From assembly GCA_027922465.2 (NCBI GenBank), contig BQMF02000006.1, forward strand, positions 248,001 to 312,000: DNA of 64,000 bases, given 5' to 3'. The stretch's first letter is position 1, and the number at the start of each line of letters is the position of its first letter. The notes below the pieces were generated by a model. That model had not been told where the DNA came from. It made no database searches and was given only the letters and a program-made list of their open reading frames with translations. Below are positions 1-64,000 of the stretch, piece after piece. A program made the translations under genes and the position numbers. The DNA comes from Turritopsis dohrnii. Lineage: Eukaryota; Cnidaria; Hydrozoa; Anthoathecata; Oceaniidae.

Positions 1-286
1 TTCAAATTTTGTTTATTGGTGTGTGCTAGTACATGTACACCAAGTTGTCAATAAAACTGCATACCATCTCAAGTAGTATCTAATCAAATAGTTTTTTTCT
101 TCCAACTATAAAATATTATTGAGAAAAAGCATTTTCAACTCATATCATTTGTTTTCGCATGTAACGTTTTCATTCCCAACAATATTGTACTATAGTCTCA
201 CTAGCGAGCAGCTGTTCTCAACCTGATGACGTTGCGAAAATTTGTTCTCAATTCATGTTGTTATTTTTCATGTTGTTATTTTTCAG

Positions 287-1303
287 ATTCTTTGGACGAA
301 GAGGAAACAGAGGAGGCTGATGAAAGATGCTTCAAGCAAAATGAAGGAGTATTCAAAATGACTGGTGACGACTTAACACGAGAACTTAGTCATGTGACAA
401 CTAATAGTTCCCTATGCAACCACATTTTTGAACGTTGCGAAAGGTAAGTGATGGCGCAACAAATTCACCCTCTTTTGTTTTAATAATGCTTTGGGTGCTT
501 CTAAATGTCGAGGGCGTTAATGCGGAATGAGATGAGACGTTTCAAACATTTGATCCGTCTATAAGATTTCTCCTCTGATTCGTTTAGTGAATCTATCGGT
601 GAACAACCCGACGCTAGTACGTTCGACAAGCGAGATTGGACCAATAAAGACTCGAAAACTTTGAAAATGAAACCATATCTTCGCAAATTAAAAGAACTTC
701 TTAACAAGGACTACATGGATGAAAAAAGTGGTTTGCTTTTAAATTACGGTCATCCGTTTGTCCAAAACATGCCTTTTAAGCAATTTCGTTCATTTATTGA
801 TCGAGCTGTTCGTATCGTGAAAGAAAAATATCGAGGAAAACCAATATGGCGGACGATGTCATCACAATGGAAGGAGCCTGGTCGTCCTGTGGACCACTTC
901 CGGAATCACCAAGTAACATCTACTTCCTTCTTCAAAATCTTACTCTCTTCAAACACGCATCAAATTGAAACCTTCTTCTTTTCAGCGAATTAAGTTGTTC
1001 AACGCGTACGCAACATCAGCCATGTGTAACGCAGGTATCCCCGTATTAGACGTGTTCCAAATGAGTGAATCCGCACCACCTGACGACAGACTAGCTGTTA
1101 TAAAAAACATTGCGAATATCTTAACAGGATTTTATCGAAAAAAGCCAAGCAAACCATGTCCAGTGAAGAAGAAGAAGAATAAAAAAAGAAAGAAGATTCC
1201 TGCAACTGCGACAAATCAAACCGAACTGACTTATCGAGCAAACATTTCATCAAATACAACTAATAATAATACGGTATCTTTAAAAGCAATCGAGACTTTT
1301 TAA
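287..1303 (+). CDS. SGNH/PC-esterase-like protein, C-terminal part (partial gene)
   Basis: Three exons join in one frame: 287-443, 588-912 and 986-1303 (TAA). Each border has a clean splice site (acceptor TTTTTCAG before 287, donor GTAAGT after 443, acceptor GTTTAG before 588, donor GTAACA after 912, acceptor TTTTCAG before 986). The middle exon has an acidic-to-basic stretch, then a region with GHPFVQNMPF and GKPIWRTMSSQW; the last exon continues RIKLFNAYATSAMCNAGIPV followed by LDVFQMSES. That pattern (an invariant Asn-Ala-Tyr helix, then a GIPVLD strand) resembles the end of an SGNH/PC-esterase (NXPE/Cas1p-like) fold, but I cannot place a catalytic Ser or His. The last ~70 residues are a Lys-rich tail (KKKKNKKRKK) and low-complexity Asn/Thr. 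The 5' exons lie left of the window or were not found; the ATG at 226 is upstream of the acceptor and is not the start. Confidence 0.55.
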
Positions 1304-1548
1304 AAATGTTTTACATGTTTATACACGCATTTTCATCTTGTAGATACTATAAAGAATACACTGTTGAAATGACTTTCTTATAAGCGGCAGACTTCTGCAC
1401 TAAAACTTCGAATACCTTGTTCGAAGGAACGTGTCCATAAAAACAGACGCCATTATTGTCGCACGGCGTAACAATTTTTGCTGTTCATGAGAAAACACTG
1501 GTCGACTTCAAATATTCAACCTTCTCTCTGAACGATAAAACTCGAGGG

Positions 1549-1650
1549 AATCCAACTTCATCCGGAACACGATGTCCGACGGAATTCAACTTCATCCGGA
1601 ACACGATGTTTGACGGAATCCAACTTAATCTGGAACACGATGTTTGATGT
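1549..1650. repeat. 34-bp tandem repeat, three copies
   Basis: Three near-identical 34-bp units built on CAACTTCATCCGGAACACGA followed by TGTYYGACGGAAT. It lies in the intergenic space after the SGNH-like gene. The short frames crossing it are by-products. Nothing else is recognised in 1304-1905. Confidence 0.85.
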
Positions 1651-1905
1651 GTTTTAATCGTCATGCGCGCCACGTGAATTGCCAGGACAGTTCTGTTGTA
1701 TATCTTCACCATCTGAATGACAGGCGAAATAAAACATATTTGTACAACAGAGAAACAAAAGTGTAGTGCTGCCACGCATCTCATATTGTTCATCATCAGA
1801 GATGACAGGTATTTCAAAAGTGAAATCATATACAGCAGCAAAAATAGCAATGAAGTTGTTCTTTGAGATTACCGCGAATGCTCACGTATATTTGAACATG
1901 CGCGA

Positions 1906-2562
1906 TAGGTATTGCGGAAGAAATTTTTGCGGATGAAGACCTCAAAAGAGATTTTGCGGAATTAATTTTTGCGGATGTCGGAAAACACGTAGTTTAGTGC
2001 CTGGGTATATACAAACTTTAGTTGGAATGGAAAAAGCAGATTTATGAAATAATGGAATTCATCAGTTAAAATATCCAAAAAGAAAAGATAATGTAGCTGG
2101 GTCTTATCTTTGATCAGAGGAGGTCAATGTAACGCCAACAACTGAGATCATGACTCAGTCTAAGTCTATTTCCCATAAAGGAAAAGAGCAAAAAACAATA
2201 AAGAGATATTGTAATACCTCCGCCGCCGACATAAGATCGTTTCTCAAAGTAAAAGCAACAGTACGAAGTGCAGATGCTGCTTGTGTTGTTTTAGACGAAG
2301 AGTTATAAATAAGTCCTTAGATGTTCAATAACCAAGACTTCTTTCCTTTTTCAACCCCATTTTTCATTTTCCAAACATTTCATAAAGACGAGACTTGCAA
2401 AGCAAAGTGAAAAATCAATTCTTTACGGGTAAAAAATTTCAAACATTTTGCGGAGTAAATTTTTGCGGATGAAGAATTTCGAAAATTTTGCGCATAAATA
2501 AATTCCACAAAAAAAAGTTCCGTACAAATTTCTTCCGCAAACAATTTCTTCCCTTAAGGTAC
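1906..2562. mobile_element. Decayed MITE of the CCTTAAGG/GAAGAAATTTTTGCGG family
   Basis: The left side reads GGAAGAAATTTTTGCGG and the right side ends AATTTCTTCCCTTAAGG, its inverted counterpart. Several internal TTTTGCGGA / TTCCGCAAA blocks repeat in both orientations. The same terminal sequence bounds the compact element at 7146-7421 and appears once at 32695. The left terminus here has lost CCTTAAGG, so this is a truncated copy. Confidence 0.55.
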
Positions 2563-3300
<738 letters not shown>

Positions 3301-3307
3301 TGATTTG

Positions 3308-3517
3308 AACCTGTGTGGTGAAGTTGTGAACCTGTGCGGTGAAGTTATAAACCTGTGCGGTGAAGTTGTGAACCTGTGTGGTGAAGTTATAAACCTGTGT
3401 GGTGAAGTTGTGAGCCTGTGCGGTGAAGTTGTGAACCTGTGTGGTGAAGTTATAAACCTGTGTGGTGAAGTTGTGAACCTGTGTGGTGAAGTTATGAACC
3501 TGTGTGGTGCATTGCTT
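3308..3517. repeat. 21-bp minisatellite, ten copies
   Basis: Unit AACCTGTGYGGTGAAGTTGTG, with a second variant ending TATA; the two variants tend to alternate, suggesting growth by 42-bp dimers. Because 21 is a multiple of three, the + strand stays open and would read NLCGEVV/NLCGEVI repeats. There is no other coding signal. It lies about 100 bp beyond the last recognised exon of GPATCH11. Confidence 0.9.
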
Positions 3518-3614
3518 TAATTAAATAAACAATGAAATGATTTCAATTAAACAGACTAAAATGAGATCAGAGGTATTGAGAGCTACAGCTTTCCAGCCTC
3601 ATCATTATAGAATC

Positions 3615-6600
3615 TTATAACTTTAGATAGAAGTTCAGTATTAAGAATCTGCAGTATAAAAACTCCTCACATACATCTGGTTCTGTACCTTCATCTTCTT
3701 CTTCCAGATCTTCTTCACAATCTGAACCAGTTTTTCTTGGCATCCACATCCACGTTTCTTTACAGTTAATATTCTAAGCATTATGGAAGAATATTCAAGC
3801 ATTATGGAAGAATATTCAGCATTTTCATATTAACAAAGACCACCAATTGAACATTACCTTTTTAGTATCTAAATCTTCGCAAGCTTTCTGACTACGATAT
3901 ATATCTCCCTGGATTTCCCGTTCTTTTGTTTTAGATTTCATGCGACTTTTATAGCCACTGCGAAGGTCGTCTTCTAATGCCCTTCTTTTCAAGCGAATTC
4001 TCTGCAATGCTTTCATTTTCTTCTCTTTCTTTTCATTAATTTCAGCATCTTTTCCCAATCCTTTTCTACCTTAAAACAAGATTCGCAAAAATGCGACTAT
4101 ATATTTCCCCAAAGTTGCGAAATTTTTGCCAATTATTGTGTGTACATTGATAACCATAAGAAAAATATGCATCATTAAATAACTACAATGGTATAACTAC
4201 CATCAACGTCATACTCAGATAAAATGTTGTCCTTACTAATCAGGGTAGAATTGAATTTAATACCACAAAACAACTTATTTTGAACTAATTAAGAAATGAA
4301 GATGTTCATGGTCAAATGATAAGGTTTCTCTTATAAATTTTGCTGAGTAATACTTTCCCTTAAACAACTAAATATCAACAACCGCACCAATGTGTAAGGC
4401 AATTTTAGCATAAAAAAACATATGATCTTTATTGTTCCAGAAGCTTGACATCCTTTATACCATAAAATCACGACAAAACAATGTAATTCAACAGAAGACA
4501 CTTGCACTTGCTTTTTGTAACTCAGATAAAACTATCTTACAACATTATACAATCAAATTTGTATACAGATTTACAAAAGAAGAAAAGAATACTTTGAGTT
4601 AGACATATAAGCAAGTAACTATAACTGTAATTCAAATTCTATCTTAATTCACGTTCACATAAAAATGTCGCTAAAAGAATAGATGTATAAAATTTTATAC
4701 ATCTGATGATTGCGATATGCATGAAACTTAAAGTCACGTATTTTGATGTTTTTAAATTTTAATGAATAAGCAAATAACTACCAAAAGCAATAAAAAGCAC
4801 TTCAAATTAGCACTTCAAATTTGGACAGAAGAGTTATTTTCGAAAAAAAATTGAATTCAAGTATTCAGAATAAACATCTCTGTTTAAAAAAATATGTGCA
4901 CACCCATTATTTATTATTTGATAAAAATGACCATTGTAAATCCCAAATGAAAAAAAACAACAGTATTCAGTACTGAAAATGGACTAAACATCCATAACCA
5001 AATCATTGAAAGTAGACGTTTCATGTTCTGGCTTGATTTGATTAACAGATTGTTTGTTGGATTGTGCTTTGATTTATATACGTTTGTTGTCTGTGTAAAG
5101 AAAATTGACAGTATATCAATTTTTCTTAAAATACCATATATATACAGTATCAAAACAGTATAGGTGATCATGGAATTAATCCATAGTAAATTATGTTTCT
5201 GTTGTCAGATTAAATGACTATCCCAAGGGAAGCACATTTTTCGACCAGATTCTTTCAATTGTGTCTCAATCTTGTCTGTTAATGTTATTATACGTAATTG
5301 GTTTTCTGACGTTCTTATTGCATATACAACATCACATTTTTACTTGCATTTTTACTAATGTACTTTTTGGATTAACACTGGTTGAACCGGTTGTTCTCCA
5401 CATAAAAAAGGTTTCCTTTTATAGCTGTACATCATGTGCTTTCAGTTCACATTATATCAGGACGTAAAATAAAAATCTTCAGCCTGTATTGATAATGAAT
5501 TTTCGCCTTTGCACTGAAATCACAGCTTCAATGGTTTGCTGTTCCAAGCATTTAATTACCAATCATCATCATCAATCATAGCATTTTTGTCATCAAACAA
5601 AAACAAAACAATATTTTTCTGTTTTTTACACGCTTCTTCAAAAGTTTTTACGAAACCTTTTAAGACAATACTGAACTAAAACTATTCATTTCCATCACTT
5701 CACGTTGAATTCTCTTGAATCATTTTAAAAGCTAGTGGGAAAATCAAAAATCTTCTACAGCCCATCCGCATTGACTGAAAAAACATGGCGTCTACTTGAC
5801 TGTAGACTAGCCTCTATTTTTATCTACTTTGGTGACTAGGTGAAAATTACATTCTGAACCGCGGCTATGGGGACAAATTCTGACCAGTTAGGTTAAGTTA
5901 GGTTGAGTTAGGTTGAGTTAGGTTCACTACTAACTATGGAAGGAAAACTATTTGAAAGAAAAAGATTCCATTCTATTCTGACTCGTTCTGTGTGTGCCAA
6001 TGCATTATTTAAAAGAATCAAACTGCAATTATGCTAATTCCTTATTCATGCTTCATGCTTGTAAAGGTTTGTTCATTGTTCACATTCGTTTACGTTCGTT
6101 TGCTACATTTGTGAAGTGTTGACAATTAATTAAAACAGTTTCTGATCACAATAAAAATCACTCATTAGCCCAAAGACAATGTCAATGGAAAGATAGAGGC
6201 TGAGATGAGAAGAAGAATGATGAAGATGATGAAAAGAAAAAGAGATAGAAGAAAGATATAAGTTAGGGGCTGTTCATATGGAGGTGAGCTGGCCCGGTTA
6301 ATCAGGCTGGCTCACTTGAATGAAATGAAATTCACCCAGCGTTCATAAGGCTTTTCTCATCCCACTTAGCCGGGCTGGAGAATGTTTTTTAAATCACATA
6401 AACAATAATTCGAATTTCGACGCGTGCGCACTTGTCTAAAATCTATCCCACTAAGGCGGGCTGGTCTGTTCATATGAACAAATTTCATCTCACCTAGGTG
6501 AGATCCCGGTCAAATGAAATGAGATCTCACTTAAGTGAGCCAGCCCGCTTTTCATATGAACACAATTTATTTTTAAAAAGATTTCTTAATAACAGTGAGA

Positions 6601-7079
6601 TCTCTGCTAAGTGAGCCAGCCCGGTTAACCGGGCCAGCTCACCTCCATATGAACAGCCCCTTAGAAATAGAAAAGTGTGGTTTAATATACCTTCAATAAT
6701 CTTTAAAGGTATTGGTTCAGATCTTCCTTGTCCTGTGTAAAAATAAATGAAATTGAAGAAGTTGTCAAAAGAAAAATAAGAGATACAAAACCAATAAAAG
6801 GTACCACAAACCGTCTTTTCCTAACCCCATACCAGCTTTAAAACCCATTTTACTGAGCAAAGCAAAACCCTTGTTATTTTCATCGAGTGCAGTGTTTAAT
6901 TTCTCATCCCTCTTTTCAGCAGCCTGTGCTTTGAAAGATCTTGTGTGCTGCTGGGTACCACGGTTTCTTCCTACTTCAACACGTTTGTGCTTATCAAGAA
7001 ACATTTTAGGCATGAGTCCTGGTGTATGATCATTTTGCAGGAACTTATCCGACATATATTCATCTTCATCACTCTCCAT
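3615..7079 (-). CDS. GPATCH11: G-patch domain-containing protein 11
   Basis: Four exons on the minus strand: 7079-6812, 6732-6691, 4069-3858 and 3773-3615, giving about 226 residues in one frame. The N-terminus MESDEDEYMSDKFL matches the DEDEYMSD start typical of GPATCH11 (CCDC75). The G-patch follows (LLSKMGFKAGMGLGKDG then QGRSEPIPLKII), after which comes a basic coiled region (EREIQGDIYRSQKACEDLD) and an ETWMWMP motif like the family's REAWYWL. G-patch proteins usually activate DEAH helicases in RNA processing, and human GPATCH11 is reported at kinetochores; the role here is inferred from family. Human protein is longer and ends with a Cys-rich segment. Here exon 4 reads to a stop, but a good donor (GTATGTGAG) at about 3676 hints at an unfound terminal exon. 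Intron 2 is 2.6 kb and holds a Harbinger MITE. Confidence 0.88.
6266..6660. mobile_element. PIF/Harbinger-type MITE in a GPATCH11 intron
   Basis: Terminal inverted repeats start GGGGCTGTTCATATGGAGGT and run about 37 bp, flanked by a 3-bp duplication TTA (6263-6265 and 6661-6663). TIRs beginning GGGGCTGTT with a TWA duplication are typical of PIF/Harbinger. The 395-bp body carries further internal copies of AGTGAGCCAGCCCG and TTCATATGAAC in both orientations and no coding capacity. It ends 28 bp inside the intron after the 5' splice site of exon 2. Confidence 0.85.
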
Positions 7080-7145
7080 AGGACTTAGTTACTAGTCTAA
7101 AAGAGAATAATATAGAAATACACATCAGAACACGATTGTTTCATA

Positions 7146-7421
7146 CCTTAAGGAAAGAAATTTTTGCAGAAGAAACTTTTGCGGAATTTATTTCGCAATT
7201 TTGGCCCCTAAAGTCGATTTTAGTATTACATGTAAAATAATATAAGAACAATCAATTCACAACACAAAAAAGGAGGCATTTTTTCTTTCAAGTATTTGTT
7301 TGAAAATCGAAAACCGTGAAGAAGAAAATTGGGCAATCACAAAATTAAATTTCGTGAAATTCGGCCATTTTTACCATCTTAACTGCGAAATAAAATTCCA
7401 CAAAAATTTCTTCCCTTAAGG
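7146..7421. mobile_element. Compact MITE with CCTTAAGG termini and TA duplication
   Basis: Starts CCTTAAGGAAAGAAATTTTT and ends AAAAATTTCTTCCCTTAAGG, flanked by TA on both sides (7144-7145, 7422-7423). Body 276 bp, AT-rich, no ORF. Same family as 1906-2562 and the solo end at 32695. It lies about 70 bp upstream of the GPATCH11 start codon. Confidence 0.75.
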
Positions 7422-7454
7422 TATCCCTTATGACAACATTGAATATATTCTTAA

Positions 7455-7880
7455 TATATTCTTTCGAGTCCATTGCTAAATCTGCTGCTATGAAGGTTGG
7501 CTCACTTTTTCGGATCCATCACTTACTTTCTGCTGAATCTATCATTTACATGTTTAAGGCCACTATTCGCCCTTGTCTTGAGTATTGTTGCCACCTTTGG
7601 GCTGGAGCCTCTGCTCATTGTCTTCATCTTCTCGACCGTATTAAAAAGCGCTTAGTTAACTTAGTTGGCCCCAATCTTTGTGCTAATCTTCACCCCCTCT
7701 CACATCGGAGAAACGTTGCTTCCCTGTCTCTTTTCTATAAATACTTTCATGGGCATTGTTCAGACGACCTGCATCAACTGACCCCTTCTACTAAGACTTT
7801 CTCTCGGAACACTCACCTCTCTTCGAATTCTCATCCTTTGACTGTTCAGGTCCCAACATGCCATAAGAAATTTAAAAAAA
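7455..7880 (+). pseudogene. Non-LTR retrotransposon RT C-terminal fragment
   Basis: One frame encodes the segment after the RT core of jockey/CR1-type LINEs: SAAMKVGSLFRIHHLLSAES, then TIRPCLEYCCHLWAGASAH, LLDRIKKRLVNLVGP and LSHRRNVASLSLFYKYFHGH, ending KSHPLTVQVP-like text. It is cut off in an A-rich run (about 7870-7900), before the usual TSRLWNSLP end. No 5' part is adjacent. Nothing else is recognised between 7904 and 8512. Confidence 0.85.
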
Positions 7881-8512
7881 AAAAAAGAAATAAAAGGAAA
7901 TGAAAAGCATTTTTCTTCCAGGGAATTTTATTTGAACAAGTTTATAAATAAGAATTGATTTTTATAGACAAAACAAGTTTGACTGAAAGATGGAAAACAC
8001 ACTACTTACCCTTGTATACACTTTTAAAAATGCTGAACAATTAATTTTATGAGTAAGAATTTGTCTTTAATTCTACGTTACATTTAATTCTACGTTACGT
8101 TTAATTCTACTAGTGGAATAAGATCACCAAACAACCAAGGTATGAATGGCATAAATTCTACTGAACTATTAAAATTATCTTCATCTAACATCTATCACCT
8201 TTCATTAAATTTTGGGTCTCTTGAAATTCCATTAAATTTTTACATTGTGTAAGGGTCATTCTAATACCGACAGATTTTGACATTGATAACCATTGATAAC
8301 CACATAACCACTTTTGGGCATAAAACAATGGCGCCCAAAAATAACTCATCACAAAACAGCATAACAACAAAACAGCAATAACATATCAATTTTAATGTTA
8401 TAACATTTTTCTATTAATCAACTCAGAGTGGAAGCCCTTACTTCTCTGTAGATTGCAAAGATGTATACTAATCATTTCTCAAGTTAATGTGATGAAGTTG
8501 TTAAATATATTA

Positions 8513-8860
8513 CTAGCTGCCGAGGCGGCAGCCCATGTTCAGCCTGTGTTGCGTCACTTCCCAAATAGTTCACGAAAAATGGAATTAAGGAATTGACAAT
8601 CGAAAATGTTACCATCTTGTAGAGCTCGAAATTCTGACCAAGAAGACGTATAGGATTGTATGTCTTTGACGCCCTGTTTCAGAGATATCGACAATCAAAA
8701 GATTTGATGACGTCATAGAGCCCCGTCCCCCAAAATATTGCCCAAATTTTTTCGTCACCCTATGGCCAATATCGCGGACCCCAGAAAACGTCAGTTATCT
8801 CTATTGGTTACCGACATAATTTTCCCTTAACGTTCCATTCGATTAGGGTCTCAATACAAT
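8513..8860 (-). mobile_element. Helitron-like non-autonomous element, copy 1
   Basis: Read on the minus strand, this copy ends in a perfect 6-bp-stem hairpin (CTGCCG-CCT-CGGCAG, 8517-8531) directly followed by CTAG and a host T, the terminal layout of Helitrons. The body shares long blocks with 35630-36076 and 43130-43790: a TTGTAGAGCTYGAAA block, AGAGATATCSMCAATCAAA-GATT then TGATGACGYCATAG, and CAGTTATCYCTATTGRTT. The other end is not clearly defined here. Confidence 0.6.
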
Positions 8861-8869
8861 GGTTTCACA

Positions 8870-9860
8870 CTGATGTTGCACAAAATAAGATAAAATAATT
8901 ACTCTCACAGCTCAATCTACCATTTTGTGTGACAGACAAACAGACAAAGAATCAGCTATCAATATATGGATACTATCTTATTACTTCATAAATTAAATGT
9001 GACATTTTAAAAATGGAATATATATTGACATATATATAAAACTACAAAGAATGAAATATGTACTGAAAAAACTTATTAAACAACTTTTTGAGCTCTATCG
9101 TATTTTTAAAGATCATTGTGGATGCAGGATTCCCTTTAACAAACTAGTATCCTGTTCGATTTTTTAAATTTTTTTAAGTTTTAATTTTGCAAATGAATTA
9201 TCAAAATCCCTAAGAAAAACATATTTTCTATTGGAAATTTTTTTCATTGAATTGATATTGAGAAAAGTGTCAAGAAGCTTTTTAAATGTTGCGAACAATT
9301 ATTTTCAATGAAAGAGTAGTTTTCCATTAAAAAAAATGTGTCTTCCTTCATTTTAACTCAGCAGTACTTTTCAAAAATATCAATTTAAAACAAAATCCTT
9401 TTCTCCTCCAGTACAAAGGTTGTCCACCTCAAATGTTGTCACCTCAAATGGGGATGTAATGATAGAGTGTAGGTAGCTTTTGTTATCTTTTCGTAAGACA
9501 CAGATGATCTACTTAGTCCATATTGTTTTCTTGCTATGGTGTGGAACTGCCAGTACATCCTTCCCTCCCTTGTCATTTCATTCAGTGAATTTTGCTTTCC
9601 AGCTAGTGAAGTTATCGCTTCTTTGATTTTGCATCATTGATAGAGGGTACCAGATTCAAGTGGTTGCTGTTCACCCCAAGCCATTTGACATTACATTTGA
9701 CATTTCCTCTGTAACTACTGCATTTCATGGAGCCAGTATCTTGGCCTTTGCTATGGCATAGGGTCCTTACAAATCTTGGACAAGACTTCTCTTGCTGGAT
9801 TTTGCATATTTTCCTGGATGAATGACCAGGTTTTCCCCTTTTTTATTTTTCTAATCTACT
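8870..9860. other. AT-rich stretch without recognised features
   Basis: No coding frame or inverted repeat that I can support. The last ~400 bp may be 5' sequence of the decayed LINE that follows. Confidence 0.4.
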
Positions 9861-11330
9861 ATGGCTCCTAACTTCAGTAAAGACAGGACAGTTCCTAAAT
9901 CCAAATCACCTCAGCCTCTCTCACTATGCTGCTTGAACATTCAAGGTTTGAGAACTGTCTTTCCTTTCATTGAGTCTTTCCTTGCTTCTCACTCACCTGG
10001 CTTGTCACCTGTCTATGTGAAACTGACCTTGATCCTTCGATATCCTTGTCTGACTTTCATGTTGATGGTTAATTTCCTCTTATTCAGCTAGGATCAACAT
10101 TCACAGATGATGCTGGTGTGAACGCTTACAATTTTTCTTATCTCAGAATCTCTCTCAGAGTGTAACCTTGGTTTTCCAGACAATGATGCTCACTCTCCTT
10201 CTTTACTTGATCTTTGTCTGGTCATTGCTAACTGTAATTGTTTTCACCTCTTTCGTTGAGGTAACTCTGCTGAAAACAATAGATTCTTTCCAGTCGCCCA
10301 TAGTCGCTGCAGAAATACTCTGCAGACTGCTAAGAACAGCTATCATGAATCCAATGAAATCAAGATCTCCACTCAGAGATTTGGTTCTCAAGATCTTCAA
10401 CAGCCTTTCAACAAAGGAAAATCTGCTATACTCTCTCTCTCATTGATTGCCTAAATGTAATCATATCTGAGAGAAGTCAGAGCTCCTTGCTCAAACTCAC
10501 TCGCAACTGCTTGTTACCTAATTCTGGTCAATATCTTCTTGAGTTTCCTCTTCGCTGTGATGGTGCTCTCCAGGACATCTATATTACACCTAACAAGGTG
10601 GCTAAGGTCAATTCCAAACTTGAATTTTCTTCAGTCGGTGGTCCTGACTACATCCCAGTTACTGACTTGAAACATAGTTCTCCAGAGTTGTCTTCATAAA
10701 TGTCTGCTTAACTCTTTTCCCTCTTGTTGAAAATATGCTTCTGTTGTTCCTGTTTCAGAACTTTGGTGACCAATGATCCTCTCAATTATCATGCTACTAG
10801 TTTGCTTTCAGTCATTAATTAAGGTCTTTGAATTCTCTCATTAATTTCACTTTAGTGTCCCATCTGGAATCTCATGTTTTTTTCTCAAATCATGGCTTTC
10901 GTAGGGCATGTTCTCCTGACTGTCTTTACTGAAAGAATCTAACCGTGCACTAGACAAGAATGGATGGCTAGAGCTCTTGACATTTCTAAGGCTTTTGTCT
11001 GGCATGTAGGCCTCCTGTGTAAGTAGTCTACCTATAGTGTTTGCAGAAAGGTCTTTGAGATCATAAAATGTTTTCTGCATGATCGGCAGCTGAAGGTTTT
11101 CTTGGATGGCCAAGCCATTTCGACCTTTCGATTAATGCTGCTGTTCCCCAAGCCTCTAATTTTCTTAATTTTCATCAATGACCTCTTTGATCCTTCAAAC
11201 CTGCTCTGTAATGTTGGTATTTTTGCTGTGATCTTTTTATCAGACTGAATTACCTGGTTCTCTGGAGCATGATCTCCCTGCCATACTGTACTGTAATGGG
11301 GTCCTGACTGGCATGTTTCTTTTATATAAT
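9861..11330 (+). pseudogene. Decayed non-LTR retrotransposon (endonuclease + RT)
   Basis: Order matches a LINE ORF2. An endonuclease start (LSLCCLNIQGLRT, then FIESFLASHSPGL) is at 9915-10010. RT blocks follow: VAKVNSKLEFSSVGGPDYIP and a SPELSS segment near 10600-10700, and NHGFRRACSPDCLY around 10890. Later pieces are in other frames (DHKMFSA, then VPQASNF...LNFHQ-like text near 11060-11180). Many stops and frameshifts make it dead. Style is close to the fragment at 7455-7880, so the two may be one family. Confidence 0.7.
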
Positions 11331-11462
11331 GTCACTAAAGACAAAACTCCTTCCTATTAATAGCAACATCGTCAATGCTTCTCGCAGTTGTGTGGTCTAA
11401 TGGAAAACATTGAAAATTTGACCGGAAAATTTTTAATGAGTTTTTGATTGAGTCTCAAGTGT

Positions 11463-11963
11463 TGTACACATTTTTTTTTTATAAGCAACTGAGTTGCTAA
11501 GGGCTCAGCCCTCAAAATGGCCAAAAAAATAAGCAACTTGCTTAGCAACCCTGAGCCCTAAAATCTTCATAACAACTTTTTTAATCTACAAAATCATCTA
11601 CCATCTATCATCTACCCAATTTCCCTGACATGGCATGGGTCGACCCGGTGCTATGGTACATTCACTCGCACATGATGAATCACAGCCAAGGTAAATAAAA
11701 CACAAAAACACCCAGAAAAATCTACATATGGACAATCAGCAATTATGGTATACAACAAACAAAACAATCCTTTAGAGAATAATGAAGAAGTGTATGTGTC
11801 ATGTAATGAAGAAAAATTAAATATTGCGTAAAATAGCTCAAATGTGTTTTTCTTCGATTTATTGCTTGAAAAATTTGTAAGCAACCTTACAAGCAACTTT
11901 AGCCCTGGATTTTTAGCCCTGAGCCCAAAATCAAGGTTGCTATAAAAAAAAAAATTGTGTACA
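11463..11963. mobile_element. Inverted-repeat element (TGTACACA-T10-ATAAGCAAC ends)
   Basis: Left end TGTACACATTTTTTTTTT then ATAAGCAACTGAGTTGC; right end GGTTGCTATAAAAAAAAAAA then TTGTGTACA. Subterminal GGGCTCAGCCCT / CCCTGAGCCC blocks also face each other. 501 bp with no gene. It contains a partial copy of the SINE-like sequence at 43283-43539 (here about 11600-11690). Confidence 0.55.
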
Positions 11964-12097
11964 TGCTATTTCCTGCCACCCAAATTGTCTTCTTATAATA
12001 GAACATTTTAGTAAAATCAGATATTTGATAACTAATCATTAAAATATATAAAAACAGTATATGTCACAAACAACAGATTTGTTTAATTATACTTTAT

Positions 12098-12631
12098 GGG
12101 GAGAAAGTTTTGTGTGAAAAAAAACCCGTGAAATTTTAGGGATTTACTTTCATGAGTGACTAAATCTATTTTGTGTAAAATAAACTTCCGCGTTCAACTA
12201 GAAAAGTGAATTTCACGTGGGACTAACTTTCGTGCTTTTCAGTTTATGCACAATTTTTTTCTCAAAATATTTAATAATTTTGATAAGACAGAAGTTTATT
12301 AATTTAGACTGTATTGTTTGAAAGGAAAACATGTGTCATAATAAACTTCATTGTAAGCTGGAAACAGTATAAAGCAATAAATGCAAAATTTTATAATATA
12401 TTTTGTTGAAAATTACGAAGCTTTTCGTCACATAAAGTAACATCTTCATAAAAAAACATAGCTATGTGAAAGTGGGTTTTTGTTTTTTCATCATTTTAAT
12501 TTTTGCGAATCGGCTTCCTAGGTCATTTCGAGTGGGATAAACTTTCCTGAATCCGCCATGTCAGTCCTTTTCGCAGGGACTTACTTTCGCAAAAATGACC
12601 AAAAAACAAGAAAACGCAAAACTTTCTCCCT
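12098..12631. mobile_element. Inverted-repeat element (GGGAGAAAGTTTTG ends)
   Basis: Left GGGGAGAAAGTTTTGTG and right CGCAAAACTTTCTCCC are inverted copies; internal blocks of the GACTTACTTTCRYGA type face each other too. About 530 bp, non-coding. Target duplication not clear. Confidence 0.5.
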
Positions 12632-13020
12632 GTTCCGTACGATGATATTTCATGTACGAAGATGGGCCCTTTTTTTTCAAATGTAAATATGGCTGCTGTC
12701 GTACATGTTTGGTCACGATTGCACAAGGTTGATATCGTTTCAAAAGTGATCGTTTTAGTTATGGAAATTTAAGGGTTTCTGTTTCACAATGATATAAGTG
12801 TAATCTGTTTACCTGGTTTTACAAGCTGGTACTGTTTCCGTGAAGATTATTTATTTAAATAGGCTAAATGTGTATAAGTTTTGTTGTGTTGTTTTATAAT
12901 TGCTGTCAGCTAGCTATTATGCTTACAGTTTATTTCTGTTATATGTTATATCAATGTATTCTGCTCATTTTATTGTAATTCCCTTTTATAAAGGTTACAG
13001 GGAACATGTATATACATATA

Positions 13021-13649
13021 TATACATGCTTTTTTTATAAGAACCAGCAGAGTAAAATCTGACCTGTGAGGCTGGCTGTTCTTATTTTTTGAGCCTTTTT
13101 CAGACTGATTAGTACTTATGTTCTTATGGAACTTCCTATAAAATTAAAATAGATTGTGAGTATGTATGCAAGGTGAAAAAAATCAAGCAAAATTCGCATC
13201 ATGAATGAGTTGACTTGTGATATATATATACTTGTAAAGACTTTACACATCCAACCTGGTAGATCCAATCAATGTAATATTTTATATGAATTATACTGTT
13301 TGGTTCTACTCTCCACATCATGGTGTACCCAGGCATCAGTGGTTCTTCAGGAATTCTAAGAGGTACTTGTCAAGCTCCTTCTTGAATTTATCTCTCTTAC
13401 ATCCTGTGAGATTTCTTAACTGGGTTGGTAAGAGCATAAAAAGTCTTGGTCCTTGCATCTTGAAGACAATTCGCATCATGAGTTGTTCTTCATGAATTGT
13501 TCTTATTTTATAAAAAAATTAAGGCTTAGCCTGTTCTTAATTTTTGAATAATTGATTTGAACCTCAGGTTGTTCTTATTTTGTTCTTAGACCAAATCTGA
13601 CGCTTGTGTTCTTATAAAATTGTTCTTATATAAAAAAAAGTGTGTATAC
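13021..13649. mobile_element. Inverted-repeat element with TTTTTTTATAAGAAC ends, carrying a LINE tail
   Basis: Left TATACATGCTTTTTTTATAA then GAAC; right GTTCTTATATAAAAAAAAGT then GTGTATA. The ends resemble those of 11463-11963, so they may be related families. The middle contains the LINE fragment described separately. Confidence 0.45.
13300..13490 (-). pseudogene. LINE C-terminal tail fragment
   Basis: On the minus strand one frame reads GPRLFMLLPTQLRNLTGC, then KRDKFKKELDKYLLEF. This is the GP-x-LFN-LP...R-N-TGC...FK..LDK..L motif that ends ORF2 of many invertebrate LINEs. It stops soon after. No RT core lies next to it. Confidence 0.6.
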
Positions 13650-14032
13650 AGGCATTATGATCTTATAGACAGAATAAATGATCTTCTGTTTTCAACACAT
13701 TTCAAAGTGTTTTGTTTTTTACAAAAAAAGCATCAAATTACCTTCAAAATATAGACTTAAGAAATGCTAATACAAATGAACATAGTGGTAGTCCCAGTAA
13801 TTTAAATGGTAACCCAATTAGCAACTGACACTTGTTTAAAATTTTTGCAATGGAATATTATTTTTATTCTAGCGATTATATAAATGTTTTGTAGCTGAAA
13901 AGGATATTATTGTTGTATAGATTAGTGAGTGTCAAATATTACTCATATTGGTTGTGTTGAATAATAAACAGTATGAAAAGCCAGTTGTTTTGATATGCTT
14001 ATCTTTTGAGTAAAATGAACTTTAGGCTGTTG

Positions 14033-14475
14033 CAGGCATATTTCCAAGCACTTTTCTACTAACGTAAACGGTAGTATAGAAACTCAATCCTAAACTTCTG
14101 TGTTACGGAAAAACATGAGAAGAAAAAGAAAATTACGTAACATACAGTAAATGAATGAAACAGAAACATGGCACATAACATAAACACACACCTGTTTTTA
14201 GTTGAACTGTTTTATAATTCAAAAAGCTATATTATATTGTTCAGATTGAAGATTCTTCTCACAGGAGTTCTGCAGAATAACAGCAAAGTAATTACCAAAC
14301 TATATACATTGATATTGTGAAAAAAGAAACAGAGTTAGAGTGATTGTAAAGCTGTTTGAAATCATGGAAAACGGTAGAATCGCCCCCTCCCTTGGACCCC
14401 TGCAAACTGCTTTTAAACTCAATCTTCCAACAAAAAAAAAACGGTAGTAGCTGAAAGTGCTTGGAAATATGCCTG
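14033..14475. mobile_element. Inverted-repeat element (CAGGCATATTTCCAAGCACTT ends)
   Basis: 23-bp ends CAGGCATATTTCCAAGCACT (then TTT) and their near-perfect reverse complement at 14453-14475; a second facing pair, CTACTAACG.../ACGGTAGTAG, lies just inside. 443 bp, non-coding, probably a MITE. No clear target duplication. Confidence 0.5.
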
Positions 14476-14479
14476 CTGT

Positions 14480-16090
14480 AATGCAGGTTCACAGCCAGAA
14501 GGAAACAATTATCAATTTATCTCTTGGAGAAATCAATAAGAACTTTCTGTTTCAATTGACCAGACTTATCATGTCAATTATATGTCACAGACCTGATGAT
14601 TTATGATAGACTCCATTTTGATTATTTTTTTATTTTTACTTTCACTTACTGTTAGCCCATGTAAAATTGTGAATGTTCCATACAGGATTGTTTTTAGAGT
14701 GGTACAATGCATTATTCACAGGTGTAAAACATGTACTACTAGTTCTGCTGATAACCATAAGTTTTTCTGCACATTTGTTTTTGTTCTGATGTTTTGACTA
14801 ATAATGTGTATGAGTAGTGATGACAGTTACATTTAACAGTTAACTTGCAATTTGTGCTGTTCTTTGTTATTCCCTGGTATCATTTCTGTCTTGTAGACAA
14901 CTACATAAACTCATACATTTACATTAAACCCATAAAGAGACATGTGACAAACTGTTCTAAAGATATTTTAAGGTAAGTTACAATATCTTATGTAAATAGG
15001 TTTGATGCACTGAAGTCTTGTTAGTCTTTTGCATGTCTTATTTGATCTTGAACCTATCATGCTTTTTTTGCTTTTTAAATTCCAATTCTATTATCCATAT
15101 CTTGTTATTTTACACTTTTATGAATTAAAGATTTGATGCCTTTCGATGTGCCTGATGTAAGAGATTCTACTGACTGGTCCACACAATTTAAACGATTATG
15201 CAAAGATTTCTACTAAAGACCAGGTTGATGCTGTTGAGGATTATGACGACCCTTTGAAAGATTTGGAAGCGTATCTGCTGCTTTACGGGAAATCAATCCA
15301 GGCTTGATTTCTGAAGAATTGCAAACGTTGTTGAAGTGCTTGCAGTTCTAAAGCCTACTTCTGTAGTGGTTGAAGACGCGTTTAGAAACCTTACAAAATT
15401 TACACCTATTTAACAAAGATGGACTGTGTCCAATCCCTCGTTGTCAAAGACAAAATAGTTTCTAAAAACAATGTAGTATTTTGACTATGGACACTGTGAA
15501 GTAATTCATAAATTTCAGTTTCATTTATGAATAATTTCAAATTTCGTGCATGAATATCCACCACATTGCACGGTTGTAATCCACTGCACGGTTGTTCGTT
15601 ATAGCGCATAATGCTTGGCAGTGGCATTTCCCAATCAAGCTGTTAATCTCTTTTCTACAAAACGTCCAAATTGGTTGGCAGTAGTTAAAAGGCAGTAAGA
15701 TATAAGTATAACAAGCAACTCTGACTGTTCTGGGAAATAAAATTCCTTTCCCTTTTTAGAGTTTTGAGTTTTTGGTTAGATCTAAGATGCAACCATAGAA
15801 TTACATTAACACCTATCTAATTATTGAATTACCTCAGTGATATTGTAGTCTTTTGGTTCTGGTGAAAACTGCTCCTTTCTCACCTATGCGTTTGTGTAGT
15901 ACATTAGCAGCGAAAACTTTCGGAAACCCAGAACTGCTCAGCACCCACTCAAAAGCGTTCCAGAGTGTCTCGCATTATGATCAAAGTAACGAGTTAGGTT
16001 TTCAAAGCATTAAAATGTATATGATTTAGGATACAGAAGCAGTCGGTCGAGGGTTTTGGGAAAATTCGCGAACTCCATTTCAGATTGTTT
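14480..16090. other. Unassigned stretch with broken coding fragments
   Basis: 15120-15420 (+) contains broken frames such as MPFDVPDVRDSTDW and ALREINPGLISEELQTLLK; 15406-15627 (-) has an unrecognised 73-codon frame. They look like remnants of a gene or transposon ORF, but I do not recognise it. The rest is AT-rich and empty. Confidence 0.3.
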
Positions 16091-16094
16091 TTTA

Positions 16095-16470
16095 TACAGT
16101 GGAACCTCCTTAAAGTGGACACCTACTAAAGACGGCCAAAAATTTTTGTCCCGGACGAATCCTTAATAAACCCTCTCCAAAGCGGACAATACACCTTTCC
16201 CGTAATTGATTGCGCAATTCTTTTTACCATACTCCGCCTCGTTTTCGCAAAGGTTGATATGGTAACAGAATGGCACGGGACTCATTTCAGTAATGAGCAA
16301 TTAGTGCAATGATTGTGATAGTGTTAATGATTGAGCACGGGAGATTCGGTTGTCATGGTATAGCATATTGAAAACGAGGTAGAGCATGATAAAAATATTG
16401 CGCAATCAATTACGGGAAAGGTGTATTGCCCCTAAAATTTACCTCTATAAAACCGAAAAATTTCGACAAG
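16095..16470 (+). mobile_element. Terminal fragment of another Tigger/pogo-like element
   Basis: Starts ACAGTGGAACCTCCTTAAAG then TGGACACC and continues with GGCCAAAAATTTTTGTCCC, the terminal style of Tigger/pogo elements. Its sequence is interrupted by the palindromic MITE at 16192-16423 and resumes GCCCCTAAAATTTACCTCTA. No transposase belongs to it. Confidence 0.45.
16192..16423. mobile_element. Nested MITE with 27-bp inverted repeats
   Basis: Ends CACCTTTCCCGTAATTGATT-GCGCAAT and the exact reverse complement, flanked by TA (16190-16191, 16424-16425). An inner facing pair, CCTCGTTTTCGCAA / TTGAAAACGAGG, continues the symmetry, so much of the 232 bp could fold back. It sits inside another element's terminus. 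Confidence 0.7.
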
Positions 16471-16605
16471 AACATTCAGTATTTTATTTCTTTTTCTTAT
16501 TGTAAACATCTGTTTACAATATTTTCATTATGTTTATTTTCTGGCCAAATTTCATTTTAATGAATGATTTGTACCTAACTGGGCAATAGCGAAGGGTAAT
16601 ATGAG

Positions 16606-18080
16606 CATGCCTCCGATAACTCGAACTTCAGAGGAAAAATGAAAACAATCTCAGTAAAAAGTGACTACTTTTCTTTCAATAATATAAATGGTTCTTCCAA
16701 AGTTGACAAAAGCTTTTTTTCTCCTGTAAATTGTAAAATGCACGGAACTTACAAACCCTCGCCATCGCCAAGGTTCAATCTTTTTCCAGTTACTTTAGCT
16801 GTGCAACTCGCTTGAGAATGACTTCGTAAGAAATAAAATATGGTCTTTGCGAAACGCCCTGACTTTCCTGTTTTCAATTGTCCAACTGTAGTTCCATTAC
16901 TAGTTTTTAAACAAACTGCATACTTATCAACAGGATTTTCCGGCTCACATTGGACCAAATATTATGCAAATGAATTTGGGTTATTTTTTCGTATGCAGCC
17001 TAATAAGTCACTCAATCTTAGATCTGAGTCTTGCACAGGGGGAAACACAGCAAAATTCGCCTGACTGGAATGGCGGCAGCAAATGCAACGGGTGATAAAA
17101 TACCAATGTTTGTCATTGGTAAATCAAAATCCCCTCGCTGCTTCAAAGGAGTTAAACACTTACCTTGCAGATTCAGAAATCAAAATAAAAGTTGGATGGA
17201 TAGCGTACTTTTCGAATAGATGGATACAAAGTTTACAAAAGAGAAGAAGAAAATAGCGTTTATCATAGATAACTGCCCAGCACATCCGACAATCGATAAT
17301 CTCAAATCCATTGACCTTGTTTTCTTACCACCGAATACCACATCTAAACTCCAACCAATGGATCAGGTATACGCTCTTTGAAAGCATATTATAAGTCTTT
17401 AGCATTGCAAAGGCTCGTCGTAGCTATTGATAAAGGAAAGGATCTTCCTGTTTTTTCCATTTTAGACGCAATGAAAATGCTCGATCTCGCATGGCATAAA
17501 GTGAAAACCTCCACCGTCATCAATTGTTTTGCGAAAACAGGATCAAAATCAGATCAATAAAACTTGGTGATTTTTACCCTCCAGGTACAACTGTTGAAGA
17601 TGTTATTTCCGCAGACCAAAACGTGATGAGTACGGAACCTTTACTATCAGATGAAGAAGTGATAGAAGAGGTGATGAATGCAGCGAATGGAGATGATGGT
17701 GATGAGGATAAGGATGTTCTGTTGGACCCAGTTTGCCCAAAAGTTAGTGATATTCGGGAGGCTTGCAAGTGCTGCATGACTACATGCCCTTCAGTCTATG
17801 CGGTCAAGATATTCAACAAAAGCTCAATACACTCTCAATTTCAATTGACAGAGACGTTACCGCTATAATGAAACAGAGTGACATTAGAACTTTTTTCAGT
17901 GATGTATACTATGTACTGTATACCTTTCTTGTTAGAATAGAAAAGCAAAAAAACTTTTAATAACTCGAACTATTTTCGGCCAAAGTTCGAGCTGTCGAAT
18001 GCTCCTGTAAGTCGAATATTAGATAACTCTAACTATTTTTTTGGTCCCTTGGAGGTTCGAGATAACGGGAGTGTACTGTA
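16606..18080 (+). pseudogene. Decayed Tigger/pogo transposon with DDE transposase remnants
   Basis: The right end GGAGGTTCGAGATAACGGGA-GTGTACTGTA faces a degraded left end (CCTCCGATAACTCGAACTTC). Between them the + strand has a pogo-type transposase in several frames: GLFFRMQPNKSLNLRSESC, KIRLTGMAAANATGDKIPMF, WMDSVLFE, IAFIIDNCPAHPTIDNLKSI and LVFLPPNTTSKLQPMDQ, then an acidic tail ending near 17868. The first catalytic position of the usual DETGLF motif reads NEFGLF, so Asp is Asn; the second (IIDN) and third (QPMD) remain. Frameshifts at about 17060, 17220, 17370 and 17540 make it inactive. Its N-terminal DNA-binding half is missing and is replaced by the antisense HIRAN-like fragment. Confidence 0.75.
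16690..16958 (-). pseudogene. HIRAN-like domain fragment, antisense inside the Tigger relic
   Basis: The minus strand reads VQCEPENPVDKYAVCLKTSN, TTVGQLKTGKSGRFAKTIFY, TGKRLNLGDGEGL, then a stop (TAA) and VPCILQFTGEKK in the same frame. E-PENP-DK-AV...VG...TG-R...G-GL-VPC is the pattern of HIRAN-like domains common in invertebrate and fish repeat-associated proteins. The stop falls where Gln or Glu is expected. It could instead be a splice donor (GTAAGT overlaps it), but no partner exon was found. Confidence 0.5.
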
Positions 18081-20590
18081 TTTGTCTGTCAAAACAAACG
18101 TAAGGGAGCTTCTTATGACTTCTAACCAATATACATAGGTAAGTAGGCTACCTCCGTACAACTTTTCTAGTTGTTGTACGAAGGTGGGCCCAGGCGGTTT
18201 TCTGGTGCGCAAGATGCTTATATTGACATGTAATGGACAAATGAACATGTTTATCCATCAAGAAAACGTAAGGGAGCTTTTAATGACTTCTAACCAATAA
18301 ACATAAGTAAGTAGGGCCACCTCCGTACAACTTGAATAGTTGTTGTACGAAGGTAGGCCCAGGCGGTTTCTCGGTGCGCAAGATGCCTACATTGACATGT
18401 AATGGACAAATGAACATATTTGTCCATCAAGAAAACGTAAGGGAGCTTCTTATGACTTCTAATCAATAAACATAAGTAAGTAGGGCCACCTCCGTACAAC
18501 TTGAATAGTTGTTGTACGAAGGTGGGTCCAGGCGGTTTCTCGGTGCGCAAGATGCCTACATTGACATGTAATGGACAAATGAACATATTTGTCCATCAAG
18601 AAAACGTAAGGGAGCTTCTTATAAATTCTAACCAATATACGTAGGTAAGTAGGCTACCTCCGTACAACTTGACTAGTTTTTGTACGAAGGTGGGCCCAGG
18701 CGGTTTCTCGGTGCGCTAGATGCTTACATTGACATGTAATGGACAAATGAACATATTTGTCGGTCAAAACAAACGTAAGGGAGCTTCTTATAAATTCTAA
18801 CCAATATACGTAGATAAGTAGGCTACCTCCGTACAACTTTTCTAGCTGTTTTACGAAGGTGGGCCCAGGCGGTTTTCTGGTGCGCAAGATGCTTTGATAG
18901 ACATGTAATGGACAAATGAACATATTTGTCCATCAAGAAAACGTAAGGGAGCTTCTTATGACTTCTAACCAATAAGCATAAGTAAGTAGGGCCACCTCCG
19001 TACAACTTGAATAGTTGTTGTACGAAGGTGGGCCGAGGCGGTTTCTCGGTGCGCAAGATGCCCACATTGACATGTAATGGACAAATGAACATATTTGTCC
19101 ATCAAGAAAACGTAAGGGAGCTTCTTATAAATTCTAACCAATATACGTAGGTAAGTAGGCTACCTTCGTACAACGTTTCTAGTTGTTGTACGAAGGTGGG
19201 CCCAGGCGGTTTTCTGGTGCGCAAGATGCTTTGATAGACATGTAATGGACAAATGAACATATTTGTCCATCAAGAAAACGTAAGGGAGCTTCTTATGACT
19301 TCTAACCAATAAACATAAGTAAGTAGGGCCACCTCCTCCGTACAACTTGAATAGTTGTTGTACGAAGGTGGGCCCAGGCGGTTTCTCGGTGCGCAAGATG
19401 CCTACATTGACATGTAATGGACAAATGAACATATTTGTCCATCAAGAAAACGTAAGGGAGCTTCTTATGACTTCTAACCAATAAACATAAGTAAGTAGGG
19501 CCACCTCCGTACAACTTGAATAGTTGTTGTACGAAGGTGGGCCGAGGCGGTTTCTCGGTGCGCCAAGATGCCCACATTGACATGTAATGGACAAATGAAC
19601 ATATTTGTCCATCAAGAAAACGTAAGGGAGCTTCTTATAAATTCTAACCAATATACGTAGGTAAGTAGGCTACCTCCGTACAACTTTTCTAGTTGTTGTA
19701 CGAAGGTGGGCCCTGGCGGTTTTCTGGTGCGCAAGATGCTTTGATAGACATGTAATGGACAAATGAACATATTTGTCCATCAAGAAAACGTAAGGGAGCT
19801 TTTTATGACTTCTAACCAATATACGTAGGTAAGTAGGCTACCTCCGTACAACTTTTCTAGTTGTTGTACGAAGGTGGGCCCAGGCGGTTTTCTGGTGCGC
19901 AAGATGCTTTGATAGACATGTAATGGACAAATGAACATATTTGTCCATCAAGAAAACGTAAGGGAGCTTCTTATGACTTCTAACCAATAAACATAAGTAA
20001 GTAGGGCCACCTCCGTACAACTTGAATAGTTGTTGTACGAAGGTGGGCCGAGGCGGTTTCTCGGTGCGCAAGATGCCCACATTGACATGTAATGGACAAA
20101 TGAACATATTTGTCCATCAAGAAAACGTAAGGGAGCTTCTTATAAATTCTAACCAATATACGTAGGTAAGTAGGCTACCTCCGTACAACTTTTCTAGTTG
20201 TTGTACGAAGGTGGGCCCAGGCGGTTTTCTGGTGCGCAAGATGCTTTGATAGACATGTAATGGACAAATGAACATATTTGTCCATCAAGAAAACGTAAGG
20301 GAGCTTTTTATGACTTCTAACCAATATACGTAGGTAAGTAGGCTACCTCCGTACAACTTTTCTAGTTGTTGTATTAAGGTGGGCCCAGGCGGTTTTTTGG
20401 TGCGCAAGATGCTTTGATAGACATGTAATGGACAAATGAACATATTTGTCAATCAAGAAAACGTAAGGGAGCTTCTTATGAATTCTAACCAATATACATA
20501 GGTAAGTAGGGCCATCTCGGTCTTAGTTGTTGTACGAAGAGGTGGGCCCAGCAGCGGTTTCCTGGTGCGCTAAGGTTCATGCTATATAGG
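18081..20590. repeat. Satellite array, ~169-bp monomer, 15 copies
   Basis: The landmark TAAGGGAGCT recurs at 18101, 18269, 18438, 18607, 18776, 18944, 19113, 19281, 19453, 19623, 19791, 19959, 20128, 20296 and 20464: steps of 168-172 bp. Each monomer has two dyads, CGTACAAC...GTTGTACG and ATGGACAAAT-GAAC-ATATTTGTCCAT. At least two monomer types exist (ATAAACATAAGTAAGTAGGG with CCTACATTGACATG, versus ATATACGTAGGTAAGTAGGC with CTTTGATAGACATG), often alternating. The last copy (20464-20590) is the most degraded. Minus-strand frames of about 90 codons recur but shift frame between monomers. Confidence 0.95.
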
Positions 20591-21709
20591 CATGAAATGG
20601 AAATAAAACTTTTTCCTAATGTTAAGAATTTAAATTTTTTGGAGTATTTTTGATTTTCGTTTTACTTTACTTACATGAAAATTGTTTTTGTCTTCTACTG
20701 CTGGGTAATGCGCGATGCTTACCGTGGCCACCATAGTACAGATCGGGCCACCATCGTAGTTGTTTCCGTATGTGGCCACCTTCGTACAAGTGCCAATTTT
20801 CGTACGGAACATCCCCGTAATAAAGTAAAGAAAGCTAAAGCTTCCCCTTCTAGCAATGCCAATGGGGAGTTTTCCGAATGACTTATGACATTTATCCAGA
20901 TTTTTAGTTGAAATAAATGAAAAAAATCCAGCTTCAGTGATAGATCTAAGTAATTTAGGTAGCCACTTGTGCGTTTAGTTTAGCTAAAACTGACATAAAA
21001 GGTTTGAGGATTGTGAAGTCTGCACCAATTTCGTGACATTTGGCTAGGCTCGTTTTGAAGTACGCAAACTCAGCATTTTTTATAAAGGCCGAGTTCCATT
21101 TCGTATATATCATTAGGAATTGCACACTTAGCTTAACTCTCATTAATCAAAGAACATGCATTAAACGCAGCGAAATTGTTATTCTATTTAATTTATAAAG
21201 AATATCACAGTAATTTTACTTTACATTAGGTCTTCTAAACGAAATAATACAAATATAAAAAGTCGTGTAGTGGAGAATCAACCTTAAATTATAAAATTGA
21301 AATTATAACACTCGGTAAGGACTGTGAACGAACGAAGAGTGATATTACAAAATAAAGATATCGTAGATGATATTCTGTACTATTCAGTTATAAATGAATT
21401 AAATCTTTGCTTGTACATTAGATATAGATTGACAACGGTCAACATACACGAAATTTCTTGCCACGGAACTAAAACTAGGTTGTTGTTTATCTACTTTGTT
21501 CGTGAAAATTAAGACAATCTTTCTTCCTTATAAGGTAATATTTAAGATGGAAGCCGCGACCTGCATTTATAGTGGTATTGAAATAGAAAAACCACCCACA
21601 ACAACGACAGTTCAAAAAGAGGGAGGTGACGCTGCTTCCTGATCTGACTATCGGTTAAACTCAATAATATTTACTCCTCATTTTGGTTTATAGCCTAAAT
21701 CCAAGAACA
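20591..21709. other. Intergenic; presumed cofilin 5' region
   Basis: 20700-20830 has echoes of the satellite (GGCCACCATCGTAG, GGCCACCTTCGTACAAG). The rest is AT-rich. The cofilin promoter should lie in the last several hundred bases, but I see no secure TATA or initiator. Confidence 0.4.
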
Positions 21710-23237
21710 ATGGTTGTAAGTATAAATATTGTTCTCTATTTTTTACAGGAATTTGTTTTTTAAGTTGTATAATAAACGTTCTTCATCAGAATTACAACTT
21801 GCAACAAAAAGTTAAAATTCAGATCTATATCAAATTTATAGTAACGTTTACAACGAACAAGCTCTTGCTTGTATACCACTGTATTATTTTATAAAATGGG
21901 TTGAAGGGCTAGTAACTTATTAGCACTATAAAGACATCAATTCAATTTGTATTCAATAATATACCTATATCTAAACGGAGGAAACAGCTGTGGGAAAAGA
22001 TTTCAAGTTTTGAGACACGATACTATACTCTAAATACTAGTTCCATCATTTATTTAGTTGCAATTCTACATGTTAAATTTTGCATGTTGCATGTTCTTTT
22101 TTCTACTTTCTACTTCTATTTTTTAAGTAAGTATTTTTAGTTGAAAAAGTTACCTATTTGTTCCTTGAGTTACTTTAATCTCAAAGTAGTGTTAAGTAAA
22201 GTATGTTTGTTTCAGGACTCTGGTATAAAAGTTGCTGCAGATTCTTTAAAAGAATTCTCTGATAACATGACAGTAAAGAAATCACAGAAGTACGATTTCA
22301 TGATCTTTAACATTCAAAAAAGAGAAGGGAAAAAATTTGAGGAAGTAGTATTGACAGATACAACAGAAATAGGATCTAGTAAGGAAAAATACGGAGACCA
22401 AGATTTAAAAGGCGTAGCCCCTGATTGGCATGCATTTGTAGACAGGTTAAGTCAAGACTGTCATCCCAAATATGGTGTTTGTTACCTTAATTATAATACC
22501 AAAGATGGACGGAGTGCATCCAAATTATTCTTTGTTTTTTGGTGAGTACTTTTTCTGACTAGTTTTCTGAAAAGATAGAAATGACTTTGTAACTGCTTAA
22601 TGCAATAATGTTCACAATAATAGATAATAAATTTGATTTTTTTTGTTTTTGTTTCCTTCATGCCAATTCAAGTTAATTTTTAACAGAACATGTTATTAAA
22701 GAGCTATTCTCCTATTTTGATTGACAAGGCATTTCAATGTCCTTCCTTTTTCCAGACTAAGAGAACCTAGTTTCTTTGTACAGAAACTCAAGTTGTGCCA
22801 TCAAAACTATTTTCACAATTGTTGTTGGTGAGAAAAGTGAAAAACACTTGTATGTAACTTGAGAGGATCCACATCCTGAATGTTATTTTACAAGAAAATT
22901 TAGGTTAAGGCTGTCATTATTTTATATCTAGGCTTCTCAATAAAAAAAACTTGTAAATTGTATGTCTTGATTTTTGTTTGTTTGCTATTGTTTGTTCTGC
23001 CAATGAATAATGTATCAAAAGGGTTATCACCTTCAATTGTATTGGATACATAATTTATGTGATATGGCTGGCTTTACTTTCAGGTGTAGTGAAGATTGCA
23101 AAGCTGCTGATAAGATGAAATATTCGTCAACAAAGAAAACGGTTGCAAAGATGCTTGGTACACAACTGGTACAAGTACAAGCTAGTGATAAAGATGACCT
23201 TGAGTACAAAGAGATGATCCTTAAAGCAGGATCCTAA
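21710..23237 (+). CDS. ADF/cofilin
   Basis: Three exons: 21710-21715 (ATG GTT), 22216-22541 and 23084-23237 (TAA), 161 residues in one frame. The start exon encodes only Met-Val before GTAAGT, the intron position typical of animal ADF/cofilin genes. The sequence opens MVDSGIKVAADSLKEFSDNM (Ser4 is the likely regulatory phosphosite by family analogy). It continues KYDFMIFNIQ, PDWHAFVDRL, the conserved KYGVCYLNYNTKDGR-like segment, KLFFVFWCSEDCKAADKMKY, SSTKKTV and ends EYKEMILKAGS. The W-x-PD/W-SE-D-A--K-KM-YSS-K block is the actin-binding long helix. Cofilins bind G- and F-actin and sever filaments in the cytoplasm. Length equals the usual 160-166. Polyadenylation site not determined. Confidence 0.95.
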
Positions 23238-25430
23238 TTTCTTCTATGTTTGTCACAAAGTATTTCTGAAATATGCAACGTAATTCCTTTAAAAACTCAC
23301 GGCTTTAAAGCACCCAAAGCTGTCATCCCAGTTTAATTCTTGTTGTATGCTGCTTTGACCAGCTTGTTGTCTTTTTGTGGCACTGTGAAAAAAATATATA
23401 AAGTGTTTTGGAATACTTGCAGAATGTAACCTAGTACTGTTTTAGTCTGTGCCCTTTTGAAAACCGCTTGCTAACATGTAAATGATTTAAAGAAATCTTT
23501 CCTGTGTTTTTAGAAATTTTCTTGTAACATTTTTATAAGTATTTCGTTACAATTCTTGTATTTTGTTGGGTTATAAAAAAATAATTTAAACATTTTCCAT
23601 GATGTTGAAAGAAATATATGTGCCGAATGCCGTATATTGTTCTTAATTTGTGTTCCTTTTCGAAGTGAATGTTGTAATTAAGAAATAATTTCTTTAAATG
23701 GTGACTGCTTCATTTAATCACTTAAAACGTCATATAGATGAATCAAAATATTTTTGTTCTCTTTCAAAACTGTTACATTGGTCTCACCTTAGAGCGCAAT
23801 AACAAGAATAAAAAATTTCTTCAGTTTAGAATACTCACGCCAACTTCGACCTAGATAAATGATTTCTGTTACAACCGGCGAACATCCTTGTCTGTGTTGA
23901 AAGTCGAAGAAACTTGGACGACTTAATAACCGCATCTCCTCTTAATTCGCACTAAACCTTGGGGACAGTTTTGTCAATAACAGCCGTTGTATCTTCCACT
24001 ATATTTTGTTGTGTCCATATAAGAGGCTGATTACATCCCGGGATGAAATTTCGTTCCACCTTGCCAAGATGAATTTCAACTCGGTGTTATATTCAAAATT
24101 TGCAACCCGTTTAGGCGGCACGGGACAAAAAAATTTTGTTTGTGTTTTGAGGTTTTGACAAACTGCGCATGTTCAAACCACAAACTTGTCCCTGTTGACC
24201 GGGACGATTATATGGGAAGATTTCATCTCGGCTCTTGATAGCCAAGGTCTCGGTTAGGCGGGATGAAAATTTTATCATGAAAGGGCGATGGGAAATTCAT
24301 GAAGATTTGACCAGGAAGCCAAGACCTCGGTAAGGCGCGATGAAATTTCATGAAAGTTAAACTCACCGTAAATTTTTACCTGATGGGTCCGTGGGAATAC
24401 TAGGATGATACGAACTCCTTTATTTCTCGTGTCAGCAGGGATATGTTAAAGCTTTAACATCCCTGCTCGTGTGTAACATGAACTTTTGAAGCTAGTAGTG
24501 TGGGCTTTCAACTCTCCAGCTGCAAGCAGAGAGACAATAGCTAGTTAACTAACTTTATTGAAACGATGAAAGATGTTTAAACTATAAAAGCTGGGTTTCC
24601 ACTGCTATGGATCAAATTGGATTGGAGTTTTGATCTACGCATGCGTAGAAAGGTCACTTGTGATCCAGGACGATTCAAATGAGTGTTGATCTTTTTTCAA
24701 CTTTTTCTCCATCTGTCTCGGGTCAACTACGACTGTATGGGATCTGCAAACCAATAAGAAATTGAAGTTCTTTTTATCAGTGATATGATGAGTGTTGGTT
24801 GTGTTGTTTACCGTGATGTTCTGAAACATTAATGCTTGTTTTCACAGAGAATCACAAAAATTGTTTGAGGCAGGCTTACCATTCTTGAAGTACTTTTCTT
24901 TTCTTTTCTTTTTTTTTAATTAATCGCTCAATACAAGGTTTAAAACCACTAATCTGTATATTGAGGTACAAGGAAGATAGGTGACTTGAGACTTGAACTT
25001 GAGACTTGGATGAACCAAAAGAATTGGTAAAGGAATTGATTCGGCAGCAGATTCTTAAAATCAACCAGGGGCCTGTTACACGAAAAATTTTATTACTTAT
25101 GACAGCGGTGGTTTCAACGAAACGTTAATTGCACGTTAAAAGTCTGTTTTATTGATCATTACAAAATTAACAACCGTGTCGAAAGAAAAAATAGTCATTA
25201 TTCTTTAAAATAAAAAGTTTTACAAATGACAACTTATATTTTTGGAAAGCTCGTGAATTCTTCTTTCCAACGGTATAAAAACTGCATTGTATGGTGAAAA
25301 AGTTATTTGTGTTTTAAACTAGGTGCCCACTTTCTGGTGGACACACTGTATTCCAAGTTCGTCAAAATCGTCATAAATAGAAATGATTGTTTCAGCATCT
25401 AAAACGAATTGTGTCACAATTTCACGAAAC
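23238..25430. other. Intergenic, no gene found
   Basis: Cofilin 3' UTR is expected first. 24020-24370 contains repeated GGGATGAAATTTCRT / AAGATTTCATCTCGGC and AAGRYCTCGGTWAGGCG blocks suggesting a decayed element. A strong hairpin at 24434-24467 is listed separately. 24635-24829 (-) has an unrecognised 64-codon frame. Confidence 0.4.
24434..24467. other. Perfect 16-bp-stem hairpin
   Basis: AGCAGGGA-TA-TGTTAAAG then CTTTAACATCCCTGCT: both arms pair fully with a 2-nt bulge and almost no loop. Function unknown; it may be a very short palindromic insertion. Part of the arm (CAGGGATATGTTAAA) recurs at about 29319. Confidence 0.7.
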
Positions 25431-25469
25431 TTTGAATTATTTATGAGACTTTTTCAAAAGTGTTTAACT

Positions 25470-25670
25470 CAGCCTGGTTCAGACCTGGCGATTACGACGA
25501 TAAAAATCGTAATCGTCGTAATCGTCTAACGTGATAACGCGACTACGACGATGACATCTCTTATTGATTGATTTACTAATTACTAATGATATACTTGAGA
25601 ATGTTCACACCTGGGGATTGGAGATTGCGACCATTACTTTATTTTTAATCGTCATCATAGAAAAGTAGCC
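25470..25670. repeat. ATCGTCGTAATCGTC repeat element, copy 1
   Basis: GTTCAGACCTGGCGATTACG-ACGAT followed by ATCGTAATCGTCGTAATCGT; a degenerate second start (GTTCACACCTGGGGATTGGA) is at 25600. Related blocks lie at 26980-27080 and 27230-27290. The motif and its reverse complement alternate, as in foldback or MITE ends. Confidence 0.55.
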
Positions 25671-26349
25671 AGATTCGTGTAAACAGAGCATACTTTTTTT
25701 GAATCTCTCTAATTCATATGTCATCAGCAGAGATAAGTAATGAAAAAACTTTGACTTGAAAACAGCTTGATAATCCTGAATTCTATCCTGCAGTCTATCC
25801 AACAAAAATTCTTGCAATCAGGATTGAACAAACTTATCGAATCCCTGGAAGAAGGAGTGTTCCGAATGATTTCAAAGGAAGAAATGTCAGTCGGCCAAAT
25901 CGTAAGTTCAAGGCCAACCTGTTTATTACCAATGACTTGTTTAACTAAAAGCAAGTGTTTTTATTAAGCAGCAGAAAGCATGATGATCTGCAGACGCGCC
26001 AAAGTTATGACGCGCCAAAGTTATGTGAAAGACAAAATCCTGTTCAAGAATAGACTTTGCTTTTGTTGTTATGGAAATCCCTCCTTTGTTCACAGTGCGA
26101 AAACATGCATTAAAACGATTGATGACTAGTGAAGATACAGAACAGTGTTCTTCAGTTATTCATCTCATATAGTTTCTTAAGGATACGACAATTTGGTTTG
26201 AATATTCCTGCACAATTAATGTCACATCAATTAAAAGTCATGCAAACGTGGAATCATTTGAAATAAATCTATTAAACTATTAAACGCCGCTTTTCCAGAC
26301 AGCGTTTATTAGAGGGTAGCTCTTATTAGAGGAAATCTTGAGTTTATGT

Positions 26350-27700
26350 CAGCCATTACCAAAAAGGCTATGTTCGTAAAGTTGAAGTCATAGATCCTGA
26401 GAGCCATTTGAAAGACAATTATGGTATCTACTTCACTAATGTGTTTACCTGCAAACCCAACAAAATTTGTTTAAGTGTTTGACTGCAGTACACAAAAGTA
26501 TGGTGTCTCCTTTAACAACCAGTTGTATCAAGGTCCTGACGACTATGCTAATGGGTGTTTTGACATGCGCATTAGAGAGCAGGGCCATGTCACTAGACAC
26601 CGAAAGAATGTTCGGAACAGCCTTCTGAATGTCAAATGTCATTCAGCTGTTGAAGTATATGCACTTCATGAGAAAGCGACCGAGAAACTACAACGATATG
26701 GAGAGGAAGTTGTAGAAACTCTCTTGAGAAACTTCTTAGTCGACGATATGTTAAAATCTGTGGCTGAAGAAGATAACAGGAAGGAAACAAGATCGTCAAC
26801 ATCTTGAAGGGAATGTATTCAAAATAAATAAGTGTGAAACGATCCATAAACACGTCATTTTTTCTTAATTCACGTTCACATAAAGATGTCACTAAAAGAA
26901 GTGAAAAGAATTCAAATTCAAAAGCTATTGTTTATGCTGAATGAATGTTTGACCGTGCAGCATTCAGAATTCAAGATCTTGATTTGACGATTACGACGAT
27001 TAAAATTTGGTGTAATCGTCGTAATCGTCTAATACGAACACTTTTATAATCGTCGTAATCGTCATAAACACCTGGTGTTTAAGACGACAAAATATAAAAA
27101 AAATTTTGATATTCTATCGTCGTAGTCGCTCTATTGCATTTAAACATTTTATTGAATTTTACGTCAATTCTGTTGTTTTGTGTTTGAAACAATTTTGAAA
27201 TTAGTATTTTGAGATACTTGAGAGTGTTCAGACCTGGCGATTGCCGTTTACGACGATGAATTTATTTTTAATCGTCGTAATCGTCAGGTCGTCAGAGAAA
27301 GCTCTTGAGGCATCGTGGTTTGTTGAAAACGATTCATTATAACTTCGTGTTGTTCTACGTAATAGTTCTCTGATAAGAAAGGAAATTTTGTCGAGTGACA
27401 GCGCTCTTTATGAACCTTTGGGCTTAGTAGCACCTGTAGCATTTATTGGCAAGCAGCTTCTACAATCGATAAAAGAAGGGCGCAAAAAACTGAAAAGCTA
27501 TGGATCGCTTTTCTCATCGAAGTCATCGATTCACCTGAAACAGATTCCTTCGTTATGGGGCAGAGACATGTCATTCAGCGTGGTGCTATAAGTCTAGTGG
27601 ACCAGAAGAATATACCCGAATATCTTCTCAATCGAGGTAGTGATTCGTTTACATGGAATTTCAAGTAGCCAGCGGTAGATCAAATCTGTACGTATCCGCA
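26350..27700 (+). pseudogene. BEL/Pao LTR-retrotransposon pol relic
   Basis: Pieces in several frames follow BEL/Pao pol order: YVRKVEVIDPESHLKDNYGI, VFDCSTQKYGVSFNNQLYQG-PDDYANG, a VETLLRNFLVDDMLKSVAEE block (the ...VDD-LKS RT motif; here only one intact VDD), then after about 580 bp of other sequence ALYEPLGLVAPVAFIGKQLL-QSIKEG, the start of the region after RT (usual form YDPLGL-P---KGK-LLQ). Stops, frameshifts and the intervening 26820-27360 insert, with ATCGTCGTAATCGTC repeats, show it is dead. No LTRs seen. Confidence 0.8.
26970..27300. repeat. ATCGTCGTAATCGTC repeat element, copies 2 and 3
   Basis: GACGATTACGACGATTAAAA and GTAATCGTCGTAATCGTCTA at 26980-27060, then GTGTTCAGACCTGGCGATTG... 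and AATCGTCGTAATCGTCAGGT at 27230-27290. They interrupt the BEL/Pao relic, so at least one insertion is younger than it. Confidence 0.55.
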
Positions 27701-28418
27701 CTCTCTTCTCTGATGATGACACATGGATTTTAATAACGATTCTTTAAGAACACTCATGACCAAAGTAGAATCAACTCCAGACACTTGACAGTAAGTAGCT
27801 CGGACTCTAAAATTCCTCAAATGAATGCCGTTCATTCAATGAAGTCCAAGACAACGATGACCCCACCTAGATCATGGAATGTATGGCACGAGAAGATGAT
27901 GTTCAATACATTTTGAATAAGTTTTGGTCTCATTGGAGACATGAACATCTCCAAACTCTTCAAGGTCGATGGTGCACGATGTCTGAGGAAAATGGCACGA
28001 GTTATTGCAACTTATCTTGACGAAGATGATCAAGTGTCAAGCTCCATACAGCTGTCTCCGTCACAAGATCGTCCACACAGCTGTCTCCGTCACAAGATCG
28101 TCCACACAGCTGTCTCCGTCACAAGATCGTCCAAGACATTTTCCTTGCTTTTTCAAAAACCACTGTTTCAGTTTTTCACAAAAGATGTTTGAAAATAGCT
28201 TTCTGTTGATATAAAAATTGAAAATTGAAATTCCATATATTACAAAACAAAACTTGCCGTTACATTGAGGATATTCCTAAAGTTTCCTTGTTCAAAGTGT
28301 GAATACTTCACACATGCTCGACTTCATAAACTACAGAAATCACACAAACAAAATATTTACTAATTCATGAATAAATACAATCAATGCAGCTACATATAAT
28401 ATAAATATATACAGCTTT
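27701..28418. other. Unassigned; 3' flank of the TPR gene
   Basis: No gene recognised. The 3' UTR of the minus-strand multidomain gene occupies the right part. Contains the 29-bp tandem repeat below. Confidence 0.4.
28049..28135. repeat. 29-bp tandem repeat, three copies
   Basis: Unit CAGCTGTCTCCGTCACAAGA-TCGTCCACA, three nearly perfect copies, giving the two overlapping + strand frames a repetitive translation without meaning. Confidence 0.9.
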
Positions 28419-31400
28419 TCAAACCCATAGCTTGAACTTAAAAAAAGTTTGAAGTTCGGGATCGTCGACACTTCGATTATTTATGCCTGCATAAACACGA
28501 CATAACATCTTGTGATACTTCCGTTTATTTTCTAAGATAGTGACATACTTTTCAAGAGATGAAAAACCAAGAACTTTTCCGAGAGAAATTAAGTTCAATT
28601 CTAATCTAGGATCGTCGTATTCTTCACATTTCAGCAGAAGTCGTACAATCTCACCAAATATGAAAGCGTCATCAAATGATGTTTCTTCAGATGACAGGAA
28701 CTTGCTGTAAATATCAACCGCACCCATTGGCGTGCTTTCTGCCAAAATTTCCCCAAGCTCAATGTAACCATCGTGTAATTTCGGGGCCATCTTTATAACT
28801 TCAAGGTAGAGACTTTCAATTACAGGACGATTTTCCGTTTTTTTGTACCGTGAAAGAACACGAGCTAGTCCTAGCCTCGCATCCACGGTTTTTTCATTTA
28901 TCTCAACATTTGTGGTCACATTTTTCGTTGGTTCTGTAGAAGAACCACTTTTTGTTGGTTTTTCTTTGGAGCATGAATGTACTGGTGCGCCGTTCTTTTT
29001 AGCAACTGATGTTTTACTGGAGACTTTGATAGCTGAAAAGAATGATACTGCATCAATGTTCATGGAACAACAGCGCAAGAAGAAAGGATTTCTCCATAAA
29101 TCACTATTTCTAATAAACATGCATAAATTTTAAACGCCATCACACCATCAAAGGAATTACCTGGTTTGGGTACATGAGGCGCATTTTTCTTCTTTTGCAA
29201 CGCAGGTGCTTTGAGACTTGGTTTGGCTGGGACTTTTCCAGGTGTCTTGTTTGGTGCTTTCTTCGGTGACGTTACCTTTTCTAAGAAGCAAGATTTTCTA
29301 AGGATTCAACATTTTAACCAGGGATATGTTAAAACACGTTATAGAATTTTGATATTTTCTTAATTTTATCTTAGATACACAAAATACCTTTTTCCTTGTT
29401 ATTCTCCCCTTTTCCAGTGGAAATTATTTTATGGCTTACAGACAAGTGATTTTTCCAAAAATCGGTATCCTTCAGAAACTTGGATACATCATTTCGTTGG
29501 TGAACAAGCTTGTCTTCTACATCTAAACTAGCACGAAAACATTTTTCCACCTCACTCAATGATGCGGAAGAAGGTCGTGCGTCTTGCAGCTCATATAACA
29601 CATTTCCAAGACGATTCAAAGCTTTACCAGAGTTCGGGAAACGCCTTAATGTTTCTTCACACACCTATAACAAAAATATTATACCGGCTTACTGACGTCA
29701 TCATTGCATACCAAAGTCTAAATTCAACACTAACGTTACCTCACGGCGTAGATCAAACATATCTAAGGATTTGTTTCCAAACTGCACTGCCAACCTTGAA
29801 AGATTCTCCCAAAATTTCAGCTGCTTCTCAGGTGTTTCACTCAATTCTTTACCGTAATCGCGGAGCGCTTGAAAAGCAAGTAGTTGTAGTTTGGCATATA
29901 TTTCACCTCTATTTAACAAGCGAGACATGGCATGAAAACACAACGTCGATATGAAACAAAGCAGATCGCATTTGTTGAACAAATTCCCATCATCTGAAGA
30001 GGTCGTAAGCACCTTGGAATAATGATAAATGGCTTCGATAAACACCCAATTCTCTTCGGCAGCAAATCTTTCAGCAATTTTGTCTTTCATATTCACTTGA
30101 TGAAGTTGATGGTATATATAATCGCACAGGCCTTGTTCAAAAAACTTTAAGTATTTGCTTTCGAGAGTGACTGAGGATTTAGCATGGACAGCCATTGCCA
30201 GGTAAAATCTTAAGAAATAAAGACAGGTAAGAACCTAAAACACTACGATTTAACGCATTTTTAAAGTGAGATGAAAGCTAGGTCGTTGTATCTTTCTCAC
30301 AGCTGATTAAACCTTCACTGGATAAACCTTACTTACTAAACTGGTTAGATCGTACTTACTTGGCTTGGGTAAATGTTGGATTAAATGCTGCTGCTTGTTG
30401 AAATCTCTTTATCGCTTCATCAAACTTTTTATGTAGGATGTAGCATTTTCCTGCGTTGAGTTGGTAGACTGCGTTGGTGGAACATACTGTGCATGCATCT
30501 AAATATTTCACAAGCGCTTTACCAAGAAACGTATCGGAATAATCCGAACAAACACCACGTGATATGGTGTGAATTTGTTTTTGCTTGAAAGCGTACAACT
30601 TTTGAATATAATCAGCCTTCTCGGATTGTCCTTGATCTAATAAGAAATGGTATTCTTCATCCAGAGCTTTCAGTTGATCGGTCGTCGATGGATTTTTCCC
30701 GAAACCACGCTGGGTTGTCAGCGCCTTTATATCATCTTCCATAGACTCTGCTGTTTGGAATTCAAATTCGTCATTCTCATCCATCACCTTTTCGCTTGCT
30801 CCCTGTTGTTACAAGAGGACAAAACACCGATAAATAAATGAACTGAAAGAAATTCCACCAAGTAGTTGAACTAACTGATTCTTACATGTGCACGTACACC
30901 GAACACGTCACTAACAAAATGAATTTCTTCTAGAACGACACCCAATCTAAAATGAGCTTTATCGTCCTTCAAATTCATGTGAATAGCATATGCATACAGT
31001 TGACATGCTTTCTCTAACCATTCCATAGCTAAATCATACTTTTCTAAACAGTAAGAGCAACTATACATCAGCCTTAAGCTTTTAGTAGGCTAAACAATTT
31101 CAACTCTTAATAAAGGTAAATAAAACAGACATTTAAGAAAGAATCATTTTTAATCTCACTTTCAATTACAGCTTGCATATAGGATTTCTCACATTCTAGA
31201 GCTTCTGTCATAGGTTTATTGACTTCTTGAGCTATGATTTTTTCCTGGTACTTCTTTTGCCACTGATGGATCTCAACTTTATGGCTGTTTGTGTAATTAA
31301 CTTTGGCAGAACAAATTTGTTCATGAAAAGATTTTTCTGAATTAGGAACAGAACGGCTACATGATGGACAGGATTGTGTTTCGATCTAAAAGCATCATGA

Positions 31401-32601
31401 ATCACTGTTACATTATTTTGGAAAGACAACTAGAAATCAACAACATATAGCGTACCAAGGAAATGTTTTGCTTTGAGGCTCCAAAAAAAACAACATCGAC
31501 TTTCTCTGCATATGATAAACCGTTGGGACAGCTATTTTTGATATGATCTCCAAACTCTCTGACAGGAAAAGTCAGTCCACATTTAAAAGGACAGTTAACA
31601 ATTTCAGCAGATATTTTCACGTCAACTTCAAATTCCTGGACCAAAAAATTCTCAGGCAATTTTTCTCCAGTTGATGGATTACATTTATTAGTTCTTGTGA
31701 TACAGTTCAGGCAGCTTTCGCAATAGTAAGTTGAACTATCATTTCGTATGGAAACCGCACAGTGCAGAATACCTTGACATATTTCACACTTGTAGCCAGG
31801 ATTATTAATCGGAAAAACAAATTTCTCTCTGCGTACGAAGATATCATAAGGTTGAGATACACTTCCATCTGCAGACGTCACGACAACATTGACCTTCAAC
31901 ACACCGTAGTTAAGTACAACAGAATTATTGTCAGAACCAAGGATATTGATCACACTTTTTTTATCCGGAGAAGTTGCTTCAATAAAAACGTTACTGACAT
32001 AGAAAAGAACTTCACATTCGTATGTATAAACATTAGGATTAAATCTTGGATTTAATTGAAAACCTTGAACTTTCAATGATGACAATACAGCACTGTTTGA
32101 TGATAATGATGAGATGTCAATATTGTAATTCTTTATCGTTCCATTTTCAGCGGTGACTTCAATAGTGTGTGTGAAACTTTTTCCTTCTTTAATTGCAATG
32201 ACTCGTTCAGGTCCACGTCCCTGAAGAAGAAAACCAACAACACCAGCGTGAATTTAGAAAAGTCGATTTCCAGTTATAAAATTATACTACCAAGCGCTTG
32301 TATGTAATCAAAAACTTTTAAATGCAAATATAAAACAAAGGTTGTTTATAATGGAAGAAAGCTAGCTTCACTACGTGTACTGACAAATATGTTTACTGAT
32401 ATTAACACCTCCAAAGATCGAATACTCTTAGTTTCTTACAGGGATTGTCCATGATGCATTGCAGTCCCTTGTTAAAGGATCAACTTTAATTTCTTTGATT
32501 CCACTACTTAGCACTAATGTATACTGAGTGATATTTCGATTGAATTTTGGGTTGAGTTTTCCAGGCTTCACAACAAGTTTTTCCAAATCTGCATCATCCA
32601 T
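28419..32601 (-). CDS. Cadherin-like beta-sandwich / RING-TRAF zinc finger / TPR protein, 1077 aa
   Basis: Nine minus-strand exons: 32601-32440, 32220-31456, 31385-31160, 31043-30886, 30802-30360, 30208-29740, 29664-29388, 29280-29161 and 29032-28419. Together they form one 3234-nt frame from ATG to TAG. Residues ~6-185 are two cadherin-like beta-sandwich repeats (LVVKPGKLNPKFNRNITQYT and LKVQGFQLNPRFNPNVYTYE share the L---G-L-P-F-P----Y pattern). Residues 199-240 are a degenerate RING/U-box (CEIC, YYCESCLNC, KCNPSTGEKL). 264-285 is a TRAF-type finger (C-x3-C-x11-H-x4-C). 315-334 is C2HC. From ~390 onward come TPR helices (AMEWLEKACQLYAYAI; YQLNAGKCYILHKKFDEAIK). A Lys/Pro-rich linker (KKAPNKTPGKVPAKPS, ~835-870) precedes the C-terminal TPR-like region. 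A scaffold or E3-like role is possible; no function is known to me. Confidence 0.85.
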
Positions 32602-32689
32602 TTATAAAAGTGAACGGATCTCTTCCACTGTTTCTAATCTATAATCCATAAAAACAATCAACTTTCACACGGAGTAGAAGTTTTGTGCA

Positions 32690-32745
32690 CGTACCTTAAG
32701 GGAAGAAATTCTCTCGAGAATTTAATTTCCCGGAAGGTAAAACTT
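32690..32745. repeat. Solo end of the CCTTAAGG MITE family
   Basis: ACCTTAAGGGAAGAAATTCT matches the terminus of 7146-7421; it is followed by a small palindrome (TTCTCTCGAGAATT). No partner end found, so probably a deletion remnant. It lies about 90 bp upstream of the 1077-aa gene's start. Confidence 0.5.
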
Positions 32746-33209
32746 ATTAATTTAATGTTTATTATATACTATTGAGCGTAGGTATTATTTCAAAGAAAGA
32801 TAAATATATTAAATATATAGGAGATGAAACTTATAGCCAATATCTAAAATCAACGATTTCGTTTCAAGTATAAAAGTACGAAGAAATACTGAGGTTTGAT
32901 TTTGTAATTACGTCAATTTAGTTTCGCGGACAGCCAATTTTGAAACATCCAGAAATGTTAATAAAATTACCTAGACCGTGTTTAGGTTTTAATTCATGTT
33001 TCGTGTCTGTGAACCAATATATGTTGATAGCAATAATAAACACAAACAGATAAAAAGGCTTGGTTGATAACAACAGATTATATATTACATTCATTTACGA
33101 TCAATATGATACAGAACAATTATAATATGATTACATAGGGATAGGGTTAAGTGGAGTTACATGAATACACAAGTTTATTGTATTGGAAAACAGGATTTAA
33201 TGAGTTTGT

Positions 33210-34872
33210 TCACAACATAAAAGGGAGGTCCACATTCTTTTCACCTGTACCAAAGTAAACATAACCAAAATGGTTTGTTTGTGGTACATGATAGAAGGTG
33301 AAACCAAGCCAATGTAGGCTACGCAGTGTTACAATTCCATTCCCTCGTTCTGAATGAATGCTCCATGATCCTAGAAAGAAAATTTTGGAAGATAACTAAA
33401 CTGAGACTGAAATTCAGTCACATAGAAACTCTAAAAATACAACAGACCTCCTTGAGGAATATCTGTATCAATGGGATCCAAGAAATCTATAGCTTTATCT
33501 AGATCAGCCTGAAAAATTAAATATTTTAGCTATTAATATGAAGTTAACAACAAAGACAAGGGGGTGTATAAGAAAGTTTGAAAATAAAAACCTTTTCTAA
33601 TAAAGACTTTTGATGGAGTAAGATGGCTTCTCTGAAATGATAGTAAGACGAGAGTCTTGTAGCTTCCGAAGCAGACAACCCTAAAACGACAAGAAATCAA
33701 CCTTCAAATGTGCTCAGTCTTGAATTCCTTCAAATCTGTCAAAGGTGTATTCCATACCATTAAATGTTCGATTTGCAACAACTTCACCAAGAGCGGTCCT
33801 GATATATGCTCCCCTAGGAACAATGGAGACATCATGACAAATGTTTTCAATTGTTATTGCCAGTCGATCCTCTTCTTTAACTGTTATCTATAGAAAACAA
33901 TGTTACTATTTCAATAATCAACACATCAGTAGCAGCAATGTAAACAGTTATATTTTCGATTGATGGACAATTTAAACAAAAAGTTAGCTGAGAGTAATTT
34001 TTTGTACCACAGGATTTTCTTCTTCTTTCTCCTCATCTTCGTTACTTTTCTCAGAATGTTCATATTCATGGGATGGATCGCCAGTAAAACGACCTTTAAT
34101 AAGTAAACATTTTCTTCTGGTCTCTTCAGTGGGAGATGGCATCAAACCCCACTTTATGCAATCAAGACTGAAACAAGATGAGCAATTACTGCAGTTTGAC
34201 TGTTTCCTAATTTTAGTTTTTCTTTACCGAAAATTTATGAATCACTATTGGAATCTGACTGAAGTTTGTAAACCTGTATAATTTTTAGAATGTAATGGTA
34301 CATCAGAGGCTCCAAGTTCAATAAGGCTGGATGAGGGGTAAGGTAAATTGTGCCAAAATTGAGCTAGAATGGGAAAGTAACCCCTTCCCTCATAGTGCCT
34401 ATCAGAAGTCAGGATAGAAACTCAATAGAAAGAGGGATGAACAGTAATAAAAAAAATTGTCATATAATGTCAACTTTATCATATGATATGGAACCTACAT
34501 GTAACTATAGAATATGTTACATATAATCAGTATACACACAATTTACTTTCCAATCTTTCAAATGAGGGGTAATTAAACATCTCTCTAAACATGATCCCAC
34601 ACAATTGTATGCATATTAATTCACATTTAATCCTCCTTAATTTACCTGTAAAGTATTTTTCGGTCTTTCAATTCATCCTTGCCAACTCCTTGCACAATAA
34701 AATAGTCATTTTTTATACCCAATATTTTGCCAAAAAAATCTACACGACAAAATTTTTGTTGACTTTTCAATATTATTAATGATGATTCCAAAGCTGCTTT
34801 CTGTTCTATGCTTAATACAACACCACTACTTGCCACATAATCAATTTTTAACTTCAAGGTATCAGAATCCAT
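33210..34872 (-). CDS. RSPH9: Radial spoke head protein 9
   Basis: Six minus-strand exons: 34872-34646, 34167-34008, 33887-33758, 33680-33592, 33508-33448 and 33370-33210, one frame, 275 residues (human RSPH9 has 276). Diagnostic segments in order: MDSDTLKLKIDYVASSGVVL, RVDFFGKILGIKNDYFIVQG, LIKGRFTGDPSHEYEHSEKS, EDRLAITIENICHDVSIVPR-GAYIRTALG, NRTFNG, ASEATRLSSYYHFREAI, LDFLD-like DKAIDFLDPIDTDIPQGG, SWSIHSERGNGIVTLRSLHW, GFTFYH, GYVYFGTGEKNVDLPFML at the C-terminus. The family protein is part of the radial spoke head of motile '9+2' cilia, needed for planar beating. All donors and acceptors are GT-AG. The 5' neighbour on the same strand (the 1077-aa gene) starts 609 bp beyond the stop; no shared regulation is evident. 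Confidence 0.97.
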
Positions 34873-35629
34873 GATATATTATATTACTCTAAAGAAGAAC
34901 AGGAAATATTTTAGGGTTAGTTACTCCATACTAAAGAATAGACATAAAATTTCCATAGACAGACATCAGGATGTGACTTCGCCACCCTTTACTATATCAG
35001 AAAGACTAGAAAACCTACTGGCTACAAAGTTATCAGATTTCCCTAAGTTTTCAACAAAGGCTAAATGGAAGTTGTCGCAAATTCCTACTATCTTAAGACT
35101 TATTCAGAGCACAAAGAGAAGACACAAAAATTTTGCACAGACCTCAACAATGTTTTATGGTTGCTTTTGCACTTCGCTCAAAAATTAAAAGTTAAAACAA
35201 TCACCTACACATTTTATATTTGGGGTTAACCTCTGAATCACACAAAAGGGTTTAGCTCAATTGCACTCCTATTTCCCAGTTCACTCTTCTAAGGTAAACT
35301 CTATTAGTTATCCATTGATGCAAGGTAGATTGGAAAATCCAATATAGATATTAGTCATATGGGATGTTAGTTTTAGTGCCTGAAGTTAAAGATGTTGGAA
35401 AAGTGAAAGGAAAGGGATTGAGATGAAAATGATGACGAGAATGAAGATGTTGACAAAGTTTCTATGATTTTAACAGTTGATAATGTTAATAATGATCATG
35501 AAGACAATCAAATAGTATAAAAAAATATTTTTCGTTTCTTGTAAGTAGGATGTTTTATCTTTAATAGAACTTTAAAAAAACAAAAAAACGCACTGCTCCT
35601 CCTGCTTTATCTTAGCCTTTATAAAAGAA
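34873..35629. other. RSPH9 5' flank, no gene
   Basis: A 105-codon + strand frame (34871-35188) begins in the RSPH9 promoter area and resembles nothing I know. AAGATGAAGATG-like purine runs near 35420-35500. No secure promoter element. Confidence 0.35.
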
Positions 35630-36076
35630 CTAGTAACCCGGGTAAGATTTTTACTGAGTTTAACTTCAAAAACGATGTGCAATTTTTCTTCTTCCAGTGT
35701 GCGTGCCCTGTCACCGAAAATTAAATCACCGAATCTCGAAAAGGGACAGTACCCATGTTGTAGAGCTTGAAAAACTGATCAAAAAAGTGTATGGGATCAT
35801 TTCGCTACGATCAACCGTTGCAGAGATATCCCCAATCAAAGATTTTGATGACGCCATAGCCACAGTACCAAATAAAATTTAGGCCCAAATGTTGCATCAC
35901 CCTATTGCTTGTATCGCCGACCACAAAAAACTTCAGTTATCCCTATTGATTCTCTAATCGCCTCTATGTGGTTTTATGTGATCATAAGAAGAACTTGACC
36001 GTTAAAAAACCCCGAAATATATCACTCTCTAAAATAAAAGTGGTAAAGCACTTACATACACGATTATTATAATAAA
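35630..36076 (-). mobile_element. Helitron-like non-autonomous element, copy 2
   Basis: On the minus strand it begins TTATTATAATAATCG (36076 side) and ends with a palindromic TACCCGGGTTA followed by CTAG and T. Internal blocks match 8513-8860 and 43130-43790. Its 5' portion (ATATATCACTCTCTAAAATA then AAAGTGG) is shared with the adjacent copy 3, so the two lie head to tail. Confidence 0.6.
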
Positions 36077-36077
36077 A

Positions 36078-36396
36078 CTAGACGCCAAGGCGTCGTCGCA
36101 CGCCGCCAACGATCAACATGCATTTGAGGTAAAACATTTCTTACCGGCTTTTATTTCGAAAATGATCCTTTTATTCAAATCCCGTGTGGAAGCGTATAAA
36201 CGTTGTTGTATGTACTGATAAAAAAACTGACGTCAAATCAATGATTCAGTAGAATCTGACGTCATAACTGAGAAAAAAGCGTTCTCGCCTCTACGTGGCT
36301 TTACGCAACCAATATAGGAAATCCTACGTAAAATTTAGATAAATATATCACTCTCTAAAATAAAAGTGGGATGCACAATCCCGGATTATTATAATA
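36078..36396 (-). mobile_element. Helitron-like non-autonomous element, copy 3
   Basis: Minus strand begins TTATTATAATAATCCGGGAT and ends with the hairpin GACGCC-TT-GGCGTC overlapping CTAG plus T (36078-36094). Body differs from copy 2 except near the 5' end, so these are related families sharing termini. Confidence 0.6.
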
Positions 36397-36429
36397 AGAT
36401 AAAATTTGGCTATTTTTAGTAGTTTTAAA

Positions 36430-37740
36430 AAATTAAAGTTTAATGCAATATTTTAGACTTTTTACTGACCAACAACGTAAACACAATTTTTGATTATACA
36501 ACCAAAAACAACATCCGTTCTGATCATCTGTTTGTTGATGTCACTACTCACTTGACATTTATAAAAACTAAGAAAACCAATACCCAAAGATCAGCACATT
36601 CGACAAATTTGTATTTGATAAACTGGGAAAGAATTAATAAAAATTTTGAAGAAATAAATTGGCATGAATGTTTACAACCTTTTGAATCTGATCCAGAAGC
36701 TCAATTACACTGTTTTTCTTGATAAATGCATCGATGTCCTTGTTGCTAATGAAGTACCATTACAAAAACCACCTAAGAAGAAAAGAATTCCACGGGACCG
36801 TCGATACCAAAAATAATACCAAAATCACAATACAACCACCCTAACCTTAACGTGTCACAAATTACTGAGCAATTATATAGTTGATATTAACTTCACAGAG
36901 GAAGATTTTATCAGAGAAATTAACAAATTGCACAACAACTCTGCGGCTGGACCAGATGGTTTTCCAGCTATACTTTTAAAGAAAAGTTCTTTAAAGCTTG
37001 CTAAACCATTAAACCTCATCTGGCGGAATATCTTTGATAAAGGCTATATATATATATACCCCAAAGATCTCAAAATTACTCCAATTTTCAAGAAAGGAAA
37101 TCAAGGCCTACCTGAGAACTATAGACCGGTTGCTCTGAGAACCTATGTCAATAAAGTCTTCAAAAAATTGTCAGAAAAAAACTTCAAGATCACCTAGAAG
37201 ATAATCGTCTACACAACAACAACCAGCATGGGTTTAGGGCAGGCAGATCAACTGCTATCTCATACTGAACCTTTAATTCACTATATGGAAAAGGGACACA
37301 ACATCAACGTTATAGACTTTAGCAAGGCTTTCGATCGTGTTGATCACTCAATCCTGCTGCACAAACTTAAGAGAAACGGAATCTACGTAAGCTACACACG
37401 TGGATAACATCTTTTCTAAAAGGGCGATCGCAAAGAGTCTCTGTCAACACAAAATTAGCGGAAGCTGCTGAAGTTATATCAGGAGGTGTACCTCAGGGCT
37501 CAGTACTGGGGCCTCTTCTATTTCTGATAATGATACATGACATAGACGAAGAAATCTACCACTCTGTACTGTCATTATTTGCAGACGACACAAGATTGAT
37601 GAAAGAAATTTCGAACATATCTGATATTCAATGTCTTCAAAAGGATCTCAAGGCTGTATATTTTCTTTCCACACTACTGGAAGAACCACTGCTCCCAAAT
37701 TATTTCCACCTTGACAGCAGACTCAAACAGTGTCAATCAT
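36430..37740 (+). pseudogene. Decayed non-LTR retrotransposon RT
   Basis: RT blocks in order but in different frames: NNSAAGPDGFPAILLKKSS, PKDLKITPIFKKGNQGLPENYRPVALR (read in two parts, 37058-37140), NVIDFSKAFDRVDHSILLHK (37300-37365), a VPQGSVLGPLLF-like block (37488-37525) and FADDTRLMKEISN (37576-37620). Upstream text (FIKTKKTNTQRSAHSTNLY) may be the linker after the endonuclease. No single open frame; dead copy. Confidence 0.85.
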
Positions 37741-38840
37741 CGGATTCTACAAATTGGATGAGTACGTCGTACAGAAGCCGTTGAAAAGTAAACTGTACAA
37801 GAGATTATTTGAAAAAGAACACAGGTTTTTTGAGTACAAAAAAGTTTTTTGTAACCTCTCTTTTTCCCACACATTTCCCCACAAATTTAAGGCATTTTGG
37901 CTAAACTGAAACATAGTGCATGAAACGTAGTGCATTTCTATTCCAGTTAGAGAAGAAAGATCAATCACTACTCAAAAGGATACACATACAAAAGACCTCA
38001 ACAAGTAGATTCTCTAGTTGTATTATGCCAGTTGAGTGATCATGGATGATGCAAAGCATTCATCATTCATTCTAGTCTCAAAAATATTGATCATTTTCTA
38101 AATGCGCGCATAATAAGATTTGACAAAAAAATTTTTTTTCAATAAATCAGTTCTTTGTTTCATTAAAAACATTATTGGCTTACGGATTCATTATGGGAAA
38201 ATAATCCACAGAAAATCTTCTATTTCATCGTGAAGTACACACAGTCACACACACACCAACGAACACCATCTTGCTTTGTTTATAGATACCAACATAATAA
38301 ATAAGTAAATGTTAGCTTCAAACAATTTTCCGCGCCAGCTTACCACTTTGTGTGGTGGTGTGTGTGTATGTATGATGGTGGTGTGGCGTGTCGTCCCCTC
38401 TCCACCCCCTTTTTGACAAAGCGCCTTAATTCCATTTTTCCCCTTTTAACGATTTTTTCAAATTTTGGGGTTTGCTTAACTCTTCTAAACTGCAATAAAT
38501 GAGAGAAGGCGAGAGTCAGTGTTCTCAAATGAGATAAAAAGAAGCGTTAGAAACATAGCATATACAATACTCTCAATGTCAATAACTTCATTGGACTTAG
38601 GCGCTTTGTGGATCTTCTGGAGCAGGACGAATCAGCAGGTGGATAACCTTGGGGACCTTCTGGAGTAGAAAGATCATCAGGAGAATCAGCTTGGGAATCT
38701 TCATGAACATCTGGCATCGGTGGTATCTGCTAGTTGCAGGTACTTTTTCAGCAGGACAATATTGCATTTTTCGTTTTCGTTTTTTTCCTGTTTCATTGAT
38801 CAGTTATATCCACCAATAACACCTGTTTTGATTATAATGA
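37741..38840. other. Unassigned stretch
   Basis: 37745-37860 (+) reads KPLKSKLYKRLFEKEHRFFE-like text without recognised family. 38350-38390 is a GTGTGGTGGTG-rich low-complexity patch. 38600-38730 (-) has an acidic/Pro-rich frame (MPDVHEDSQADSPDDLSTPE). None supports a gene model. Confidence 0.35.
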
Positions 38841-39180
38841 GGAGTTGAAGTTTGAAGATCTCGATTTTGACGAAGATATTGAGGTTTTAGTCGATACTAC
38901 TGTGATTGTGTCATATGACGAAGAAATTGTTCTGGCTGATTTTGGCGTGGATGTAGATGATTTGGATCCCACTGTTGTTTTTGTTGGAGATGATTATTAT
39001 GATGTATTAAAAGTTGCTGATTCAGTCCATGAGAATATCGAAGATAGAAGAATTGTTTTTCTACGAGGCACTTAGAAAAGTGTAAAACAGTTGATAAAGA
39101 AGAATTTCACATGCATAATGAACTTTGCTCACAATTTGCAGATACACTGAGTCAATATCAACTTGGTGTTATTGAAGATT
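38825..39180 (+). pseudogene. Unrecognised acidic ORF with a frameshifted continuation
   Basis: From about 38825 the + strand reads CFDYNEELKFEDLDFDEDIE, then VLVDTTVIVSYDEEIVLADF, DLDPTVVFVGDDYYDVLKVA, and stops at 39075. A shifted frame over 39058-39170 continues HLEKCKTVDKEEFHMHNELC and DTLSQYQLGVIEDFGT without low complexity. Codon-like character on both sides of the shift suggests a broken coding region rather than chance. Family unknown; it lies between a dead LINE and DCAF5. Confidence 0.35.
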
Positions 39181-39937
39181 TCGGTACATAGAAAGAGCTG
39201 ATGTTTTTTGAAATTTTTTGAATCATCATTAGTAACAAATCTTTGAGTCGCCTGAGTTTTGGTAACGTGTCTTCGAATGGAAGCAATTTATACGGATTCC
39301 AAAGAAACATGAACATTGACAAAACTTTATATGTATTCAAAATGAATATATGATCAAAACCGATTTCTGAAACCAATGTGAGAATTCTTTATGCAACTGA
39401 CACGATTTCAGTTTTCCATTTTCGCACTCAATCCGTAGAAAATGCCAGTGGAAACAAAGTGACAATATAAAACGCAATCCATGTAAGATTCTGAACACGC
39501 ATAAATTGTCCCTATGTACGAATGCAACACGCATAAATTGTCCCTATGTACGAATGCAACAGCGTTAAAGATCCGATCTAGAAGCTCCACATGTTCTACC
39601 GATTCATTGATGAATGCAAAAGAACTAATTGTTTATAAACGCTCGTTCACCATTTTCAACGGTTACTTACTCACGTAAATTGCTGATATCTTGTTTTTTT
39701 TTTTGAAGGGGAGGTGTAAATGAATGAAGGCCTGCTGGAGAACCAACTAGGTAGTATAATGAAATAACATACACGCTAAGAGGTGATGTTTAATATTTTA
39801 TTACAAAGTAACGTGCAGTTGCTCAGATTAAAGAGTTTTTATCCAAGGCTTCACGCAGGTATGTTGAACGTCACGATGTTAAATAAATCTCGAACACCTA
39901 AAAGAGTCGCAGTGAAGTAAAAAATCAAAAAAACTTT

Positions 39938-42900
39938 TCATCTTTTCCTATATTGTCGCTTTTTAACGTCAAAATGATTTTTTCGAAATTCAACAGCAGC
40001 TGAACGTTCATCGGAGAATCGTTGCTGATCGTCTTCGACTTCATCATCAGCATCATCGTTAAGCGTGTTTGAACTATTAACTTCAGTGGACATTATGTGT
40101 GACGAAGGAGCATTTCTTTCGTCATGAACATTACTACTTTGTTCTGTTGAAGGCCTTATGGTATCAGGTCGAAATAGTCTGCGGAGTTCCAATACGGAAA
40201 TCCCAAAATTTCCATCACCGTTAACGCTTCCAGGTTCGTCGGAGTTATTATTTGTGTTCTCATCATCACTAACGTCTTGGTTGACAACGACAGATGTCGG
40301 ATTGAGTCTATTGTCGAGAAGTAGATCTAATACATTCGCTGCTCGATCAGAATCGTCTGAATCACTTGCATCATCGCAAGACTCTATTTTTGTACGTTCG
40401 ACTAAAGAATCGAAGAATGCTAACGTTTTACAATCTTCATCGGTGTTTTCGCTATCATAATCATGCGACATGTCACCACTTTGAACAAGTAATCGCATAT
40501 AATCGTTGTGAGAATACTTTTGTCGCGTTATACATACATCGTCTCCGGTTAAATCGCCATTACAGGCTCGCATTTGAAATGGACTCCACACCTAAATCAG
40601 CAAGAAAGTAGCCATAAAAAATCGTACAAAAGTATAAAAGAAGTCAAGAAAGAGGAGCGTTAATTAAACTAGAATTAATTGAAAAGTTGACACTCTAGAA
40701 GCTTTCGAAGGAGTTGATTAGTTCTTAATGAGACACTATTAATTAACCTTGACAACTTTTTCGACTCCAGACGAAACAAGGATGTGATGAAAGCGATTAT
40801 AACGCACTTGGTTTACAATCGAACGATGGCCACTCAACACAACATGAGTTGCTTCTAAGAACAAAAAAATGGAATAATATATTGTCACTGGAATATTTCT
40901 GATCAAGAAGATTTCCCACAGAAAAGCTGTTGCTCTCCTAGGGAATTGTCTGCAATCTATCCTTCCTCCAACCAATCTGATCTCCCAAAGGATGCTTTTA
41001 CTTTGCCTGCTGTTACTAATGATAGAAAAAGCAGAAAAAACGAGAAAAAAATGCCTACTACATGAGTGATCGCTGCTGTCGCCCACAACTTTCCATATAT
41101 AGATATTAAAGTCATCAGATCCCGATACAATAAACTAAAGAAAAAAATGAAGTTCATAATTTTCCTAGAAGTGTCTTTGTATATCTGTGGATATTTCATT
41201 AGAATACAATGGGATACTCTTCTACTGTTTTTGTCATATACTTGTTTTACCTGATACACTTGTTATACCTGGTCCTTGTCGCCAGCAAAGCAAGCACTTT
41301 TCATTGTACAAGTATTGCCATAGTTTGGATGAAAATATTCGATGCTTGATGACCCATCTAGTTGAAATATAACCGGGCCATGTTTTCTTTGCAATGCGAC
41401 TATCTTGTCACCAGTGTAATCAAAACTGACCGACATTGCCCCAACAGATTTCGTCAAAGGATTCTTTGAGCGATAATGTATCAGAGGCCTTTAAAAACGC
41501 AAATATCATATATATTTATGTATTTTAAATTAAGAGTTAATAAAGCCAATGAGAAGCACGTACAAATTAGTTCAAGTGAATGACTTGTAGCTGTTGGCAA
41601 GCTTGATTATATGATTACATATGTTCAAGACACATTCTTTCATACTACTTCCTACAACCATTTTTGTGTTCACATGTTGTGATCATTTTAGTGCAATGAA
41701 ACCCAACATTTTATTAACTGAACTGCTTGCCACATACTACTAATAAGGATAAATTGATGAAATCATTTTTGATGTTAAAAAGTTTATTCTAGACACTTAC
41801 TTTTCTGGAATTCGTGTATCCCAAAGACAGACACCATCAACAGAATTTGCAGAACTAATCAGTCTTTCTTCAAACGGATGGAAGGCAACACCGTGAAAAC
41901 TACCAGCTGAAGAAGCAATTCTTTTACGAGCTAAAAAATGCAAGCATATAATAAAATATCCCAAATAAAAAAAGTTTAAAAATATTTTTTTTAATCCAAT
42001 GGTTTCCATAAAATATAAATGCAGTTGCTTTCCATACATACAGTTCGATGCTCTAACATCACATAACTGTATCATCCCATCCTCTCCAGCTGTAGCGAAA
42101 ATACATGAGTCACTAGTTGGCATATCGACTGAATAAACAGGCTCATCAAAACTGTATGAGTTTAAGCACACCTGACTAAAAAATTAGACAGTGATGAATC
42201 TCAGGTTTTTAAGAAAGAAGTCTTCTTTAAAATCATTACTTAATTGTGCAAGTGCGACTAACAAAACAAGAAGAAAACAAGAAGAAATCCCATTAAGCCT
42301 ACCTTTCTATGTCATGCCTTAATACTTTCTCATCATTTCCTGAAATGCAACAAATTATATACATCAATCATCAAATGTTCACAAGGCCAGCCAACATGTT
42401 TAATACTCTCCGCAACAGTTTAGTAAACAGCATTTGACACAGCATCAACTGTTCAGAACACAGGGAACCATTGCATTGCATGCCAATGGAAAGGGACATT
42501 AAGGGGAAAATATCTGGCGAGCCAATAGTGTTTAAAAATTTCAGGGGAGAACCACCTTTGATTGGTGTTATCTAGATAGCAGTTGGATTTTGACAAATAT
42601 TAAACGGTATTTACCGGGATACTAGTATCACATGAAGCAGATTTTATTGACAAGCTTTAAATGATCATATTTATTTTAGAAACGTTTTTTGTTTCACAAC
42701 AGCAAGGGAAATTTTATTTTATAAATAAATGAACATAAAATGATCACCAGAGTGTTTCAATAATTCACTCCAAATGAAATCATAAAAACGGGTCCTATCA
42801 TAGTTCCCTTGTGTTTACGCAACTATTGTTATGAAAATGTGATGAGATGTTTGACTTAGATATAGAAAATTAGTCTAAATAATGAATAAGTATTCCAGAT

Positions 42901-44508
42901 AATGAATAGATCCAATTCAATTATGCAACTTAAAGTTGTATTGAACTATAGAAATTTTCATCAAAAAATGCAAGTAAGTTTTACTGGTAAAATATCATTG
43001 ACTCAAAATTTGAATGACATCATGCTGAAAGCCAACAGTTAATCTTAGGTAGTCAACATGAACTGTGTTTAATGTATATAATAGTATCCTGGGCAAAAAT
43101 TTTTACATAGCTTAACTACAAAAAAAATGTATCAATTCCCCTTCTTCCCGTGTGTGTTCCCTGTGACTAAAAATTAAATCTTGCAACACCGACTGGGAAA
43201 TATACCCATGTTGTAGAGCTCAAAAAACTGATAAAAAAATATATGGGATTATTTCGCTACAATCAACTGTTAGAAAGATTTTGATTTATTTATTTATTTA
43301 TTATGTATTGTTTAACATGGCTAGCCTCACTCAGTTGTTATTGCATCTTCTTTCCAGGAGGGGCCACAGCTTATTTTGACACTCTCATGAGTGACACAAA
43401 CTCAAATAAGGGCCTGTACTCTTCTGGAAATCTACCCAATTTCCCTCACATGGCATGGGTTAACCCGGCGCTATGGTACATTCCCTCATGCGGATCTCTC
43501 GCATGAATTATGAGTGATAACCACTATACTGCGGTGCCATGACGTCATAGCCACACAACCCAAAAATATTTAGACCCAAAACTTTCATCATCCGGTTGCC
43601 TGTATCGCCACCCCAAAAACTGTCAGTTGTCCCTGTTGGCTCCTGAGATATTTCCACAAAAATTAGATTGGGGATGCAATGCAATGACTCTCCCCCGTGA
43701 TCATAGAAAGAACTGACGTCAAGCCATGTGCTTTTTTACTAATCATGAAAAAGTATCTCTCCCCTCCCATGGTTTTATGTGCAACTAAGAACTTGACCGT
43801 AAAAGGTGTATGCACCAATGACAAGATTATAATTCCAACATCACAACACTTGGATTTGTAAAAATCAGGGAAAGCAATGAAAATAAGACATAATCTGGAA
43901 GTTTCATTAACCTACCTGATGACAATAAGTGTAACTTTTCGAAATCGAATACTGCAGAAAAAATATTAGAAAGATGGCTTGTTTTCATGTAAGTTGGTTT
44001 GGGGTTTTCTCGATAAGTGACATCGTTACAGTTCCATAGAAGTACTCGCCTGTCATCTCCACCTACAATACAGAAAAATGATTCATATATTATCTTCTTT
44101 TCAACCTTCATTAATAGAGTTTAATAAAATTGAAATAAAGATGATGAAAATTAATTTGTCAAAGATGTAGGCCAACATATTTAACTTTTGTGATATGCAA
44201 AATGGTCTTTCCAGGTTATAAAATCTATTGTAGTGTTAATCTACCTCAGTATATCTGAAATGTACTGAGACTGGTTTTCCTTCCAAATGTTGAATTCATT
44301 TAAGAAATATAATAGATTGAAAATTCTCACCTGACACTAACAGTTCACCGTCATAAGAGAAATTAACCGTGTTGACACAACCGAAATGACCCTTTAAATC
44401 TTTTCTGTAAAGATTCTGACAGAATGCAATCTGTTCTCTTGTCAGTTGCTTCAAGTAACCAGACTGTCCATACTGCTGGTACATAAGATTCAGTGCAAAT
44501 GAACGCAT
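39938..44508 (-). CDS. DCAF5: DDB1- and CUL4-associated factor 5-like WD40 protein
   Basis: Nine minus-strand exons: 44508-44331, 44062-43916, 42339-42303, 42175-42042, 41930-41801, 41488-41269, 41134-41059, 40854-40748 and 40591-39938. They give 560 residues in one frame. N-terminal text FCQNLYRKDLKGHFGCVNTV then GGDDRRVLLW starts the WD40 propeller; GNDEKVLRHDIE, FATAGEDGMIQLCDVR, SANSVDGVCLWDTR, NTCTMKSACFAGDKDQ, FIVSGSDDFNIYIW and LSGHRSIVNQVRYN followed by SSGVEKVVKVWSPF follow DCAF5 order. The C-terminus has the family's MSHDYDSENTDEDCKTLAFF-DSLV segment, then an acidic tail ending in KRQYRKR. DCAF5 is a substrate receptor for CUL4-DDB1 ubiquitin ligases. Human DCAF5 is about 940 aa; the shorter tail is the main difference. 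The exon 7 donor (GTAGGC at 41058) is the weakest border; the 36-bp exon 3 is tiny but needed for frame. Confidence 0.9.
43130..43795 (-). mobile_element. Helitron-like element, copy 4 (truncated, split by a SINE)
   Basis: 43140-43282 matches copy 2 (TGTTGTAGAGCTCAAAAAAC, GGGATTATTTCGCTACAATC) and the match resumes at 43540 (GACGTCATAGCCACACAACC, TTGCCTGTATCGCC, CAGTTGTCCCTGTTGG). The interrupted point is GATTTTGAT|GACG, precisely within a block that is continuous in the other copies. It sits in DCAF5 intron 2. Confidence 0.55.
43283..43539 (-). mobile_element. tRNA-like SINE inserted in the Helitron-like copy
   Basis: Read on the minus strand it starts TGGCACCGCAGTATAGTGGT then TATCACTC, which resembles a tRNA-type A box (TATAGTGGTTA). 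It continues GCGAGAGATCCGCATGAGGG, where a B box would lie but is degenerate, and ends in AATAAATAAATAAATAA. A 5' tRNA-like head plus a short-repeat 3' tail is SINE architecture. A second partial copy is at about 11600-11690. Confidence 0.6.
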
Positions 44509-46095
44509 TATATCTCATGTTAATTCAAATTCTTTGTACCTAAAATTTCATAAAATAGATTAAGGTGAATACGACATATAATTTTAAACTCTTCCCAGAA
44601 ATAAAAATTCACTAAAGGGAGAATATTTCATGTTCTTTTCTTGAAGAGTGACCCAAAAATAAATGGCATATATATTTGAATAACTGAAAATTGGCTTTGA
44701 AATGGTCTACTTCAAATTACATTCAACGCTTTTATAGGAATATTGGGCTTTCAAGTAAGTGGAATGGAAGCTTATCCACAAAGATAGTAAAAACAACTAC
44801 TCAAAAAATGTTTTAATACACAAATTCGAGTGAAAGGTCGAAAAAAAAAATAGGTGTGTGACATCGCGAACCTTGGGATAGTTAAGCAGCGCAATCTATC
44901 ATGCTGCTACTGATTTACATGTTGAGAATACTGATGAACGTTACAGGAAGGCTGCAAACCTGTGCGACAACACAGGTTTGAGAATCCTATGTGTACTTTA
45001 ATTTACTGGAAACAGTAAAATGGTAAAAATTCTACAGGATGATTGACAAAGGGTGATTCCATGCCTACTTGACCAATAACCAACTGGCCACCATCTCAGA
45101 TATAAATGAAATTTGCACCATATATGTTGGTATCAATAAGAAATGAAAAACTTCAAAATTTCAGCTTTTTATCTCAATGTGGTCTTGAGATATGGCCATT
45201 TGAAATTTTGCTCTATTTTCACTGGGGGCTCTTTTTGGCATTTTTACGATTTTTGAAAGACTACAACTTTCTTTCTGTATACGCTATAGACCAGAAATTT
45301 TCAGGACTTGTTTTACTCTCAGTATACTGTTAGGAAATAAAGATTTAAAAGTTTTCATTTTACCATTGTCAGCCATATTGGTTATCAAAAATCGAAAAAA
45401 ATCAATTTTCATTGAAATTCTCATTATATATTTTAAACCTCCAGTTCTGACTAAATATTGATAAAACACCACAGAGCTATACATCAATTGCAAATGCTAC
45501 TATCATACAACAAATATAACCAAAAGTAAGTTAAATTACTTATAATAAATTTCCTCAAGCACCTGTATAAGGCACCCTTGTTTTTTAGAAATGGAAAATT
45601 CCACCATGTTTAAAGTCCCTCCCAATAATCAACGAAGGCAGTGGAATTTTTTTCTAACATTTTGAGTGAGGAAAGCTCTAACCTATTGCAAACCATACAC
45701 AAAAATACAGAATGGTGTTTTTTGGTGTTTTTTAATTATGCATGCTGCTTTTAGTAAGGTGAAATCAGAATTTAGCACTTACGTTGTCTAACTTTCAGGG
45801 GGTTAATGATTCATAATTTTCTTGAAAAAGTTATGGATTGACTAATTACTACCTTGCATCCAAATGAAGTCTTGTCCTACTCAAAATTTACCCAACTACT
45901 GATAACTGTTTCATTGACACTGAAGATTTGCAAGAACTTTTTGCTGTCTTAATGATGATGTAAGTAACATTTCTTTGTATGTTATGGTACTTATAATACT
46001 AAAACAAATAATCATAAGAAGTAGAAAAGGAAAAGAAGGAAAAAAAGCTATCATGGTACTTATAATACTTGTACTTTACTTATAATAATAACTTT
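44509..46095. other. DCAF5 5' flank and unassigned repeat-like sequence
   Basis: 45040-45350 has long AT-rich text in mixed frames (GCCACCATCTCAGATATAAA, TGGCCATTTGAAATTTTGC) that may be the non-coding end of the transposase-like element next door. No gene supported. Confidence 0.35.
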
Positions 46096-46099
46096 CTAA

Positions 46100-48217
46100 C
46101 TAGTCAACGTAATTTTGAGTTGAACTTCTCATTCTCTTCTTCGAAATGGTATATGCTCGGGCACGGTTTCCTTGAACAGACAAAGAGTTCACTTGCCCAA
46201 AACAATTGAATGATGGCACCCAGCAGCTATCTCCTCTCCTTGGCCAGGAAAAGCATTTTCCACTTCTTTTCATGAACTTAACACATATTTCATTATATTC
46301 TGTTGATATCTCAATGATATTACCAATGAACCAGTCATGATCATATCGACATGTCACATACATTCCTGGGTTGTAGTGGCTTAGATCTGGTGGGGACAGA
46401 ATCAAACGCACCGGAACACGTCATGATCATCAGCAGAAATTACTTTCATTTAGATACCGGCTGTTGTTGTAATGAAACGATGATGAGTACAGGAACCATG
46501 AAATTTGTTTGCAGATAGAAATATTATCTGAAAACCACCCATGCATCATGTCAACATCGAGGATGTGGTACTTTTGCAAACTTGCATGTGCTAAAGGACG
46601 TTTCACTGTGCCCCCTATACCATCACAATGACTGGTAGCAAAAAAATTCCACTCAGCATATAATTGGTGGTCCTCTTGGTGATGAAGGAAATTTGTCAAA
46701 TTCTTGAAATTCTTATACTGTGATGGTGCTCCATCACTAAAATAATAAATGCAAGATATTTGTGGTAACAATGTTTTCAGGTTTTCAAGCATGCAATAAA
46801 TAAATGCATGAACAGCATCAGCATCATGATTCAGATGGTTTGACAAAAAACAGTAACTCCTACCCTTCAGAACCCAATTGGGTTTGTAGTACATTGGGCT
46901 TGTGCATTAGATAAAGCCATCCAAGAACTAGAAATTGAATTATTAAAGAACGATCCATCAGGCAGTCCAATCTCTAATCTACAACTACAGTCTGCCATTC
47001 AAATTATGAACAGTCGTATCAGAAATCGAGGCTTATCTGCCAGAGAGATCCTTTTCCAGAGGGATCAAGTCACGAATGAACAGTTACAATTGAACGACGC
47101 CAAACTGTCCGCCCAACAAGACAGTATACGCGTTAAGAACCATCTTCCCAGTGCTACCTCGAAAGCTCCTAAAGGTAACACTGCCACATCTACGAACCTA
47201 ACCGTTACGTCATCATCAAAATCGAAGGTAAATACGCGACCTTACAGAATCTCACGACGAAATTCAGCTCGTGTCAGTACCAAGTTCCGTTGGTGAACCT
47301 CTATCTCGCATGCGGCCCGTCAAACAACTTCACTGACCTTCAACTTCGCGAACAAACGGACAGTTCCAACAGTGATTTCGTTGAAGAACCTGCTGACGAT
47401 GTAATAGACAGAGAGGAAATACCACAGCTTCCTCAACAAGAGAACATACACCAGCGCCCACTCCGACAACGTAATCAACCACAGTGGATGAGAAGTGGGG
47501 ATTATGAACTTGAAACAGATTGAGTTATTGTTTTATTGAGTTATTGATTTAACGCGTTATTGTTATCCCGACGAAGGGAAAATGGTTATGTTTGGTTTAC
47601 GAAACATTATTGCTGCTGGTTTTGTATATGTATTATCCTTGGGCAAAAGCTCAAGATGAAAACTGACTGCGCCATTGTGCCATTCTTACATTATATTGAC
47701 ATTTGTTTATTGTTTATATTTTTCAGAGTTGACTAACATATTTACAAGAAGAGGTTTTATTATATAGCTGCGTTCAATCAAGGACTTTGATTTGATCTCT
47801 CCGTTCATTATTTGTCGCTCAGACAAATACAACGATTGAGCCCTAGCCACGAAATGATGAAAGCGAAGTTTTCCTAATTGTGAACACAACTCATCTACAA
47901 ATTCATCCAAAGGGAGCTGTAATATAGAGAGGTTAACATATTTTTCACTTTTCACCTACTGTTTAAAAGTAATAACCTCATAATCTTCAACTTCTTCAAA
48001 TAATGATCTCAAATGCTCTTTCAAGGCAGTCTCTCCTGGGCAACTTTCACAGGAATGCAGCATGCAATCCCTACTTTCAATATCACATATACCATTCCCT
48101 TGAGCAAATCTCTGTAGTAACACTGATTCGGCAATGCACTTGACAAAAGCTTCACATTTTGATATAAAATTTCAAACGCAGACAGAGTGTGCACCATTGC
48201 CACTTCCTACTGTTATA
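46100..48217 (-). pseudogene. Transposase-like (YFSDG...ATSHCDGIGGT) gene, split by a Gypsy insertion
   Basis: Three minus-strand pieces follow one protein's order. 48217-48000: DIESRDCMLHSCESCPGETA-LKEHLRSLFEE, then a stop in VITFKQ*. 47943-47727: LDEFVDELCSQLGKLRFHHF-VARAQSLYLSERQ. 46894-46430: SCIYYFSDGAPSQYKNFKNL, AEWNFFATSHCDGIGGTVKR and LAHASLQKY. 46411-46103 encodes a further GMYVTCRYDHDWFIGNIIE segment. The YFSDG-(S/A)-QYKN-KN-N-L-HH...W-FFATSHG----DG-GGT-KR signature is widespread in animal repeat-associated proteins and is probably a DDE-type enzyme, but I do not know its superfamily. The central segment is missing and occupied by the Gypsy relic at 46905-47720. Confidence 0.6.
46905..47720 (+). 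pseudogene. Gypsy-type integrase C-terminal relic
   Basis: The + strand reads KAIQELEIELLKNDPSGSPI, SAIQIMNSRIRNRGLSAREI-LFQRDQ, NHLPSATSKAPKGN and, after one frameshift near 47290, PLRQRNQPQWMRSGDYELET then a stop at 47521. NSRIR--GLSARE---QRD is typical of the integrase C-terminus of some metazoan Gypsy-like elements. A purine tract (GACGAAGGGAAAA) at 47569-47582 could be the polypurine tract, with LTR-like sequence after it. Confidence 0.7.
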
Positions 48218-49357
48218 TAGTGGACTCTCAAAAAAAGTTTTGTTGTGCGCCAAAATTAATACATGTGGAAATTTCTGCCAATAAGGTAAGTGTTGCTATG
48301 ATAACATGCTATTGATACAAAATCAAAAACTATTTTGTGATTCCAACAAACTTTGTATTTGATAAAGTAACAAAAACATTAGGTTTTTTGCTAATCTACT
48401 GTGAAATATTTAAGATAATGCATGTAAAAGAGAATGATGATGTCTTTTAATTTACACATTGAATTGAAGAATTTCAAGCTTTAATTTTTTCCCTTTTAAA
48501 ATATTAGTTTGATAAATACTGGGAATCACATATGAACAGAAAATACTTTTGACAGTACATGAGTTCCACATATAAATAGAAAATATATATACATTAAAAT
48601 ATGGTGTATATGTATACCAATGTGTTTTTTTCCAACTATATAGGCATGACAAAAATGTTAGTCCTACACAAATTTTACAACTTAAAAAAATTCTATGAGC
48701 ATATATACAGAATAAAAATGCTGAACAAAAATTTGAAAGAAAACATCTCAAGTCATATATCATATTATCAACTTTAAAGAGAGTTCTTGGGTGTTGTGTA
48801 GTGATTTCACTTTCAAAATGCCAGTCACGACATGCAATTCATCAAGAAATTTTCATTTTGAAATACAAACATGATATTTATAAGGAATATGGAAAACATT
48901 ATTCAAAAATCTTTTTTATACTCAGTGCATTATTTTACATTGTGAAAAACGAAACTTCTATTTATCTATTTTGGACACTGATGATGTACAAAACATAATT
49001 ATCCCTTATTTTGGAGGAGGCGACCACATCCTACTACATCCTGCTGGCAAAAGCCATGCTTCGAATTGTTCGATACCGTATCTTTCAAGCATGACTTTTC
49101 TTTCCCGTGGTTTTTTTCAAAGTTTTAGAAAACATATACTAACAAGCTCTTTTATTGTGGTACGTGAGTGCAGGGTACACTGTTTACTTCCCAGATCCAT
49201 CGGCATAGGAATTCAACATTCTAGTCACAACACAAAACACGCAAAGCAAGTGAGGTATACAAGTACATTATTACAACGATTCGGGTATGAAAAAATTCCA
49301 ACATCTTTTATATCTTTCTGAGCGTGGACTAAATTAAAAATAACAGATTGATTTTAA
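48218..49357. other. CCDC85 upstream region
   Basis: AT-rich. A 116-codon frame at 48971-49321 has no recognised similarity and probably lies in 5' UTR/promoter sequence of the CCDC85-like gene. No secure promoter motif. Confidence 0.35.
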
Positions 49358-52300
49358 ATGGCTAAACAAACGCCAATTGGAAGAAGCTCACCTCTATCTT
49401 CATCATCAAGCATTGTCAGTGAAAATAATTTGAGAGTTTATAGTGCTCACCATCATGATGGTCGAAGTAGGCATGATGGGAGTCTGTCTCCATCTGGTTC
49501 AATATCGAGCATACATGATGCATACTTTCTCAATGATCGCATACGAGGCTTGGAAAGTGAAAAATTGGCATTAATGATTGACCATAATAATTTGATCAGA
49601 GAATTCAACAAAAGAATGGAAGCACATCTTGATGAAATCCGAAACTTGAAAGAAGCAAACCAGAATATTGAACAAGAGTGCAATGAGTTACGGGACCTAT
49701 GTTGTTTTCTTGACGATGATCGACGCAAATGCAGAAAGTTAGCAAAGGAATGGCAAAGGTTTGGAAAGCACACTGTTGCAGTAATGAGAACAGAAGTAAT
49801 GTCATATCAAGAAAAACTAAGATCCCTTGAAACTAGACAAACAGAACTCATAAAAGAAAATAGCGAGCTCCGTGATTTATGTGTTTATTTGGATTCCCAA
49901 AGGACTGGTACTTTGAATGAGTCTTCAGCAATGATGTTAAATTATAGTATTTGTAAAAGTTGTTCAGAGTTAAAAAAAGGAAGCAGTCAGAATAGTGAAG
50001 AAAATACTTCTGGTAAGTGCTTTTACAATCGTTCCTATTCTTTTTTTATCAAAAACTAATCAATATATATGCTAAATCATACATCCTACAAGCAAGTAAG
50101 TACATAAGCTCCTTATGTAATCTCAATGAGAGTTAAGTTTATTAATACTCTTAAATATACAATACTAATTTTACAGGATTTATAACATGAAATGGATAAG
50201 GATGAGCTACTTGTTTTTTGTATGTATATATTGCCTATGTAATTAGTAACTAAATTTTTCTTAAGTTTGTTATCTTCGGTATAGGTACTCGATTTCCTCG
50301 TATTATTATAATTTCTACTGAATGTTTTTGAAATTTTTTGGGAAGAAGAAATTTTTAATTATAGTGCCTAGTGTGAAATATTTCCCAAACTCCAGAAATG
50401 TCAACTATGGTTGAGTTATAACATGATTGTGAAATGGCTTATAAGATATGAAAATTGAATTGATTTTGCTTTTAAAGATAATCAAATCTTTGATGATAAC
50501 AAAATTTGTCCAATTTGATGAAAAATTACTATATAATCTTTTCATACCACTTTTTAATATAGCCTATTTATTTATCAGACAAAAACAGTTATTTCTTTTA
50601 TGTTCTTTTTAAAATTTTAAATGGGCATTTAATTATACTTGATGGGAAAATATGACAGTTTTTTATTCCATGTACTTACTGCTGAGGCTCTTTACAAAAA
50701 CACTAGAATGGTTTTTTTCTTTATGTGCGTCACTTAAAATGATTTATCATTGAATTGCATTGCTTGTTCCTGCATTTCAATTTGTTTTTGTTTGTGTTGT
50801 TCTTGTTGCTGATCCTAGTGATAGTTGTCATTAGATTGATTTATTTACGAAACAAAATGTTTTATGATTGACAGTAATTTTTATTGTTATTTGTTGAATT
50901 TTCAAAATCCCACGTTTTAGTCTAAATATTTTTGAAATGAATAGACTACTATATTGGTGAAATAGAAATCTCTCATTCATAATAATATATTATAGAATTG
51001 TAAGGCTTTTTTCAATGCATTTTATTGATCACTATTTTGAATACCAAAAGCAGTTTAATGATTATAGACAGGTTTAACAGCTCATTGATTTAAGGATTCG
51101 AATTTCGATCAAATGTAATTTGACAATTTAAATCCAGCTAATTAGATACCCTAATATAGAAATTCAAGGAAAACATAATTATTTAGGTGTCATACAATAC
51201 ATGAAAACTTTAATTAATCAGTTGTTATCTTGTTTTGATTCAATCCCCATAGATGAACGTACAGAACATCTCCAGAATCAAGTGATTCAATTGGAACGAG
51301 AAAAAGAAAGCCTACATAAAATTTTGGTAAGGAACCGTAACAATCAGCTGTGTTGTTGAAATATATACTTTATAAATTCTAAAGTGGCTTATTGAAATTG
51401 AACATCTCCAATTGAGTAGGCATAAAAAGAGATATAGAAACTGTTACTGGTGTGTTTCTTTATAAAAGTCTGAACTTTTAAATAACCTTTCCTTATGTGT
51501 GTGGTCAATAGCAAAAAATAGCAAAATAGAAGGACAATCATTTTTTTATTTCAGATGTATGGTGGACGGAGTCGGCATGACAAAAAGAGAGTATCATTTT
51601 CTATGCCGACAGATGATGAATATGATTCATCTTCAGTAAGTGAAACGTGCATTGTACCTTTAATGGATATCACTGTTTGTTTTTTAGGAAAAAACATCAA
51701 ACATAGTGATGAATTTCTGCATGTTATAAAAAGATAGAAAATTACTTTTTAGACAACATCTGAAGTTGACCGATTGGATTTTCCACCGAACTTTGGAAGC
51801 ACAGAAAGTTTTTCCAGAATATGTAAGATGAAGATTGACTTTTCATTTTTAAATTTCGACATTATTAGAGAAAGATTTTGATAAATCAGATTTTCTAATC
51901 GTCACATATTTTCCAGCTGTTTTTCACAACACGGTACAGGTTTTCGAACAACCTTTAGTTGCTATCATGAGACAAAACAAGAAACCTTTTTATCAGATTT
52001 GAAATGATCGATTCTCTCCATATAGTGAAATTAACTGGCAGTTGAAATGTTTTTCTTGTTTGCTCATAAATCCAAAAATGGACAATACAATTTCCTGTCG
52101 TTTTTTGCAGACGACAACTCCAATATACTGAGGAACGGTCTGCTTCCTAATCCACTTGGAATACCTAGAACTCGGGTAAGTTCTTAAATTGAAAACAAAA
52201 AACAACTGATTGCAGATGAATCATATTTAAAACATAAACACATTTGTTGTCAACACATTTGTTGTTCGTCTCTAGGCGGCTTCGTTTAACGACATCTCGC

Positions 52301-52978
52301 CGCGTAACAGCGACATCAGTCGCATTAAAGGAGATGCTACAACTGAAGATGAAATAAACGACATCAAAGAAAAACTGGTGAAGCGTAGAACGGGTGACGG
52401 TGACGCAAATCTGTCTGAACACGAGATTTCCCTTTTAAAAGACATTTGCAATGTGAGTATTTCACATCTTCCACGTCTCTATATTTAGTGCGAATGCAAT
52501 TTCGTACTACAACGCGTTAGAAAAACCGATCTTTTAAATGAAATAGCAGAGAAATTTAAACAGGAATGAATCTATTCAGGTTGTGACTCCGAAGAAACGT
52601 TCTGGTAGCAAAGAATCCTTGTCAAGTTTAAACAACTCTTTTGACTTGGCGTCCCCATTATCTCCGCCGCCAAACATTGGTTTGCCGCTTTATAACACCC
52701 GTCGGCGTGGTAGTTCTGACCTGCTTCTAGACCAAAAGGAATCCGAATTATCAAGCATAGCAGAACGGAGGGAAGATCTGCCGGATGATTCGGCGACGAC
52801 TGGCAAACACGACGTGTCGGAAGACGTAACCGTGATTGAAACAAAAGAAGATTCGGCGTTAGATGATGCAGCACATGCTGACGACCTGAATGACATTGAT
52901 GAAATCGTCGAACGTATTAACAGCTCTCTTGCTGGTTCCATCCACGAGCTAAGTGAACAGGCCGTAGAAAGTTGCTGA
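49358..52978 (+). CDS. CCDC85 family coiled-coil protein
   Basis: Seven exons: 49358-50012, 51253-51326, 51555-51635, 51753-51822, 52111-52175, 52276-52452 and 52580-52978 (TGA). One frame, 506 residues. Residues ~60-190 form a coiled coil holding the CCDC85 signature: NELRDLCCFLDDDRRKCRKL-AKEWQRFGKH, then TELIKENSELRDLCVYLD. Exon 2 adds a second short coil (EHLQNQVIQLEREKESLHKI). The rest is Ser-rich and likely disordered, with GLLPNPLGIPRTR and an acidic tail. Vertebrate CCDC85 proteins act at adherens junctions with catenins and in transcription (CCDC85B); role here is by family. Exon 1 ATG (AAATGG context) precedes a Ser-rich leader. A candidate poly(A) signal AATAAA is at about 53120. 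Which vertebrate paralogue (A, B or C) it matches cannot be told. Confidence 0.9.
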
Positions 52979-54437
52979 AACTGTCTTGGCGACAACACGT
53001 GGATGCACAAAACAGCAGGAGCAGCAGCACATGACACAGTACAACTTACTAGCTGAGCACGCAACCTTACGTTTCGAATTCTTCACTATTTTGAGCTATC
53101 TTTTGAATCCACAGCAAAGAATAAATTATATGAAAATTTATAACGATCTGCAGTAGTTGTTGTTTTTAAAATAATTTATGCAGTTCTTTTCTATTTAATC
53201 ATTTGTAATGTTTGTAATTTCTTTCATGTATATTTATACTTATTTAAAAGAACATACATCGTCCACACTGTGTCCGAACTTTTCTTCTGCTTTCATAAGA
53301 AGGTTAAAGTGTAAAGACCATCGATGCTAACATCGTATTTTACATATTCCTTTGGTATTACAAAATCTGGTGTGGAAGATGACTCTTAGCAAATCATTGG
53401 TGCTGGTCACAAACATTTTTATTAGGAAGCCGAACAAATCGCGCCATGACAACGAGGACAAAAAGATAGTGTACCACTTCTAATACTATGGTTTGAATCA
53501 GTGCTGAGTAAGAAAGTTCTTACTCAGGCTAAACTACCTGATGAGAGTCGCACATTGACACTGCAAAAGGTACAAATGAATTAAAAGTGGAGTACCATGA
53601 GGGCAGAGGGTAGAACACAAGAAAAAAACAGGTTCATAAGTCTACAGAAACACAGTGGGAAGAATGTGTATTAAAACTCACTCATCGCTCAATAAAAACA
53701 TAAAGCACTTTCAAAATTTATTCAAGATAGAGATTTTGTAATAAAAGCTGATTCTGAGGAAGAGTTTGTTAAATTCCAGTAAGAACTTTCCATTTGTTTA
53801 TTTTATTTTGATTTGCCAGTCGTAACCAGTTTATCAATAAAATAATTTTTGTGAAGCTCTGTAGTCTCTCTACATCAACCTCTTGCCTATGCCCTTTTCT
53901 TATTTTGATAAAGAGAGATGCATTTAACTTTTTATCAATGGTAAAATAAAATAAATTGTTAAAAGCTGAGTTGAGTAAAAGAAATCTGTGTTTCTGCTGT
54001 TTCTTACTTGTGTCAGCTTGCAGTGGAGCCATAAACATAATTTTTGTATTGGGAAAAATAATTTCTAAAATTTAATTTCTAACAAATGTTTATGTTTTCT
54101 AAATATGTAACGAAACAACGAAACAAATGCAATATATGAAACGAAACAACGAAACAAATGCATATATACATAAGTCATATTTCCTGTATTCAAGTAAAAT
54201 GTTTTGATATGCTAGATAACTTACAGAAATCTGGCATAATTGCCCCCGCAGCGAGCGTAAGCGAGCGAGGAGGCATAGTAGTTTCACGAGATAGGCGAAT
54301 GTCAGTTTCCGATTTTGTTCATCATCATCATCATCATCATCATCCTCCAACTTTCGTGTTGACGTTACACGGTGGAATACAATTATTAGCTGACTTTGCT
54401 TTTTTTCCGTTTCAAAGCATGGTACTTTAAGTGGGAG
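52979..54437. other. CCDC85 3' UTR and flank of the transposon
   Basis: 54240-54290 has GCCCCCGCAGCGAGCGTAAG-CGAGCGAGG, a GC-rich repeat-like patch unlike its surroundings; 54320-54344 is an (ATC)8 microsatellite. No gene. Confidence 0.4.
54432..54437. other. Target-site duplication, left copy (TGGGAG)
   Basis: TGGGAG immediately precedes the transposon and is repeated exactly at 59385-59390. Confidence 0.85.
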
Positions 54438-54548
54438 TACGGTGGCACATTAGTGCCATCAAGTAACAAATTCATCTATTGAAACAAACTCGTTTCACAG
54501 GACGTCCTACGAAATCACAGGACGTCCTATGAATTCACAGGACGTCCT
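54438..54548 (+). repeat. Left 111-bp terminal inverted repeat
   Basis: Outer 57 bp are unique; the inner part is a 20-bp-period array of CACAGGACGTCCT. Three units are inside the TIR and a fourth follows at 54558-54570 on the left only. Each unit contains the 10-bp palindrome AGGACGTCCT, a likely transposase-binding site. Confidence 0.9.
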
Positions 54549-54623
54549 GCGTACTCACAGGACGTCCTAAGACGTGCTCCAGGAGATACCGTGACCATCT
54601 CCACATTAACATTCCTAATCAAA

Positions 54624-57411
54624 ATGGCGTCACTGATCACGTTTCTTCGGGGACGAAATGTTCCTGAAGAAGTGTTAAAGAGACTGGAAGAAGACCATAT
54701 TGATCTGAATGCTGCAAAAGCAGCATCCAAAGATGAACTTATACAATATGGATTAAAAGTTGGAGATTATTTTGCATTAAGGGGATTCATCGAGTCGCAA
54801 GCCGGGAGCTCGAGTATCTCATGTTTTGATGATGATTCTGTACCATCGTTTTCAGATGACAAAATAATCATGAAAGAACATTTGCTGAAACGTTTTTTAG
54901 ATCGTAAGAGGGATCTTACATCCACTCCTGTTGTTCCAAGGAGATCTTTCAAGCCTCAAGAAAGGATGAAGATATGCGAAAAGAATGTTAAAAAAGGCCA
55001 TGTTCTGAAAAAAGTGTCTTTGGGGTGGAAGCACTATGACCATCTCACTAAGAGATTTGTAACAATTCGTGAAGGAAAAAAGGGTGGTGGCACAAGAATT
55101 TGCAAATTTGATATAAATATTGATGCAAGCACTATCCTCAAAACTGCAAAAAATCTGTTTTTTCCAAACAAAAAGAGCTTTTTTGGAACATCTGAATCAA
55201 TGCTGTTTGAGTTAGGAAATTTCAAAGAAGAATTTATAAAGCAAGATAATTTCAAGTTGTCTGAATACATTGAAGAGCACAAGCTAGCTCATGTACGTTT
55301 ATACTTGATGACTAAAAGTGTGTTTGATTTGGGATATTTTGAAGATGATAGTAGTGATGATAGTGATTTTACAGCCGATATGATGGGTAAGCTATTTTAT
55401 ATATATAATGGTGTAAATAGAAATGCCTATATATTGATACAGAAAATCGAAAAATGTCTGGTCTACCCTACCTGCATCTTTTTACAAACCTTGGTTTTGT
55501 GTTTGTTCAATATATTTAAAACTTCAAATTGAATTATGAAAGCAGCTCTTATGCTAGAGTAGTGCTAACCAATGTAATGGATATAATATTATATATATGT
55601 TGTTTCTCAAAATCTTATGGATGTTGTATGTATTGCAGGAAATTTAGGTGAAGAAAAAAAACAGCCAAAAGAAGATGGAATAATACATAAAGATTCTACA
55701 GAAGAAACAAAATTTGTACAGGAAGCAAAAACTCTTAAACGTGAATCCAGGGCATTGAGAGTGGGTGCTGAACCTGGGCTTTCTGAAGATCACGTAGTAA
55801 TAAAGTTGACACATCCTATTGCAGGTGAAAAAACTCGAATATTCTCAGCAGGAGTACAAGTGAATGAAATATACGATTGGGCAGGGAGTCTGTGTGATGA
55901 GCCAGAATATTTCTGTCTCTTCAGTGAAAGAGGACCATTGGAAGGTATTCAGCAAGTACTAACCAACGCTGAAATTAGAATGGAGGAATGCACTGCAGCA
56001 GAGATGATGTCAGTTTCAAATGAAGTAAATTTTCATGGTTTTGGTGAGAAGGTTGATTATAAGATTGTAAGAAGATCTCATGTTGTACAAGATTTATTGG
56101 CTGTATTTAAAGAGAGTTATGATGTTGACCTTACAATGTTACGTTTAATGAACTATCATGGCAACTTAGAAGATGGTTGTGGATTTGGGTTAATTCGAGA
56201 GTGTTTTTCCATGTTTTGGAAAACCTTTAGTGAAAACCATTTGGATGGATTCTTAGAAATGGTTCCCCTTACTACTACTGGCCTTTCTAAAGATGATTGG
56301 GTTTCTGTTGGACATATGATAATCTATGGTATAAAAGAAATTGGCTATTTCCCGCTAAACATTTGCAGATATCTTTTGCTACAATGGTTCAATTGTGAGA
56401 CAAATTCAGAAGATTTGTTTGCTTCTCTAATGAATTATGTCTCGCCTGATGAAAAGCAGGTATATTTTTACTTGTTTTTAAACTTGACCTCACAAAAAGT
56501 ATATATTATAGATATTTTTACTCACAATAGTGAACATGAGATGATTTTTACAAAAAATCAATATAATACGCATGTATTTGTTTATTATTTTTTATTATTC
56601 TTGTTATTCTTGTTATTATGTATTGAGATGATTTTTATTTATACCAAGTTTCATGTTTTTCATTATTCCACATTTCAACAGCCATTAAAAGAAAATATTA
56701 GCCTGATATTATATCTAATTACAATGCATATTCATTTCACAACCAATTTTTTAGATTTTTACTTTCCAATTTTTAGGTTGCCTCCGTTATACTTTATTGT
56801 ATTACACTTGATTGACTCTTTAATTTCAGGCATTGGAAACATACATTCAGAATGAAATGAAAGACGATATGGTCGATGAGGAAGTACTGCTAGAAATAAT
56901 TGATGGTCTTGGGGGGAGATTTGCTCTTTCTTCGTCTACATTTAAGGTAGAGCTGTTAAAATTAGCTGAAGCTAAATTTGTACAAGGCCCTGCTTTTATA
57001 ACAAACATCATGAAAACACTGATTACTAAAAGTGGAATTGACATGAATTCAGAAAGACTTAAAGAGAAATTCAATGAATTACGACCATCTGTTGCATCAA
57101 TGTTAAAGTTACTTGCGTTTCAAGAGATAAAATCAAAAGAGGAACACAATGCTGCAGAGTATTTGAAAAGATTTATTAGAAGCTTGTCAACAGAGAATCT
57201 TGCTAAGTTCCTGCAACTTCTCACTGGTGCAGATATCATAGTGGTGGATCAGATATCAGTTAATTTCATTGATGTAACTGGATTTCGGAAGCCTATGTTT
57301 CGTACTTGCGCACCTATAATAGACTTACCTATAAATTACAGAGACTATACTGATTTCAAACATGAATTCCTTTCCATTTTGTCGGCAGGTAACGATTTTG
57401 GCATGCCGTAA
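54624..57411 (+). CDS. Transposon-encoded SAM/UBX-like/HECT-like protein, 721 aa
   Basis: Three exons: 54624-55386, 55639-56459 and 56830-57411 (TAA), one frame. I start at ATG 54624 (AAAATGG); the longer frame upstream only begins with GTG. Residues 1-57 look like a SAM domain (ITFLRGRNVPEEVLKRLEED...GLKVGDYFALRGFI). About 305-347 resembles a UBX/ubiquitin-like fold (IAGEKTRIFSAGVQVNEIYD). Residues ~395-721 follow HECT ligase order: NYHGNLEDGCGFGLIRECFS is like the HECT N-lobe GxDxGGLxREFF motif, WVSVGHMIIYGIKEIGYFPL comes next, and the C-terminus MFRTCAPIIDLPINYRDYTD then FKHEFLSIL fits the catalytic tail, with Cys688, 33 residues from the end, as candidate catalytic Cys. It would ligate ubiquitin; the role in transposition is unknown. 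Similar HECT proteins are often annotated 'G2/M phase-specific E3 ligase-like' in invertebrates and fish. Confidence 0.78.
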
Positions 57412-57513
57412 TGATAAGCATTAACTACTGAGTTTCATATTTTATTTTGTTCAGCTGAATGAAAACTTGATTTTTTGTTTTATGAATGTTACCTGTTGCA
57501 TGTTTTGTTGCTA

Positions 57514-57641
57514 ACCAAACCCAGGTTTTATTTTGTTACTTACCAAACCCAGGTTTTATTTTGTTACTTACCAAACCCAGGTTTTATTTTGTTACTTACC
57601 AAACCCAGGTTTTATTTTGTTACTTACCAAACGTGGTTTTG
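57514..57641. repeat. 28-bp tandem repeat between the two transposon genes
   Basis: Unit ACCAAACCCAGGTTTTATTT-TGTTACTT, four full copies and a fifth partial, in the gap between the convergent 3' ends. Possibly neutral expansion; the related ACCGAACCTAGTTTTTA and GACGGAACCCAAATCTTG nearby are diverged units. Confidence 0.9.
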
Positions 57642-57981
57642 TTTGATATTTAAATCACAATCCACTTTTGTTTTATAACTGACGGAACCCAAATCTTGAT
57701 TTGTTAGTGTTGAAGTCTACTCTTGTTTTGTTTACGATCATGTCCGATTTTGCGCCAAAATTGACCGAACCTAGTTTTTACATTTTTGTTGTTATGCAAA
57801 TTATTTTATTGCTTTAACTACATTGAAATTATTTTGACGGAATCAAGTTTGTTTCAGTGTCATCGCAAGTTTCACATTTTGTATTTTTTCTTAATAGAGA
57901 TTACAGAAGTCGAAATTCATTCTTGTTTACAGTTTACTTTCAACAAACTTCATCAACCTCATAAAAGATTAACAATGTGAC

Positions 57982-59151
57982 TCAAATATTAGAAATATCA
58001 TTCAGTAACTTGCAATACAATGTTGCAGCTTCGTTAGGATTGGTTGGCGCTGTGTAGGCATTATTGCGCATCAAGAAATCTGCTAGGTCAGAAAATTCTT
58101 CACTACAATCCATTATGGCTTCGTTGTTACATAATAAATTTTGGACTGCTACAATATCGGTAGCAGAGAAGTGCTTCGCATAACTGCTTGCGCCAGTCAG
58201 GTTTGGGGCATGAAATAGAACGTCTGGTCTACCTGCTGGTACAACTGTATGTCTAACTGATCGAATATGATGTGAATTCCAGTTGACTTTGATTTCATCT
58301 AATTCACGTCGAATTAATGGAATGAAACAATACCTCAAACACTCTTGCTGAAAATCGTTGTTCCCATTAAAAAGTCCATTATCTCTAAAGTCTTTGAAAA
58401 ATGAAAGCCAAAACTCAGTGAAATATTTTCTCAGGAAGCTCCACCAACATTCAATCCTTTGATTTGAAGTAGATCTTCCATACATGAAGCTATTTAAGCC
58501 TGAATAATGATCTTGATGTTGCCTTCTTAAGAAACACTGGGCAGCGCACACATTAACATTTTCTGTTCCGCAATCGGCTCTTACACGAGAAGGCATGACA
58601 CCCATCTCTCGCAAATATCTAACAAAGTACGAAGATATAACTTTTGGATTCTTATTTGTACAACAAACTTCTAACCACAAAATTTTCCTGCTATATCCGT
58701 CAATTCCAGCATGAATTGAAATTCCAAAAGGTTTTAGCTTATCATATCCATCAATGTGAATTAAGTCATTTGGGCCTCGAACGGAGTATTGTCGTCTTTT
58801 AAAACGTTTCCTTTTTCTTTTTTCTACTCCCTCAGGATCTAAAAGCTTCAGAGCAATACTGACCGTTTTGTTATCTACATTAAATCCATACTTCATAACC
58901 AAAAGCTGCTTCATTTGACGATACCCTAATAAACTGCTTCGTGTTGCTAACTCTTCTGACAGAATGCCCAAAACCTCGTAAGGATCATTCGAGACATTTC
59001 GACGACGAAGACCAAGTTCACTTACTTTTCTCTTTAAGTGACGTAAACTTATTTCAATTCCATGCAAATTCTGTAAAAGGGCTAATATTTCTATGTACTT
59101 AAATCCTCGTTGGTGGTAATGATGAATAAGATCCTCTCTTGAAGCAGCCAT
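57982..59151 (-). CDS. Transposon integrase (rve/DDE), 389 aa
   Basis: Single exon, ATG at 59151 (AAGATGG). The frame also continues upstream to a GTG at 59226, which I do not take as start. Residues ~5-50 form a helix-turn-helix (IHHYHQRGFKYIEILALLQN...SLRHLKRKVSELGL). A basic patch KRKRKRFKRR is at 111-120. The retroviral-integrase-like core carries D134 (LIHIDGYDKLKPFG), D193 (RVRADCGTEN) and E234 (NQRIECWWSFLRKYF), spacing D-58-D-40-E as expected for a DDE/rve nuclease. This would cut and join transposon ends at the TIRs. The final ~150 residues are less conserved and end LLNDISNI. No stop or frameshift. The same 'integrase core domain' proteins are numerous in cnidarian and fish genomes. 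Confidence 0.9.
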   Translation of the reverse strand: MAASREDLIHHYHQRGFKYIEILALLQNLHGIEISLRHLKRKVSELGLRRRNVSNDPYEVLGILSEELATRSSLLGYRQMKQLLVMKYGFNVDNKTVSIALKLLDPEGVEKRKRKRFKRRQYSVRGPNDLIHIDGYDKLKPFGISIHAGIDGYSRKILWLEVCCTNKNPKVISSYFVRYLREMGVMPSRVRADCGTENVNVCAAQCFLRRQHQDHYSGLNSFMYGRSTSNQRIECWWSFLRKYFTEFWLSFFKDFRDNGLFNGNNDFQQECLRYCFIPLIRRELDEIKVNWNSHHIRSVRHTVVPAGRPDVLFHAPNLTGASSYAKHFSATDIVAVQNLLCNNEAIMDCSEEFSDLADFLMRNNAYTAPTNPNEAATLYCKLLNDISNI

Positions 59152-59273
59152 CTTAGTTCTTTGACTTTCTTTATGTTTTGATTTTTTAAATTCCAAGACA
59201 TGACCACGTGTGAAACTTATTGTCACGGTTAGTTCTGGACCATTTTCATCGTCATGACATAATACTAGTTTGT

Positions 59274-59384
59274 AGGACGTCCTGTGAATTCATAGGACGT
59301 CCTGTGATTTCGTAGGACGTCCTGTGAAACGAGTTTGTTTCAATAGATGAATTTGTTACTTGATGGCACTAATGTGCCACCGTA
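59274..59384 (-). repeat. Right 111-bp terminal inverted repeat
   Basis: Exact reverse complement of 54438-54548, including three AGGACGTCCT palindromes at 20-bp spacing. The fourth unit of the left end is absent. Confidence 0.9.
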
Positions 59385-59390
59385 TGGGAG
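59385..59390. other. Target-site duplication, right copy (TGGGAG)
   Basis: Directly adjoins the last base of the right TIR (…GCCACCGTA|TGGGAG). Confidence 0.85.
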
Positions 59391-60640
59391 AGACAGAATG
59401 TTTTTTCGTATCTCTTTCCTAATTTATTATTGTATTATACTATGTTATTTAGGAAGATCGTATGCTAAAATTGCTTAGACATTTTTCGTGTTACTTTTGT
59501 GTTGTTTTAGTGAAATGAACGACAAGGATTTTGAAGCACAGCTTGAAATCTGAAATTTTGCCAACCATACATTTTATTATTGTATATATATATGTTTTAG
59601 CTCTAAATATTTCATTCAATAAACTTTGTTCAACGCACTAATTTTTGGCAAAGATTTTAATTGGATTTCTGTGTATACAAGAAAGCTATATTACAAATTG
59701 TCTTTCTTCGTGTTTTTCTATTTTAACTGTCCACCTCGCGCCAAACCTAATCATACTACTAGTGTGTGATCATGATCAGTAAAAGCTTTTTACATTTTCT
59801 TGTTGTTTTTTTTTTATAAACATTGGCTACTTTTTGTTTTGAATCAAAGTTTAAAACGCAGATTTCTAATGGATTTTTTGCTTTGATTTTTTTTTTAAAA
59901 AAGTTTGTTTTTTTTCTTTTTGGCTCTTACAGAATTTCTTTAACAAATCTTTTTTTGATTATAAAATACGTATCCATGGTTTCAGTTCACACATTTCTTT
60001 TGTTTGTAGCAAATATTTTCTGATATTACTTGTTAAGCATTTATTACACTTTTTGAAAGATATATTAGCATCAATAAAAAAAAAGTTATCCAAAAGAAAG
60101 TTTAACTCAATTACAACGTAAGTGAAAATCCGTAAAGACCATCCGTCAAGGAGTTTTCAAATCTGATCTCCCATTTCGAAATGATCATGCTCGCAATTCT
60201 TCTTGTTTTTATTGTGTTTAGTTTATACAATGTTAACAAAAGTTTAAATGTATATATTTGTTTCTGTGTAAAGACTTGCAAAAACATTCATCTGAATTTT
60301 TTTGAGTTTTCGGACAAAAATATGTTTTTGTTTCCGTTGTATAGCTTGCAATGTATAGCTTGCTGTGTGTACACATTGGAATGCTTGAGCGCGGGGGCAT
60401 TTTTTAGCTAAAGCTACATGCTAGTTTAGAAAATTATATCTATAATGTTTATTCACAACGCAGCTATTAATCATAGGGCATAAGTAAAGTTTGTGCTCAA
60501 CATGGTGGATCTTATGCATCTTTTCCAGTGTTGTCAACCGTCAATAAATAAAATCTAGCTATTTCTTAGTTCTGATTGGATATTTTTCAAAAAGCCAAGC
60601 TGTATAGTTGACGTGGTATAGGTACAACAGCATTGACTTC
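59391..60640. other. AT-rich intergenic stretch
   Basis: Poly-T rich, no coding frame above chance, no inverted repeats noticed. The last part may be the 5' UTR/promoter of the LINE that follows. Confidence 0.4.
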
Positions 60641-60697
60641 ATGGCTGACGGACGCTTTTTTCATCGGACGTCTTTCTAGCCCGAAATTTTTAGGGAA

Positions 60698-61126
60698 ATG
60701 GCTAATAAAGTGGTCAAAAGAAGAAGTAAAGTCTGTATTCTCGCATTATTGGTTGCCCAAATTGCTGCTGCTTCTACTGATGTGCTTCATCCGCAACAAC
60801 ATCAGCTTTGTAGACGGAAGTATGCACGTTTATCTTCTAACAGAACATTTCACTCTGTTCCAAACAGCTACTACTCGAACCATTGTTGCTGTCTTAAACT
60901 GATATTATGCGGTGATGTAGAAATCAATCCTGGTTCCGCTTTGTGTAACTCTTGCTACAAAATAGTGAGGATTAATTCTAAGCGCTTAGAGTGCATGGTT
61001 TGCAAAGAACAGTTGCATTACAAATGTAGCAAAATGAAACTACAAATTCAAAACGCTCGTGTTCCTCACCAATGGATCTGCCATTCATGTGGTGAAAGGT
61101 TTCTTAATGAGATTAAAGCAAAATGA
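60698..61126 (+). CDS. LINE first ORF part: 2A-like peptide + PHD-type zinc finger (truncated)
   Basis: 142 codons from ATG 60698 (GGAAATGG) to TGA. Residues 12-26 are hydrophobic (VCILALLVAQIAAAS), a possible signal-like segment. Residues 67-80 read LKLILCGDVEINPGS: the 2A-like motif DVExNPG is present, but the residue after NPG is Ser instead of Pro. A PHD-type finger follows at 83-136 (CNSC, LECMVCKEQLHYKC, WICHSC). N-terminal 2A-like sequences and PHD fingers are known in CR1/L2-type LINEs of invertebrates. Normally the protein would continue into endonuclease and RT; here the frame closes at 61126 and the endonuclease is missing. Confidence 0.75.
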   Translation: MANKVVKRRSKVCILALLVAQIAAASTDVLHPQQHQLCRRKYARLSSNRTFHSVPNSYYSNHCCCLKLILCGDVEINPGSALCNSCYKIVRINSKRLECMVCKEQLHYKCSKMKLQIQNARVPHQWICHSCGERFLNEIKAK

Positions 61127-61660
61127 GACGGTATTGCAACGATTTGAGACATGACAGAACAGCCAAATCGTTATTTTCTGCTAAAAACGTGGTAAAAATT
61201 GTGTTTCATTCAGAGCACGTTTTATAGCAGTTGAATCCACCATCTTTCTTATGAAAGATTGTAGAAACGACAAAACTCTTCTCCACGGTGTCAACACTCC
61301 CTCGAACTATAAATATGAAAGATCGTATAATGAACTTCAGGTGACAGATGACAATGAAACAGCCTCACATAACGTTAAAGTGTCATCATATAATTATGAA
61401 ACATCATCACGTTTTGCTGAATTGACATAACCTAATTAGCAAAAGACCGCATATAATGCGAAATAACACCATATATGCATAAAATGACGTCATATGATAA
61501 CAAAATCACATCATAGAAAGGTAATGACGAAATTCCGACATCATGAAATGGTAAAAAGGTGGTTCCAACTCAAAACCATAGACTTAAGGCAGTAAAGGCG
61601 TTCCATATTTAGAGGATTGAAATATTCTGTAATCCTTAGCAAATTCCTTGCTAAGGATAA
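61127..61660. other. Sequence filling the LINE deletion
   Basis: No endonuclease homology. CATCATATAATTATGAAACA, GACGTCATATGATAAC and similar CAT/ATG-rich runs. Ends at the 11-bp-stem hairpin at 61632-61658. Confidence 0.5.
61632..61658. other. Hairpin at the LINE deletion junction
   Basis: ATCCTTAGCAA, loop ATTCC, TTGCTAAGGAT: perfect 11-bp arms, ending 6 bp before RT homology resumes. Confidence 0.75.
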
Positions 61661-61664
61661 ATAA

Positions 61665-62759
61665 AAAGCCTTTGACACCGTACACCATCAGCTGTTATTG
61701 ATCAAACTTAAGGAACACAACTTCGCCAACTCTGCGATCAAGCTGATAGAAAGTTATCTGTCTGGACGTAAGCAATTTGTTCAAATTGATGATATTAAGT
61801 CTACCACCAAGGATATCAACTATGGTGTACCACAGGGAAGCATTCTTGGTCCGATGTTATTTAACCTTTACGTAACCAGTATGTCCAACCACGTCCGTAG
61901 TACGTGCCTCCAATATGCAGATGATACCAACATCTATCAGCACTGCAAGCATAAGAACATTAGAGATTGCGCACAAAGTCTCGAAGACGACTTGAACTCC
62001 CTTGCAAGCTGGTCAACAGAGAACAACCTGATCTTCAACCAACTCAAAACAAAATCTATGTTATTTGCCACGCCTGCCATGTTCAAAGCACACAATCTCG
62101 GTGATCCGAACACATATAACATTAGTCACCTTGACCGGACAATAGAACGAGAGAAGACGACGAAAATACTTGGAGTCATCTTTGATGAAAAACTTCAATG
62201 GAAAGATCATATAAATAAGCTGTTGTCTTGCGGTTATTCGACGCTGAGAATGATAAAAAAAATCAAAAGATTCACGCCATTCCACCTGAGGAAAAGTTTA
62301 GCTGAAATGTTGATCTTCACTAAACTTGACTACTGCAACATCGTATTCATGGAATCGTCCGAAGAATTGAAGAAACGGCTGCAAAAACTTCAGAATGCAG
62401 CAACAAGTTACGTCACCAACCAATATAGTAGAACTTCTAACACCGTCAACCTAAACTGGCTTCCGATTAAAGAAAGAATGGAGTTTTCAGCAGCAAAGAT
62501 AGCATACAAATCTATCTACGATGAGCACTGGCCTGAACATCTGAAGAATCGGTTTCGTGAACCAAATGAACGTCTACGAAATGCAGGAAATTTTAAACTG
62601 CCGACGTCAAATATCAAGAACTCATTTCTAGACGTAACTAGCAAAGTATTCAACGATTTACCATTGGGCATACGTAATGAAATTAATTCTATAAACTTCA
62701 TCAGAAAATCCAAGAGATACCTTCACGACAAAGCTCTTGCCAGAACAATTGCTGATTGA
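61665..62759 (+). pseudogene. L2/CR1-type LINE reverse transcriptase, 3' two-thirds
   Basis: One open frame to TGA 62759 beginning inside the RT: KAFDTVHHQLLLIKLKEHNF, GVPQGSILGPMLFNLYV, CLQYADDTNIYQHC (YADD catalytic motif, 61914-61925), TTKILGVIFDEKLQWKDHIN, FTKLDYCNIVFMESSEELKK, LNWLPIKERMEFSAAKIAYK and KVFNDLPLGIRNEINSINF. The first RT blocks and the whole endonuclease are deleted. The intact remaining frame suggests the deletion is not old. Probably the same element as 60698-61126. Confidence 0.85.
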
Positions 62760-62901
62760 CTTTTATATAAAACAAAATATTGATAATTAATGTTGTGTTA
62801 ATTTGTATTTTCACGTTCTTTTATATAACACACATGCACAATTTCATACGCTATTTCAGGAGAAGAGCCAATGTAATATATTTGGAACTTGAAATATAAA
62901 C

Positions 62902-62941
62902 AATTATTATTATTATTATTATTGTTATTATTATTATTATT
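62902..62941. repeat. (ATT)n microsatellite, likely LINE 3' tail
   Basis: AATTATTATTATTATTATTA with one GTT interruption, 160 bp after the LINE stop codon. Short-repeat 3' tails instead of poly(A) are typical of L2/CR1 elements. Confidence 0.75.
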
Positions 62942-62944
62942 CCT

Positions 62945-64000
62945 TGAACATTTGATTCTTGTCGATGAGGGAGCGGCCAAAACATTGAAGAAGGCCAGTA
63001 AGGAACAACTAAAACTGCCGTTGAACTTCCTGAACTTGCTAAAAAATGTTTAGTACATTTAGAAATTAAATAAACTGGAGGCACTAACAGATTTCTTGAT
63101 ATGTATTTGGACACTGGTATTTAGACGAAAACTTTTGACATTTTGTATTGATGTTATCGGCAAAATCATCAAATATTAATGGACCCCAAAGTGAATTTAA
63201 AATTTTAAAAAATGATGCCAATCGTCATTAGTCTATTGATTTACTTATTGTTAAACATCTTGATTGATCGTAAAGAAATCAATTAGTTTTTCCAAACTTA
63301 TTTTTCGATTTTCTCTTCTTCTACATTTCCATTTCATACAAAAATTACATCACGAGAAAGGCCAAAAAATAAGGATTCCATCAATATAAAATTTATAAAA
63401 ATTTATTGCATATTTTCTTCAAAAATGGGATGAAAATATTTGAAGCCAACGTTTTGAAATACACTGTATTCTTAGCTTTACAAAAATTGTAAATGTCATT
63501 AGCCAATAGTTGTAAAGTTTGTTCACTACATTCATGTACAGTGTGTATCAAAATGTCTTATCCACCAACTTTCAAGGCGTATATCTCATTACACGTCTGA
63601 TAAAATATTTTGAATTTTATATCACAAGAAAGAGCTTTTCAGGCTCCATCCACTAATATAAAATGTTTGCCAAAATATTTCTTCATCGAAAAGATACTGA
63701 AGAAAAACTGAACGATTTGGTTCATTAAATTCTTAATGAACAACTTAATGAAATTCTATTAACTAAGAAAACATGCCCAAAAGGTGAAAAATTTCTTAAC
63801 GTAAATCCTAAAAAATGTAGGACTTGAATTTAAGAAAATTAAATTAGCCAACAATTTTTTACTTTGTTTTGCGTGCTTTGTTAATAATAAACAGCTGTTC
63901 GTGTAGAGTGCATTCCCAAAATTTCTCCACAGTTCGTTCCCAGACCATTTCTCAACTGTTCTATTTCTACTGACGTCAGCATAGTGCAATCCCTCAGCTC
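62945..64000. other. No recognised feature
   Basis: AT-rich; short frames only. Nothing supportable on either strand. Confidence 0.45.

Follow-up and report, generated by a model that had tools for sequence, protein, structure and literature searches.

Does a DNA transposon with an integrase-like transposase carry a ubiquitin ligase as a regular part of its equipment, and on what would such a ligase act? The question is raised by a 4947-bp element at positions 54438-59384 of the Turritopsis dohrnii window, the window being the whole stretch of 64,000 nucleotides that was analysed. Every coordinate of the element is exact to the base, and its features are given below in order, with their strand.

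54432..54437, no strand: target-site duplication (TSD) TGGGAG, left copy
54438..54548, + strand: left terminal inverted repeat (TIR), 111 bp, starting TACGGTGGCAC, identical to the right end
54496..54568, + strand: four subterminal repeats CACAGGACGTCCT with a 20-bp period and the palindrome AGGACGTCCT
54624..55386, + strand: exon 1 of the HECT-protein gene, with a weakly SAM-like start (residues 1-60)
54966-55328, + strand: conserved domain in exon 1, residues ~115-235
55639..56459, + strand: exon 2, middle region (for which a UBX likeness had been raised earlier) and first part of the HECT-like N-lobe, at residues ~395-528 and beginning at 56058
56830..57411, + strand: exon 3, remaining HECT-like domain with C-lobe, and stop
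57307..57309, + strand: codon of Cys688, the putative ubiquitin-accepting cysteine, in a TC..LP context
57982..59151, - strand: transposase gene, 389 aa, DDE (D134, D193, E234), Pfam rva_4 PF24764
59274..59326, - strand: three right-side subterminal repeats, inverted relative to the left set
59274..59384, - strand: right TIR, 111 bp, ending CCGTA, identical to the left end
59385..59390, no strand: TSD TGGGAG, right copy

The TGGGAG duplication and the identical 111-bp TIRs that an earlier note on this DNA had described are both where it placed them, and a 111-bp perfect inverted match with a matching 6-mer is not chance. The element termini are TACGG..CCGTA, and within the TIRs lie two convergent open genes, one for the 389-aa transposase and one for a spliced 721-aa protein. 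Re-reading of the sequence bears out that both genes are intact and that the protein has this length. The splice model, predicted from sequence, has three exons, and both introns are GT..AG. Inspection of the window reveals no subterminal repeat CACAGGACGTCCT outside the element, and we infer that these repeats are likely transposase binding sites.

Comparison with Pfam identifies the transposase as an rva_4 integrase core (7e-37). Its catalytic residues had been correctly located at D134, D193 and E234, which are invariant in 19 aligned transposase sequences, the window's included; all nine families compared retain the DDE triad. No Cys occurs before D134, so that the protein is without an upstream HHCC motif. 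Published passages on IS3EU / GingerRoot describe TA..TA ends, a 6-bp TSD and an integrase-like DDE transposase without that motif (PMC10045372), and passages on rust-fungus IS3EU members give TAYGG..CCRTA ends (PMC12730594). The window element resembles these in its ends, where TACGG..CCGTA fits both patterns, in its 6-bp TSDs, and in a DDE transposase of the IS3/IS481 integrase group with no upstream HHCC motif. The IS3EU affiliation suggested earlier is thus supported by ends and duplication. Scans with the transposase alignment returned no relatives from IMG/VR and, from GTDB, a single contig of 3.8 kb (L001, by its title from a Cycloclasticus symbiont of a sponge), in which transposase pieces are spread over several frames and no HECT match was found.

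Ginger1, as described in part of PMC2836005, carries OTU or Ulp1 protease domains and makes CCGG/CCGT-specific duplications, and a role of the ubiquitin pathway in transposition is proposed by the authors of that paper. It is like the window element in joining an integrase-like transposon to an enzyme of the ubiquitin/SUMO pathway, but its enzymes are proteases acting on ubiquitin/SUMO and form C-terminal domains of the transposase. Membership in Ginger1 was rejected on the basis of the varied 6-bp TSDs and of a Pfam comparison that gave no OTU/Ulp1 domain.

The source genome was searched with the left 571 bp of the element, a query by which copies without either end would be missed, and five long copies were found, the window's included. 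Each carries the HECT gene, in agreement with the proposal that the ligase gene travels with the transposon. Each long copy also has its own, different perfect 6-bp TSD, and the four further ones end in TACGG..CCGTA like the window copy. Among 16 copies with two canonical ends, the 6-bp repeat is perfect in 13, has one mismatch in two and is absent in one; L026, L027, L028 and L029, in which one end is missing or not canonical, were left out of this count. Four of the five long copies have one or both genes broken. The genome does hold interrupted copies, such as the 16.2-kb C243, and it could be supposed that two unrelated elements are nested here and that the HECT gene came to lie inside the TIRs by accident. 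We reject this reading as next to inconceivable: C34, C89 and C23 match the window copy in structure over nearly its whole length, and five other families (five of nine fetched regions) enclose both genes in a TIR and 6-bp TSD of their own. A search with the HECT protein also found C127, a broken HECT piece only, without element ends or transposase match.

Taken alone, the 721-aa protein scores 18.5 bits against Pfam HECT, below the cut-off of 23.9 and beside an implausible CTD1 match of 17.9 bits, and exon 3 alone reaches HUWE1 in the PDB at just E=0.36. A five-row family profile matches TOM1 in the PDB at 3.4e-9 over profile positions 92-406, followed by HUWE1, RSP5, E6AP and the NEDD4 family, and against a profile from which it had been left out the window protein reaches 206 bits, with 0 of 500 shuffles reported. 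In a Pfam HECT scan of ten relatives or pieces of relatives, five exceed the cut-off (26.6-44.3 bits), L060 and P0123 fall below it at 23.4 and 20.9 bits, and three have no match, all of these being N-terminal or N-lobe pieces. Cys688 lies 33 residues from the C-terminus, as had been observed; all 9 of the families compared retain the catalytic Cys, which T precedes in 8 of 9 and LP follows in 8 of 9. The match of the family profile to solved HECT domains and the conservation of this Cys uphold the HECT relationship first proposed. When proteins were searched with the HECT protein, one relative, P0001, was recovered among the best 8000 candidates, and a profile search gave two further ones, P0122 and P0123, each from a 7,607-bp contig.

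The amino-terminal half is less readily placed. The SAM-like start proposed earlier stands as a weak resemblance, its best PDB match being the STE11 SAM domain at E=0.053 and Pfam SAM_1 matching 1 of 6 members at 0.18. The conserved domain at residues ~115-235 has no significant match in Pfam or PDB. N-terminal parts vary among families, where reading of the sequences suggests a Cys-rich stretch in some and a SAM-like start in others.

The window sequence is far from known HECTs, by the 18.5 bits of the whole protein and by the exon 3 match to HUWE1, and the motif in its N-lobe is unlike the one in the other families. Such a protein might have a HECT fold and be no ubiquitin ligase, whether inactive, using a ubiquitin-like protein, or serving for binding only. 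We regard this as improbable in view of the invariant Cys with its neighboring T and LP, and of the five relatives above the Pfam HECT cut-off.

G2E3 is the G2/M phase-specific E3 ubiquitin ligase, in which PHD-type fingers precede the HECT domain. The window protein is like it in being, by sequence, a HECT ligase; orthology is not supported, as no PHD finger was found in the 721-aa protein (Pfam, E<=10). The HECT protein of a related element, L067, scores 33 bits against Pfam HECT and has motifs that look G2E3-like. For Cottus fish, part of a published account places a G2E3 blastx match among unclassified repeat candidates (PMC5638112).

The pairing of the two genes extends to other families. 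A HECT relative lies on the convergent side within 8 kb at no fewer than 60 of 106 transposase places (expected 0.31), where many of the 60 pairings are copies of the same families and so are not 60 independent events, and on the opposite side at 1 of 106. Among the best candidates, to which scoring in the HECT searches was confined, no HECT lies within 8 kb at 44 of the 106 places; it is in another position at two, which brings the places without a convergent-side HECT to 46 of 106. The count took all 106 transposase places, six of which are of the same family as the window element (C243 being split into two), and HECT sets comprising 66 of the 73 places of one search, seven exon-1 matches of the window's own family being left out, together with all 139 and all 109 places of two more. 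It includes C118 and C261, which were entered manually from retrieved loci; leaving these two out gives 58 of 106. At a distance of 6 kb, 29 of 106 had been obtained with the first two HECT searches. Four no-hit places were fetched and read after that first count, and a HECT gene is present in three; the fourth, L066, revealed none. Of the 73 HECT matches in the genome, 55 share no more than 25-36% identity with the window protein, which makes the spread an old one. The five long copies and the paired places of diverged relatives support the claim of a standard cargo, and the ligase looks like a regular part of such transposons.

Selection on the two genes was gauged between the window and C23 copies, where dN/dS is 0.217 for HECT (42.5 synonymous and 37.5 nonsynonymous changes) and 0.169 for the transposase. 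In this one pair of diverged copies, both genes are similarly constrained by purifying selection. Nearly identical copies give values from 0 to above 1 on few changes and are uninformative, as for C34 (HECT 1.05 and transposase 1.32, from 5 and 6 changes); the damaged C243 transposase has a dN/dS of 0.92. Gene capture by transposons is common, and the source genome contains HECT matches of high score, probably cellular genes of the ordinary kind; both observations would suit a captured host gene riding as an idle passenger in the window's family. This was rejected as very unlikely, given the same side and orientation across many diverged families, the HECT dN/dS of 0.22 between two diverged copies, the catalytic Cys in all nine families and the age of the spread. 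We consider it quite probable that the window holds a DNA transposon of the IS3EU kind, autonomous and moving by cut-and-paste, with a predicted HECT-type E3 ubiquitin ligase gene as a regular second part.

Literature searches found no paper pairing IS3EU with HECT. By word counts, HECT and ubiquitin are absent from the main text of PMC10045372 and PMC12730594, and the main text of PMC4255032 contains no HECT or ubiquitin. Repbase entries may note a HECT gene. Passages of PMC12730594 describe fungal IS3EU with TET/JBP or alpha-kinase genes, with transposase and alpha-kinase in opposite orientations. Like the window element these have extra genes (of signalling / counter-silencing type), but the second enzymes are others and the hosts are fungi. 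IS3EU elements with other second genes are already published, and the HECT pairing is a variant on that.

In the proposed mechanism, the transposase would bind the TIRs and the 20-bp subterminal repeats, excise the element and insert it with a 6-bp stagger. Host machinery would splice the second gene, and the resulting ligase would accept ubiquitin onto Cys688 from a host E2 and hand it to whichever protein its N-terminal domains select. That protein might be the element's own transposase, with the ligase controlling its turnover, its nuclear level or its passage from the cutting to the joining step, and so regulating copy number or serving as an assembly factor, with no host target. Where transposons have two genes, transposition often depends on the second protein, and here the genes are kept together, convergent and similarly constrained in one copy pair. 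Across nine families the distances between HECT proteins and those between transposases are correlated (r 0.72, p 0.002), but the correlation is gone when a single family stands for a tight trio (seven families, r 0.21, p 0.28), such that deep co-descent of the two proteins is not established. The N-terminal parts also differ between families, which would fit varied targets. We judge action on the transposase to be possible but rather unlikely.

The most likely use of the ligase, which we put forward tentatively, is to modify a host factor by which the element is kept in check, such as a silencing, repair or checkpoint protein. Automatic annotation reports 'G2E3-like' genes in such animals. 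It is a yet more tentative suggestion that a large animal IS3EU lineage may be defined by a HECT ligase with its own conserved N-terminal domain, serving counter-defence or licensing against host proteins, and that many 'G2E3-like' genes may be transposon genes.

Transposons are already known, from the portions of the literature on Ginger1 and fungal IS3EU considered here, to carry ubiquitin/SUMO proteases in the former and DNA-demethylating enzymes or kinases in the latter. An enzyme that attaches ubiquitin, retained in many families of a single superfamily, would give transposons another means of acting on the cell. Why transposons touch the ubiquitin pathway can now be addressed with a named protein, and transposons may inflate the number of HECT genes counted in such genomes. 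If the reading of a host-directed HECT lineage is true, many of the 'G2E3-like' genes annotated in such animals would be transposon-borne and not the host's own.

Inspection of positions 54438-59384 reveals a 4947-bp element with perfect 111-bp inverted repeats at its ends and TGGGAG at both flanks. The 6-bp duplication, the identical terminal inverted repeats (TIRs) and the two open, convergent genes described in the earlier note are all seen in the window sequence, where the element is organized as follows.

54624-55386, 55639-56459 and 56830-57411, + strand: HECT gene, 721 aa, three predicted exons with GT..AG introns
59151-57982, - strand: transposase gene, 389 aa, with D134, D193 and E234
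Four units left of the HECT gene and three right of the transposase gene (sequence scan of the window): 20-bp subterminal repeats with the palindrome AGGACGTCCT

The 20-bp repeats are absent elsewhere in the 64-kb window, and arrays of other motifs lie near both ends in all five other families checked for them. Judged from sequence, the subterminal units are putative transposase binding sites. The copy on contig C89 has 7 and 14 units versus the 4 and 3 of the window copy, which suggests that array length evolves rapidly. The convergent genes are separated by a stretch with about five 28-bp tandem repeats (CCAAACCCAGGTTTTATTTTGTTACTTA; 57503-57644).

The window transposase matches the Pfam integrase core family rva_4 (7e-37). 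A protein collection search with this transposase returned 971 of 3530 candidates at E<=0.001; these include proteins of Acropora palmata and A. cervicornis with 47-48% identity to it. The marks published for IS3EU transposons include TA..TA ends with a 6-bp duplication (available part of PMC10045372) and TAYGG..CCRTA ends (available part of PMC12730594). The window element carries all of these, and its terminal sequence and duplication length agree with the IS3EU affiliation suggested in the earlier note.

Assignment of the second gene depends on its relatives. The 721-aa protein alone scores 18.5 bits against Pfam HECT (residues 624-720), under the cut-off of 23.9, while an unrelated CTD1 model scores 17.9 bits on it in the Pfam scan. 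A PDB search with the protein alone found no HECT, and exon 3 alone reaches HUWE1 at E=0.36. A 706-aa relative, 25% identical over 83%, scores 24.7 bits, just above the cut-off; among ten relatives or pieces, five lie above it (up to 44.3 bits), two lie under it and three have no match. In contrast to the window protein alone, a five-sequence family profile matches solved HECT structures, with TOM1 first (3.4e-9, profile positions 92-406) and HUWE1, RSP5, E6AP, NEDD4 and others after it. The window protein itself scores 206 bits against a family profile built without it, where 0 of 500 shuffles were reported. The HECT Cys is aligned in all nine families, preceded by T in eight, and the transposase DDE residues are kept in all nine. 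With relatives included, sequence comparison makes the HECT relationship noted earlier a firm one.

Of the SAM-like start that accompanied that claim, a weak likeness over the first 60 residues stands. Of the 21 relative loci searched, 20 contain a further domain at about residues 115-235 (..LGW.HY...K.Y..VR...GGG.R...LFFPN..); it was not found in the sole exception, L066. The loci with this domain partly overlap and represent 16 distinct places by our grouping. Neither Pfam nor PDB gave a significant match to the domain. In some families, a Cys-rich stretch lies between it and the HECT part, as read by eye.

To describe the copies of the element, the genome (436-Mb assembly, 891 contigs) was searched with its left 571 bp. 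The 82 matches were sorted by eye into 20 places, namely the window and 19 others (retrieved as 20 stretches). Five places hold long copies with gene bodies, consisting of the window copy and the following four, each named by contig.

C34: 4940 bp, frame change in the transposase
C89: 5228 bp, frame change in HECT exon 1
C23: 4650 bp, about 92.5% identical, HECT gene without about its last 40 residues
C243 (456856-473084): 16.2 kb, interrupted, both genes damaged

The long copies are flanked by perfect 6-bp duplications that differ from copy to copy (TGGGAG, TAAACT, CCTTTT, GCTTCC and CTTTTC), and both genes are open in the window copy only. HECT gene matches occur in all five. A check for full-length copies with the same TIRs and no HECT gene thus favours the HECT gene as part of the element, as the earlier note had proposed. 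The C243 copy is a mosaic, its HECT gene being ~99-100% identical to that of the window and its transposase pieces only ~91-92%, perhaps from gene conversion.

The remaining 15 places are either short or lack an end: nine (521-935 bp) have matches to the ends only, five are smaller or incomplete, and one (L024, C42:427522-430138) spans 2617 bp. Over ~100 bp, the ends of L024 share ~95% identity with those of the window element, and L024 has a CATTGG duplication; it contains no ORF of 100 aa, and internally it consists of a large inverted repeat (486-bp arms) with no relation to either gene. One more HECT piece of this family, at a sixth place on C127, is broken, and no element end or transposase was found there.

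Comparison of the window and C23 copies yields dS 0.109, dN 0.0236 and a ratio of 0.217 for HECT (678 codons), and dS 0.097, dN 0.0164 and a ratio of 0.169 for the transposase (389 codons). That is to say, in this one copy pair the level of constraint is similar for the HECT gene and the transposase. The remaining copies differ too little from the window copy for their ratios to carry weight: C34 gives 1.05 for HECT and 1.32 for the transposase (5 and 6 changes), C89 gives 0.52 and 0 (3 and 1 changes), and C243 HECT gives 0.26 (2 changes). The damaged C243 transposase gives 0.92. The window and C89 copies encode the same transposase protein, an indication of recent transposition.

The pairing extends well beyond this family. 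Genome searches gave at least 73 matches with the window HECT protein (best 62 of 498 candidates), 55 of the 73 at 25-36% identity; at least 109 with the HECT of another family, L065 (best 80 of 433); and at least 139 with Pfam HECT (best 129 of 548), which probably include ordinary cellular HECT genes. The transposase search gave at least 106 places (best 106 of 1874 candidates). At least 60 of these 106 have HECT on the convergent side, where 0.31 would be expected by chance if places were evenly spread, and one has it on the other side. The 60 comprise 58 with a HECT match within 8 kb and two (C118, C261) with the gene seen in the fetched locus. HECT lies elsewhere than the convergent position at two places, and none was found among the candidates scored at 44. 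When four places without a match at first count were read directly, L065, L067 and L068 proved to have a HECT gene and none was seen in L066; C398 and C500, taken by our grouping as the same transposase family as L066, have one. Matching TIRs and 6-bp duplications enclose both genes in five of nine other-family regions (L060, L062, L063, L065 and L067; 2/16 TIR mismatches in L065), and were not found in the other four stretches scanned, which are possibly too short. At L066 (C441), a YqaJ-like recombinase ORF (8990-9499, - strand, 1.8e-11) adjoins the IS3EU-type transposase, and three transposase places on C441 are spaced at ~10.3 kb, a pattern resembling a tandem repeat.

HECT distances track transposase distances across the nine families (Mantel test, r 0.72, p 0.002; r 0.79, p 0.006 without L067). 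One tight trio drives this correlation, with seven families giving r 0.21, p 0.28, so joint descent of the two genes is likely for recent splits and less certain for old ones.

Other features of the window are as follows.

61698-62759, + strand: 353-aa ORF, reverse transcriptase domain (RVT_1, 8.5e-16), by sequence probably a truncated non-LTR retrotransposon
31408-32085, - strand: 225-aa ORF that begins with a Cadherin-like beta sandwich domain (6.2e-9) and continues into a Cys-rich part
49358-50059, + strand: CCDC85 family match (1e-48), in favour of an animal host

In the available part of PMC12730594, rust-fungus IS3EU elements carry TET/JBP and alpha-kinase genes, the alpha-kinase oriented opposite to the transposase, whereas the second gene here is HECT. 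Ginger1 transposons carry OTU or Ulp1 (available part of PMC2836005). No HECT gene paired with an IS3EU transposon was found in the literature covered (titles, abstract starts, word counts and some passages), with Repbase entries and most subscription journals outside that scope. In a fish, one of the unclassified repeats is reported to match G2E3 (available part of PMC5638112), which fits with HECT carried by transposons.

The architecture, traces of mobility, gene pairing and constraint are direct observations, on which a mechanism may be proposed. DDE transposases of the IS3EU-type group catalyse cutting and joining at the TIRs, and in HECT enzymes a Cys close to the C-terminus accepts ubiquitin from an E2. 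The spliced transcript would yield the putative ligase protein. Its target could be the element's own transposase, an alternative we consider slightly less likely; our tentative suggestion is that the putative ligase may modify a host factor restricting the element.
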